A DNA stretch of 64,000 nt from Xestospongia bergquistia (taxonomy: Eukaryota > Porifera > Demospongiae > Haplosclerida > Petrosiidae). The DNA lies in NCBI GenBank assembly GCA_963965975.1, contig OZ014413.1:5342001-5406000 (forward strand), written 5' to 3'. The notes beneath the pieces are model-generated. The model was not told the DNA's origin, searched no databases, and saw nothing but the letters and a program-made list of their open reading frames with translations. Made by a program: the position numbers and the translations under genes. Of this stretch, positions 1-64,000 are shown one piece after another; the first letter of the stretch is position 1; each line of letters starts with the position of its first letter.

Positions 1-207
1 AGGCTGTCAGGACAACGTGTTGGTCCAGTCAAACTTAATAATGCATCCCCATCTATTGTATTTCCTAAATTGCAAACAAAAAGACAAGATAAAGTTCTCC
101 TGATGAGCATGTACTTGTCTGAGTCAAATAGACTAGAGTTGGCATGCCATATAAATCGTGAAGTAAGCACTGAAATTGAACAACTTAATGAGTTGGATAA
201 GTCATAA
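1..207 (+). CDS. 3' end of an unrecognised ORF (partial)
   Basis: The frame starting at base 1 is open from the window edge to a TAA at 205-207, giving 68 residues rich in Leu, Ser and Glu. It is longer than the usual spacing between stops in this AT-rich DNA and has mixed, protein-like composition (for example KLQTKRQDKVLLMSMYLSES). I recognise no domain. It may be the last exon of a host gene or the C-terminus of a transposon protein; the rest lies outside the window. Confidence 0.4.
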   Translation, partial: RLSGQRVGPVKLNNASPSIVFPKLQTKRQDKVLLMSMYLSESNRLELACHINREVSTEIEQLNELDKS

Positions 208-301
208 CTTCAGTGAAACTTTGAAACTAATGATATAATTCATCAAAACAAAAGTATTAACGTTCAGTTATGTCATGTCGACCACCGTCGCATCCAGACT
301 G

Positions 302-310
302 TATAAATAG
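302..310 (+). promoter_or_regulatory. TATA-box-like motif
   Basis: TATAAATAG lies about 95 bases after the stop of the partial ORF and about 160 bases before the next ATG (472). It is immediately followed by a GC-rich hairpin (325-339), unusual in this AT-rich stretch. No clear long coding region follows, so promoter function is only suggested. Confidence 0.3.
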
Positions 311-324
311 GGAGTACACAGACC

Positions 325-339
325 GCGCGCATAGCGCGC
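325..339. repeat. perfect GC-rich hairpin
   Basis: GCGCGC-ATA-GCGCGC is a perfect 6-bp stem with a 3-base loop, about 15 bases downstream of the TATA-like motif. All-GC palindromes are rare in the surrounding AT-rich DNA. Confidence 0.5.
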
Positions 340-471
340 CAAAAATTTAAACCCTAATTACTGTTCATAATTTATTATTCATAGCACACTTTATTAACGA
401 CGAGACAATAACGCGATAAAATACAATTAGTCACCACTGTTAAGAATATTTGTTAGTTTCATTCGCCTAGG

Positions 472-546
472 ATGTCTTCTAAAAAGGGAGTCAACATTCG
501 TCTGGCAATCTACGTCCATGCCATAATTGATACTCATGAGAAGTAG
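472..546 (+). CDS. short ORF downstream of the TATA motif
   Basis: ATG at 472 opens a 24-codon frame (MSSKKGVNIRLAIYVHAIID...) ending in TAG at 544-546. It could be a first exon (several GT dinucleotides are available as donors) or chance. No domain is recognised. It is listed only because it is the first ATG after the TATA-like motif. Confidence 0.15.
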   Translation: MSSKKGVNIRLAIYVHAIIDTHEK

Positions 547-2029
547 CCCTTTTTGTCACTCTTGTTTCATCATTGAACGAAGCCAAGATTTTATTTCTTT
601 CACAAGATCAGGTTGTCACTGGAATGGTGCAGGTAATTATCAAAAGTGTACGAATATTTGGAAAGAACAACTTATTCGCTATAGCAAAAGGGTCCTGTGG
701 TCTTTTTGGGAGTTAATCATCAGCATTGTTTTTCCTCTTCGTTTTCCATCTTAACAGCTCTGTGTCTATGTTATCAGAAAAGCTTTTTTCGTTAGAAACA
801 GAGTTACTAGAAGAAGTAGAGTTAAGGCCAGTACAAGAGCTACTACTGCTGACCTGTGACTACCTACCATCCTTTTCTCAGGAGGAGTTACAGCAACTAG
901 TCCCAAAGAAGTCAATGTTATCTGACGCTTTGCCATATTCACAATGTTTTCGCTACACGTGCCTTATCACAACAATTATTGTATTATCATATTTATAAAA
1001 AATTAAGGTATAGTTTTGTAAGGTGTAGTTGTAAGAATTTGCTATGAATATACTTAATACAGTAATTATTACTACAGGGTGTGGCTTGAAAGATTGATTA
1101 TGAATATTATTATATAATATAAAGAGGGTGTCTGTGCACCCCAGGCACCCCCCCCCCCCAGATCCGCCAGTGATGGTAGACAGGTATACGTTTATATACA
1201 TAATAAACATTAACATTTTAATCAGAGTTTTACAACATGAAGAGGTTGATCTTCAAATCACTCTATCACTTCCATTCATAAACCATGAGCTTAGATCCTC
1301 AGTAGTCATTTTGGACAACTGACCCATTTCTTCGCTTATAATAACTGTTCTCTTTATAGGCTATATACAAGGATTAACCTTCTCATGTACAATTCTCAGT
1401 TCTTACTGACCTTCTCTCTAGAACTTGTTGGGCTTGTGAAGACCAGAAATATCAAAATATTAATAAATTAATAGACCTCTTCTTAATGGATAGATCCTAC
1501 TGTTGTTACTGCTCTTTTTAAATTACCAAAATCCTTGTTTTTGTGAAGGACCTTTTTGAAGCCCACTGTTTGGAATTCAACTTTTTTTATATTTGTGGTA
1601 TTTCATTGTGCAGCTATGGTGGATCAACTTATGCTACCTTTCTTACACATTGTAATCGTAAACACAATAAATGGAGAGACTCTTTAAGTCCATCAATAAT
1701 TGTTGATGAACATTGCCTTTTAATAGTAACTATTTTAATAATAGGTACACTCTTGTTAACTTCTGCAATGTTTTATTCTCAGTAATAAAATGACATATAA
1801 AAATAAACATAAAATTAACTCATTAAATTAAAACTTATAGTAAAGATTTAAATATATTAACTAAACAAAGAAATCAAAAAACTATGTAGTTATTGACAAA
1901 ATTGGAATCAATTGTGCACAGTTTTATAATGAATATTGTATTATTTTAGTTTTTATAATTATGCAAATCAGTTATGGACATCTATTAGGAACTGCATCAT
2001 TTGCACCATATTCCTGCACTAGTTGTCTT
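547..2029. other. mostly non-coding stretch with two weak exon candidates
   Basis: Two stretches look mildly protein-like on the plus strand. About 762-955 is a Leu/Glu-rich frame (LEEVELRPVQELLLLTCDYL). About 1613-1700 follows a possible acceptor (TTGTGCAG) and reads GGSTYATFLTHCNRKHNKWR, which resembles the tail of a zinc finger found at the N-terminus of many transposases. Neither is long enough to call a gene. A run of 12 C residues lies at 1148-1159. The rest is AT-rich with no signal I can support. Confidence 0.25.
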
Positions 2030-3566
2030 TCAGTATTCTGCAATGATTATTCTCTCATTAACATCAGATAGTTCATTACATTGTCTATACTTGTATTTAT
2101 ATATAGCAACAACATAGGCAATGACTGAGATTAAAACAACACTTGATTTAACAGCGTAATACTTCCAACGACAACCTAACCAAGAACTAGATAAGGTTAA
2201 TGTTAAACAGTAAATGCTAAAGTGCATGTACCATATTCCTATAACAATCCTTGCATAGTACGAGGACCTTGATCTAGAATAAACTCAATACTTGTAAATT
2301 GAACAAAGAAAATACTAATACCAGACAAAAATTGAGGAAGAGCCATGATATAGAAAGGTAAAGTGAGTATATGTGACTGTAGTTAATTTTTAAAGGTTAT
2401 GTTATTAGTGAAGGTCAAACAGATATCTTTATTAATTAAATCATTTCCGATATCTTTAGTCATGAAATAGCTAACAAGACTTGTGATGATTGACTCTACT
2501 AACAGTGCCACTAGTCCAATTCATATACGGTTCAACATACTAGGAATGCAGTGAGAAAAGAAAGGAACTATTATAAATTGATAGAAAGGAACAGCAAATA
2601 CAATGAAAATATAGGGAACTGCAAGAGGATATGTCAGTAGTAGATTTTCGATGAAACGGTTTGGACCATTTTTTGGCATAAAATTATAGTATTGATCAGA
2701 AATTTTGTTCTTAGTGTCTAGGAATCCATATCCAAAGGTTCCTAAAACAATACTAAGTATGTATAAAAAGCTTTTGACATCCTCTACTTGTACAGTAGTA
2801 AATGGTCCTCCATATCTCTCTTTACATAGACCAAATCTGGATGGTGGAAACTCTCCATATGTAAAGGCACTACGTCTCACTGTATGTTTGTGAGTTAAAG
2901 CATACCTTATTACTCTCCATACTAGTTTGATAGGATTGTTATGTTGAGCTGGCTCAATAATAAAGTGATGTTTGAAACAACAAAAAACAAAACTGCAATG
3001 ATGACAATAATCACACCATAACCAAAAATACAAGTAAAGGTCAAATAAATGGTATCTTTATAAACAATACCTGTTATACTTGATGTCATTAATAAGATCA
3101 ATGCTAGTAAAGAATAATTTATGTATAAAACCCAATAAACAAAACTATTTAACTCTTGAGATGATGCAAACTGAAATTGATCAGTACCAAATTGGATCAC
3201 ATTAGCTGCAAATATACCATATCCCAAAAAATATGGAAATGTTGTAACTAAACATATACTAACTACAACAATCCCGTTTAGATGCATAAATTGTATAGTT
3301 ATAACCATGGCAATTAAGAATCCAACAAACATTAATATTATTCCAACCAGTATGACTTTATATCTCATCCATTTCTCACCTAACAAACCAAGAAGTGGAT
3401 AAGAGAGATAGTGAAGTCCAATAGTAGCAAAGATGGCATACAAATAGTTATCAATGAAATTTGCGGAAAGACCTCCTGATATTGTTGTAGTAGATATTAG
3501 CAACATGCTTGTTGCTAGTACCACAAGAGCTCCTTTAGAATGAACGCACACACTTTTGTAGTTCAT
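2030..3566 (-). pseudogene. SLC15/POT-family peptide transporter pseudogene (SLC15A4-like), copy 1
   Basis: Read right to left, the frame from 3566 starts MNYKSVCVHSKG and encodes a series of hydrophobic membrane segments typical of proton-coupled oligopeptide transporters. The cytosolic loop contains KERYGGPFTTVQVEDVKSF, strongly like SLC15A4-type peptide/histidine transporters. The family moves di- and tripeptides with protons across membranes. It is broken by: a frameshift in an A/T homopolymer near 2970 (six As here, seven in the copy at 49345-50064); an in-frame TGA at 2521-2523 where a Gly is expected; an in-frame TAA at 2383-2385; and another frameshift near 2240. The C-terminal part still reads as transporter to a stop near 2030. 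There are no introns, so it may be a processed copy or an intronless paralogue. Confidence 0.75.
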
Positions 3567-3599
3567 CTCTGTTTATCTTATAGTTTAATGTGATGCACT

Positions 3600-5031
3600 A
3601 CTCATTCAACTTGCAGCTTTAAAGTTTTTACTAAGACAAGGCCTTGCATTACGAGGTCATCAAGAGGTAGAAGGAAATCTACATCAACTTTTATTAGTGT
3701 GGTCTAAAGATAACGTCTCTCTCCAACAATGGTTAAGGAATAATAAATATATGTCTCCAGTAGTAATTAATGAGTTGATCACATTAATGGGCAATACCCT
3801 CTTACGAAATATTTTGGAAAGGCTCAATCTCAACAGTCCAAGTTGGTATTCAATAATCGCTGATGATGTTATTAATCGTAGCAGGTAAATGTGTCTATTA
3901 GGTGGGTGAATGATGACTACAATGTTTTTGAAGATCCATTTGGTCTTTTCTGTTTGCCCAATACAAAAGCTGACACTATAACATAAGCTATCAAGGACAT
4001 CCTCACTTGTTTTGTCTTACCAATTAGTATGTGTAGGGGACATGATGGAGCAGCAAATATGCAAGGAGAGCGAACAGATGTTGCCACACAAATAAAGAAT
4101 GAGAACCCAGCAGCTATTCCAGTGCACTGCTTTGCCCACTCACTGAATTAGTAGATGTTGGTCGCAAGATCCCACTTTTAAGGGATGTACTTGATAGTGT
4201 TGGAAAAATATCAAAGCTTACCAATTTATCACCCAAACGGTATCATCTTTTCAACCAACACTTAGTCCAACCTGAACTTGGCAGTGGAGTTAGCATTAAG
4301 CCATTGTGCCCTACTAGATGGACTGCCAGAACCAGTGCCATAGAAGCAGTCTTGAAAGACTATTCAATCCTTCTTGATGTCTTAGAAGAAATTCATGCTA
4401 CCACACGAGATAAGTATGGATTGAGAGCCAACGGACTGCTGTTATCTCCCGAGAAGTTTGATACATTTTTTGGTTTTAAACTTGCATATCTTCTTTGGAG
4501 CATCTGAAGAAGTATCCAAAAGATCAAAATCAGGAGGCAGTTTCATCTGTGAAACTAGCTTCCTCCTTTTATAAAATACAAAGAACCAATAATGCCTTTT
4601 CTTTGTTTTATGATGGTGTTGTCAAGTCAGCCAAAGATCTTAAAATTGGTGAACCAAAGTTGCCCAGACTGAGGAGACCTCCAAAAAGACTTGATGATAG
4701 AAGTTGTCCTCACGAGTTCACTTCACCTTTAATTTTTTATCGAAAATTGTATTTTGAAGCATGTGATCTCATGATTCAAGAATTGCAAGACAGATTTGAC
4801 GAACAACAAGTTTTACCTATAGTACTAGCTGTAGAGTCATTAGTCATCAAAGCTGCAAATGGTGAGGACTTTCGTAGTAGCTTAGAGAGGGTTAAAAGCT
4901 CCTGCTTTCAGGATGACCTTAATTTTGATATATTGAATAGGCAGTTACCTATACTTGTAGATATCATAAAGGAAGGCTGTCCTACTGTGCGTGAAATCAC
5001 TTCTATGCATATGGTAAAACAGTTTTTTTGA
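3600..5031 (+). pseudogene. hAT-superfamily transposase relic (DUF4371/ZMYM1-like)
   Basis: The fragments read in order as one DUF4371-type protein: FLLRQGLALRGHQE near 3625, YMSPVVINELITLMGNT near 3750, WYSIIADD near 3845, NVSIRWVNDDY near 3889, HDGAANMQGERTDVATQI near 4040, AIPVHCFAHSLN near 4110, PTRWTARTSA near 4310, then a 178-codon C-terminal piece to 5031. These are the conserved blocks of hAT-like RNase-H-fold transposases, also domesticated as ZMYM1-type host proteins. In-frame stops (TAA near 4000, TAG near 4149) and frameshifts (near 3885 and 4490) show it is dead. I could not identify terminal inverted repeats. It starts right after the region shared by the two transporter copies ends (3594), suggesting an old insertion or rearrangement boundary. 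Confidence 0.75.
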
Positions 5032-5181
5032 GTTACAAGTAATATTACAATGGTTGCCGAGGAATTCATCTCAGTTAATCCTGACTGTGTGTCATATTTT
5101 GGTAAATTTAATAAATAATTTTGTTTGACCAGCATGTTTATTATAATAATAAAGTTGATTTTGATCATACATATACTGTTG

Positions 5182-5195
5182 CCCCCCCCCCCCCC
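5182..5195. repeat. poly-C tract (14 bases)
   Basis: A run of 14 C residues, the second such tract (the other is C12 at 1148-1159) in very AT-rich sequence. It lies about 20 bases left of the TIR-bearing repeat. Confidence 0.8.
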
Positions 5196-5215
5196 ACTTT
5201 TTCTTTGCTTCCAAC

Positions 5216-6319
5216 ACCTACACTGCAAAAATTTAGGTGGGCTAACATCACCACAAAGGTGGAATACTCACACCAATTTCATTTTCCATTATGGTGGTAA
5301 TGATTTTCCATTATGGTGGTAATGATTGTGCTAACAAATGCACTACATAAGTGATAGATAGTCACTATTAGGTGGTAATTACCAATGGAGGCGTGATATG
5401 ACTGCAGTTTACCTTTTTGTGTGTTCATTTTCTAACCACTGATAAACTGTGAGGATTGGCAAGCTAAGTGTTAACATAATTATAGATAGGATAATACATA
5501 ATTTAGACTTTCAGCTCTCACAGTAGTGTTGATGAGGTTTGATTTCTAAAGCTTGAAAGTTGTAGGTAAATGAAGAATTCTGTTTGAGAGGATAATAATC
5601 AGTAGTAACAATCAAAGAAGTTGAACGTTATATTACTTTCACAGCTAGTTCACGAGTGCCATTACCATTGATAAATATCACTATTGTTTGTTTATATCTA
5701 TTTGGTCATCATGTCAGAAAAGTGTAAGGCAATATTACAATTTTGAATAATTTTTATCAATGACATATCATAATGATTGTCAAATTAATTTTAATATATG
5801 AATGTATGCAATATTCATACTGTAAATATAAAATAACTTGAAGAACTAAATATGAGTTTCTTAATAATATGTTTCATTGTAATATACTTTATTCCCTGTT
5901 TCTTTAAAATATGTAACACCACAATGATGATATGGTTCTTTCCTCATATCAATGAGTGGGATATTAAGAATCCTGATACAAAGGAAAATACAAAATCATG
6001 ATACAAATAAAGGTTTAGGCAATTATGAATAACAATAATAATGGATCATAAGGTTATGTTGTATAGAAGTTATTTCTTTAATATTCAATTATAATAATTA
6101 TTGAGCACAATAATTAGAGCATCTTACCTTGCAACAAGAAACTGAATTAATTTTTTATGACAAACATAGATACATGTAGCTTCATTTTCATACAATATAT
6201 ACTCTTTATTAAAAGAAAGTATACTATTTAATGCACCTACTGCGCTCTTGTAATATGCCTCATTCTGACAGTAATAACAAAATATTATATAATTAATTGA
6301 CAAAATAAATGAATAAACT
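5216..6319 (+). mobile_element. truncated copy of a TIR-bearing non-autonomous DNA transposon
   Basis: This closely matches 53497-54581 with scattered substitutions and small indels. The left end begins ACCTACACTGCAAAAA, the terminal inverted repeat of the complete copy. The right 340 bases of the complete copy, including the second TIR, are missing. Homology stops at 6319, three bases inside a predicted splice donor of the PGAM-like exon. It has no coding capacity. A small internal tandem of a 24-base motif (CATTATGGTGGTAATGAT) sits near 5290-5326. Confidence 0.8.
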
Positions 6320-6322
6320 TAC

Positions 6323-6628
6323 AGTAACCTGTTGAAAGTCAGTTGGGATGTATGGTGGGCAGCTTTTAAAGCCAACTTCTTGAAATAAGTCATTGTAAGT
6401 TAGGACTGGGTCATGTTCCCTCATGTTTGTCATTAAAATTTTGGTTGTCTGTTTTGCTCTAGTCAAGTCTGAAGAGTGAATAAATACTGGTCTCCTTAAC
6501 TGTTGTGTCAGTATCTGTCCAGTTTTCTGTGCTTGTGTCTGTCCTAATTCTGTTAATAATTGTGTTTTATTGTCAGACGTCTTTATGTACTCTCCATGCC
6601 TTATGAAGTACATGTGTCTTGTAAACAT
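6323..6628 (-). CDS. PGAM5-like phosphatase exon (histidine phosphatase superfamily, partial)
   Basis: The minus-strand frame from ATG at 6628 reads MFTRHMYFIRHGEY, containing the RHG catalytic motif of the phosphoglycerate-mutase/histidine phosphatase fold. It continues through LTELGQTQAQKTGQ and IHSSDLTRAKQTTKI, the order and spacing seen in PGAM5, a mitochondrial Ser/Thr/His protein phosphatase. About 102 codons are present, roughly the first half of the catalytic domain; the second catalytic His region is not found. The exon ends at a good donor (ACT|GTAAGT, GT at 6321-6322). No downstream exon is seen: the next sequence is the TIR repeat, then a plus-strand transposase relic. It is probably an isolated exon or gene fragment. 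Confidence 0.65.
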
Positions 6629-6639
6629 AACACTTGAAT

Positions 6640-7400
6640 AACATCCATCACAGGTCTGAGGATTTCATTAATACCATACTTTGTTATGTAGATTGTCTGA
6701 ACCACACACAGTAGTTGAATTGTCTTGAGAGCTGAGTGTAGATCTGATCTGATGTTATCCAAGGTGAAGTAGAGTAATCCTACAAAATAATTTTACTTTG
6801 TCAAGTACACGATTTTGTTAAAAAAAACGCACAAACCTAATTTATGGGTCTTAGTATTAGATCCAAGAGGGTTACAGACGTCCATGTCATCATAATAGAG
6901 ATGAATCTGTAAGGTCAATGGATCAGTTGAAAAGAGTGGATGTGTGAACCATCACAGTAATCACCAAGCATGCCATCTGATAAGTTATGAGGGTTGTAGA
7001 TCTACAAAAGAATTGATATTAATTATATCACATGTGAAGCGTAAAGTAATACCTGTTCCATAACACAACTATTTCTTAAGACCTTTTCAAGTGAGGATCT
7101 TAAAGGTATGTCATAGCATATGTGGTTTATTCTGCTAAAACCTGATGATTTTGGATCCAAACACCATCCCGTACCTGTTATTCTGGTTCCTATAGTAATA
7201 TAAATATTATTAATAAAAAGTAGTGAATAAAAAGTATAAATTTCTGCTCACAATGAGGCTGAATGTGTCTCTGAAATATTTCATTTGTAAATACTCTAAC
7301 TGGATACAACTGAACGGATTAAGTAAGTATTCATCAAAAATGTCAGTAAGGCTTGGAATTGACTCGGATCTATTTGAAAGTTCTGAAGAGCGCATTCTGT
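6640..7400 (-). pseudogene. uncharacterised DDE-type transposase relic, copy A
   Basis: Four minus-strand exon pieces are visible. 7254-7395 encodes SLTDIFDEYLLNPFSCIQLE. 7054-7191 (acceptor ACTATAG, donor CAG|GTATTA) reads to DIPLRSSLEKVLRNSCVMEQ. About 6840-7013 reads YNPHNLSDGMLGDYCDGS, then after a frameshift YYDDMDVCNPLGS and KTHKLG. About 6640-6786 reads LYFTLDNIRSDLRSTLKTIQ and KYGINEILRPVMD. The same blocks in the same order occur in copy B (for example FDDVEVVNPLGSYVKKHKLG), so the family assignment is internal to the window. A one-base frameshift near 6930 shows decay. The relic runs directly into the PGAM-like exon. Confidence 0.6.
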
Positions 7401-7978
7401 TTGCCGTCTCATGTCCAGTACAGTTCTTTCAACAAGTTGTTGGACATCTCCGAGTATCTCATTGACAGAAGTAAGAGTCAGTTTATGAACCTCAGCTGTT
7501 TTTAAGATGAATAATGCTGCTGATCACTTTAACTCTTTTCTAGAGACAGAGAATGAAAACTCACTCTGACTTTCAGTTGTAGAATCAGTGCCATTTTCAA
7601 GAGACCATGAACTACAAAAAACAGTGTGTCAAAATAACAACACAAGTTCAAAGTAAACAAACTAAATGAATTAAGTTTGACTAAGTAAAATTTATTTTAA
7701 CTACTGAGGTTAAAAACAACTATTATGGTTGAAACAACCAGTAACGATTAATACAAGCAAGAGTTTTAGTTTGTTTCAACCAAGAGGTACAATCAAAACA
7801 ACATGAAATACCATAAGGTTATATCTACAGTTATAATTATGTGTGAAGTAACAATTTATCTTTAATTGGAACTGAACTATCATTGATATAAACCTAAACT
7901 TTGGTTTACAGTAACAATTTGTATTAATAATTATTATAGTAAAATTAATAGAGGTTAAAAATTAGTAAGTATAACACA
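7401..7978. other. no gene recognised
   Basis: AT-rich spacer between transposase relics A and B. Short TTGAAACAAC/GTTTCAACC inverted motifs occur near 7728-7780, but I see no coding frame or complete element. Confidence 0.4.
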
Positions 7979-10336
7979 TTAGTAGTAGTATGATAAAAGT
8001 GCATATAATTCTTTGTCAGATAAAGCAAAATTGGATTTAACAGTAACAGGTCGGTGATCCTGAATGCTCCACAAATTTACAACAACAAACTTTCCAATTG
8101 ATTTGACTGTAAAGGCATTAAAATGAGAATTAAAAATCTCACCAACATATTTTTGAACATACAAAAGAACAACTGCATCAAAACATAAAATATCCACTAT
8201 AAGACCAAACCTGGGGGTTTCAATGTCATACTCAAGCTTTACAAATGTTCCTTTACGTAACATTGAACTTTGAACCACTCAACATGCTTAATTTCTGACT
8301 CCATATCAGTGCTAGGTATAAGTCGTACAAATTCTGTTTGGACACACTCATCTTCACTGAGTAGTGCTTTGAACTTGAACATTGGACTTGATGTAATCGA
8401 AGGTTCAAGTACATGTGGATCTTTCTGTAATTGGTAACACATCCAGAACAGCTGTTTTTAGCTACAGTTTTACAAATATTTTTAAAATTGCTTTGACGTG
8501 ATACTCTTTTCACAAAGCTCAGTTTAGACTCCTGCCTCATTGTCCAGGATTGAATTAAGGGTCCCAATCTCAGTATTTGTGAAGAATAATGCACCATGTA
8601 ATGGTGCTTAGGAAGCATTCTTGCATGTGGATACACTGTATTAAAACTTTGTAGTTTTTCTTCAATTAATATGCACAAGTACGCAACAGTATCTGGTGTG
8701 CACACAGGGGAATTTGCTATTTTAAATATTTTCAAAAGGAGGAGGAAATGATTCCTGGGAGGGTCATCAAATGGAATTTTATCAGCAATTATAAGTGGAA
8801 GCTGTTGACTAAGTGCCATCATCTGAGAGGCAGATTGCCTACTTTTAAAGTCAGCCTTATGATAAGAGAAGGATCAAAAGGACGAGGCTTGTTATCTTCA
8901 AAACCATATCTTTCCATTCTCCCATTCAGTTCATCAATAGTAAAATACTTCTTATCAACACAATAACACAACAGAAGCTTCATTTCATATGACAAAATTT
9001 CTTCATAAAAGTCGTGCATTATATCATGTGGAAGTCCATTTATAACAGAGTACCCAGGAACTTCCTCCAATGCAGACCTATAATTAATTCTATATGTAGT
9101 GGAATAGTGTGCTTGCAAGGGACCACAAAGAAGATTGCACTGCTCAAAAGTAACTATTTGATGTTCGTAATGAACAAGATGATTCTGAAAAGCATTGCTT
9201 TAGTTGCTCCGAGGTAACCATGCATGTGCGACGCAAACACAGTGAAAATGACATGCTACCTTTGAATCCTCCAACCACATGTGCAGCTAGGGTATCTGCT
9301 AAAAATGTGAGGAGAGCTCCACGGAATGTGTGACTTTCACCACCAATAGATACGCTTATTCCATCACAATATAACTTCTTAAGGTCTTCCACAAAAGGTG
9401 ACAGAAAGGCATTAATACCATAATTCTGAATATCTAATGGTTCGTCCCACTGCCATGAGATGAATGTTTTTTAAAAGTTGACCAAAATTGGGGCCTAATA
9501 TTGCTAAGGAAGAAAAACAAACATCCAAGCTTATGTTTTTTAACATAAGATCCCAATGGATTCACTACCTCTACATCATCAAAGTACCCAACTATCTGTA
9601 GTGCATGTGGGTCAGAGCTAAACAAAGGGTGTGATTTATACAATGCTCCATCACAGAAGTCTGCCAAAAAATCTTTTGATGGGTGTGGATTTAGCACCTT
9701 GGCTTGGTAGTCGTCCAACTCCATAAGCTTTTCAAGTATGGAATGCAGTGGTATATAGTAAAATTTATCAATTTACCTGACCTTTTATGTACATTAGCAA
9801 TAAATCGATCAACGTAATATGGCTCCCCAGATGAAACTTCTTGGGCATCCTATGAAAACAAAGTTAATCTCCATACCATCAAGATGAGGGGCTAATTATT
9901 ATACTGAAATATAATTAACTATAGCCATGTTCCATCCATTCTCCTGACAGGTGACCGGTCACCAAGTAATATTTAATTGTGCACACTACTGAACTGTAAT
10001 CAAGATATACTTTTATTTGTGTTAAAATGTAATGACATTGCCATTGAGTGCATTTACAGCTTGGTTTCAAAGTAATCTACATCTCGAAACTATCTTGGAT
10101 ATTGTTACTTGTGACACCTGATGACCTTCCCTTAGCTGCAACAGCATCTTAGCTGCTGTCATTGTCTGATTGATGTGAGTGGAGCTTCTAGTCTGTCTGG
10201 AAATACTCACTGGTAACTGAGTAGGACCACAATCTTGAGTTAGGGAATCAATATCTTGGTGGGTATCTTGTTCTTGCCACTCCATGCTGTCCATTGGCCC
10301 ACTACCAACACTGTGACCAGAAAAATTCGATATCAC
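7979..10336 (-). pseudogene. uncharacterised DDE-type transposase relic, copy B
   Basis: The longest member of the family in the window. In translation order: an N-terminal exon (10067-10330) ending AKMLLQLREGHQVSQVTISK; a short exon near 9780-9850; 9434-9738 with NPHPSKDFLADFCDG and FDDVEVVNPLGSYVKKHKLG; 9144-9392 with GESHTFRGALLTFLADTLAA and GGFKGSMSFS; 8819-9118 with PGYSVINGLPHDIMHDFYEE; 8253-8822 with MRQESKLSFVKRVSRQSNFK; and a C-terminal piece 7979-8278. The 'xxxMHDxxEx' block and the later 'E/K-K-x-S-F-x-K-R' block are typical of uncharacterised animal transposases related in layout to CACTA/KDZ types; that label is from memory and unverified. Frame changes between blocks without clear introns show decay. 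Confidence 0.65.
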
Positions 10337-10619
10337 TACTACAATGATATATCTGAAAAATATCTAAATACTATCATATTTTTTCACACATGTCTGAAAA
10401 GAATTGGAATAAATTGCACTTTATAATCTTCCTGAAATGTATAATGTCTGAATATTGTTGCAAAAAGTCTGAATTATGTCTGAAGTAAATAAAAAATATC
10501 TGAAAAAAGATCTGATTTTAGTAGGCATATCTTAAAGCCATGCACATCATCAACTGAAAATTTTGTCACCTTTCTGGTAAGTTTTGTAACTACACATATT
10601 CTCATTTTAATGTTTAGAA

Positions 10620-11001
10620 ATGGCTGAAAAGGTAAGAAAGCAGTGTTGTATTACATACTTTTAACATCAAATAGGTTGATGTTCAACTCAAACAGAGACA
10701 ATTAAAGTATCAAAAGAAGTGCAAACTAAAGAAGAAAGAGCTTCTACTCCAGAAGATGTACTTGAGGATAGAAGATACAAAGAATATGTTATTGATGAGG
10801 ACTACTGTAGTTCTGTTTACCCATCTCAGCCATGCGAGTGCAAGAGAGGGACATCTTACACCCCTCCAGGTTGGAAGAAGGTTTTCAAAAGGAAACGGGA
10901 TACAATTTGTCCCAGTTTTGATTCAAAGAAAAAGTTATTTAAAAAAGACAGTGATTAATGAAACTAATAGAATACTTATCACTTTGTCAATGTATGTATA
11001 A
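10620..11001 (+). CDS. two-exon gene fragment, function unknown
   Basis: A possible first exon ATG GCT GAA AAG (10620-10631) is followed by a strong donor (GTAAGA) and an acceptor (AAATAG) at 10674. Joining at this acceptor gives a Lys-rich frame open to TAA at 11001. A different frame of exon 2 (10680-10958) looks more like real protein: STQTETIKVSKEVQTKEE, then YCSSVYPSQPCECKRG and SYTPPGWKKVFKRKR. That type of acidic/Cys 'VQT' linker is common after THAP or similar DNA-binding domains in transposon proteins. I cannot decide which frame is used, and name no function. Confidence 0.35.
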
Positions 11002-11540
11002 TGTCCAAACTATAAAATTAATCATTTTGAGTTATTCCAAATTGATTAGAATTAAGGATCCACAGTTTATTGGAATTGATTATATCCAAAGCTGTTACAA
11101 ATGGACCAATCAGGTCTGAGACCAGAACAATTGGGTAAATATCAATTGATGCATCTGTGTCAACAGTATACAAACAAGAAATCTGATCATATTCTGCATT
11201 ACCATACCACTTGATGTAAGCAAACTTTGTGTAAATTCACAAAAAGTGTGTGAGAAGAGAACTTTAATGTTACCAAAATGTAACCCAGAAGATGAGTGGA
11301 TGGCAACTATGGACGAACATGTTAATGATGTTGAAGTTGATTTAGATGTAAATTTTATTACTTTTCCTCTTGAAACTTCATGGTTAACACTTTTAAATAT
11401 ACGTATTTCTTTTCATGGTCCCAGACACATCAGTATCTCTTTTCACATAATGGGGATCCCATTGAAGGAGTCCATTCTTCCATAGATGGAAAATATCTGA
11501 GTTCATGTCTTTTTCTTGCCTTTTCTCTCTTTCCAAAATA
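11002..11540. other. no confident gene; one exon candidate
   Basis: A plus-strand frame at 11246-11485 includes KCNPEDEWMATMDEHVNDVE before turning low-complexity. It could be an exon of the unknown gene to the left. Otherwise AT-rich. Confidence 0.25.
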
Positions 11541-13347
11541 TCAATTACACAAACTGTCATAATCTGTATTTGTCTGTCTGTAATACTGTTGGATATGACT
11601 TAACTGACTGTTATCCAAACTTCCTAAACTGCTCTTCTGTAAAATATCATTACCTCCTTCCTCAGACCAATCAAAAATGGATGAGAAAGTAGTTGGTAAT
11701 TTTTCTGACATGCTAAGATGAATAAACCACTCGTATATGCGGTAGGTCTCCTTAACTGTCGCCTCAGGGTAACGATGGTTCTTCACCCTCCTGGCTATCC
11801 AAGAATTAAAACGCTCAAATGGGTACATCCAATAACCTGAAACTGGTCCAAAGTTTTTAATATAAGTCGGTAAGTGATGTAGAAGATGAAAAACAATTAC
11901 ATTAAGTGACACTGGAAAGTCTTTTTCAAGTAGAGCAAGAGCATGCATGATGTGTGTCAGCTTCCAAATTCTCAAAAGTCTGAGCATCCACTTCATGTGA
12001 GCAAAGACATATCATCACATCACAAAAGGCAAACAAAGTTGACTGTTGCTGTGGTCCTATTAGGTCGCAAATGTTGATGGAATGCGTATTGACTTTGCCC
12101 TGTTATTGGCACATATAATTTGATCTTTCAAAAGAGAAAAAGGTGCTGGTGGTAATTGAGTAGAAGTAGTAATCCAAGATGACTCAAAACAATTACGTAG
12201 TCTCTCCTCTTCACGAACGCGTCGAGAATCTTCTACTCCAGAAATCAAGCATACTAAATGTTCTGAGATATTCTTTATCAAATGCATTGGCTCAGCTGGT
12301 GTACTTGTCACTCTGTTGTGTTGAGGTAGTGCTCTTAAAACATAGCTACCCTTGCATCCAGACTTTCGTGAAAACTTCTTTCATTTTGCATCAGGAGCTT
12401 GTTCATACTTATCATTGTAGCGATCAATATATGCCATGTGTTTTTGAGCGAGAAGATGATGTTTATCTTTTTTATGAGGAAGAGAGTGGTATCATCATGA
12501 AGAGGATGTATTGGAGTAAGAAACCATCTGTGTCCTAGATAGACCATTTTCTTAAAAGTTTTACTATACTCTCCTTTAATTTTACAATAAACACAACCAG
12601 CATATGCTCCATCACCTATAATAGACAAAGGAAAAAGAGAAGTCAATACCATAAAAGACATATTAGTCATAACTATAACTACTCACTAACTATTGCAATG
12701 AAACACTTTATTCTGTACTGGATAATCCGAAATGTTAATGATTATTTTTGCCTCGAGGGGAAAATATTCTTTTGTTAAAGAATCGAAGACCGTTTGACCA
12801 CACATCTCATTGAGTTCTTCCACTAAAACTGCCAAGTAAGGATCTAAGTTTTTGGTTCTTTTCGTCCAGGTATAATGCCAAGTAGGATTATCGATTCAGC
12901 TTTAGAGCATATATATGAAGGAAAATTTAAAATATTGAGCATAATTGGCCACATACTATATTGACACCTTTCTTTTGAAAAAGGGTTCAGTCCATCAGTA
13001 CAAAGAGAGAATAATATACCTCTGACATCACCTGCAAAAAATACATCCTTTGCATACAAAGACTTCCATTCATCAGTGTCATGGATGTCACAAACAACAT
13101 TAGTGTGACTAGGCCATTTTATATGAGACTGCAGAAGCTGTGAAACCTTAGGTAAAGCAAACATATCCTTTATTCTTGGAAAAACAGGTAAATACTTAAA
13201 TCTTTTTTGAGGCACTTGAGTTTCATACCTGTACTTGCTACTTCCACATTTGGGACATGATTGTAGATCCTGGTACTCATTACGAAACAATATACAAACT
13301 CCTTCCAATTTACCTGTAGAATTTCCAATTTGCTTTTTTTCTGCCAA
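11541..13347 (-). pseudogene. CACTA/En-Spm-type transposase (Tnp2) relic
   Basis: Minus-strand pieces read in the order of plant and animal Tnp2 transposases. 12844-13347 has CPKCGSSKYRYE, KRFKYLPVFPRIKDMFALPK, DVRGILFSLCTDGLNPF and IIPGRKEPK. 12335-12670 has GCVYCKIKGEY and YLGHRWFL. 12060-12311 has PAEPMHLIKNISEHL. 11541-11996 has FGPVSGYWMYPFERFNSWI, the DUF4218 signature. The first piece begins after a good acceptor (TTTGGCAG near 13347), so 5' exons are expected further right, where the Ngaro-like element (13414-19092) now sits. The N-terminal part is not found beyond it. Several frame changes indicate a dead copy; CACTA ends were not found. Confidence 0.75.
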
Positions 13348-13413
13348 ATAATGTCAATTTATAGATATTGTAACAGAAAAATGTCACAATATCTGCAGAA
13401 ATTGATGTTTAAA

Positions 13414-13529
13414 TGTAATTTAAACCAAAAGTTTAAATGTGGTTAATGGGGATGGATCTGGACTATAACGCGCATGCGCAGTTTACATAAGAGCACATGC
13501 CTTACTTGCTAGGCAAGCTAACAGACTTA
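13414..13529 (+). repeat. A1 split direct repeat (5' end of Ngaro-like element)
   Basis: 116 bases matching A2 (18600-18715) with two or three substitutions. It begins TGTAATTTAAACC and contains the palindrome CGCGCATGCGCAG, an NRF-1-like site that may serve as a promoter element. Confidence 0.85.
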
Positions 13530-14069
13530 TCTCCTGTCAGTTTCTTACGATAATCATGCAGACCATGACTGACGAGCCCTCTATTCCATTTACAAAGGAG
13601 CAACTCGAGTTCTTGAGAACCTGGATGAGACCTTCACCACGAAACAGGTCAAGATCCCCCCATCGTCACCTCACGGGGACCCGAGCCCGGAGCGCCTCTC
13701 CTCGACCTTGAGATGACCCAAACCCAGGTAAGAAGAGCTAACCTACACTGCCTCACCGTAGCCACCAATGAGGGAGCCCACCTTATATTGGCGAACTAGT
13801 ATTGGCACTCACACATATTAGCCCACACACGCACAGCACACACCCACGCAATAGCTCATACACAACTCGCACCACCACATGAAGCAACAATTGACAGGTA
13901 GCACCCAGTTGATTGCACTCACTGTACATGTTACATCCTTATATTAACATGTAAATAAAATTAAAAAAATAAATAAATAAATTAAATTAAATAAATAAAA
14001 ATCAATAAAAACGAACAAACAACAAAAACATTTATATAGTTGGTAAGGATATTTACAAGGCAAAGTTAA
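13530..14069 (+). other. Ngaro-like 5' leader
   Basis: Region between A1 and the Gag ORF. 13557-13730 is GC-rich and has a short coding look (ATGCAGACCATGACTGACGAG) with possible upstream Gag coding, followed by A-rich low-complexity sequence (about 13955-14020). Confidence 0.4.
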
Positions 14070-15059
14070 ATGCTTAAGTTATATGTACAACTCCAGTGCA
14101 GTTCATCAGCATTAAGTGTACCAGTCTTATGTCCTCCAACTAAATATGGGTACTTCATCCTTCCAGGAGTCCTGGGGGCCCTCCCTGGAGCTGAGCAACT
14201 GGTGCATATTCCCACCTTTCAGCAGATAGGTGAGGTCGCAACCTCACCCCTAGCTATGGGTCAGGCGAGCCAACAGACTATGGCAGGTCCATCAGCCCTA
14301 CCCACTGACACAGACATCACAATTGATCTCCCAGGGACAACTGCTGTTCCACAGAGATTAGTTAAGAAGATTTTGAATGGAGACTTTGTCGACATGTCAG
14401 AGTTACTTCCAGACTCATGGAGGGTGGAGGAAATGAACACACAGTCACTTAGCCAAAGAGGAGGCCCCCGTCGTGGCCTTGTCACAGATATCTTAATATG
14501 GCTAGAGTGTTTTGCAACCCTAGCCTCTGTCATCACATCCAAACATCCTGACAAGGCACCCCACCTCTTTGCTTACGCCAGGACGATTGTCCGAGCCAGC
14601 AGGAACTTCGAGGGCCTGGCATGGGTATCTTACGACACCAATTTCAGAAGACAAGCAGCGAACCAGAAGTCCTGGGACTGGGGCAACATTGACCCAGCAA
14701 TGTTTAACGAAGCCTTCTGTGGCAGAGCAAAACTAAAGCCTCGTTGCAAGCACTGCCTATCTGACCAGCACGAATTTCAGGACTGCCCCCTGGTACCGCC
14801 CACCACAACGGAAGTCCGACTGCCACGGGCGGGGTCCCGCCCACTTGGCAATCACCTTAACCAAAGCTATGTTGAGTTGTGTGGTTTATTTAATAAACCA
14901 GTGGCCAACGAATGTAGATACACAGATTGCAAGTACGCCCATATCTGTTCCCTGTGTCGTCAGGGCCCTCATCCAGCATCACAGTGCTCGAGGCCCCGTC
15001 GCACTCTCCTGGCGTTGCCTCCACAGACAGTCACTCCAAGGATCACCCCTAGATTGTAG
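14070..15059 (+). CDS. Gag-like protein of the Ngaro-like element
   Basis: 329 codons. Blocks typical of DIRS/Ngaro Gag proteins are visible: a LVKKILNGDFVDMSELLPDS segment near residue 98, LIWLECFATLASVI near 142, ARTIVRASRNFEGLAWVSYD near 168 and WDWGNIDPAMFNEAFCG near 200. These are followed by Cys/His clusters (CKHCLSDQHEFQDC near 227; CRYTDCKYAHICSLC near 284) that would bind nucleic acid. It should package the element RNA. The start is uncertain: the first 25 residues look unlike the family and the true start may be further downstream. Confidence 0.8.
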   Translation: MLKLYVQLQCSSSALSVPVLCPPTKYGYFILPGVLGALPGAEQLVHIPTFQQIGEVATSPLAMGQASQQTMAGPSALPTDTDITIDLPGTTAVPQRLVKKILNGDFVDMSELLPDSWRVEEMNTQSLSQRGGPRRGLVTDILIWLECFATLASVITSKHPDKAPHLFAYARTIVRASRNFEGLAWVSYDTNFRRQAANQKSWDWGNIDPAMFNEAFCGRAKLKPRCKHCLSDQHEFQDCPLVPPTTTEVRLPRAGSRPLGNHLNQSYVELCGLFNKPVANECRYTDCKYAHICSLCRQGPHPASQCSRPRRTLLALPPQTVTPRITPRL

Positions 15060-15500
15060 AAGAGTCGACCACACCAGACCTAGGCTAGAACCAATTACTA
15101 GCATTACCATGTATCACTTGAGTTACTATATTAGCAACTGACACTTCATCTGTAGTATACAATAGGTAGAATATATTTCCCGACATAATATCCTAATTGA
15201 GTTAAATTGTGAATGATCAATATCACATAGTCAATGCACTTTAATAACAGAGCACTAGTAACTTAATTTAATAACTAATAATTAATCACTTAGCACTCCC
15301 ACATGCAACTTATCCATCACGGTACAGAACATGCACAGGGCGTGATGAACAAATAAGGCTATAACATCAGCACAGTGCACAGACAGAGCTGGCAAAGCTC
15401 TATAAATACATATATATATATATATGCACATTCAGAGTTCACAATCAAGCAATTTTAGCTAGTTAGTTAGTTTATCTTTTACGCAGGCCCATATCGGTAT
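15060..15500 (+). other. Gag-pol spacer of the Ngaro-like element
   Basis: AT-rich non-coding gap with an (AT)n stretch at about 15411-15425. An AG-ended, pyrimidine-containing stretch occurs just before the pol frame (about 15478-15487), so splicing to reach pol is possible but unproven. Confidence 0.4.
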
Positions 15501-16502
15501 ATGAAGGACCTCCAAGCATTATGTTCAAGCCACTCGCCATACCCAATTGCACCAGCAATTGCACAGGTACAATCACCCCTTCAACCTTGTCTGGACCAAT
15601 GGCATATACTGCTTGCTCACCAACCAGACCAACATCTGGCAGAATACATACTGAATGGCATTCAGCATGGCTTTCGGATTGGCTTTAACTGGGGGACCCC
15701 TCTCTGCTCGGCTCGCTGGAATATCCAATCAGCATACGATCACCCAGAGGTTGTGGATGAGTATATTGCCAGCGAACTCAGCAAAGGTCACTTAGTAGGC
15801 CCACTCCCCACAGCTCAGCTGTCCAATAGCCAGTCTATTCATGTGAGTCGAATTGGAATTATTCCAAAAGGACATAACACTGGCAAATGGCGTCTCATCA
15901 CAGACCTGTCCTATCCGGAAGGACAAAGCATCAATGATGGCATAGGACGGGAATATTGTTCCTTGGAATACACAACCGTGGACAAGGTGGTAGCAAAGGC
16001 AACTGCTTTGGGTCCAGGTGCACTCCTAGCAAAGATCGATATCAAATCAGCTTATCGGCTGGTTCGAGTCCACTCATATGACCGACCACTGCTAGGTTTC
16101 CGATGGCGAGGCAAGGTTTATTTGGATGCTATGCTTCCTTTTGGGTTGCGATCAGCTCCAAAAGTATTCAATGCTCTGGCAGACACACTTGAATGGTGTT
16201 TTCATTATAGAGGGGTTAACGATGTGGATCACTACCTAGATGATTTTGTGACAATGGGACCCCCTGCCTCTTCAACATGTGCCAGAAACTTAAGAGTCAT
16301 ACACGAAGTGTCGGCCACCTTGGGAGTACCTCTAGCCAAGGACAAATGTGAAGGCCCCTCACCAAGGCTAACCTTTCTGGGCATAGAGATAGATACACAG
16401 GAAAGGGTGTTACGATTACCACAGGAGAAACTTTTGAGAGTACAGATGATTCTGACTCAATGGAAGAAGAAACGATGGTGTCGCAGGAATTGGAATCTTT
16501 AG
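15501..16502 (+). CDS. reverse transcriptase domain of pol
   Basis: 333 codons. RT blocks in order: GIIPKGHNTGKWRLITDLSY (fingers), AKIDIKSAYRLVRVH (catalytic Asp, motif A), MLPFGLRSAPKVFNALADTL, and HYLDDFVTMG, the YxDD catalytic box. LAKDKCEGPSPRLTFLGIEI follows as the primer-grip/thumb region. It copies element RNA into DNA. The frame ends 43 bases after the RNase H frame begins; real homology appears to switch frame within a GAAGAAGAAAC run around 16460-16475, so the break is either an indel or a -1 frameshift. Confidence 0.9.
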   Translation: MKDLQALCSSHSPYPIAPAIAQVQSPLQPCLDQWHILLAHQPDQHLAEYILNGIQHGFRIGFNWGTPLCSARWNIQSAYDHPEVVDEYIASELSKGHLVGPLPTAQLSNSQSIHVSRIGIIPKGHNTGKWRLITDLSYPEGQSINDGIGREYCSLEYTTVDKVVAKATALGPGALLAKIDIKSAYRLVRVHSYDRPLLGFRWRGKVYLDAMLPFGLRSAPKVFNALADTLEWCFHYRGVNDVDHYLDDFVTMGPPASSTCARNLRVIHEVSATLGVPLAKDKCEGPSPRLTFLGIEIDTQERVLRLPQEKLLRVQMILTQWKKKRWCRRNWNL

Positions 16503-17212
16503 TTGGTCTGCTGCACCATGCAGCTAAAGTAGTTGCTCCTGGACGGTCATTTTTACACCGTATGATTGCTCTCCTAAAGGGTATCCGCCACAGAAACCAT
16601 CATATCCGACTAAACAAGGAGTTTAAAGCTGACTTACAATGGTGGTTGACGTTCATGGAGACTTGGAATGGAGTGTCCGTCCTGCCTCCCCCACACCCTT
16701 CTACTCATATAGCCTCTGACGCATCAGGCTCCTGGGGTTGTGGTGCCCTCTGTAACGGTCAATGGTTTCAGTTGCAGTGGCCTACATCCTGCCAGGACAA
16801 ACATATCTCATTTAAGGAACTTATTCCTATTGTGCTGGCTGTGATGGTGTGGGGTCATGAATGGCGTGGGTCAGCCATACATTGTCAGTGCGACAACCAG
16901 GCAGTAGTTTGCATGCTTGCCTCTCGCTATTCTCGCCAGACCGACCTCATGCACCTGCTGAGATGCTTATTCTTTTTGGAAGCAACATACAGACTAACCA
17001 TCACAGCCTCACATATACCTGGCCGCATGAACACCCTAGCTGATGACCTGTCTCGTAATAACATTATATCCTTTTTCTCACAGGCCCCTTACATGCACAA
17101 GACCCCCACGCCACTCCCTCTGATGGCCCTCAACCTTCTCCTGGATCCCAAACTGGACTGGACGTCACCGTCTTGGATGGTGCTGTTCAGGGCTACTGTA
17201 GGCTTGGAATAG
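16460..17212 (+). CDS. RNase H domain of pol
   Basis: 250 codons beginning MEEETMVSQELESLVGLLHH, which continues the RT connection region. RNase H catalytic residues are seen in SDASGSWGCGAL (Asp), ISFKELIPIVLAV (Glu), QCDNQAVVCML (Asp) and TLADDLSR (Asp). It degrades the RNA strand during reverse transcription. The end, TSPSWMVLFRATVGLE, reads in another frame into the recombinase (overlap 17173-17212), so RT, RNase H and recombinase probably form one ancestral pol with two frame changes. Confidence 0.88.
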   Translation: MEEETMVSQELESLVGLLHHAAKVVAPGRSFLHRMIALLKGIRHRNHHIRLNKEFKADLQWWLTFMETWNGVSVLPPPHPSTHIASDASGSWGCGALCNGQWFQLQWPTSCQDKHISFKELIPIVLAVMVWGHEWRGSAIHCQCDNQAVVCMLASRYSRQTDLMHLLRCLFFLEATYRLTITASHIPGRMNTLADDLSRNNIISFFSQAPYMHKTPTPLPLMALNLLLDPKLDWTSPSWMVLFRATVGLE

Positions 17213-18141
17213 CGCCATCTACAAGGAAGACATATCAATCAGCTGTCAGGCGGTTTGGTAGTTTCTGCTCGAAGTATTCCATTATGAACCCCTTCCCAGT
17301 TAACGAGTCTACTTTATGCTACTTTGTGGCCTTCCTTGCAATGGATGGACTGGCACCCCAATCTATAAAGTCATATTTAGCTGCAATCTGTCATACACAG
17401 TTTGAGGCAGGACTACCAGAACCCAAATCACTGTCATCTTGCCCACGACTGAAACTCATATTGAATGGGGTTGCTAGGCAGAGAATGGAGCGTAGTCCCC
17501 CAAAGAAACCTCGCCTCCCCATATTAGCTGACACTCTTTTGGGCATATACAGGACTATGGCAGGAAAGGTGGACAGGGATACCGTCATGCTATGGGCAGC
17601 TTGTTCAATTTCCTTTTTTGGGTTTCTTCGAGCAGGGGAAATCACAGTGCCTACGCGTTCAGCATTTCAATCACATACACACCTTGCTTGGGAGGATGTT
17701 AGTGTGGATAGTGTACAAAAGCCAAAGATACTTAAGGTCCATTTAAAAGTCTCTAAATGTGACCAATTTGGGAATGGTGTAGATATATTCTTGGGACGTA
17801 TAGAATCTCCTATGTGTCCGGTATCAGCTGCATTATCATACATGGCAATCCGTGGTCCAGCACCAGGTCCTTTCTTTCATTTTCAAGATGGCACCCCTCT
17901 TACGAAAAGCCGTTTTGTCATGGCTGTCCGAGATGTATTAGGCCAGATGGGTCTAGACCAATCCCTGTATGCAGGACATAGCTTCAGGATTGGGGCAGCA
18001 ACAGCAGTGGCACAGGCAGGGGTTGAAGATTCGACCATCAAAGCCCTAGGTCGCTGGTCAAGCACAGCCTTCCTGACATATATCCAGATTCCGAGACAAA
18101 AACTCGCAGCACTCACCCCCCGTATTGGCGGACTTCAATGA
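17173..18141 (+). CDS. tyrosine recombinase of the Ngaro-like element
   Basis: 322 codons. The N-terminal SAM-like core-binding part begins GIAPSTRKTYQSAVRRF. The catalytic set is complete: Arg in FLRAGE (about residue 153), His and Arg in GHSFRIGAATA (269 and 272), Trp in LGRWSS (about 295) and the nucleophile Tyr in FLTYIQIP (about 303). It would join the circular or linear cDNA intermediate to the genome through the split repeats. No stops or frameshifts are seen inside the frame, so it may still be functional. Confidence 0.92.
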   Translation: MDGAVQGYCRLGIAPSTRKTYQSAVRRFGSFCSKYSIMNPFPVNESTLCYFVAFLAMDGLAPQSIKSYLAAICHTQFEAGLPEPKSLSSCPRLKLILNGVARQRMERSPPKKPRLPILADTLLGIYRTMAGKVDRDTVMLWAACSISFFGFLRAGEITVPTRSAFQSHTHLAWEDVSVDSVQKPKILKVHLKVSKCDQFGNGVDIFLGRIESPMCPVSAALSYMAIRGPAPGPFFHFQDGTPLTKSRFVMAVRDVLGQMGLDQSLYAGHSFRIGAATAVAQAGVEDSTIKALGRWSSTAFLTYIQIPRQKLAALTPRIGGLQ

Positions 18142-18243
18142 CATATCATTCACCATCCTTATTTGTGTATTTACATATTAAAGATCGATTTAATTGGTTG
18201 AATGGACATAAGGGTGGGAGTATGGGATATTGAGTCTTTGGGG

Positions 18244-18343
18244 GTCCTTGGGTGAAACGCACCCCCACTGGTTGTGGGTGGTGCGTCTCTTGGGCAATGG
18301 GTGGAGCACACACTCGCTCCACCCAGTCATATCACCCAAGGAC
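18244..18343 (+). terminator. nested hairpins after the recombinase gene
   Basis: Three inverted repeats nest here: GTCCTTGGGTGA (18244-18255) pairs with 18332-18343; GCACCCCCAC (18259-18268) pairs with 18274-18284 with a mismatch; GGGTGGAGC (18299-18307) pairs perfectly with 18316-18324. The outer stem encloses the other two. It may be an RNA 3'-end or recombination structure; only the last hairpin is repeated in B2. Confidence 0.5.
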
Positions 18344-18599
18344 ATGCCTCATTTCAGAATTAATAAGTGATTGGGTCTACCATGATTCATTAAGGGATCA
18401 TTTGGATTGACTAACACCCTAAAAAACTAGAGTAATGCATTTTAATGATTTTATGCGCCCAGCCTGGATCCTCCTTCTCCCATACTATACTGTTTCTGGA
18501 GAGCAAGGGATCAATAACAAAAATTGTACTTAATGTTTAAGGAAGGGTAAAAGTATGTCGACAAAAACCAGAGCAAACTATTATCATATCAGCATTAAT
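18292..18599 (+). repeat. B1 split direct repeat
   Basis: 308 bases, matching B2 (18793-19092) apart from 8 extra bases near 18390 (TAAGGGAT region). It abuts A2 directly at 18599/18600. Confidence 0.88.
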
Positions 18600-18715
18600 T
18601 GTAATTTAAACCAAAAGTTTAAATGTGGTTAATGGGGATGGATCTGGGCTATAACGCGCATGCGCAGTTTACATAAGAGCACATGCCTTACTTGCTAGGC
18701 AAGCTAACATACTTA
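18600..18715 (+). repeat. A2 split direct repeat
   Basis: Copy of A1. It carries the same CGCGCATGCGCAG palindrome. 77 unique bases (18716-18792) separate it from B2. Confidence 0.88.
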
Positions 18716-18792
18716 CCCACCCACCGCTCCCACTAATGGTATAGTTTGGTCCATTTTAACTTCCATCTGACTTCAGATGTGACAGAGGATCC

Positions 18793-19092
18793 GGGCAATG
18801 GGTGGAGCACACACTCGCTCCACCCAGTCATATCACCCAAGGACATGCCTCATTTCAGAATTAATAAGTGATTGGGTCTACCATGATTCATCATTTGGAT
18901 TGACTAACACCCTAAAAAACTAGAGTAATGCATTTTAATGATTTTATGCGCCCAGCCTGGATCCTCCTTCTCCCATACTATACTGTTTCTGGAGAGCAAG
19001 GGATCAATAACAAAAATTGTACTTAATGTTTAAGGAAGGGTAAAAGTATGTCGACAAAAACCAGAGCAAACTATTATCATATCAGCATTAAT
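18793..19092 (+). repeat. B2 split direct repeat (3' end of Ngaro-like element)
   Basis: Copy of B1 ending AGCATTAAT, after which the sequence becomes unrelated (AGTAGTTTTAC). This defines the right boundary of the element. Confidence 0.88.
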
Positions 19093-19238
19093 AGTAGTTT
19101 TACACAGATTTTAAGTTAATTGTGCATAAAGTGATTAAAAATTAACATATTTTGCAGAAACAAATATTTGCGTTAAAATAATCCAAACTACAATAATTGT
19201 TCAGAAAAAGTTTCTAATCTGCAAAATGTTTTATTTTA

Positions 19239-22008
19239 TTAATTATTTCTGTACAATGACTTCATAAGTGTCACTACGTCTTGTGGAAGACGAAATTCTT
19301 CAATTGTTGGTACTGTGAAGTTGAGAACTACTTGTCCTCCATGAATCCTATCAATCCATGGCACATAATCACCATTTAGTCTTTGCCTTGATGGTTTCCA
19401 CTTTCTGCAATAAGTGCCATCATACCACGTCACTTCTATATTGCTTTCGTCCTTTGCACCTGCAACCAGAACTCGACCAATGACAGGTTCATCAGTCCAT
19501 TCATCATGGTGTATTGCAACAAAAGAGCCTTCCTTGAAAGTGTTAGATGATACAACTTTTATAAGTGCTCCTCTTTGTTGTAACTCAGAAACTGCAGATC
19601 CCCTATCAATGCATTGGTCAACATGTTCTGCTACTCGGTCTTGGTCTGTTGCTCTCCTATTTGGCCTGGTTGCTCCTCTTCTTTTTTGACCAATATAAAC
19701 CTGTAATTAGCATAAAATAATCCCAAATTTATCGAATTCTGAAAAAATATTGACTCTATGAGCAAATAATGTTAATGGTAACAGCCTATCAATGATCTTG
19801 AAATTTCAAGACAATTGCTTTCAAAGGCATATATTACATGCTATCAATGATCTTGAAATTTCTAGACAGTTGCTTTCAAAGACATATATTACATGCTATC
19901 AATGATCTTGAAATTTCAAGACAATTGCTTTCAAAGACATATATTACATGCTATTAATGATCTTGAAATTTCAAGACAATATTTTATGAAGGCACATATA
20001 ATACTTATGAATGAGGATGTTATGATGGTTATGGTTATCTTAAAAGCTCTTTTTCTCACTTTTGGTATCTCTTTATTGCTACAGGTTTGAAGTTTATCTG
20101 AGATAACTGGAGCTGGTGGTGATTTCCTGTTTGTATCTTTCAATTGGCTCAGAATATCTGTTAGAGGCCATGTACATTCAGTTGTTTCTATGAAGACAAT
20201 ATTTAAAGAGTATATTATGAAAATCTATAATTTTATTATGCAAATATGTTTATTTTTAAGCATAACGAATCCATGAATACAATTGTTTGACAAGTATAAT
20301 GCTGTTTATCGTATATATGTTCTGACCTTCAACACATTTAGCCTCCAGGATCTCAAGAAATGTTTTCCATGATGTTTTCCCTTCTTCAGACAAACACAAA
20401 TATTTAGGAAGACTATTAGGTAAGTCCAGTTTGTCCAACTTGGGTTTTAGTACAACTGGTGATAAGCCATCAGGCATCTCCTAATGAATGAAGGAAAGTA
20501 CCATCATCAACAACTTAACACTACAGTTCTGCTTCACACACTTTTAGCAAAAACAATCCAGAATTGTCCTGGGGTTCCCAAACATCATTACTCCATCTCT
20601 TGTAGTGCATTTCTACATTAATGCCATCAGCACCAGTAGTAAATCTTTGGATAAAGTAGTGTTATTGTTACGATAAATATGAGGGAATACCTGAAGATGT
20701 GAGGATAAGAATGATTATAAAGTTGATTGGCTACAGGTAAAATCCATGATTTTACATCATACATACTATCCAACACAAACACGTCACGCACTGTTTCGTT
20801 GACTTCTTTACATCCCGAGACAAGATCTATGAATAAAATATGAAAGTGGATACATTATGATTTACTTTTGGTACCTGTGACAGTAAAGGCATTGTTTTTC
20901 TTTAGCCATCTACCAATGTTCCCAAAAAGAGCATCAATGTCTTCATGAGTGTGTCCAACCATAAGAAAGCCAACTTGAACCTATAAATATATATTGTAAT
21001 ATTAAGAAATTGATGGCATTATAATACACTTACCTCAACGAAAATTTTGAGTTGTACTAGTAATGATAAAAAGGTCAGAACACATCAATTTTTATTCTCT
21101 CTAGCTGTGTTATCAAGCTGCAAGAATAGCTTTTTAGGCAAAGGTCTCTCAGATTGTATTAACTTAGTGAAATAAATTGAAATAACCTGTACCAAAAAAG
21201 AAGTTGATTGCAAATCAAAATAACCTCAATGGTATCCAATAACAAAATTGGATTTACAAAAAAATTATAAATGAGTCAAGTAACCATCTTTGCTTAGCTA
21301 ATGTAGACATTTGATTGAAATAGCTGTGGTAGCCTAGTATATCCAAAGCTGTAACATTATGAATAAAATAGCAACATTGCTTTCCGCAGCCATTAATTTT
21401 CAAGACATCAAAAGGATTAAAACAATTTGATAATGAATACTCTAACAGATTAAAAGCCATAATATTTCAAATATTTCAATGTAATATCTTACCAGAAAAA
21501 AGACTATTTGGTGTGCACGAGTCTGACTCACTATCAGTAATGTTGTTACTTAAAAAAGACCATTTATGATGTGGCTCTTGAGAGATTATAAAAAAGTAGC
21601 ATGTTATATACATGTGTAAAATAATAGGTTACCTGTTAATAAATTGTCACTTAACTGAGGCTCGCAATCAGTAGTGTAATTTATCACAGCAGATTATAAT
21701 TCTCTTAGATATGTGGTCAACAGAATCAAAGAGAATTATTAAGTTTTAATATGCTAGATGTATCAACATACCTTGAGTGTTGGTGGTCTAGACCTCTTTG
21801 ACCGCTTTAGGTCAACTCGGGTCTCATTATTTTTAGTTTTAATAGAAGTTGAATGAAGGATCTTACTTTGTGGAGTCAAAAAATCTATACTATGTAGAGA
21901 TATTTCATCAGTTCGAGCAGATGTAGTTTCAGTGGAGGGAAATAACTCAGGGCTAAAAATGTCGAAGTCAACTCTGTTGTTGGCTGATTCCAAAAACACA
22001 GCCAGCAA
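19239..22008 (-). pseudogene. multi-exon DUF7869-type transposase relic
   Basis: Minus-strand exons, 5' to 3': 21772-21987 (Ser/Thr-rich, ending KRSKRSRPPTLK before a GTATGT donor); 21254-21460 (TLAKQRWLLDSFI); about 21040-21170 (LPKKLFLQLDNTARENKN, in-frame TGA at 21085-21087, then FLSLLVQLKIFVEV); about 20880-20982 (VGFLMVGHTHEDIDALFGNI, the signature of DUF7869 proteins); 20700-20825 and 20560-20660, which join cleanly (HIF|RFTTGADGINVEMHYKRW); 20256-20477; about 20060-20190; and a last exon 19239-19701 with SFVAIHHDEWTDEPVIGRVL and WYDGTYCRKWKPS to a stop. These are DDE-like transposase-derived proteins of animals. The TGA makes this copy non-functional, although most splice sites look intact. 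Confidence 0.65.
19786..20005. repeat. 55-bp tandem repeat, four copies
   Basis: The unit starting CTATCAATGATCTTGAAATT recurs at about 19786, 19841, 19896 and 19951 with few differences; the fourth copy diverges after about 35 bases. Each unit contains the palindrome CTTGAAATTTCAAG. It lies in an intron of the DUF7869-type gene. Confidence 0.85.
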
Positions 22009-22041
22009 CAGTACCAGTCCTGTCTACTATTCAGACATCAC

Positions 22042-22063
22042 TTTTTTTTTTTTTTTTTTTTTT
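22042..22063 (-). other. genomic poly(A) tail
   Basis: 22 consecutive A on the minus strand, 10 bases beyond the polyadenylation signal, as expected from a reverse-transcribed mRNA. Confidence 0.85.
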
Positions 22064-22073
22064 CAATGAAAAT

Positions 22074-22083
22074 TTTATTTATT
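22074..22083 (-). terminator. overlapping polyadenylation signals
   Basis: Two overlapping AATAAA hexamers (22078-22083 and 22074-22079 on the minus strand). The first overlaps the Rep stop codon (TAA at 22079-22081). Confidence 0.8.
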
Positions 22084-23893
22084 CAAGAACATTGTCAAGA
22101 AATAAATACAAATCATCATTTATAAGACCTCTATACAATAGAAGTTCATGTAAGTTAGCAATAAATTGAGTAACTAAGAAATGTTCAAGTTCATGAGTAG
22201 TTCCAATGACAAATTCTCCAAATGAGTCTGCAAATCTTCTGTAATGTGCTTCTCTGTCATCTGGTGGAAAGCAGTCAGCCATTTGTCTTGCAGGAATGTT
22301 ACTGCATATGATGACTAAGTGAGAGTCAAACTGCATACTTCCATATTTCACATTACATATGAATTCTCCAGTACTCAGAATGTTCTTATAAGTTTCAGAG
22401 ACAGTTGCCATGTTGAATGGATTAGTTGGTTGACTTGGATCATCAATCAGTACTATTGGTTGATTCATATAGCCATCCCAATAATCTTTGTTGAATCCAT
22501 GAGCTTTGTAGTAAGTCGTGATGTGAGGATATGCATTTCTGATTCTTTGAAGTATTTTGTTGAAAGCATATGTCTTGCCAATTCCAGTAGGTCCAGCTAC
22601 ATAGCAACACATTGTCTTTTCTTTTCTTCCAGGTCTCAGATGCATATGAGATAATATATGTTTGCTCATAGTAGGAAATGAGTCCAATATCTCCATGTAA
22701 CTTGTTCCTTTTCTAATTAGTTTTATTATTCTCTCCAATTTCGATTCTTTCTGCATTTTGTCTATTAGTTGATGTTTGCTTGGACCCTTGTCCTTCTTGT
22801 GCATGTAACTCCTGTATCTTTGGAGAGCATGGTTGATACTCAAGATCCCAGCTGAAGGTTTTGTTTGGATAGGCGATGCCCATACCACGCCTTTTACTGT
22901 CCTTAGAGTGCATATCCCGAGGTTTCTCCTCTTCCTCGTCTTGAATTTTACCAGGCAATGGCAGTGATTCTTCCTGTCCGCTGCATACTCTTCTGCCCCA
23001 ACCTCTACGGCTTCCACGTGAGAGAGCTGATCTCGTATCTTCGATATAATGTTCTCCCTTGGTAACTGCCTTGTGTCCACAGTGATCGCAAAGTAAGTAT
23101 TCTGACTTTGCTGTTGATGAGGACATTTGAGGCCAGGTTGTGATTCCCCATCTAATTCCTTCGAATTTGATTGTGACTTTTGCCAAGGTGGTGATTTCCA
23201 TGACACTGGTGACGAAGTTGCTGGTGACGTTCTCTGCGTGCCATAGTCCAAGTTGCCAGGCAGTGGTGTCTCTTCCGTCAATATACTCGAGTTGCAAGGG
23301 CTGCATAGCGGGGAGCTGTCCGTTCTCACTGGCAACGTTGCTTCCTGCTGAAAATCCCTTGATGTTGTACATGGGCTCTTCGTTGATGATTTTGAGTGCG
23401 TTTCCGAGTTCCATTCCGTTCTGTAGAGAAGCTCCTCTAATAAGTTTTGCCGTGGCTCCCGGAAGATTGGAGATGTTGTATCCGTAGACGACGGCATTAT
23501 TGCTTCTAAGCAGCAAGGGGCCTCTGCTGTAAGGAGCGGCGAGGACCAGGATCTCTGAACCTGCTGTGACATATGCATCTGGGAAGTAGAATGTGAGGAA
23601 TCCTTCCCATTTTTCGACTTTGTAGGTCTGGAACATATTGGCCATAGGAAGTCGTCCTGTAAGGTCGTTGTTGATCTCGAAGTTGATGTTTCCGGTGGCG
23701 ATGTTTGTTGCTGATGTAAGGTTGATGAGTTCTCTGGTGACGTATATGAACTCACTGGTGATGGACTGATTACTACTGGGTGAGTTGACGATGTACCCGC
23801 CAATCTGCTGTCCAAAGGTGGTGTCTCTGACTGCATCTGCCACGAATTCTGCCATTCCAACTGCTGTTCAACCCTTCTGTTAAACTGATCCAT
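22079..23893 (-). CDS. rep: CRESS-DNA-virus-type replication protein (Rep)
   Basis: The minus-strand frame is open for 604 codons from ATG at 23893, and upstream to a TTG at 23905. The C-terminal ~340 residues are a Rep: HUH motif I-like YFAITVD (about residue 266), HCHCLV metal-binding motif (about 310-315), YMHKK with the nicking Tyr (about 363), then an SF3 helicase with Walker A GPTGIGKT (about 434-441), Walker B PIVLIDD (about 479-485) and motif C VIICSN (about 527-532). Rep nicks and unwinds circular ssDNA genomes for rolling-circle replication. The first ~265 residues are Ser/Thr/Pro-rich and are the overprinted frame of the capsid, so they may not be a true domain. No Met lies between about residue 133 and the HUH start. 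All key residues are present and no stop interrupts the frame. Confidence 0.82.
   Translation of the reverse strand: MDQFNRRVEQQLEWQNSWQMQSETPPLDSRLAGTSSTHPVVISPSPVSSYTSPENSSTLHQQQTSPPETSTSRSTTTLQDDFLWPICSRPTKSKNGKDSSHSTSQMHMSQQVQRSWSSPLLTAEAPCCLEAIMPSSTDTTSPIFREPRQNLLEELLYRTEWNSETHSKSSTKSPCTTSRDFQQEATLPVRTDSSPLCSPCNSSILTEETPLPGNLDYGTQRTSPATSSPVSWKSPPWQKSQSNSKELDGESQPGLKCPHQQQSQNTYFAITVDTRQLPRENIISKIRDQLSHVEAVEVGAEEYAADRKNHCHCLVKFKTRKRRNLGICTLRTVKGVVWASPIQTKPSAGILSINHALQRYRSYMHKKDKGPSKHQLIDKMQKESKLERIIKLIRKGTSYMEILDSFPTMSKHILSHMHLRPGRKEKTMCCYVAGPTGIGKTYAFNKILQRIRNAYPHITTYYKAHGFNKDYWDGYMNQPIVLIDDPSQPTNPFNMATVSETYKNILSTGEFICNVKYGSMQFDSHLVIICSNIPARQMADCFPPDDREAHYRRFADSFGEFVIGTTHELEHFLVTQFIANLHELLLYRGLINDDLYLFLDNVLE
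22713..23855 (-). CDS. cap: capsid-like protein of the viral element
   Basis: 380 codons from an ATG in good context (G at -3, G at +4). Residues 1-245 have alternating hydrophobic beta-strand character without membrane segments, for example FQTYKVEKWEGFLTFYF and SEILVLAAPYSRGP, consistent with a single jelly-roll capsid of small DNA or RNA viruses; this is inferred from pattern, and I cannot name the closest family. The last ~135 codons (Arg/Glu/Lys-rich, with a CDHCGH motif) overlap the Rep HUH domain in another frame and may be a shadow or a genuine basic/acidic tail. The frame is offset so that Rep lies in +1 relative to it. No internal stop occurs. Confidence 0.6.
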   Translation of the reverse strand: MAEFVADAVRDTTFGQQIGGYIVNSPSSNQSITSEFIYVTRELINLTSATNIATGNINFEINNDLTGRLPMANMFQTYKVEKWEGFLTFYFPDAYVTAGSEILVLAAPYSRGPLLLRSNNAVVYGYNISNLPGATAKLIRGASLQNGMELGNALKIINEEPMYNIKGFSAGSNVASENGQLPAMQPLQLEYIDGRDTTAWQLGLWHAENVTSNFVTSVMEITTLAKVTIKFEGIRWGITTWPQMSSSTAKSEYLLCDHCGHKAVTKGEHYIEDTRSALSRGSRRGWGRRVCSGQEESLPLPGKIQDEEEEKPRDMHSKDSKRRGMGIAYPNKTFSWDLEYQPCSPKIQELHAQEGQGSKQTSTNRQNAERIEIGENNKTN

Positions 23894-23924
23894 ACAGACT
23901 GACAACTACAAGGCCAAAACCGTC

Positions 23925-23932
23925 TTTATATA
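23925..23932 (-). promoter_or_regulatory. TATA box of the viral element
   Basis: TATATAAA on the minus strand, with TCAGT (initiator-like, about 23902-23906) about 25 bases downstream and the first ATG at 23893. Spacing fits a Pol II core promoter driving Rep and capsid from one transcript with a very short leader. Confidence 0.6.
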
Positions 23933-24087
23933 GAGTCCCCACACCTTTTTAATGAATTTTTGATGAGGTGTGAAAGACGTTCAACAACAAGAAGAGAACT
24001 AGATTCTCCAACAGTGTATTGAGGATCTAAGTCATTAGAAGTACAATGACTATAATTAACAACAAAGGATGGAGAAGAATCAGACAT
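23926..24087 (-). CDS. 53-codon ORF upstream of the viral promoter
   Basis: Minus-strand ATG at 24087 opens MSDSSPSFVVNYSHCTSN..., ending at a TAA that is part of the TATA box. Its start overlaps the candidate target-site octamer. It may be a remnant of an upstream viral ORF or chance. No domain is recognised. Confidence 0.25.
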   Translation of the reverse strand: MSDSSPSFVVNYSHCTSNDLDPQYTVGESSSLLVVERLSHLIKNSLKRCGDSI

Positions 24088-24372
24088 AATCGATCACTAT
24101 ACTATGTTACACCTGAGATCCAACGACTGAACTACGTCTGTAGATGTATTTGACGTAAGACTCATGTGGTTGATGTAACAAATACACATGCGTGAATAAT
24201 TTCACACATTCTTATATTTTGACACGAGTACAGTACTATCTCTTATGCAGACGTGTCAAGTTTCTGTTACGTACCATGTCCTTTTCCAGCATACCTTGAT
24301 AGTTTCTATTGTCGACATCTGTCAAAACAGTGGTGGTTTGAGCCGGGTCAGGACTAGCGACTTTACTTACAG
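24088..24372. other. no gene recognised
   Basis: Spacer between the viral element and the plus-strand gene relic. No signal beyond a pyrimidine-poor acceptor (CTTACTTACAG) at its right end. Confidence 0.3.
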
Positions 24373-27250
24373 AAAGGAGGACGACCGTTATGTGGGGTTG
24401 GCAAGTACGAAAAGAAAAAAGTTGGTCCAATAGTAAATGTTAGAACACACCGTCAAAATGGCAAGCAGTATTTAGTGGTAAGTTGTTTCAATGTACTTGC
24501 TATTATTATCTGTCACACTAACTATTATATATTACTTTAGTTTCAGAGCACATCTGAATCTCCACAGCCTCAAGCTCTCAAAGTTGAAAATTTTGATGTT
24601 CTACAAACAACATTACCAAGTTGTTTGATGATGTGAACTCTCCTGAAATGTTTATAAAGACCTGGCTTAAAAAAGTCAAGCCTTTTCTGTCTACGGATGG
24701 TATTTATTCTCCTCCTACAAGTTCTGAAGAATTCATTGCAACCAGTTAGACACAACCGTCATCAGTTGAACTTGTACCTACATCTGGAGTATCACAATCT
24801 TCTGGGGAAACTCATAGTGATAAATCTCTTTCTAGGAAACGACAGGCAGTGTCACAAGTGAAACATTTCTCAAAGAAAAAGAAAGACTTGGATGAAATTG
24901 TTACTGACTTAGGTATAGAAGATGTTGGCAAACACTTCATAGGTAATATTGTCTTACTAGAGTTGTGGTTTGATTTTACATATATATTAATAGGACAATT
25001 CAAGTTACCAGTCACATGTTTAGTGCAGCCTAATCTAAAACGTCAAATACGCTCACCAGATCTTCATTTTGTTAAATGTTTACGTGATGAAATGCTTAAA
25101 AACCCAACACTGGATGTAGCTCCTTTGGTAGCCTTAGTTGTATTACCAAATAAAGAGAATTTTAACCCCGCTCACGCAGAGGCATGCATACAAGTATGAA
25201 ACTATTGGAGGCAATTATTCTAGGATTGTGCTACAAGAAATAATTAAGGATGAATCGTGTGCCCATCTACATGATATCTTCAGTCATCGTTTAGTTAGTG
25301 TTTACCATGGTCTAACAGATGAACAGGCCGAGCTATAGCTCACAGGCATAACAGAACCACTGAATTCACCAATAAAATGACTACTCAAGATAAGGTATTA
25401 TATCACATTCACTTACACTTTCATATTAATAAATAATGTTAGCTGTTCACAAAAGATTTCTACATTATGTGTATAGCAGAACATGTAAACTGTTATTTAG
25501 TCTTTTTTCATTTTCAATGTTAATTTAAGGTGCATATATGTTGAATGAGGTTATATACTCTGAGTGATGTGGATCTATCTGAAGAACCACCTGAGAGAAC
25601 AACAGGAGGGACTCCTGTTCTGCCACATTAATGATGACAGTAAATTTGTTTTGTTATAAATTGCACCATTATTTTATTTTTCTGATAATAGAAAAACAGC
25701 TAGATGAGAACATGATATTTCTTCTTGCAACGCTGCAAAAATCACAATACAATGTCCTACTGGATATTTTCAAAAAATTTGAAGAAGGAACCTTAGTGAG
25801 GCCTAATAAGACCAATAGTCACATAAAATTTGATTGCAAAGGCAGTAATTTTAGAGGACTTCGAAACCTTGATCCAGAGAGTATTTTAAAACTACTAAAT
25901 GAGATTCAGAGTGGGTCCCCCTGCCTTTGCATATGCTAAATGCCAGATGCCAACAATTAAAAAAATTGAGAGATCTAAAGACCAAGTTTGTGGAGTTTTG
26001 TGGGTTGGCTTCTTGGGAAGATGCTCAAGCTGCATATCCGGATTTTGCAGATGAAGAAATGTTGAAGACTAGATTCATATCCTTATCTAAGGATATGCAA
26101 CCATTGGCTGATTATTGCCAAAAGGCAATGAGGTAAGACCATAAATTGCATGTGTATTATTGTTTTAGAGCAATATATTGCCAGATACTTGGCTATTATA
26201 ACCAGACATGGGGTAATAATAATAGATAATAGTAATAGTAATAGTAAAGATTACATATTTCAAAGTAATAGTAATAGTAATAGTAATAGTTGGTCAAGTA
26301 ATAGTATTAGTAATTGAAATTATGTAACCAGTAGTGTGTCAGTCAAATGTTGGTTTAATTGTGTTTATTTGAAGTGTGACATTCTTTTCACTGCATCAAT
26401 GCTTTTATCAAATCTATGTACCCAAAGAGCACTCAGATCTGGGTGGCATATATCTGAAAAGCCCTAGTGGCACTTATGCTTGTTTTATGAATATGGAATT
26501 GGACTCTATCTCTTATTCAAATGTGAAGAAAATGTTACCAGAATGTTCCGGCTTTGTTGTGTCAACAATTACTGTCTGTAATGGCAAAGAGAGCTTAAAT
26601 GAGGTACAAATTAAAGACAAATGTTCTTGTATATGTTTTTCTGACACTACTATATAATCCTTACGAATCAACTCTATTTCAGATCACTAGTTTTACTCAT
26701 TTATTAAAGGCAATTAACACAGCAGCTGGATTAGGAATGTATTTCATGCTGTACCATATTCAACTTGACTTCACTTTACTGTATGAAGCTCAAAAGTTAC
26801 TGATAGATGGAGGTATGACGGTGGAGGTAGCTTTTATCAAAGAATGAAATCAGAAAATAGTATGTTAAAAATTGTATATTAAATGTAATATTTATTTTAA
26901 TTTATTATAAAGGTTTGATACATAAACCAGTACTTGCTCCAGTTCTTATTGCTGCTCATCATGTTAATGGGCATTTGCCATTATTGAAGATTGATAATAT
27001 CTTCAATGATGAAAATGATTTTTATAAGCTCACTAATTCCCAGTTGCTGGCCTCCTGCAATCATGCAATGTATTAAACTAGAAAGTGATGAGGAGAGAAA
27101 CAAGCATTGGTCCCTCCTATTCGTAATGAAATTGTGCGTGTCCTTGCAAGCAACATGTTTTGCCACAATCAAATCCAAAGAAAGAGTTCTGCTCAAGTGT
27201 GGCAAAAAAAGCTTGTCAAGAAATATAAGTTTTTGAGGGATATGGGGGGA
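24373..27250 (+). pseudogene. multi-exon gene relic, unknown function
   Basis: Plus-strand exons between plausible AG and GT sites. 24373-24474 reads KGGRPLCGVGKYEKKKVGP and RTHRQNGKQYLV before GTAAGT. 24540-24945 includes KKKKDLDEIVTDLGIEDVGK. 24994-25194 reads FKLPVTCLVQPNLKRQ and LDVAPLVALVVLP. 25195-25338 has YETIGGNYSRIVLQEI and HGLTDEQAEL, then a stop. 25690-26131 has FRGLRNLDPESILKLLNEIQ and DMQPLADYCQKAMR. 26390-27250 has further pieces (YFMLYHIQLDFTLLYEAQKL, SAQVWQKKLVKKYKFLRDM). The 'GGNxSR' block followed by 'GLTDEQA' recalls uncharacterised animal proteins often linked to transposons; I do not assign a function. In-frame stops near 24630 and 24748 indicate decay. Confidence 0.45.
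26213..26314. repeat. AATAGT microsatellite
   Basis: Interrupted hexamer/trimer array (TAATAG)n in the intron following the exon ending near 26131. Confidence 0.85.
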
Positions 27251-28369
27251 GAACGTGTCTGGATTTGTGAGTGCCTTATAATTTATTGAATCTGTATATT
27301 AGTTTGTACCTGAATGTATTTATTACCTCTCTCTCTCTTCTCCTTCTGACCCTTTTCCCATCCATGATGTAGGGATTCTGGGAAAAAAGTTAATAGAAAA
27401 GTTGACGACACTAAGTCTAGGACAAAGAGGTCACTTGAAGAGGAGGAAAGTACACCTAAAGCCAAGCTTGGGAGGCCCAAGGCTTCACTTATCCTTACAC
27501 GCTACCCCCCAGGTGAGGATATACATGCATGATATGCATATAATCATGTTTCTTTGACTTTCTCTCTCTCTTAATTCCTGCCCTGCCCCCTTCCTTTCAG
27601 TGAGAGATACTGAAGATGATGATGTTGCCTCACATAAAAATCACGAGGCACTAATGAAGGAGCTTCAAAAGGACAAACGCAGGAAAGAGATTGTTCTTTC
27701 CCTTGGTCATCAAACTTACCCCGGACGTAGAGCTTCTGTTCTTTCTGTGCGTGACTTCTCTCTTATCTGAATATCAGGAGTTTGGAAAACCTTATGTGGT
27801 AAATTAAATAAACCAATATTTATACACATTTATTTTTGTATTTTTTCAGCTTGAACAAGAAATTGATTTCATCTTGGAGAAAAAGGGTGTGTTTGCATCT
27901 GCTCTCCAGAACTGGTCAACTAAGTGGGTGTCTGCTATTTTACAATATTCTAGCACTCTTGTGGGAAAGAAGGCTACACTCAAATCTGAGACACGAAAAG
28001 TGTATGAAAGTAATTAATATTTTTAGCTTTTTACATACATTTTTAGTTACAACTGAATATATATAAGTGACATGAGAGATAATCAACTTGCATTACACCT
28101 ACTCTGCAAAATGTTTTTGAACAAGAGCACGCAGGATACTTTGGTGTACATCTATAAGGAATATGAGGTAAGGCATGTTAACAATCTACTGTAATGGAGG
28201 GTTTGATTTGATGATTGATTAATGGTTATCTCTTTTCACAGATGACTGATGATCATGAAAAGTTTGGCACAAGGCCTCCACAGCGGAATGCTCCAATTTG
28301 CTGTTTTCATGGAGAGGAAACACAGTATTTTCTGTATGTGGAAAAGAAGGCTTTATTTTCTGTCGCGAC

Positions 28370-28598
28370 TGTGATGTCCTAATCACTTTATTAACTGACT
28401 AGAATTTATTATCATGAACAACTTAAATACAAGTAGAGCAAATGAGAACTAATTTACACATGAACAAAAGCTACACAAGAAAAGAACAATGTAACAATAA
28501 CCTAGCATAAAAGGTATTAACACGAAGTAATCAACACAAACCATAATTGTATAATCCTAAATTTACACTAATTAACACACTTAGGTTAGTTCACAACA
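28370..28598 (-). repeat. 3' LTR of the gypsy element
   Basis: 229 bases, near-identical to the other LTR except for a 16-17-base gap and a few substitutions. Begins TG and ends CA. Confidence 0.92.
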
Positions 28599-29033
28599 TT
28601 CCTCCACCCTTAGCCAATACCAAGGTATGAATCTTTTTGGTGAATGACAAATCCGAGTTGAACGACGAAGTTCGACTGGCGGTGTTACTGAAGGTACTTC
28701 TTGAGTTTCGGTTAGATCTGATTCAGGAGAAGGGTCAATGGGTAAATCATCTTGTATATCACTAGGTGAATCACATGAACGAATTCTTATATGATCAAAG
28801 TGTCTTCTGGTAATAATACCATCATTCAATTTAATCACAGCAGTTAGTGAACCTTCAAATCCAGTAATAAAACCAGGTATCCATCTACGATGATGAATAA
28901 AATCTTTAACAAAAACTTGGTCATGTAACTTAAACGTACGATCCTTAGTTTTCTTATCATGTTGTTTCTTTTGTGTCATTTGTTTGTCCAATACCCGAGA
29001 AGATGTGTCAGGTTGTAACAAGTCTAGTGACAT
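28599..29033 (-). pseudogene. integrase C-terminal region of the gypsy element
   Basis: Encodes KLHDQVFVKDF, RRWIPGFITGFEGSLTAVI and ELRRSTRICHSPKRF, the usual linker and chromodomain-like tail that follows gypsy integrase. It is out of frame with the core because of a G homopolymer near 29085. Confidence 0.8.
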
Positions 29034-29057
29034 CTGAGCTTTCTACCCATTAAAAGT

Positions 29058-29730
29058 TCAGCTGGTGATACACCAGTAGTAGAGTGGGGGGGTTATCCTG
29101 TAATGATACAATAGTCGAGCAAGTCTTGTTTCAATATCTCCATTTGTAATCTTTTTCAATCCTTCTTTCAGAATTTGTACTCCCCATTCAGTTAAACCAT
29201 TGCTGGATGGGTGATACGGTGCAGATCTTAAATGTTGTATACCATTCTTCTTCAAGAATTCTTGGAACTTGCCACTCGTGAAGGCTGTTCCATTGTCTGA
29301 GACGACTACTTCTAGTAGTCCATGAGTTGCAAACATAGTCCTAAGAACTCTGATGGTATTAATGGATGAAGTTGACGGTACAACAACTACCTCTAACCAC
29401 TTTGAATGTGCATCAATAACAACAAAAAATATTTTACCTTGAAATGGTCCCGCCGTGGTCAATATGGATATGAGCCCAAGGTCTTTTTGGCCATTCCCAA
29501 GGATGCATTGGAACTGCTGCTAGAGATTTTTGATTACTCCTGCATTGTTGACAGCTCTTCACCTTCTTTTCAATTTGCTTGTCAATTCCTGGCCACCAAA
29601 CAGTGCTTCTTGCCAGACTCTTCATCCTGACAATACCAGGATGAGTTTCGTGTAATTGATCAAGCAACTTCTCTCTTCCTACTTTTGGAATTACTACTCG
29701 GCAATCCAAAAGTATGCAACCATCTTGCAC
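29058..29730 (-). pseudogene. gypsy integrase (zinc finger and catalytic core)
   Basis: 29434-29730 has the HHCC finger (LHETHPGIVRMKSLARSTVW ... CQQC). 29058-29462 has the catalytic core: VVIDAHSKWLEV (Asp), VVSDNGTAFTSGKF (Asp) and APYHPSSNGLTEWGV (Glu). The two parts overlap in different frames, and the core shifts frame near 29090, so no complete integrase is encoded. Confidence 0.88.
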
Positions 29731-29745
29731 ACTTAACTCCTCTTT

Positions 29746-30418
29746 TCATGGGGAGAATGGGCATAAATCTTCAGCACTCGTTTTAGTCCACCCCTTTAGT
29801 GTACAATTTCGTACGCAAGCTAATACAGGGTCTTTATCTGTCCAAGACTTGATTTTTGTGCTCGTTATGGGTGACGATTGCATGGTTTCCATGAGCAGTA
29901 TCAATTCACCAGGGATAGGAACATCTGCAATAGTTTCTGGTAAGGGAAGTCTGCTAAGTAGGTCAGCGTTTGCGTTTGAATTTCCTGATTTATAGACGAT
30001 GTTATATTCATAGGCGCTCAAGGCCAGTGCCCAACGTTGAATTCTTGCTGACGCTAAAGATGGAATGAGACGATTTTCATTAAATAGATGCTGGAGTGGG
30101 TTGTGATCCGAACAAATGGTAAAATGTCGACCAAACAAATAGTGGTGAAACTTCTTCATTCCAAATATAATTACTAATGCTTCTTTATCAAGCTGAGAAT
30201 ACCTCTTCTCAGCTGGAGCGAGAGAACGTGATGCAAATGCTACTGGCTTTTCTGATCCATCCTCCATGATATGAGACAGCACAGCTCCTATTCCATAAGG
30301 AGAGGCATCGCATGAGAGAATTAATTTTTTCTGAGGATCATAACGAACCAACAACTTTGGAGAAGTTAATATTTCTTTAATATCTGAGAAGGCTTTCTTC
30401 TGATCTGTTCCCCAAACC
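29746..30418 (-). pseudogene. gypsy RT thumb and RNase H region
   Basis: Starts near 30418 with KAFSDIKEILTSPKLL, then the RNase H blocks LSCDASPYGIGAVLSH (Asp), RYSQLDKEALVIIFGMKKFH (Glu) and ICSDHNPLQHLF (Asp). The upstream RT palm with the YxDD box is missing. The open frame ends near 29746. Confidence 0.88.
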
Positions 30419-30589
30419 TATTTCTTATTCTGCAAACAGCTGGGGAATGGACCCCTAGACAACGATAGCATTCGATGCTAACAGCACGATCTCTTGAGAA
30501 ATTAGGATCTCGTCGTCCTTTCAGTGAGTTAACCTGAGATCAGTCTGCCCTTAGTAGATCTTTGGCACTTCGTTCAGCTGATTCGTGGG

Positions 30590-31050
30590 CTTGTTAGAGG
30601 TGGTGGTTTTGCCAACAGTAGACGTTGCAGGTGATCATCATTACATCCACAGATAAGGCGATCTCTCAGAATATCGTTGAGTGTGTCACCAAACTGGCAA
30701 TGTTCCGAAAGTTCTCGAAGGTGAGCAACGAAGTTGGCAATAGATTCTCCCTCCTTACAAGTACGGGAGTGAAAGGCGAATCGTTGAACTGTAACAGACG
30801 GCGGCGGCTAATGGTGTTGCTGTACTAACTTCACCAGCTCATCGAAGGTCTTCTCTGATGGTTTCTGTGGAGATAATAAGTTAAGAATTAGTTGGTACAT
30901 CGATGTACCACAAACACTTAAGAGGATAGCTCTTTTCTTTTACTGAGCTTGTACATTGTTTGCCAGGAAATATTGCTCAAGTCTCTCTGCATAAGATAAC
31001 CAGGTCTCTTTGCCCGGAGCAAATTCTCCTACAGAACCATGAGTTGCCAT
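30590..31050 (-). pseudogene. gypsy Gag fragment
   Basis: ATG at 31050, 24 bases inside the 5' LTR boundary, starts MATHGSVGEFAPGKETWLSY, typical of gypsy capsid. An in-frame TAA occurs at 30940-30942; the later part reads FAFHSRTCKEGESIANFVAH and DILRDRLICG in a continuing but broken frame. It ends in rearranged sequence near 30560-30420. Confidence 0.8.
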
Positions 31051-31073
31051 CGAAGTTTACCCTCGTCGCCAAT

Positions 31074-31318
31074 TGTGATGTCCTAATCACTTTATTAACT
31101 GACTAGAATTTATTATCATGAACAATTAAGAAAGTGAACAAATTAAATACAAGTAGAGCAAATGAGAACTAATTTACACATGAACAAAAGCTACACAAGA
31201 AAAGAACAATGTAACAATAGCCTAGCATAAAAGATATTAACACGAAGTAATCAACACAAACCATAATTGTATAATCCTAAATTTACACTAATTAACACAC
31301 TTAGGTTAGTTCACAACA
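31074..31318 (-). repeat. 5' LTR of the gypsy element
   Basis: 245 bases. On the minus strand it is followed by ATTGGCGACGAGG, the primer-binding region; the second gypsy element has ATTGGCAACGAGG at the same place. Confidence 0.92.
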
Positions 31319-31560
31319 GCGACTGTGTCTAGAGCCATTATCTTTATGTTTATACTTCATTACATATTCAATTTTGAATATTGCTGTCAAGTCAAGTATG
31401 TGCCCTGTTTATCCATGAATTTGTTTTCAGTTTACCTGCCACATCTTTCATGAAGCACCAGAAAAGTATCTCTTATCTCACCGTTACAACGGACATTCAA
31501 AAGTTTATTTAGTTGTCTTCATGGGGCTGGAACATTATTGGGTTTTGATATTTTTGTTTA

Positions 31561-32400
31561 CAGATATTTGCTAAATATCTGAAGTTTGATAAATTAATAA
31601 ATTTTTTACAATATGACAGTTTGATAGTTTGAGTTTTAACAGAATTAAAAGTGATAACAAATAACAAAATAGGTGAAATAATTATTACAGCTGGTAACTT
31701 TTAATTATGCATAGCATCATTATATCCAAAGATAATGGTTAAAGTAAGTAATTTATTAATATTAAGAAAACCCTTTTTCTTTTTGTTGTTTTAATCAGAA
31801 TGAAATATGTTCACTTCAACCATTTTTATTTGGTAGTATTGAGGATATTTTAATTGTTCAAATTCACCTTCTGTTTAATAGGTTAGAGTAACATTTTATA
31901 AGGTAGACCCAGTTGCAATTGTTTTGACCACCGATAAAGTGGTTATTTTAATTATTATTTTTTGTAGTGTGGACGACAACATTGGGGAACTACACTACTA
32001 CTATCTGCTGTATTATATCCTTTTAAGAGTTCAGGATGATGTTGATAAAGGGTTTCTTGTATGAAGCAAAATTGGTATATGGCTACGTAAAACGGTGAGG
32101 ACATCCAAGAATACCACATACCACACAAAACCTGGTTCAAAAGCATGTACAGTTCCTATGTGTCAAACAACATCTGAAGGACTGATAAAGAAAGCAGTGA
32201 ACCAAGTCAGACAAAATGATTAAGCTCACGTGATGAAATCACACAGCTGCAGTAATACGCCAGTTTATTGATTCCTGAGTATGATTGAACTCTCTGGCGC
32301 TACTGTCTGTAGTTCCTGATCTATTTCACACTTCAGCTGTTCGTATTTTTTTGTTTTTAGTATATCAAATAGTCTGTCCCGGATTTTAGCAACACTCGTG
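31561..32400. other. no gene recognised
   Basis: AT-rich spacer between the two SAMD3-like relics. The minus-strand ORF at 31955-32146 has no family features. Confidence 0.35.
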
Positions 32401-32420
32401 CATGGGTGTGATATATGAGC

Positions 32421-34190
32421 ATGCATCAATCTGAGCGTCATTTCAAAGGTGTCAAAGATCGATACTCGAAGTTTCTGAAGATAATGAATTTTTCAGGAAA
32501 GGATGAAAACTTTTTTGTTAGTTGGCTTAAAGATCAAGGTTTTAAGCAAAATGTCATGGATGCATTCATTAGTTAGTCTTAATATGATAACAATAATTAT
32601 AATAGTAAATTATCATTATTATAAATATCACTTTTCAGAAAATGAAATTGATGGTGATGCGTTTCTTCTCTTAAATCACAGGCAAAATTAATTCAAAAGC
32701 ACAGAGACATTGTAACTGTTCAAGAGATTTGAAAAAACCTACCTAGTTTTATAAATGCATGTAATCTATAATATATAAATTGTACTAGCAACAACAATAC
32801 AATAGAAACTATTTGTGTACTCTCTATCATTCTTTTACTTAGGGTTTAGCTACAAATAGTACAAAGCAGGATGAGTCATTATTTTGCTAGTTACGTTTAC
32901 CAATTGTAAGCAACTAAGCTATATAATATCATAATCAGAAATGCAATCCTTTTTTGTGTCAGAACTATATTCTTGATGATGAAAGTCATGAAACCAACTA
33001 TGATGAACACTCTCTATTATTTCCATGTTTGAGAGAAGTAAGTGAAGTTATATATAATGCCAAAAATACCTTTTTGGGGTTTGTTGTAGGAAGAACAAGT
33101 TTTAACTGTGAGAGAAAGTGATGTCAGTTAGCTCCCCTCCTTCAAAGAAAATGAAGCTTGAATCCAGTCACTGTCCATTTATATTAAAAAAATGACAAAT
33201 TTACAAAATCTCTACCTGATCCTTTTACTTTCCCTGACAATTTCACTCCAGAAATTAGTTTAGCAATGAGAAATCAGATGATGCCCAACTTCAAAGGAGT
33301 TGGAACGGGTGTCCATACAAGCAATTGAAAGATGGATGTTTTTACAAGCATCATATGGTTCACCATTTGTAATTTTTTTTATTTATTTCAGTTTATCTAC
33401 ATTCAACTTAAATACTAGGGCCATATACTTTCTGGGCTCAAAAGTCATTTTAAGGAATTTTGTAGAACACCACATAATATGAAACGTGTCAAAGTTTCTA
33501 GTACAAACAAGGAAACTACCTAATTCCTGTTGATGATGATGATGATGAGAAAAATGTGTCATATCAACGTCATATCAAAGTTATGGCTGCTGAATACAAA
33601 AAGAGTAAACCAAATGAATCCATTGTCAATGAACTAATGAAAGTCACCTTTAAGCAACGGAGGCATTAGAATCTCCATAAAGCACCATTATTAAAACATT
33701 TGCTGGACACATTTCCCTCTTACCATTACAGTCAGGTATATTTTATAATCCATAATATTTCTTTCCTAGTTAATTGCAGAACTTGGCAAAATTCTTTCAA
33801 AGCCCAACATTCTTATTTCAGCCAGAGATTCATGGGCTTCATGGGTCCCCAAAGTTATTTCTTTTTCTAAGAAATTATGTAATAGTAAAGATGTTAAGGA
33901 TTTAATACTACAGTTGAATCAAGAGGATAACTCTCCATATATGTTGTTTCATTATTGAATTGATACAAACATGAAAAAAAGGCTTAATGACCATGTAATG
34001 GATGAATAAACAATTGTTTGTTTTTTCAGATGCTGTATACAAGTACGCATTACCTTTACTACTATTGGCAATTCGAGATGGAAAGCAAAGGACTGAAGTA
34101 GAGAAGGCTGTTGTATTTGTTCACTCTTTTTTCAAAATAATGTTTCACTTATTCGAAATAACACAGCAATATCATAGCTACTAGTTTTCA
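32421..34190 (+). pseudogene. SAMD3-like gene relic, copy 2, with SAM domain
   Basis: A first exon reads MHQSERHFKGVKDRYSKFLK, and the next FFVSWLKDQGFKQNVMDAFI up to a GTTAGT donor near 32571. It joins across a short intron ending TTTTCAG (32639) to NEIDGDAFLLLN: together a sterile alpha motif, a protein-interaction helical bundle. Downstream pieces follow SAMD3-like order: DDESHETNYDEHSLLFPCLR near 32970, LPDPFTFPDNFTPEISLAMR near 33210, DDDDDDEKNVSYQRHIKVM near 33535, SARDSWASWVPKVI near 33820, and ALPLLLLAIRDGKQRTEVEK near 34050. Stops and missing splice sites show this is also decayed. Confidence 0.55.
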
Positions 34191-35145
34191 GTAACTTGGT
34201 GAGCAGTGGATGGAAGATCATTTACATGTATAGTTTCACCATTTGGAGTCTATAAAAAGTGTTGAATGTCAGTTAACTGTCTAGAATGGAGAGCTCCAAA
34301 TACAGGGGTACCAACTAGTATTTTAAAATGAGACATTTTTAACATTAGAAGGAATATTAAGACTACTAGTCAACTTTTCTTTCAATGTTAAAGCTGCTGT
34401 GGACTCTGCGAGAATCATGATATGGCTATTGATGTCACTACTAAAGTTCAATGATTGGTCATTAGTGGGCAAAATATTGGCAAACTCTAAAAAATATGTT
34501 ACAAAGTATGGTTGAGCAGCACGATCAGCAAATGATTTACAAAGTGTTTTTTGGTTTGTACTTTAAAGTTGGCAAAATCAAACAAGATGAAGTTTGTAAA
34601 ATCGAACAAGATGTTCATATACAAAACACTAATAATTATCTGATGATGAATGATGATGAATGTCAGATGCAAGATGAAAGATGTAAAGAATATTCAAGGT
34701 TTTCACTGCAATGCTCAATTCCATAGCACTCTTCATATTTAATACCATGTAGCCAAAGTAAACCTACTTGAAAATAAGTAACACAAAGCAATCATATTGC
34801 TGTTTACGAATTACACTGTGAAGAATACATGGAGCAACTTTGACAAATTTAATAAACTCCTCTGTTTTCCGATGGTCTAGGCGATGCTTAACCCTGTGAC
34901 AACTGGAAGTCGGCCATCTTTAAACTGAAATGTCCATGGTACACAACTCAGAGCATAATTATGCAAGCTCTGAACAATCAAGCATGCTTTCTTGTGTTTC
35001 ATCACCATGTCCAAGAAGTTCTAACTCAGTTCGCACAAGATTCAGCACAATGTGCATGATGTCTATAACAAGGTCTGGTACTAGACTAGAGTACAGTACA
35101 CATTAATATATGCTAGTGCCAAATCTCAGCAACAGTTAAATAAAC
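34191..35145. other. mostly non-coding; contains a dispersed repeat
   Basis: 34440-34710 may hold further decayed SAMD3-like sequence. 35066-35145 (GGTCTGGTACTAGAC... CAAATCTCAGCAACAGTTAAATAA) is a dispersed repeat seen again at 46712-46795 and, in part, near 48900. Confidence 0.4.
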
Positions 35146-35361
35146 TGTGATATCCTTTCAACTCTTTTAAACTCATTAATACTTACTTTTGTTTGTAATC
35201 ATGTTAGTTAGTATCTCTACTGTTAATTGAGTGCTAATTGTGTTAATAGTTTTGTCACTTAGATCTTCCTTCATTGTTTTTTACTTTGTATAAATAGGAT
35301 TTAGTTTTTACTTGTATTCATTCTATCCATTAAAGTTATTTCAACTTAACCAAATACTACA
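35146..35361 (+). repeat. 5' LTR of second gypsy element
   Basis: Begins TG and ends CA, contains a TATA box near 35290, and directly precedes the primer-binding-like ATTGGCAACGAGG. No second LTR was found in the window. Confidence 0.7.
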
Positions 35362-36225
35362 ATTGGCAACGAGGGTTGTGGATTCCAACCAAACAATGGC
35401 TACTGGTATAACACAATTTGGAACTCTCAAGGAATTTATCTCCAACGTGGAGATAATCACAAAATACCTCAATTGTGTGCTACTATACTTCGAAGCAAAT
35501 GAAGTGGCAGATGTCAAAAGGGTGCCTATTCTCCTCACTTCCATTACATACTCACTGATATGTGACTTAGCAGCACCAGAGAATCCAAAAACTTTAACAC
35601 TGCCTGCAATTGCTCAATTATTAAAAGACCACTTCGAACCAAAAAGGCTAATTATTGCAGAAAGATTTACATTCCAGACAGAATCAGAGGCCAGGTGAAA
35701 CTATTGCTGAATATGACGCCGCTCTAAGAAAATTAGCAGTTACGTGCAAATTCAAAGCATAATCTGGAGGAAGCCCATCGAGATAGATTCATATGTGGAC
35801 TTCATAGCAAAGCCATTCAATGTAGGTTGTTATCCGAGCCTAAACTTACTCTGGTGAAGGCCATGGAACTTGTCCAAGGGATGGAAGCTGCTCACCACAG
35901 TTCTAGAAGACTGAAAGGACAGGAACAGCTTATCAAGAATGTCATAGGGACGCCAGTCAAGCCCCAAAACAGCCCCCAGTCATGCTACAGATGTGAAAAA
36001 TTGAATCATGAATCTGCGGAATGGAGATTCAAGGATTCAAGTTGCAATGCTTGTGGAAAGAAGGGACACATAGCTCCAGCTTGTCATTTTAATCCCCGGA
36101 GGAAGTACAACTCTCCTGAAAAATCACAGAAATCAAAGAAAAAGACTTACGGTACTCATCAGGTACATCAACACTCTAATGGTAATGCTGATTCAGAAGA
36201 AGTCAGAGCTAAAGGCCAGGATACA
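35146..36225 (+). mobile_element. 5' part of a second Ty3/gypsy element
   Basis: A 216-base LTR (35146-35361, TGTGATATCC...TACTACA, with TATAAATAGG near 35290) is followed by ATTGGCAACGAGG and Gag. There is no pol and no 3' LTR: the element is cut off where repeat R begins (about 36225). Start and primer region resemble the first gypsy element, so they belong to related lineages. Confidence 0.8.
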
Positions 36226-36330
36226 CAATGCAACTTTGTTGCATGCAACTTGTTGCATGCGATAAATCTCTTCATGTGTCATAAAGAATCACACCAATTT
36301 TCAACGCATGCAACAAGTCGTTTGCAATAG
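35397..36330 (+). pseudogene. gypsy Gag with zinc knuckles (frameshifted)
   Basis: ATG at 35397 starts MATGITQFGTLKEFISNVE. The capsid region runs to a frameshift at about 35690, continues as PGETIAEYDAALRKLAV, shifts again near 35760 (NLEEAHRDRFICGLHSKAIQ) and reaches zinc knuckles near 35985: CYRCEKLNHESAEW (fourth Cys replaced by Trp) and CNACGKKGHIAPAC (intact CCHC). The last ~35 codons belong to the adjoining repeat. Gag would package RNA; this copy cannot make a continuous protein. Confidence 0.8.
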
Positions 36331-37039
36331 AAATGCTTTCTATTCCATGCAACAAAATCTTATAATGATCAAAGGTTACCATGGACACCAAACGGTATTT
36401 CTGCTCTTAATAACCAGATATTTATAAAAGATTGAAAAAATGGCGAAACATTGTGTTTAATTCTACAGAAAACAAGCATCTGTATGGTTGAGGGCTGCAT
36501 AAATGGTGGCCAATCAAGGAGGGGGGAAGAGGGGTCGGAAAACTGTAAGTTCAGTTAGCAATTGCATTATCATTGTTTTTATTTCTTCTTCAACACAGAT
36601 ACTTTTGTGTTTGGACCATGTTTATTAAATTTTGGTAAGCACAATTATAGCTATTTGTAATTTTTGTATATATATTCCCATTTCCAAAGAGTTTAGAAGG
36701 AGCAAAGGCATGGAGGGAGAGATTTCAGCAGACTAGCAGCCCTTTCAAATCATGCAAAAGCATGAGGCAGTTAGTCTGTTTGTATCACACCCTAGGTGTA
36801 ACGTGCAATAAGTGTGATAATATTTGTGTTGTAGTTAATAAAATGGACAAAACCAGTGGCAGATACAAGACAAAATCTAGTTATAGAAAAACAGTTGTAA
36901 GCAGAAAAATTATATATAAATCATGCAGTAATGTCACTCTCTTTTGCTTTAGGTACCACCAGTAGTACATAATATTTATGTACATGGGGACTATGTCCAT
37001 AATTAGGACTTTCTTTTTATTGAACTGTGTAATTTCACG

Positions 37040-37186
37040 ATGGAGTACTTGCCTACATTCGAAGGAGACGAGGAAGTGGAGCTTGCACTAGATGACAATG
37101 AGTGTATACCCATTTCAAGCCTTCAGGCCAATTATGGAAAGCTAGCCACTGGGTTTAATTTTTACAGAGGAAGGAAAAAATGTAAG
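37040..37186 (+). CDS. exon resembling the TDP-43 N-terminal domain
   Basis: ATG at 37040 reads MEYLPTFEGDEEVELALDD, then ECIPISSLQANYGKLATGF. The pattern (short acidic beta strand, then a 'xxLxxLQAxFG' segment) resembles the TDP-43 N-terminal ubiquitin-like oligomerisation domain. Further copies start at 38141 and 38601 (truncated after ~8 codons), 39061, 41501 and 42207. The assignment rests on pattern only; a much longer related ORF at 45784 supports it. Confidence 0.4.
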
Positions 37187-37865
37187 CACACACATAATTC
37201 TCTTCTTTGTATAACTATATTTATTGATAGCCTTACTTGTATGATGATTACATGACTAGTACTAGTATTAATGTTGGTGGAAGAGAAAGGTCAACCATCC
37301 TTTTCAAGTCCTTGAGACCGTCCCATGGTTACGTTGCTCATTCAAAATATCAGCAATGGATCCTGGCAGCCTCTAGGTGTGGACATGGTCAAAAGCGGAT
37401 TCTCTTTCTAAAAAAAATGCTCCCTCAGACTACATGGGGATGTCCAATGAGGCACTTGGAACTACTCGTTCGGGCCAAATCAGGTCACATGCCATGGGCA
37501 CTATGTGACCAGGTAGAGGAAGAAGGTGCTGCTCATCGATTGCCAGAGGTTTTTTGGGGTGAAAGTGAAGAAAAGCAACCTCCACCAATCTATGCTGTTT
37601 GTCGATGACACCCTAATTGCCGATGCAGACGTTTTCCAAAACAAGGCCAGCATGGCACTTATTACAGCAGGGTAACTCACTTTAACGAGAAGGTTCTGTA
37701 ACTGCCATTCTGTGACTACTTGATGAAATGATTAATGGCTATGTGGATGACAGCAAATTCGAGGGCTTCAATTTTGCCAATGAAGATGGCGTAATCAAAG
37801 CCTTGAAGCGCCTAGTGACAGGACTGCAAGTGCAATACAACTGTCATGACGAAGTACTAAAAGAG

Positions 37866-39085
37866 ACATGCAAAAGCATGAAAGGCATGTGGCAGTTAGT
37901 CTGTTGGTATCACACTACCACCCTGAGTGTAAGTGTGTATAATATACTGTGCAATAAGTGTGATAATATTTGTGTTTCTAGTTATAGAAAAACAATTGTA
38001 AGCTAAAAAATTATATATAAATCATGCAGTAATGTCACTCTCTTTTGCTTTAGGTACCACCAGTAGTACATAATATTTATGTACATGGGGACTATGTCCA
38101 TAATTAGGACTTTCTTTTTAATGAACTGTGTAATTTCACAATGGAGTACTTGCCTACATTCGAAGTCAGTGCATCCATTCCTGCAGATGTGAATTTTTTA
38201 TCTTTCTGGCAATTTAGGAATCTTCTAAGAATACAGTGCTGTCAAAAGAGAGAGATGCAGTCCGAATACCTCCTCCCTCTGTAAGTGAATACTGCAGCCA
38301 TCGGCAGACTAGCAGCCCTTTCAAATTATGCAAAAGCATGAAAGGCATGTGGCAGTTAGTCTGTTGGTATCACACTACCACCCTGAGTGTAAGTGTGTAT
38401 AATATACTGTGCAATAAGTGTGATAATATTTGTGTTTCTAGTTATAGAAAAACAATTGTAAGCTAAAAAATTATATATAAATCATGCAGTAATCTCTCTC
38501 TCTTTTGCTTTAGGTACCACCAGTAGTACATAATATTTATGTACATGGGGACTATGTCCATAATTAGGACTTTCTTTTTATTGAACTGTGTAATTTCACA
38601 ATGGAGTACTTGCCTACATTCGAAGTCAGTGCATCCATTCCTGCAGATGTGAATTTTTTTATCTTTCTGGCAATTTAGGAATCTTCTAAGAATACAGTGC
38701 TGTCAAAAGAGAGAGATGCAGTCCGAATACCTCCTCCCTCTGTAAGTGAATACTGCAGCCATCGGCAGACTAGCAGCCCTTTCAAATTATGCAAAAGCAT
38801 GAAAGGCATGTGGCAGTTAGTCTGTTGGTATCACACTACCACCCTGAGTGTAAGTGCGTATAATATACTGTGCAATAAGTGTGATAATATTTGTGTTTCT
38901 AGTTATAGAAAAACAATTGTAAGCTAAAAAATTATATATAAATATGCAGTAATCTCTCTCTCTTTTGCTTTAGGTACCACCAGTAGTACATAATATTCAT
39001 GTACATGGGGACTATGTCCATAATTAGGACTTTCTTTTTATTGAAATTTGTAATTTCACGATGGAGTACTTGCCTACATTCGAAG
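37866..39085 (+). repeat. 460-bp tandem exon-containing duplication
   Basis: Two full units (about 38166-38625 and 38626-39085) and a partial one to the left (37866-38165). Each unit carries the exon SKERDAVRIPPPSVSEYCSH, an intron-like stretch, an acceptor (TTTGCTTTAG) and the start of the TDP-43-like exon. The units are almost identical, so the duplication is recent. Confidence 0.85.
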
Positions 39086-40770
39086 GAGAGAAGGAAGTGG
39101 AGCTTGCACTAGATGAGACTGAGTGTATACCCATTTTCAGTCTTCAGGCAAATTATGGAAATCTAGCCAGTGGGCTAATTTTTTTACGGAGGAAGAAAAA
39201 AAAGATGTAAGCACACACATATTTCTCTTCTTTGTATAACTATATTTATTTACAGCCTTACTTGTATGATGATTGCATGATTAGTACTAGTACTAGTACT
39301 TAAAAGTATTAATAGATTATCAAGTATGTGTATAGGCTATATGCCATGTTACGCTGTCTTTGAAATAAACCAAAGTGTACTGAATGTACTAATCCTCCCT
39401 CTTAGTATTGTCCCAGTCTTAACTGAAAGGTGATGTTAATGTATTTCCTTAACAGGTTACTCAAGCAATATTGCTGTCAGAATACTTCCCTGACTGAAGG
39501 AAATATTGGAAGCAATTCAATGGATTCTTGTGAGTGCTTAAATACGTTGGGCAACTCATTGAGTGGTAGCCTGTCTCCTTCTGTCACACTTGATCAGATA
39601 GTAGTGGACATTCTGCTACTATCTCATCCAGTAGACCAAGAATGAAAACACCATTAACCAACAATGGTAAATCTATTAGTAGGGATCCAAGCGGCCAAGA
39701 TGTGACGTGGAACACCCAACAGTAGTGCCAGCATTGGTGTTAGTACTGGGAACACCGTGCCTGGTTTTACGGGTAGTACTGCGACTGTAGTTGCTCTGAG
39801 CAGTACCAATGGTTCTGTCATCACTGGTACTAGAACTGGTTCCATAAATATGCTCACAAAAAGGCAAAGATAACTGAATTATATTGTCCTCAAAGAGAGC
39901 GCTGCATTTTTTTTGATCACCTTGCTCACATCTTGTGAGTTGTGACAGTCAGTGTATCCATTCCTGCAGCTGTGGAAGTGAATAGCCTGCCTCCGTCTAA
40001 CGAGTTTCAGCGCAATTATGGAATGGAGGTTGTTCGCCAATCTACTGATTTGGGATGTTGGCCTCCTGAAGATGTTGTGCCACAAGCCAATATGGAGATG
40101 AGTGCTCTCGTTCATGCTGTCAGGAACATTTTGTTCCTAGTCAGCAAACAGTGTGAAACCCAATGTGCTCTCCACACTGTTCTGATTTTGGATGAACTGC
40201 TGGCAAGTGTAGCTTTTTTGTCTCATGGTAAAGTTGCTCCTTTAAAATGTCAGCAATGGATCCTGGTAGCCTCTAGGTGTGGACACAGTCAAAAGCGGAT
40301 TCTCTTTCTTAAAAAACAAAAAACAAAAAAGCTCCCTCAGACTACAGGGGATGTTCCAAATTCCTGGGCAATTCCTTGATGGGGCCAAATCAGGTCACAT
40401 GCCGTGGGCACTTTGTGACCAGGTAGAGGGTGCTGCTCATTGATTGGCAGAGGTTGGTGGGGGTGAAAGTGAAGAAAAGCAACCTCTACCAATCTATGCT
40501 GTTCGTCAATGACACCCTAAATGCCGATGCAGATGTTTTCTAAAACCAGGCTAGCATGGCACTTATTACAGCAGGGTAACTCTCTCTAACGAGAAGGTTC
40601 TGTAACTGCCTTTCTGTGACTACTTGATGAAAGTGCGCAATGCCTATGTGGATGCCAGGAAATTCGAGGGCTTCAAGTTGGCCAGGTTCGCTAAGTGAGA
40701 GGCCTGTATGTGCAGTATAACTGTCATGATGAATTACTAAAAGAGGCGCATTGACATTACACACTTATTT

Positions 40771-41690
40771 TTTACCTTTCTAGCAGTTTAGGAATCTTCT
40801 AAGAATACAGTGCTGTCAAAACTTGCAATGAGTAATGTCTACAACATCACTGCGCAAACATACATAACTGCACAAACATGAACATTATTATTGTGTTTAA
40901 TTCTGCAGAAAACCAGTATCTGTATGGTTAAGGAATGCATAAATGGTGGTCAATTAAGGAGAGGGGTGCTGAAAACTGTAAGTTCAGTTAGCAATTGCAT
41001 TATCATTGTTTTTATTTCTTCTTCAACACAGATACTTTTGTGTTTGGATCATTTTTATGAACTCTCGGTAAGCACAATTACAGCTATTTGTTATTTTTGT
41101 ACATATATTCCCATTTCCAAAGAGTTTAGAAGGAGCAAAGGCATGGAGGGAGAAATATCGGCAAACTAACAACCCTTTCAAATCATGCAAAAGCATGAAA
41201 GGCACGTGGCAGTTAGTCTGTTGGTATCACACTACCACCCTCGGTGTAAGTGTGTATAATATACTGTGCAATAAGTGTGATAATATTTGTGTTGTAGTTA
41301 ATAAAATGGACAAAAGCAGTGGCAGATACAAGACAAAATTAGGTATAGAAAAAAAATTGTAAGCCGAAAAATTATATATAAATATGCAGTAATGTCACTC
41401 TCTTTTGCTTTAGGTACCACCAGTAGTACATAATATTCATGTACATGGGGACTATGTCCATAATTAGGACTTTCTTTTTATTGAACTGTGTAATTTCACG
41501 ATGGAGTACTTGCCTACATTCGAAGGAGAGGAGGAAGTGGAACTTGCACTAGATGAGAATGACTGTATACCCATTATAGCCTTACTTGTATGATGATTAC
41601 ATGACTAGTGTTGGTATATGAGTGTAATTAGGCAGTTGTGTGTCGTGTGTTGACTACTGGATATGTGTTGATAGGTTTAAATTAATGTGT
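40771..41690 (+). mobile_element. repeat R, copy R2 (short)
   Basis: Contains the MVKECINGGQLRRG exon (about 40927), the ILLCLDHFYELS exon (about 41031, donor GTAAGC), the SLEGAKAWREKYRQTNNPF exon (about 41125) and the MEYLPTFEGEEEVELALDE exon (41501), then stops short. It lacks the C-terminal exons of R1. Confidence 0.6.
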
Positions 41691-42440
41691 TGCATCCTAG
41701 CAAACACACTTAACTGCACAAACATGAACATTATTATTTTGTTTAATTCTGCAGAAAAACAGCATCTGTATGATTAAGGAATGCATAAATGGTGGTCAAT
41801 CAAGGAGAGGGTTGTGGAAAAGTTCAGTTAGTAATTGCATTATCATTGTTTTTTATTTTTTCTTCAACACAGATACTTTTGTGTTTGGACCAATTTTATC
41901 AACTTTCGGTAAGCACAGTTATAGCTATTTGTTATTTTTGTATATATATTCCCATTTACAAAGAGTTTAGAAGGAGCAAAGACATGGAGGGAGAGATATC
42001 AGCAGACTAGCAGCCCTTTCAAATCATCAAAAGCATGAAAGCCACGTCGCAGTTAGTCTGTTGATATCACACTACTGCCCTGGGTATAAGTGTGTATAAT
42101 ATACCGGGCAATAAGTGTGATAATATTTGTGTTCTAGTTAACATATACATGGGGACTATGTCCATAATTAGGTCTTTCTTTTTATTAAACCGTGTAATTT
42201 CACAATGGAGTACTTGCCTACATTTGAAGGAGACGAGGAAGTGGAGCTTGCACTAGATGAGAATGAGTGTATACCCATTTCGAGCCTTCAGGCCAATTAC
42301 GGAAAGCTAGCCACTGGGCTTAATTTATTACGGAGGAAGGAAAAAAAGATATAAAACACACATAATTCTCTTCTTTGTCTAACAATATTTATTTATAGCC
42401 TTACATGTATGATGATTACATGACTAGTACTAGTATTATA

Positions 42441-44379
42441 GTCTGTCCGAGTTGAGAAAAGCCCCTTATTAAAAAAAAAGTGTTTTATGCATGGAATGTA
42501 AGGTGAGGTATTTCCTCGCCTGTTAGCGCTGAAGTACGTGTTAAGTGTATTCATTATTTGTTTACGTGGATGACATGCGAACACACCACGTTTTTTCTTG
42601 TGCTTGTAAACATGCCAAGTGGAAAAAGATTGCGATCACAAACAGAGGAGGTTGCTGTGAATGTCTATGAATATTTCGAGGAACTTGGCAGGCGCAAACA
42701 GACTGAAGGATCTCTGAAACAAACCTGTGATGCCACAGGACTTTTACGTTCCAGTATCAAAAAGATACGGAAGGAGAAAGTTGACACAGGGGGAGCTGCC
42801 TTCACTAGTTCAGCGAAGAGATACTCAGTCTCCAGACGCCTGTTAGTTGATGATTTTGATCGTGAAGCCATCAGACGAAAAATATACCACCTTTATCAGA
42901 CAAAACAACATGTGACATTGTCCAAGTTGCTTGTTGTTTTGAAAGAGGATAACCTCTTTCGCGGTCAGAGATCAACCCTTCACATCTTGCTAAGGGAAAT
43001 GGGTTTCAAGTGAGTCACCATAACTTATCTTATAATGCCTATTAATATTCTACTTTGTAGACATAAGAGAGTGGATGACAGATGCCACTATTACGAATAA
43101 CCACGCATTATTGAACAGAGGCACGCTTACCTTCATCGAATGATGAAGAACCGCCAAGACAATAAGCCAGTTGTTTACCTTGATGAGACCTGGGCCAATG
43201 CTCATGATGGTATTATTCTTGGAGCTGGTGGTGAGACTGGTTGGATTCCTAATACCACTCTCATATTCAGATCCAAAAAAAATACTGGTGATTACCATGA
43301 TGAGATGACTGCTGATCATTTTGAGGAGTGGTTTGCCACCAAACTTCTCCCAAATGTTCCAGCTAATAGTCTTATTGTCATGGATAATGCCACATATCAT
43401 AGTCGTCGTAGTGACAAAAAAGATGCAAGACTGGCTTTAGGCAAAGAGAATTGAATTCCCAACAAATGCCTTGAAATCTGAATTGGATAGCATCATACAA
43501 AGATTGAAACCCACCCCTCGCTATGTTGTTGATGACATGGCTTCTGCCGCTGGTAAGTACTCAGTCAAGATAATATTTTATTTATAGATATGTACATCAT
43601 ACAGGTCATGAGGTTGTCTGGCTGCCTGTTGCTCACTGCCCTCTCAATCCAATTGAGTTGGCATGGGCACAGGTTAAAGGTCACATCAAGGCCAATACTC
43701 AGATGTTTAATCTCCGTGACGTAGAGCAGCTGGCATGGAAGGGTTTTGATGTTGTGACACCTGACCGTTGGAAGAGCCTCATTCAACATGTTAAGATCCA
43801 CTTTGAAGACCACTATTGGTCTAATGATGGCCTCTATGGGGAGCTAGTGGATGAGTTCATCATTCGAGTTGGCGGTGAATCGGATGAGTCTGATGATTTC
43901 GATCAATCTGACAGTTCTGATGACGAATAATTTTAGACATTTTCAGTTTTCCTTTTTTGTCAAAAGGTTTTTTTCAAAACCATGGTGGCTTTATAGCTGC
44001 CCAAAATCGCAAAAGACGATACCTGGTTATTATTTTAATAGTAATAATTGATACAAAGGCATTTATTCGTATAATTAGAATTGTAATTTTGACTTGCCAC
44101 GTTATAGTTGGCTGGCTTCTCAGTGATAGTCGACTGACTTTTCAAGGTGAAAATCGATTTTTGTTATCTGCTCGATAGTATGTAATTTAAAGTATGCATG
44201 CCATTCAAAATGTATGGATTTTTATAGTTTGGTACTTTCTCGTAGCGCTAGAGAGCCAAATTTTATATATAAAATGCGCGTTTGCAAGCTGGATCGATTG
44301 GTGCAAGTCCCATGTGGATAGCACGTAAAACGGCAAAGTTATTCACATGTCTGGGTGGCTTTTCTCAACTCGGACAGAG
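42441..44379 (+). mobile_element. Tc1/mariner-superfamily DNA transposon
   Basis: TIRs TCTGTCCGAGTTGAGAAAAG (from 42442) and its inverted copy (ending 44378) are flanked by TA on both sides (42439-42440, 44380-44381). The insertion interrupts repeat R3; R1 (about 39283-39310) has the same sequence without it. The interior holds one transposase gene with two introns (about 43010-43060 and 43554-43604). Confidence 0.88.
42612..43930 (+). pseudogene. Tc1/mariner (DDE_3-type) transposase
   Basis: ATG at 42612 (MPSGKRLRSQTEEVA) starts an N-terminal helix-turn-helix region with RKQTEGSLKQTCDATGLLRS. Exon 1 ends at 43009 (GTGAGT donor); exon 2 starts at 43061. Catalytic blocks: VVYLDETWANAHDG (first Asp), SLIVMDNATYHSR (second Asp) and LNPIELAWAQVK (Glu); an acidic tail ends at 43930. 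Defects: in-frame TAA at 43098-43100 where the relic copy has CAA, an 87-base in-frame deletion right after HDG, and a further deletion after SRRSD that breaks the frame. It cannot make an active enzyme but the TIRs are intact. Confidence 0.82.
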
Positions 44380-45206
44380 TATAGTACTTAAAAGTATTAA
44401 TATATTATCAAGTATGTTTATAGGCTATATGCCATGTTACGCTGTCGTTGAAATAAACCAAAGTGAATGTACTAATCCTCCCTCTTAGTATTGTCCTATG
44501 TCTGTTAGTTTTAACTGAAAGGTGATGTTAATGTATTTCCTTAACAGTTTGCTCAAGCAATGTTGCTGTCAGGATACTTCCCAGACTGAAGGACATATTG
44601 GAAGCAACTCAATGGATTCTTGTGAGTGCTTAAATACATTGGGCAACTAATTGAGTGCTAGTCTGTCTAGTGTGGTTTCCTCCTGTCATACATGACCTGA
44701 TAGTAGTGGACATTCTGTTACTCTCTCATCCAGTAGACCAAAATCAAAAAGACTATCAACCAACAATGGTAAATCTATTAGGGGGGATCCAAGCGGCCAA
44801 GACGTGACGTGGAACTCCCAGCAGTAGCGCCAGCATTGGTGTTAGTACTGGGAACACCATGCCTTGTTTGACCCATAATACTGCGACTGCAGCTGCTCTG
44901 AGCAGTACCAATGCTTCTGTCATCACTGGCACTAGAACTGGTTCCATAAATATGCTCACAGTCAAAGAGGCAGAGATACCTGAATTAAATCGTCCTCAAA
45001 GAGAGGGCTGCATTTTTTTTCAATCACCTTGCTCACATCTTGCAAAGTGTGACAGTCAGTGCATCTATCCATTCTTGCAGCTGTGTGACTAAATAGCCTG
45101 TCTCCGTCTAATTATGGAATGGAGGTTGTTCGTCAATCTACTGATTTGGGATGTTGGCCTCCTTAAGACATTGTGGTACAAGCCAATATGTGGACGAGTG
45201 GTCTTG

Positions 45207-46555
45207 TTCATTATGCCCATTAATATTGTACTTTATAGACATAAGAGTGTGGATGACAGACACCACTACTATGAACAACCACGCATTATGGAACAGAGGC
45301 ACTATTACCTTAGTCAAATGATGATGAACCGCCAAGAGAATAGGCCAGTTGTTTACTTTGATGAAACCTGGGCCAATGCTCATGATGGCAGGGATTGTGC
45401 TTGGGTGGAGAGGTATGATGTGACTGGTGGAACCCTTGGTGGGATAAAATGGCCTCCTGGAAAGGGTGCATGGCTTATTATTCTTGGAGCTGGTGGTGAG
45501 AATGGTTGGATTCCCAATACCACTCTCATATTCAGATCCGAAAAAATACTGGTGATTACCATGATGAGATGACTGCTAATCATTTTGAGGAGTGGTTTGG
45601 TACCAAACTTCTCCCAAATGTTCAACCTAACAGTCTAATTGTCATGGATAATGCCTCATATCATAGCCGTAGTAGTGACCCTGTTCCAGTCCAAAGTTGG
45701 ACAAAGCAAAAGATGCAAGATTGGCTTTCAGTGATTTTTTGAAGTTAACTTTATCCTGTGTTTTTTCCCGTGACGTTTCAGAAATGGATTATGTACTCGT
45801 TGAAGATAAAGAACTAGCTCTCGATTCCGAGGGATCTCTCCCTTTAGACAGCTTAAAAAGTCAGTTTGGGGCGATCGCCACAAATTTGTATTATATAAGA
45901 GATGAAGGGAGGGAGTGCTGTTTACTTATGACAGATGGGAAAATTGTAAAACCAAACTCTGGATGGCCCATGAATGGGTTACTAGTATCTCGCATGGGGC
46001 CGACCTCTATTAACGAGGCCACGATAATGCCAGTGAAAAAAACTCCCACAAAGAGAGATCTGTGTAAAATCAGACTGTCATCACCAACAGCAAATTTGGC
46101 ACTGAAAAATATAAGTATTTTAAATGAGACAATTCGCCATAAAGTGGCGAACACTCAGTTTTTTGGCTCTGGAGGGTTTAGTAAGTGTGAGGGTACCTCC
46201 AATGAGGATGCCATCAAAAACCAAGGTTTGAGAAACCGTATAATCTCATCTGAGGAGGTATCCTCACTTTATCAAACATACACCCTTGAGAATGGGGACA
46301 TCGCAATCATTGACAAGCATCATGCCTCACAATGAGTGAGGCAGTGCCTTAAAGACTTAAAACCAAAAAAGAAGGCTACTGATGAACTTAGAATTCTGTT
46401 TAATTCCCAACAAATGACTTGAAAGTGAATTTTATAGCATCATACAAAGATTGAAACCTACCCCTCGCTATGTTGTTGATGACATGGCTGCTCCTGCAGG
46501 TAAGAAGTTAGTCAAGATAGCCCTAGTATTTATTGATATGTACATCATACTTTCA
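45207..46555 (+). pseudogene. second Tc1/mariner transposase relic, truncated and interrupted
   Basis: Starts inside intron 1 (ATGCCCATTAATATTGTACT) and covers exon 2 onward: VVYFDETWANAHDGRDCAWV (without the 87-base deletion of the first copy), SLIVMDNASYHSRSSD, then from about 45730 foreign sequence to about 46395, after which the transposase resumes (RLKPTPRYVVDDMA near 46446) and ends near 46555. No TIRs were seen. It preserves sequence the first copy lost. Confidence 0.75.
45784..46335 (+). CDS. ORF with TDP-43 N-terminal-domain-like region
   Basis: From ATG at 45784, 183 codons: MDYVLVEDKELALDSEGSLP, then LDSLKSQFGAIATNLYY, ECCLLMTDGKIVKPNSGW and GLLVSRM. The order of an acidic first strand, LxSLxxQFGxxAxxLxY, a LxDGxIxxPxxGW turn and a final strand matches the TDP-43 N-terminal fold. 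No RRM follows; the C-terminal half (KKTPTKRDLCKIRL, SKCEGTSNEDAIKNQGLRNR) is unfamiliar. The frame is uninterrupted and also open upstream to 45697, where it merges with the transposase relic in which it is embedded. Confidence 0.5.
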   Translation: MDYVLVEDKELALDSEGSLPLDSLKSQFGAIATNLYYIRDEGRECCLLMTDGKIVKPNSGWPMNGLLVSRMGPTSINEATIMPVKKTPTKRDLCKIRLSSPTANLALKNISILNETIRHKVANTQFFGSGGFSKCEGTSNEDAIKNQGLRNRIISSEEVSSLYQTYTLENGDIAIIDKHHASQ

Positions 46556-46711
46556 AATATTTTCAGAGGCTAAAAATTTATAAAATCAAGGTATAAGTTA
46601 TAGCAGCCAAGAGGTTAAAAATTTGCTTCTTTTGCACATGTTTTTGTTGCTTAAAATTTAAAAACTCTAAGGAAAGTTATCCAATACAAGGGGTTAAAGA
46701 TTTGTATACTT

Positions 46712-46795
46712 TGGACTGGTACTAGGTAGTAATATAGTACAGCACACATTAAAATATGTTGACAAATCTCAGCAACAGCTAAATAGAAACTTGAA
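46712..46795. repeat. dispersed repeat
   Basis: Matches 35066-35145 (GACTGGTACTAGGTAG ... CAAATCTCAGCAACAGCTAAATA). A third partial match occurs near 48900-48935. Confidence 0.6.
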
Positions 46796-47318
46796 TGAAA
46801 AACAACATGGCATTAAGGGTATCCCACAACCTTAAGAATATAAACTTCTTACATCAGAACACTCAGCCAAGTCACTCATTGGTTGAATGGGAAAACTTTT
46901 CAATGTTTATTAGTATTACTGTAGTAACTGGTGCTTACATGGGTAATTGTTGGATTAAACTATGCTATTTCTTGTATTAATCCTTTATTTGTCATTGACA
47001 AGTACACTCATCATTGAAAATGTGGATGCAATTACCAATCACGAGTATACTCATCATGCAACATAATGTTTAGTACTCTAGTATTGCTTTATGGTGGCTG
47101 CTTTTTTAGCAAGACATTCTTTAGACAGCTAGATTGCAATACAATATATACTTATATACTCGATAATTTAACTTACATCACCTGATTATCAAGACTTGTC
47201 ACTTATCAAAGGTAAACAGCAAACCACAAAATATTGTACAACTGTTATGACTTATAAACAATAGCTAAAATACAGAACAATAGCATGCAATATATTGTTC
47301 ACATAACAGACTACTATT

Positions 47319-47495
47319 ATGGTTGAAGACATTGCTAGAACTTATTATACTGGAGCCAAAGCCTTGAACTTGCTCAATATTGATGAAGAGGATGAAGGTT
47401 TCAGTGAATAGTCTTTTGATGGCAGTGATGATGAACTCGATCAAATGAATCAAACTTGTAAATACCTCAAATATCCAAAAGAACAGGTATAAAAC
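47319..47495 (+). pseudogene. acidic ORF fragment with one stop
   Basis: ATG at 47319 reads MVEDIARTYYTGAKALNLLN then IDEEDEGFSE, TAG, and SFDGSDDELDQMNQTCKYLK. An acidic N-terminus with 'FDGSDDE' is reminiscent of piggyBac-type transposase starts, but nothing downstream confirms this. Confidence 0.25.
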
Positions 47496-47730
47496 GAAAA
47501 GCGAAAGAAAGGTGCAAAATAATTTCGTAATTACCGGATACGACCACGCAAAAATTAGTATGTAAAGGGTGACAAAAGGAGAATATTTTAATGTCCTTTT
47601 AAGACTACTCTCTCTAAGAAATCATGATGTTTTCCGTACATTATAAATATTCAGTAGATATTGCTACGGTAAATGAATACATCATGTCATACTATGTACC
47701 TTCAGAAAAAATGCAAAGTCTTTCCTAAGA

Positions 47731-47950
47731 CACAGTGTGATAACTTGTTGGTAAGTAAAATAGTTGTCAGTCTCATGGCCATCCTTTTCAGTCCCTAACG
47801 TTCATTACCAAGTAATGACAGACTATCAGATGAAAGAAGAAACAGTGCGATAACTTGTTGGTAAGTAAAATAGTTGTGAGTCTCATGGGCATCCTTTTCA
47901 GTCCCTTACGTTCATTACCAAGTAATGACAGACTATCAGATGAAAGAAGA
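47731..47950. repeat. 110-bp tandem duplication
   Basis: ACAGTGTGATAACTTGTTGG... to ...GATGAAAGAAGAA occurs twice head to tail (starts near 47731 and 47841) with about five differences. Confidence 0.85.
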
Positions 47951-48400
47951 AAGATGGAGTAAATGTAAAATGCGATACAACAAAAGAAGACAGTTCATAT
48001 ATATCTACTGGATATGTTAGGAATACAAAAAGTATTTATACCACACAGTGAAGCTAGAAATTGATACTTTATCATAAGACAAAAAATAGAGTAAATTTGC
48101 TTTACCTTCAAACAAGCTCTAATATAGCAAATATAAACAACATCAACTAACATATATTCGTTACATATAAGTATACAAGAACGAAAGTATATTTACATAG
48201 TAACGATTGTACACTAAAGGTGTCACAATTCCCTAACACATTTAAAAACTTACTCATTTATCTTGAAACTGTTCAAAAATATAGGATAGACACTTCCAAA
48301 CCATTGTTGAGTGGTTTCATTAGACTGTTGTAACGTTAGAAAGGCTAAACAACTACTAACAAAACATGCGCTTCTTCCTCTTGAGGTGTTACTAAATTAA

Positions 48401-48433
48401 TGACGTCATACTAGAATATAATGCGCATGCGCA
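48401..48433. promoter_or_regulatory. CRE and NRF-1-like palindromes
   Basis: TGACGTCA (48401-48408) and TGCGCATGCGCA (48422-48433) are perfect palindromes 13 bases apart, matching the animal CREB/ATF and NRF-1 consensus. Such pairs mark many bidirectional animal promoters. No clear gene starts on either side. Confidence 0.4.
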
Positions 48434-49045
48434 ATTCTGTTAAAGGATTAATTATAAAAAGTATTGAACAGTCTAATATAAAAATAAAGCGTGTCTTTGA
48501 TATTGAATTTTAAATCTCTAACATGCTCTATCATGTAATGTCATTGAAGATGTCTATAAAAAGTGAGATTTTTAAGTATAACTTTGTCACTACTCGAAGC
48601 AGAGAAGAGCATCCTTCCTTACCTACCTGATGTTACAGCAACTATGTTTCTATTTTGGATCATTGTTCTTCTGCAAAACTTGAGAACGTATCTTATGTTT
48701 CATTTTGGACCAGATTTAGAATGTGAACCTCAGAAGTTTCCATACACTTCGTTGTTGTAATGTAACAAATATTCCAAATACACTGAGTCACCGAAGTCTG
48801 AATCCCATAAGTCAGGTTATAACAAAGTCATGCATTAAAGGTAAGGCTTAAAAATTCACTTACTTTATGAATATTTTTGGAAGCTAAAAACTTAGAAAAT
48901 ATGCTGTTGCCAAATCCCAGCAAGAGTTCAATAATATTAATAGATCATATGTTTACAAGTAGATATTTTATTTAATTAACGAGCGAGCATACTGTAATAA
49001 ATCAAAGATACTTAGGCTATGATCCTCATTCCTTTAACTCTATAT

Positions 49046-49050
<5 letters not shown>

Positions 49051-49094
<44 letters not shown>
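49051..49094. repeat. (AT)n microsatellite
   Basis: About 22 AT units. Confidence 0.9.
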
Positions 49095-49098
<4 letters not shown>

Positions 49099-49344
49099 TA
49101 GACAGTTATGGAGACACTCTACAGTCCCAGTCACTATGAAGCCTAATGATATATAGCGATATATATGACTTGACTTGTACTGTTACCAATGGATTGACAT
49201 GCCTAATCCAAAAATTAACCTTCTCACTTGCAATACTAGGACTAGGACTTAGGACTAGGACCTGAAAGACATACTGGACTTTCAGGAACAGCTTGATTGC
49301 TTAATACATGATGTTAACAGTTAAGCTTTTCTATTAGTAAAAAC

Positions 49345-50064
49345 TCACATTTTTAGTATCTCTCCATATGTAAAGGCACTATGTCTCACTGGTTGTTTGT
49401 GAGTTAAAGCATACCTCATTACTCTCCATATTAGTTTGATAGGATTGTTATGCTGAGCTGGCTCAATAATAAAGTGATGTTTGAAACAACAAAAAAACAA
49501 AACTGCAATGATGACAATAATCACTCCATAACCAAAAATACAAGTGAAGGTCAAATAAATGGTATCTTTATAAACAATACCTGTTATACTTGATGCCATT
49601 AATAAGATTAACGCTACTAAAGAATAATTTATGTATAAAACCCAATAAACAAAACTACTTAACTCTTGAGATGGTGCAGACTGAAGTTGATCAGTACCAA
49701 ATTGGATCACATTAGCTACAAATATACCATATCCCAAAAAATATGGAAATGTTGTAACTAAACAAATACTAACTGCAACAATGACATTTAAAGGGATAAA
49801 ATGTGTTGTCATCAATGTAACCATGGTAATTAAGAATCCAGCAAACATTAATATTATTCCAACCAATATGACTTTATATCTCATCCATTTCTCACCTAAC
49901 AAACAAAGAAGTGGATAAGAGAGATAATGAAGTCCAACAGTAGCAAAAATGACGTATGAATAGTTATCAATGAAATTTGTGGAAAGACCTCCTATTATTG
50001 TAGTAGATATTAGCAACATGCTTGTTGGTAGTATCACAAGAGCTCCTTTAGAACAAACGCACAC
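49345..50064 (-). CDS. SLC15/POT-family transporter, copy 2 (partial)
   Basis: 239 codons on the minus strand, MCVCSKGALVILPTSMLL..., matching the N-terminal half of copy 1 (2922-3566 and beyond) at high identity, but in frame through the homopolymer where copy 1 is shifted (AVLFFCCFKHHFIIEPAQHN). Six or so hydrophobic membrane segments are evident. Homology ends at about 49359 in GEILKM, where copy 1 continues GEFPPSRFG, so the C-terminal half, including the KERYGGPF loop, is absent. The upstream boundary of homology (50100) equals that of copy 1 (3594). It may be a partial duplicate or the 5' exon of a gene whose other exons are elsewhere. Confidence 0.7.
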   Translation of the reverse strand: MCVCSKGALVILPTSMLLISTTIIGGLSTNFIDNYSYVIFATVGLHYLSYPLLCLLGEKWMRYKVILVGIILMFAGFLITMVTLMTTHFIPLNVIVAVSICLVTTFPYFLGYGIFVANVIQFGTDQLQSAPSQELSSFVYWVLYINYSLVALILLMASSITGIVYKDTIYLTFTCIFGYGVIIVIIAVLFFCCFKHHFIIEPAQHNNPIKLIWRVMRYALTHKQPVRHSAFTYGEILKM

Positions 50065-50100
50065 ATTTTGTAGTTCATCTCTGTTTATCTTATAGTTTAA

Positions 50101-51146
50101 AGCTGAGCAAACAGGTATAGTACTACTGAAAAGTCAGTTATACAAAGAATAATTCAAAACTTCTAAAGAACACTATATGCACTTATCATAGTAGTAAAAT
50201 AAAATATATAGGACAGAATGACATAAATAATGATTGCAGTCAGTTTATTGCACAAAGTTGTTTTAAACAAGTGTTAAATTGACTTAGAGGCTTGTTTAAC
50301 TATTAGTGAGACTAACGATAACATTGAAAGTATTTATAACTGGATAATTGCAAGTTAGGTATAAACTGACAAATTGTTCTTCCTTTCATCTTTCTTTAAT
50401 TTCTTTTTCCCTATCCATTTGTATTTTCGTTATTTAGGTCACAATACCCCAACAATGAAATGACTGGTTGCTAGGAGGTTTCTGTGATGCATCATTATAT
50501 CACCCTTTACACTTTGGTCCTGGAATTTATTACATACTTTGATGAAGTTCAAGTAATAAATCTCGTGGGTCAAGCAAAGGGAAACATAAGCTGGTAAGTT
50601 GAGTGTGAATGTAATTGAGTAATATCAAATCTATACAGCTTTATTTTACTATACATTAGGGAAACTTCACTCCATGTTATGAACATCTCTTAAATCAATC
50701 CAGTTGATTGCTACTATTAGATATCTAAATCTTGTGGAGTATGGATATAAGTGTATCCTTAAACCATTTATGGATGACATGAATAAACTGTCGAAGGTAT
50801 TCAATATGTCTAATATTATTTTTAAAAACTAATGATGATATAGGTGTACCCATTTTAAATTAATAAAACAGAAATAATTGTGAAAGGACTTGTAGTGGTG
50901 ATGTTGGCTGATACACAGGCAGCAAATTCAATAGGTGGATTTAAAGTCAGTGTTGGGTTTGCTCTGTAGAAGTGCTGTAGAACTGTCTCACAGTAGAGGG
51001 AATAATGAAATATAAGCTGAGCACATTTAAAACCACAGTAGTGTTATGGATGGAAAATCTTTGTCACTGACATAGACAACTGTATAAAATTGTGGTCTTT
51101 CCAAAATGCCTTATTGTTTATTGGGCTCTCTTAGTATAGAGAAGAC
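50101..51146. other. no gene recognised
   Basis: AT-rich; may contain N-terminal debris of the transposase relic that becomes recognisable at 51147. Nothing can be supported from sequence alone. Confidence 0.35.
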
Positions 51147-52306
51147 ATGTTTGTTCTCCATACAATAGGGAGATATGACTACCACTGTTCACTGTTGTCC
51201 AGACACTTGGCTGCAGCAGACTCGGTCACATATGGTGTAAACTTTTTAAGTACTCTTAACAGTTTGGACCATTTTCATGTATCTAATAACCAAATTCCTC
51301 AAGTTATTATGCATATTTTAATAGAAGGTGTTGTTCCATATACATTAAAGTCAATGTTGCATAGTTTCATTTTTGACAAGAAGTATTTCACTCATGACAT
51401 CCTCAATAATTAAATGACCTTTTTCACATTTAGTCAGTCAGAAATAAAGGACAAACCATCTCCACTAATAGTTTGTATGTTACAACCTGAAGGCAATACC
51501 AATCAATCAGGTAAATAAGAATCAGGCATATTCAATATAGAACTTTACCATTGTGAGGACAATGTAAATACTACTAGTAAAGTTGTAGGACTTTTAAAAA
51601 TTTCATGTAATAATAATAGCTTGCTATGACTATTAATTGTCCAACTATAAATTCTTAATGGTGATTATGATTGGGAGTGTTACCTGTTATTGTTAGATAT
51701 ACTCAAAATTTGTATGGCATGAATATTGTCTATTCATTTAATTCAGTACTTGGAAGTACTAATAGAGATGTATCTATGCTTGTTGAATGAATGTTATCCT
51801 GAAACTAATATAATCCCTTAACAACATTATCTTATTCATCTTCTATTTCAAGCATTAAAGTAAGCATTTGGTCTCTAGCCATTTGTTGTACAAGTTATTT
51901 ATATTCTCTTATTTTATATATGTAGGTTAGGACCATATACATGTCCAACGTACATGAGAATGGCAGCAAAGAACAGTTATATTAAGAGAATAGCTCAACT
52001 AGGAAACTTTAATAATTTTCCATTATCTGTTTCTGACGTCATCAGAAAGTAATGTGTGCATTTATAAACAGCAGTGACTTTTTTGAAAGGTTGATCAGCT
52101 CAGCATGTGGTGACTTTTGTTTGGATAAATTAATTATTATTATATCATTTTTAGGTGACTACTCATCAACATTTTCTCATGAAACTGAAGATATTCAGAA
52201 TGAAATAATGATGAACTTACCCAATTTGGATAGGACAAAGACTACATTTTACTGGTATATTTACCCACTATTAGTTAAAAATAGTTTATACATTATACAG
52301 ATGTGA
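51147..52306 (+). pseudogene. uncharacterised DDE-type transposase relic, copy C
   Basis: 51147-51413 reads SVTYGVNFLSTLNSLDHFHV, then QVIMHILIEGVVPYTLKSML and FDKKYFTHDILNN, homologous block by block to copy B (PGYSVINGLPHDIMHDFYEE, then DKKYFTIDELN). After a gap, 51925-52050 reads LGPYTCPTYMRMAAKNSYIK then RIAQLGNFNNFPL, matching copy B LGPLIQSWTMRQESKLSFVK. 52052-52200 has SSDFF and GDYSSTFSHETEDIQNE. Intervening sequence is decayed. Orientation is opposite to A and B. Confidence 0.6.
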
Positions 52307-53496
52307 TTGGGTTGAGTGAAGAGGGAGCAAATATTTTTAAAATTGACTTTGTCTTATATGATTTTTAAGATGATGATTTACACAGTTTGGCAACATCTTG
52401 GACATATTAATGGTCAAAAAATGCATTCCTTTACTTACACTCATATGTCACTAGAGGAATTGATTACCACTATCATAGTTATGTTACTGAGTCTACCTTG
52501 GACAAGAAAGTTGTTTTATTTCTAACAAGAATGAAGTATTGTCAATGTTATATCCCCTTCTAACACATACATTAAGATCAGAACTGGGAAGAATTTACAT
52601 TGTAACAAAACATATAGTTGTTAAAATTCAAGTTCATACATACTGTATTTCTTTCAACAATCATTATGACATCCATTTCTTACTAGCTTGTGTTGTTATT
52701 ATTAATCATCAACAATCAATATGTACTGTAGTAAATCAACAATTGTGTAATATTAACAAATTATTTTTAACTTTGAGCAAATATTTGTTGAATTAACAAA
52801 TGTTACTTCAAATAACAATTATATACATATACATATTGTTAATTTGACACAAAGTAGATTGTCTATATAACATGTTATATTATTACAATATTTTTGTGTC
52901 CTGTATTTTGTGTGTTTATAGCATCTTGGTTGACATTTCTCTTTTATATTTCAAATGCCATAATGTAATAAAAGATTACATTTAGCGTTGAGACATGATA
53001 TCATAATGTAATTTATGTCAACTCTAATGTAATTCAATATTTTTAACAATAATTATTAGTTAACTAGTTAATTGGTTAGTCTTATCTTCTTTTTTATTTT
53101 ACTTATATTTCCACCATGCATGAAAATATAAAAATATATAACTGAAAATATTAATGAGGGTTTAACTAGAACATAGTCATTTTTTTGAAATTTGACAACT
53201 TTTGATGCCACACTTATATTAACAATACACATTGTAAGTGTTAAATTTGACTATGTCCAATATTTTCACTATATTCAGTAAACTACACATACCATGCATT
53301 CATATCAGTACAAGTATGGATACAGATAATAATATTCATAAATATAAAGTATGATACTGGCATTTCCTTATAGAAAAATCTTTTAAAGTTTACTAGTGAA
53401 TGTTTGTGTTTTCTAGAGTAAGATGACATAATATAGTCTTTGAATTGTATAATCAATTCCTGTATCCTGTGGACATTTTTGCAAAGCTAGTGGTAG
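52307..53496. other. no gene recognised
   Basis: AT-rich (TTAATTAGTTAACTAG-type palindromic runs near 53060); short plus-strand ORFs at 52316-52525 and 52539-52796 may include the decayed tail of relic C, but carry no recognisable motif. Confidence 0.4.
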
Positions 53497-54922
53497 ACCT
53501 ACACTGCAAAAATTTAGGTGGGCTAACATCACCACAAAGGTGGAATACTCACATCAATTTCATTTTCCACTATGGTGGTAATGATTGTGCTAACAAATGC
53601 ACTACATAAGTGATAGATAGTCACTATTAGGTGGTAATTATCAATGGAGGCATGACATGACTGCAGTTTACCTTTTTGTGCGTTCTTTTTCTAACCACTG
53701 ATAAACTGTGTGGATTGGCAAGCTAAGTGTTAGCATAATTATAGATAGGATAATACATAATTTAGACTTTCAGCTCTCACAGTAGTGTTGATGAAGTTTG
53801 ATATCTATAAAGCTTGAAAGTTGTAGGTAAATGAAGAATTCTGTTTGAGAGGATAATAATCAGTAGTAACAGTCAAAGAAGTTCAACATTATATTACTTT
53901 CACAGCTAGTTCACGAGTGCCATTACCATTGATAAATATCACTATTGTTTGTTTATATGTAATTGGTCATCATGTCAGAAAGGTGTAAGGCAATATTACA
54001 ATTTTGAATAATTTTTATCAATGAAATATAATGATTGTCAAATTAATTTTAATATATATATATATATGCAATAATCGTACTATAATTATAAAATAACTTG
54101 AAGAACTAAATATGAGTTTCTTAATAATATGTTTTGTTGTAATATACTTTGTCTACTTTATTCCCTGTTTCTTTAAAATATGTAACATCACAATGATGAT
54201 ATGGTTCTTTCCTCATATCAATGAGTGGGACATTAAGAATCCTGATACAAAGGAAAATACAAAATCATGATACAAAGAAAGGTTTAGGCAAGTATAAATA
54301 ACAATAATAATGGATCATAAGGTTTAGAAGTTATTACTTTAATATTCAATTATAATAATTATTGAGCACTATAATTAGAGCATCTTACCTTGCAACAAGA
54401 AACTGAATTAGATTTTTATGACAAACATAGATACATGTAGCTTCATTTTAATACCATATTATACTCTTTATTAAAAGAAAGTATACTATTTAATGCATCT
54501 AATGCTCGCTTGTAATATGCCTCATTCTGACAGTAATAACAAAATATTATATAATTAATTGGCAAAATAAATGAATAAACTAGTAGCAGTGGATTGTTAG
54601 TAAATGTACTCTTATATTGCACATTATTAACATTTAGTGATATTACTTAAATTTCAGGCCATAGACGCTCAATTATATCATCTCTATTATAGTAATTATT
54701 ATTATTTAGTATTGTTGTAATATTGGTAAAATTTGATTGTATTTTTGATTAACAACATTCTTAACTAATTAACACATTGATATTAATGGTAAAATACCAC
54801 CCTGATGAGTGGATAATCCCATCAGGGGCTTCAGGATCCACTTTATGAGGTGTGCTATTTGGGACAACTGATTTCCACTGTATTTAGTGGGTAGGTGCCA
54901 CAACTGTTTTTGCAGTGTAGGT
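53497..54922 (+). mobile_element. complete TIR-bearing non-autonomous DNA transposon
   Basis: Begins ACCTACACTGCAAAAA (53497-53512) and ends with the exact inverse TTTTTGCAGTGTAGGT (54907-54922), a 16-bp perfect TIR. 1.43 kb with no coding frame. It matches 5216-6319 along its first ~1085 bases. I could not find a convincing target-site duplication, so the superfamily is open. Confidence 0.8.
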
Positions 54923-56460
54923 ACTGATGTCAAATTTAAAAGTAACAATTCCTGCATCATTTCATAATGTTTTTGTAATAGCTGACTTTTTATGTCTAGC
55001 GATCATGTGACTTATTGTTATTTTATTTGTCATGTCAATTAATGTTAGGTCAAAAACAACTATACTAGTATATATAGCACTAAAGAGTTGAGATGCACAG
55101 ATTTCCTCCATTTGCATTTTACAAATTGACTATAAAAATATACTAATCTATTCACACAGTGTAATATTTAATTTGATGTCACAGTTTTCACATCATACTC
55201 ATGGAATGCATCTTAAAGTAATTTAAACAAATAATTGGACTACTATAAATTGATGCATTTGTCTGTATATTTTTATGGCACAGACCGTCATAGAGATCCA
55301 TTACAGATAACTGAGAAATATTTGATAGTTGTAATATTTATAATTACTTAGACATTGGTGATGCATTCATTATTTGAATAAGAATTCTTACCCAACATCA
55401 AAAACAGGTGTAATGATGAAAGCAAGTAATGTAATAGACTTGTGTCTTCATGAAATAGCTTTCATATACAGTTGTTGTATGTGAAATTGATGAGTTATTA
55501 TATGTTTATGGAGAGTACTACAAGCCAGTAAATACTTAACCATTTGTACATTTGTAGTTTAATCACATGTTTTAAGCATTGGTAGTTATAAAAGTAGATC
55601 ACCTGGAAGTTTATCATTTGGTGCTTCCTGTTGGGTGTCCTTCTCATCTGTATCTTTTGATGCTAACTGACTGAGTGATGTTTTATCTTTCTCTGTCAAT
55701 TGAAGAGTTAGTGAACTAATCACCTATAACCTCTAACTTCTTGTTTGGTATCGAGTTGTTCCTCAAGTTTTTGACTTAGAAGTGGATAACTAGGTTTAAG
55801 GAGATCTCGTATCTCTAATAATTGAGACCTCAGATCTACAATAGATAAAGCAAAGAGCTATGTGTGTCATTAATATACCTTTTATATTCTCTTTTAAATG
55901 TAAATTTATCTCCTCTTTCTCTCTTAATGTTTAGTTTTAAAGCAAGAGATGTTTTTATGTCTTGTAATGACTATAGCTACTTCTGTAATTCTGTAGAATA
56001 CAAAGCACATGTATATTAATATTAAGTTTAAACATAATAATTATATAAGGAGCACATAATAAGATAAGACAAAATGGAAGGAGCTTAAAATCCCATGCAG
56101 TTTATTAAATCCCAGGTATAGATATCTTGTGAATACTACTACATTTAATTTAATAACTTATTACAAAATTAATTTCAGAGCTATCTCTACCTAGTATCAC
56201 TTGGGAATCATATTTGTCATTTTAATCAATAATGCAAAGTTTCATGCTCTTTTCTCATTTTGTATTCCTGTTCATAATATCTGCTAAGTTCTTACCTTTC
56301 TGTGTAGATTTCAACTGACTAACTTCTAATAATATTGTTTTCTTTAATTTTGTGTCAAGAAATCTTGGATCCATAAAAATTTATATTAATGATAATTATA
56401 ATGTTAATTAAATTCTCTAAAGCTCCTTAGATGCATGTCATAAGATTTAATATTTTACTT
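54923..56460. other. no complete gene recognised
   Basis: AT-rich. 55610-55860 and 55870-56000 on the minus strand may contain small exons of the coiled-coil gene (the sequence around 55740-55800 recurs decayed near 63410-63480), but I cannot define boundaries. Confidence 0.35.
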
Positions 56461-56462
56461 AC

Positions 56463-56713
56463 CTTTCATCATCTCAATCAACCAACTAATTTCACTTTCT
56501 TCTCTCTCCATTAATTCCACATTTAGCAATTTAATTTTCATTTGTAATGCCTCAATCTCTTCCTGTTTGTCTACTAATACTTTATCAGTAGCTATAGAAT
56601 ATAACCATATATGGTATGTATTAGTAACAATACTATAGCTCACTCTGGCTAACTTCTCTATCTCTAACGTCTTTGCTTTACACATTTTCTCTGATAGTTT
56701 CAGCCTCTCTGCT
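56463..56713 (-). CDS. coiled-coil protein exons (partial gene)
   Basis: Two minus-strand exons join in phase: about 56651-56713 (ERLKLSEKMCKAKTLEIEKL, ending AGAG|TGAGCT) and about 56463-56594 (acceptor TTCTATAG; TDKVLVDKQEEIEALQMKIK, LLNVELMEREESEISWLIEM, ending before GTAAGT). The heptad pattern and high Glu/Lys/Leu content indicate a coiled coil. The remainder of the gene is not recognised. A decayed paralogue lies at 63330-63860. Confidence 0.5.
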
Positions 56714-56888
56714 TATAATAGGTACATACAATATATTTATTATTATACATGTACTTGATAAAGTGACAGTTGATGATTGACTGTGTGGTTCTTCTCTCTC
56801 CATACTGAGTACTAGTAATATTACATAAACACTTATAATACAATGCTGATTATCATTAGCTATCAATTGTAAGGCAATTAATTGCATT

Positions 56889-57014
56889 GAGTTTATAATA
56901 TATTAAGATGACTTAAAAACAAAATAGTAGCTATATCTATCTATCTATCTATCTATCTATATATATAAGCTATAGTAGTCTGTTTTCAAGTCATCTTAAT
57001 ATTATTATAAACTC
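56889..57014. mobile_element. 126-bp palindromic MITE-like element with TATC repeat in the loop
   Basis: Left arm GAGTTTATAATATATTAAGA... (56889-56935) pairs imperfectly with the right arm ending ...TTATTATAAACTC (to 57014): both arms contain TTAAGATGACTT and AAAACA-TAGTAGCTATA. The loop is a (TATC)n/(TA)n microsatellite at 56936-56967. Confidence 0.7.
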
Positions 57015-57466
57015 TGTGTGAACATTGAAAGAACAATTTTGTCATTTTAACTGCATGAGTTCTTTGTTACCATGGTTTCATCAGTATGATGTAAGGTCAA
57101 CTCTAAGTTGCTACAAGGCCAAACTAGTGTAACTCAATATTCATAAAGCCATGAAACTAGTTGCATCTATAACCACATTGCGTTTACACCCACTTCGCTT
57201 TAGTATTAAAATCATGGCTTCAATTGAAGTTATAAGTAGATACTACTTCAGCTGTATCAACCCAATTAGTTAAGTTGGAATAGTATCTATCTCTTACTCA
57301 TAGCTAACACAAGTTTTCTGATTACTCATAAGATGGTATTCAGCAAAGCAGGAACAAAGATAGGAATCTTCTGTATTAATACAATTCTGATTAATACCAA
57401 GAATACATTTATCCACATCTTGCAAAATATTATAAACATACTATAGAAGAAGTGATGGTGTCAATA

Positions 57467-57600
57467 ATCTAATCATCACAATGATGATTGTCAGAGTTAA
57501 TGATATAGCCAGTATTGCATGAGTAGTAGCAACTACAAATTGTATTATGACAAGGATACTCACATCCTCCATTATTGTTGATACACTTATTAATTTTCTA
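57467..57600 (-). CDS. EGF-like domain exon
   Basis: In one minus-strand frame: CINNNGGCEYPCHNTICSCY followed by YSCNTGYIINSD and HHC, with six Cys in EGF spacing and the 'CxxNNGGCxxxC' start of EGF modules. It is short and ends in a stop (TAG near 57467) rather than a donor, so it may be the end of a gene or a decayed exon. Confidence 0.5.
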
Positions 57601-57694
57601 TTACAAATGCAATAATAATACTTTAATACAAAAACATTCCAAAAAGACATCATTAACATTTGTTTATATCCAATTAAGGAATTCTTAATTTATT

Positions 57695-57850
57695 GATATG
57701 TCTTGCCTACACAATGAAGACCAGCTATTTAACTGTTTCCACAGTATATTTTGTCATCATAAGATCTTGCACATGACAATAATGACTGTTCAGAACCAGA
57801 ACAATACAATATTTTATACAAATGTGGACGAGGACTGTTTGTAATTCCAA
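57695..57850 (-). CDS. SRCR-like domain exon fragment
   Basis: Minus-strand frame NSPRPHLYKILYCSGSEQSL then LSCARSYDDKIYCGN resembles the second half of a scavenger receptor cysteine-rich domain ('CxGSExxLLxC'). It lies just upstream, in gene order, of the EGF exon. SRCR/EGF receptors are abundant in sponges. Confidence 0.45.
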
Positions 57851-58017
57851 AATAATCATAATAATAGTATTGAGATTATTCATTTAATGAAGGGTACAAG
57901 AGTATAACATCTGACATCATTATTAGAACAATTGCTATATACAGTTGCAAAAGCTAATAAAACAAAAATAAATCTTAGTTAAAATAAGTTCATAAAATAA
58001 CATTAGCAAATTCATGT

Positions 58018-58140
58018 ATGCAAAATGTAGAGGCATTATCATATGGGTCACAGCTTTGTCCTCCATATGATGTGCTAAACAAACAGTCACAAATGTTACT
58101 CCCATTACCAGAACAACTCAGCTCAAACAGACCAATAGAC
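58018..58140 (-). CDS. SRCR-like domain exon fragment
   Basis: Minus-strand frame GLFELSCSGNGSNICDCLFS then YGGQSCDPYDNASTFCI has the 'LxCxG' and 'ADxxC'-type Cys pattern of SRCR domains. Same strand and order as the next SRCR fragment and EGF exon. Confidence 0.4.
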
Positions 58141-58972
58141 CCACTCATAGTTAAGAAAAAAATTATGTTGCTATTGAACCTAAAGTGGAATTAAAATTAT
58201 AATGTGCACATAAATGCATCACACTATATGGTGAATATCCCAGATGAGAACAGACTACACTAGCTTCTTGTTGCTACATGACATAATATATGCTTTTAAA
58301 CGTGCATATTGGTTCAATAAATGTTCTAAAGAGATGAGAAGATCTACCACCAAAGTTTATCACTACTTGATTACCAGTTTATATCAATACATTACACAGA
58401 AAGCAAAAACAACAAATTGACAAATGAGCTATTGTACATTCATATTATAGTGATAATTTCAAAACCAAATGCTTTGTCTTGTAATGTAATGATTATAAAA
58501 GCATCTTGTCATAGCATGAATGAACCACACATATATGTAACAATTGAATGTTTAATAGTACATATAAATAATGTTCACCTTAGAGCTTACCTTATACGAC
58601 TAGGTTTATTATGGCATTATTATGGTTGGAGAATTACGCAAAGAACATTGTATACAAAATAAGAAAGAATGTCTATGTTAAATATTCTTAATATTTGCAG
58701 CTTTTCTATACTTTGAATTCTTAGTAACACTTAATGAGTTATTGAATTTATGTTAAATACAAACATTCTTCCTGCAATAGAACCAAGATTGTCATGAAAA
58801 TACAATGTGATACAACAATGTCAGTTTTAGCATTCTTTCCTATGTTAAATATTGTAAGTCCTGCAGAATTGAAGACTGCTTTGAGTACTGAAGAATTATA
58901 GAAATTTGTAACACACACATAATAAAGGAGGATACATAATAAAAATTGCATGAAAAATAGAATTTGTAATTA

Positions 58973-59418
58973 TTATATTGGTTTGTATAGCAGTGTTTTG
59001 GGTGAATCTTCATGCATTAACACTCCACTATCACCAACATAGTTATTTTCTACGGTGCTGCTTTTCAATGCCTTGGAAGTAGTGTCCAAAGTACGATTAG
59101 GTAAGTTGACTGCTACAATAGTGAACTCATAGTAATGGGATATACTCATATTTCTCATAACAAGATGACTGATCTCAGTGCACAACAATACAGCAAGCAA
59201 CAGAGAAGAGAATTGTAGATTTGATAATGTCAAGCTATTTTAATATATCCTTCATGAATTGGTAATAACTTGGTCATTAGCAGCATCAAAGGTTTTGTAA
59301 ATAGTAAATTGTTGTCAACAACTTGAGATACTGTACTAGAAGAGGATCCTAGAGTTGACATAGGGTGGATAGCTTCAGTAGTGAAAGAAGGAATTGAATC
59401 AAAATTAATTGGATCCAT
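58973..59418 (-). CDS. receptor-type exon pair, FN3-like (low confidence)
   Basis: 59230-59418 reads FDSIPSFTTEAIHPMSTLGS; 58973-59233 begins with a hydrophobic stretch (LQFSSLLLAVLLCTEI) and contains HYYEFTIVAVNLPN, the 'YEFTVVAVN' strand of fibronectin type III domains. It could also be a signal peptide plus a short extracellular domain. Position upstream of the SRCR and EGF exons on the same strand suggests one receptor gene or its remains. Confidence 0.35.
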
Positions 59419-59439
59419 CTCACACTAAGCACTGAGTTA

Positions 59440-61050
59440 TACTAGTCAATATATTAATTTTTACATCCTCACCCCAAGAATAACTACACAGTACAAAAGT
59501 CCCTTTTCTCACCAATTTACCAAGACATTACTCAAAAATGGAACCTGGACTTTGATTTTATTTCCAAGAGAAAAAGGTGATATTGTTATTCTTTCAGTTT
59601 TCTTATAATATTTATAGCATTAAAAATGTAAAAATAATGATATAAGAGCCATATATAATATATCACCTTTAATTCTTCCAGCAATAAATTATAAAGAAGT
59701 CCATCCTACACACATAAATACACTTATAAAACTTAATTTATAACTATATATATATTATTGTATTTATTTAACACTTATATATTATTATAATTATTATATT
59801 ATATAATAATAATAATATATTATATTATTAGTTATAAGTATATATATATCTATTCATTTTAATACTTTTATTATTATTATTTATTTATAAATATATAGCT
59901 CTTCTTCAAATTCACTCTCATACTTATTCTTCCTATCTTAAGAAAGCAGACTAAAGATAACAATAAAACGTCTAAGTGAACACTATCTTAAGAAGATGGT
60001 ATATATAACATTATTTGGTGAGGGAGGAGCAAAGCTGAAATATATCTCTTATAACGTATACAATATACATCAAAACTTAAATGTGTACTGTGTATATAGA
60101 AACACATACACTTGTAGTATTTCACCATATCATTTGTGACTCCATTAGTGTATAAAACACAGTAAAATAAACGTTTTTTATAGGTACAAGTAGAAAATCA
60201 TATTAAAACCGATCTCTGCATATTTCATAGTGAAATTAAGATAATCACTCTTAGTTTACATTATCATGTGTCAAGATTACACATTTCAGTTCTCCAGTAG
60301 TACCAGACTATAATATTCAATAATATATAGAATAATCTCTAATAATTGTATGCTGTTTAACTAATTGTACAACAAGTAGATACACATTCGATTCATTTGG
60401 TTTCTAAACTGATATTTATGTTCTATTATTTTTATCAGTCATATAAATACTGAGTTTTAAGAACTCATCCCACTATAGTATATATAACAAAGTAAATGAA
60501 CAGTTAAAGAATGATATCATACTGATGTCATAGGCATTAGGATAGCGCTCAGTAAGTTTACCATTGTACTTAACTATAGCTTGAAGATAAGTGAGCTGAT
60601 CAAGATACTACAGAGAACAAATAATCAAGTCTGTAATGTCAATGTTTTTGGAAATAGAACTTGAAGGTTTGTAGTTGAACATTATAATTTACTACAACAA
60701 TATTAGCTTTGCTAGTGTGTACAAGATACTGACATGTTTTGGAAAGATTGATATAAAAAATCCCAAATGATATATCACTATGTGGTAAATATATATATGC
60801 AATATTTAATGCTATATGTCTTATCCAGTCTGCAATACACCATATTTCTGAAGAGTTGTATCTTACTATGACAACACTATGATATTGTAAGTTATACAAA
60901 CAAAATATTGAAAAATTAATGTAGAAACATAACGTCAATGTAATATTAATAAACCAAGAAATAGAATATGTTTGAATATACCAGCAGACATCATTAAATT
61001 AGATTTTAAACACATCTAGAAATAATTTAGCTGCTCTAATACAGAGATTA
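59440..61050. other. no gene recognised
   Basis: Very AT-rich, with self-complementary TA/AT runs at about 59740-59890. The minus-strand ORF at 60639-60938 has no recognisable motif. Confidence 0.4.
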
Positions 61051-61059
61051 TAATACTGA

Positions 61060-61250
61060 GAGTATGTGGTCTTATTCCAATTGTCCCATCTTTAGTACAA
61101 AGAGCAGCAAGGTCAGGATACTCATCTTGCTTTTTACAGAAGCATCATAATATAGGCTACAGCTTTGTCTTACATAAGATGTACTATATGAACAGTCCCA
61201 CATCTAACTAATGTATACCTGGACAAACAAGCATCATCATGACAGTTACA
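61060..61250 (-). pseudogene. decayed SRCR-like exon
   Basis: Minus-strand frames read CGTVHIVHLM and, shifted, CDCSYSTSYVRQSCSLYYDA-like sequence, then EYPDLAALCTKDGTIGI. It resembles the SRCR exon at 58018-58140 but frames are broken. Confidence 0.35.
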
Positions 61251-63329
61251 ATTGTATAATATGGAGTTGCTATGTGAACAGTTGACAAGATGTTGCTCAG
61301 TACCAACCTGAGGGTTAGTAGCAAATGTCTTCCTAGCATGAAAGAACATTACATACTAATAACTGAGGTACCCGCTCCTTATTAGAGAAGGTCCAATTGT
61401 AACGTGAGTTATCTGCTCCTTATGAGATATCTAATTGAAGGCTCCCTTCCTAGTATATATGGCAGTAAAAATACATACTAAGAGAAAATTTATGTGGAAA
61501 AGGAGATCACGTGATTGTATTGACCCTTTGATACCGTTGAAGCGTGCCTTGTGCTAGTTAGTTCTCGCCGTAAATAAGGAAAGCCTTGCATATAATCTCT
61601 TTCTGGACTCTTTAAGATCTTCCTAGAGTTGTTACCTCTCTGTCATTGACGTGACACGGTTACCAAGTCTGTCTGAATCAGGATATAATTTTCAGGCAAT
61701 AATTGCATAGCACCAGCTGTCATTTCAGGTGAGTCTGTGTTACCAATAGTGACTTTGTCTACTCTTTACCAGAGTGTATTTACTTGTTAAAAGTGATATA
61801 AAGGTATAAAAAGAAGCTTGACCCATGAAGATCATCATAATAAGTGTACTATTCCTGATATGTTTGGTCATTTGGTACCTTTGTGGTCTTTAATTGGTCG
61901 TTGAAGAACAATTTTTATGCCCCTCCCATCCCAATCTAAAACACTATCCATTGTTATAATGAACCACATTTTGTTGTGAATATAATAGTTGATAATTACA
62001 TGAGTGTAGTTGTGTATGTTCTGTTAACATCTTGTTTTATTGTAACATTGATAGTCTCTTGTCAACAGGTATGACTTGGAAAGTATGACATTCCTTCTAC
62101 CAGAAATCAAATTCAAATACAGTTCAACACAATGTTTCATCAAAAGTCTCAACACATCTTGAATTATTGGTGAATATTCCAGTTTTAACTTTTATCAACT
62201 GGAAAAAAGACTAAAAGCTACATCAGTCATTTCTCAAGGTATATTTAATAATAATTCATTATTATTTAGTTTAATGTAACATACATGTATATAACATAAG
62301 GTGGATCAAACTTTATATATGAGAAATATTTTTAAAATATAATTTTTAAAGTACAGGTTAATACAGTAAATGTTATTGTACATTCCAAAAAGTTTGCATT
62401 GACTTTTGATATAAGTCATAAAGGTAGCAAGCTTAATTTTTTGATCAGTATTAAGTATAACATTAGCAAATGTAGACCTAATAGTACATTATGTGAGTGA
62501 GAACCAAAGCACTGTGTCAGAAGTCTAGATGATGGAATTCATTTTTTATATAATTACCTATGACAATGGTTGTTTATCATAGTATTATCTACAACTTGGA
62601 ACATTTTTTCAGTTCTGGATTATATTTCAGCAATTTTAATAGTTACAAGTTGTTAGGCAAAATGATACATAACTATATTTTGATATTCCAATAAACATGC
62701 TTACATTAAGAACTCATCGGTAAAGATAAGTTGAAATGTTCTTTACCCCTCTACTCAGTGTACACAGCTTAAATGATTTTATAGGAGAAGTATAAAGCTT
62801 ATCAGTATAAACTATAATGCTCTAACACAACAGAGCATCAAGCTTCTTTGGAACTAATTATTTCTGTGTTCATAGCATACTCATAAAGGTAGACAGTACA
62901 ACATTTTCATCACTTCAACATCTAGAAGAAAATTCATTCCGCTAACCAAACGGTTCAAGTCATTATCTTGATGATGGCATTATTTGTTATTGATAATTAT
63001 AAGTACATTCATGTACTATTGTAGATCAGAAAATGTTCACGTTACAAAATTTTCACGTAAAAAATAAACATGTTGGAAAGATTTTGAACAAAATTGGTGA
63101 GTATGAATATTTCTTAACCCTTATATTTTGCCACAAGCAACACATTGAACACTATTGAAGAGTATGGATTTTATTAGGAAAAAATGTAATCCTGCATTAA
63201 CACTATGATCACTAATGTTTTTGCCCTATGTGTCCAATTTAAAATCTTCACAAAGCAACTTGACTCAATATAAAGATTGATTACGTACCTAATTTATGAC
63301 CAACTAACTTACTCCCATATTTAAAACCT
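61251..63329. other. no gene recognised; possible promoter-proximal exon
   Basis: 61500-61730 is less AT-rich than its surroundings and ends in a strong donor (TTTCAG|GTGAGT near 61730), consistent with a 5' non-coding first exon on the plus strand. No coding exon follows that I can support. Confidence 0.25.
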
Positions 63330-63860
63330 ATTTTAATTAGTGATGTTTTGTGTTTCTTGATCTGATGAACTTTTCCCTGAAGTAACATCCATTTGGTCAT
63401 CTGGTTATTGAGGTAGTTGTCATATGATGGTAACTCTTGTTGGGTAGCAAGTACTCCTCAAGCATTTGACTAAAAATGTGGATCATCACTTTAATCTGAT
63501 AACATAACTGTACCATATGAGACTATAGATGTAAACAGATTATCAGATATAATAAGAATTTCTAGTAATTTTTACCTTTCATGGGTTTAATTAATTTATT
63601 AATCTTTTATTTCCTCCAATGATTATAAAATTAGCAATATTATCTATTCTTGCAGCATCTCAATCTCTTCCTGTCTGCCAATATGGTATTAGTAACTATA
63701 GACTATAACTATATATGGCATGTATAACTAACAATTATATGCCTAGCCTTTTTAGATTGTCTGGTTAAGATGACTATCTCTAAGGTCTTTGCCTTCTTGG
63801 GGTTAGAGTCAATCTCCAACTTCCTTCTCATTGAATAATGTCCAATGAGACTAATTCATT
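63330..63860 (-). pseudogene. decayed paralogue of the coiled-coil exons
   Basis: KKAKTLEIVILTR (about 63770) corresponds to CKAKTLEIEKLAR at 56680, and RQEEIEMLQE followed by a stop (about 63660) corresponds to KQEEIEALQMKI. 63410-63480 also matches 55740-55800 at the DNA level. Stops show it is dead. Confidence 0.4.
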
Positions 63861-64000
63861 GCAAGTATCTGCAAACAAAATGAATTTTTTTAATAAAAGA
63901 TAAAATTAAATTTGACCTATGACCCTAATACACTCGTTTCATTCGCTGTGCTTTGCAATGACCCCATTTCTATATTATTTTCAAGTGATACTTCCATCAT

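Follow-up and report, generated by a model that had tools for sequence, protein, structure and literature searches.

The stretch of DNA analysed here, referred to as the window, comprises 64,000 nucleotides from Xestospongia bergquistia. Between 22042 and 23979, its minus strand contains a CRESS-type Rep and a jelly-roll capsid ORF, both uninterrupted; all features of the insert described below are on this strand. From its first ATG, the Rep ORF spans 604 codons (22079..23893) and comprises an N-terminus, an HUH nuclease and an SF3 helicase, the last corresponding to Pfam domain PF00910 at 22298..22606. The N-terminus is about 260 residues long and rich in Ser, Thr and Pro (19, 12 and 10%, respectively); later in-frame ATGs occur at capsid nt 20, 278, 284 and 359. 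The capsid ORF (22713..23855; 380 codons) lies entirely within the stretch over which the Rep frame is open, shifted by one frame. The Rep frame is open throughout the jelly-roll core region of the capsid (23100..23855), and the C-terminal tail frame, 128 residues counted from YLLC (22713..23099), overlaps the HUH domain of Rep.

The Rep combines an HUH nuclease with an SF3 helicase, with intact motifs, as in Cressdnaviricota, and the capsid has the single jelly-roll of that group in a predicted structure of low model confidence. Because of this low confidence, the model was used for fold class only: circovirus, nodavirus, picornavirus and tombus-like capsids were mixed among its PDB matches, with Z nearly tied. 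Searches of Pfam, PHROGs and PDB sequences for relatives of the capsid gave no useful match, and the capsid profile matched no PDB sequence, tombusvirus or other. Identity to the 50 matches listed from BFVD was 12-19%. A ricin-type lectin match in Pfam, obtained with one of seven aligned capsids (E 0.013), was weak and single and was taken as chance. The uninterrupted ORFs, the HUH and SF3 domains and the jelly-roll match bear out the initial annotation, which had described an endogenous element of CRESS-like type whose Rep and capsid frames are both intact. That annotation missed the more interesting feature, the apparent coding of both proteins by nested frames.

The 5' end of the viral piece (23930..23979) contains an imperfect hairpin of 7 plus 3 pairs (DNA fold z -2.3; 7 of 200 shuffles folded equally well). 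The end itself, at 23979, falls on the same base, within 2 nt, in a second copy, L007. The insert starts 47 nt upstream of a TATA-box-like sequence, TATATAAAG (23924..23932), which occupies the same place in L007. At the other end, an AATAAA polyadenylation-like signal, recognised by eye (22074..22079), is followed 10 nt on by a run of 22 A (22042..22063). A further 68 nt (21974..22041) lie between the A run and host DNA; this segment had a single genome match in the DNA search and forms a hairpin of 12 pairs with one mismatch (DNA fold z -3.3). The integrated piece carries hairpins at both ends, and no nonanucleotide was recognisable in it by eye. That two insertions have their 5' end in common may reflect a defined end, for example a site nicked by Rep.

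The whole insert in host DNA extends over 21974..23979, taking in the 68-nt terminal segment and the A run. Its limits were set by two other genomic copies of the host segment, L020 (C4) and L021 (C3), both of which are without the insert. Where the window has 21974-23979, L020 has 38 bases; the insert thus replaced 38 nt of host sequence, and no target-site duplication was seen by eye. The adjoining host flank (23980..24268) is 96.9% identical to L020. Over five pieces (3,105 bases), L020 was 96.3% identical to the host segment of the window, a value that became about 95.2% when the three largest of nine left-out pieces were added. The identity of L021 to the flank adjoining the insert was about 84%. 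Because L020 is an empty site, the insertion occurred later than the split between the window and L020, unless L020 lost the insert. The insert is truly integrated and is younger than a host duplication whose copies are now about 95-96% identical; the host-virus junctions and the empty site identify it as an endogenous viral element. The empty sites in L020 and L021 also uphold the recent integration proposed initially. The span then given, 22042..24087, is viral up to 23979, and bases 23980-24087 are host.

The duplicated host DNA around the insert covers 19088-21973 and 23980-24379 of the window and is also present on C4 and at another place on C3; an ORF starting at 24087 looks, by eye, to be interrupted by the insert. 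Elsewhere in the window, 14070-18141 contains two ORFs, one for a reverse transcriptase and one with weak similarity to phage integrases, with a local rise in GC to 0.46-0.47. From its gene content, we take this element to be DIRS-like.

The window belongs to a contig of 11.5 Mb in a 146-Mb assembly of 21 contigs. Wnt domains were found in three places in this assembly (9 matches) and in none of 14 control genomes, so the host is an animal. The contig, the empty sites and the metazoan genes together rule out a contaminant or an assembly artefact, and the objection that the element might belong to a contaminant contig, raised in advance by the initial annotation, fails.

The genome was searched with Rep, capsid and DNA queries, and the further copies whose search had been proposed were indeed found: L007, L009, L008 and L006. 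The first of these (C1:16.41 Mb) is 93.3% identical to the window over 1,769 aligned bases and is cut off near the end of Rep. Its host context differs from that of the window, and it is composite, consisting of about 50 bases without assigned origin, the capsid/Rep piece and a second, different, intact Rep of 485 codons (Rep485). The composite sits between host codons that are adjacent or nearly so in the paralogues L041 and L042. L009 is a 235-base fragment of 97% identity, and L006 is a Rep fossil with three stops. The distant element L008 has a Rep that is 28% identical to that of the window in the genome search and 26% in the alignment. A search of the genome with PF02407 gave nothing, as did its controls.

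Further observations were made at these loci. Rep485 (L007:5499-6956; C1:16416998-16418452) matched PF00910 at 37.5 bits, and the composite insertion that carries it lies inside a host coding exon. Upstream of Rep485 is a stem-loop (L007:5200-5225, z -3.5) whose loop resembles a rolling-circle origin. The host gene interrupted in L007 had no Pfam match and is 52-53% like two neighbours; L007:285-1165 and 6957-7719, L041 and L042 belong to a local host family of membrane-protein-like genes. L008:3286-4801 (C1:374.3-375.8 kb) contains a 5'-truncated capsid and an intact Rep frame with the same overlap as in the window, and a MITE-like inverted repeat, seen by eye, lies directly behind its A-rich tract (L008:4900-5010).

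Relatives were also found in a protein collection. The Rep of L008 is 83% identical to P0011, on an 859-kb contig of another assembly, and the window Rep is 85% identical to P0013, found on contigs of up to 232 kb. Since P0011 and P0013 lie on long contigs, other genomes seem to carry such elements. The capsid had seven relatives: P0003 (85%), which is the same sequence as the L007 capsid, P0004-P0008 (56-65%) and P0009 (31%). Among the free viruses of IMG/VR, queries with Rep, two capsid alignments, a Rep alignment and Rep485 gave no confirmed relative; no relative was found in GTDB genomes, and the collections searched held no named virus of the same lineage.

The A run does not fit plain DNA integration. 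Together with the AATAAA that precedes it, it is what favours a processed retrocopy, that is, a polyadenylated viral mRNA that was reverse-transcribed and inserted by a host LINE. L008 likewise has AATAAA followed by an A-rich tract and is without its 5' part. However, the insert begins before the TATA-like box, at a point where another, independent insertion also begins; beyond the A run there are 68 nt of non-host sequence, and 38 nt of the target were lost. Moreover, the insert has neither a visible target-site duplication nor a poly-A directly at the host junction. We therefore regard a retrocopy as improbable; it concerns the route of entry and is compatible with either of the ways of making Rep considered below.

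The uninterrupted frames could also indicate that Rep, the capsid or both were domesticated, being kept by selection for service to the host. In Rep, 20 of the 26 differences between the window and L007 (Rep-only part and overlap combined) fall at third positions, and the relative of the L008 Rep on a long contig of another assembly points the same way. Yet the third-position pattern is equally expected if the viruses diverged before insertion, and intact frames are expected of an insertion as young as this one, which postdates the 95-96% duplication. The other copies also argue against domestication: in L007 the piece is cut short and a different Rep comes after it, L009 amounts to a 235-bp fragment and L006 has three stops. 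Domestication is thus very improbable.

In the window and in L007, both frames are free of stops across 1.1 kb. The significance of this was evaluated by shuffling synonymous codons, in the plain null within the 262-codon capsid core and with 5000 shuffles. The Rep frame over the capsid core had 0 stops against a mean of 5.0 in the window (0 of 5000 shuffles reached 0) and of 4.9 in L007 (P 0.0006). The third frame, used as a control, had 9 stops against 11.0 in the window and 10 against 10.5 in L007. When the first 130 Rep codons were shuffled, the capsid frame had 0 stops against 6.8 (window) and 7.2 (L007), with 0 of 5000 shuffles reaching this value in each case, and the third frame had 7 against 9.8 and 8 against 9.0. 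Over 180 Rep codons of L008, the capsid frame had 0 stops against 10.0 (0 of 10000), and the Rep frame over the partial capsid of L008 had 1 stop against 2.25 expected (P 0.24).

A strict null also kept the dinucleotides at codon junctions and so fixes part of what stops consist of. Under this null, much of the contrast with expectation was lost. The capsid frame over Rep had 0 stops against 3.1 in the window (P 0.0045), 2.95 in L007 (P 0.0075) and 1.2 in L008 (P 0.16). For the Rep frame over the capsid, the values were 0 against 1.5 in the window (P 0.076), 1.2 in L007 (P 0.19) and, over 124 capsid codons of L008, 0.3 (P 0.69). Single-coding controls had stops in their two other frames close to expectation: 11 and 18 against 12.5 and 20.3 in the Rep-only part, 11 and 52 against 13.0 and 56.1 in Rep485, and 5 and 22 against 5.0 and 20.1 in the Rep C-terminus of L008. 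Two other nulls were set aside. Capsid codons drawn at the frequencies found in the Rep-only part or in Rep485 predicted 18 or 8 Rep-frame stops, and a base-composition null predicted 16-17. These nulls were given no weight because they overpredicted the control frame too (16-27 stops in the third frame against the 9 and 10 observed). Overall, there is good support for the capsid-tail frame over Rep; the Rep extension over the capsid does not reach significance once the strictest null is applied.

Comparison of the capsids bears on both overlaps. Counted from YLLC, the tails of P0004-P0008 are 117-160 residues long, as compared to 128 in the window and 125 in L007, and they stop at different points. 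By homology, and in a comparison of proteins only, these tails would also overlie Rep. In eight capsid cores, none of the 38 internal Met residues was followed by I, T, N, K or M (background 0.287), these being the dipeptides that force a TGA in the Rep frame. This result is suggestive only, since related sequences share contexts and P0009 starts with Met-N, its initiator Met and the following N giving a stop in the Rep frame there.

The window and L007 differ at 81 of 756 bases in the capsid core (30, 20 and 31 at capsid positions 1, 2 and 3), at 13 of 378 bases in the capsid/HUH overlap, which also has a 9-base gap, and at 13 of 499 bases in Rep alone, 11 of them at third positions. Of the 13 changes in the overlap, 9 fall at Rep third positions, which makes the capsid tail the frame under less constraint. 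The capsid core diverges more than the Rep-only part or the overlap, although double coding should slow change. The Rep extension and the capsid core diverged at similar rates, with identity at 213 of 261 and 222 of 262 residues, respectively. Among the 81 core changes, five would by themselves make a stop in the Rep frame, about the chance level (5.2). For each of these five, the codon has also changed at a second base, and stops occur in 0 of 46 codons with a single change.

We next consider how both proteins would be made. The Rep frame has no ATG between capsid nt 359 (503 in L007) and nt 1052, which is past the HUH motifs. Therefore, Rep starts upstream, is spliced or frameshifted, or has a non-ATG start. 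The first Rep AUG (23893) has a weak context, with T at -3, and the capsid AUG (23855), 38 nt on, has a strong one, with G at -3 and +4; both are at the same place in L007. The ATGs at capsid nt 20, 278 and 284 are common to both copies and would yield shorter extensions. Following the Kozak rules and the usual TATA spacing, a single transcript in the virus would start just downstream of the TATA-like box. Some ribosomes would start at the poorly placed first AUG and make Rep, whose first 260 or so residues would be an overprinted Ser/Thr/Pro-rich extension, probably disordered. Most would scan on to the well-placed AUG and make the capsid, yielding little Rep and much capsid. The C-terminal tail of the capsid would be the other frame of the HUH nuclease domain, and in the inserted copy decay would have yet to set in.

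Under an alternative, the virus and the overlap would be the same, but Rep would arise through splicing or a +1 frameshift close to where the capsid core ends, and the open Rep frame over the capsid would mostly reflect codon usage and order. Such a route would suit the absence of an ATG just upstream of HUH, and the strict null calls for no selection on the Rep frame across the capsid; yet the plain synonymous shuffle is clearly beaten. As for splicing, an acceptor-like CAG occurs at capsid nt 752 of both the window copy and L007, but a simple and crude pattern scan gave no donor-like site common to them (-39, 101, 527 and 868 in the window; 282 in L007). The crucivirus study describes 36 genomes with apparently spliced Reps (PMC7468197). 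The ORF of P0011, from a relative, also speaks for this alternative, as it passes from capsid-like to Rep sequence within one frame. However, a frameshift before HUH needs no open capsid tail, and the tail is open for 117-160 residues in seven capsids with YLLC. On this evidence, we consider splicing or frameshifting unlikely, though less so than a retrocopy origin. Leaky scanning is the reading we favour: somewhat more probably than otherwise, the integrated piece is a portion of a viral genome from an undescribed CRESS-DNA lineage with nested frames, expressed in this manner and recently inserted.

CRESS-DNA viruses such as Circoviridae and Redondoviridae have the same kind of Rep, with HUH and SF3 (PF00910) domains; the Rep described here matches those of Vientovirus and PCV2, and its capsid matches the jelly-roll capsids of circoviruses. 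Rep and Cap are ambisense in Circoviridae. Here, in contrast to both families, capsid and Rep overlap on the same strand, the capsid lies wholly inside the open Rep frame and Rep may have an extra N-terminus of ~260 residues.

Endogenous circoviral and CRESS elements likewise place a viral Rep, sometimes intact, in a eukaryotic chromosome, and those described are mostly Rep (PMC3198968; PMC6372831). By the apparent meaning of its columns, the total line of Table 1 of Liu et al. gives 302 Rep and 3 capsid sequences (PMC3198968). In the element described here, by contrast, the capsid is retained and intact. The presence of both genes intact, put forward initially as the best candidate for something undescribed, is uncommon, but full-length tandem circovirus genomes occur in cypriniform fish (PMC6372831). 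Cruciviruses also combine a CRESS Rep with a capsid, on one strand in 40% of cases; unlike theirs, the capsid profile here has no PDB sequence match, and a nested overlap is not mentioned in the portion of the crucivirus study available to us (PMC7468197). The RepE1 integrations, in which cressvirus pieces are joined to sea anemone DNA, are likewise in a non-bilaterian animal but differ in having a papillomavirus-E1-like Rep and a hepevirus-like capsid (PMC11071296). Among the literature matches listed, which covered few subscription papers, no title concerned endogenous sponge CRESS elements or a capsid nested in Rep.

Taken together, the insert is young and represents a new CRESS lineage whose gene plan appears unusual. 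That this reflects an animal CRESS lineage with the whole capsid gene inside the Rep gene, one mRNA and leaky scanning, present in the genomes of several hosts, we propose more tentatively. A readable capsid beside Rep shows the gene plan of a lineage without a named virus in the collections searched. Gene calling may fall into a trap in such elements, as the Rep-like proteins P0001, P0012, P0013 and P0014 start at or after the last nuclease motif. Placing a capsid wholly inside Rep would be an uncommon form of economy among such viruses. If the nesting is real, a single stretch of DNA serves, over nearly its whole length, two unrelated essential proteins, one of which contains a catalytic nuclease domain, and the lineage would provide a strong natural test of the extent to which two frames can be jointly optimised.
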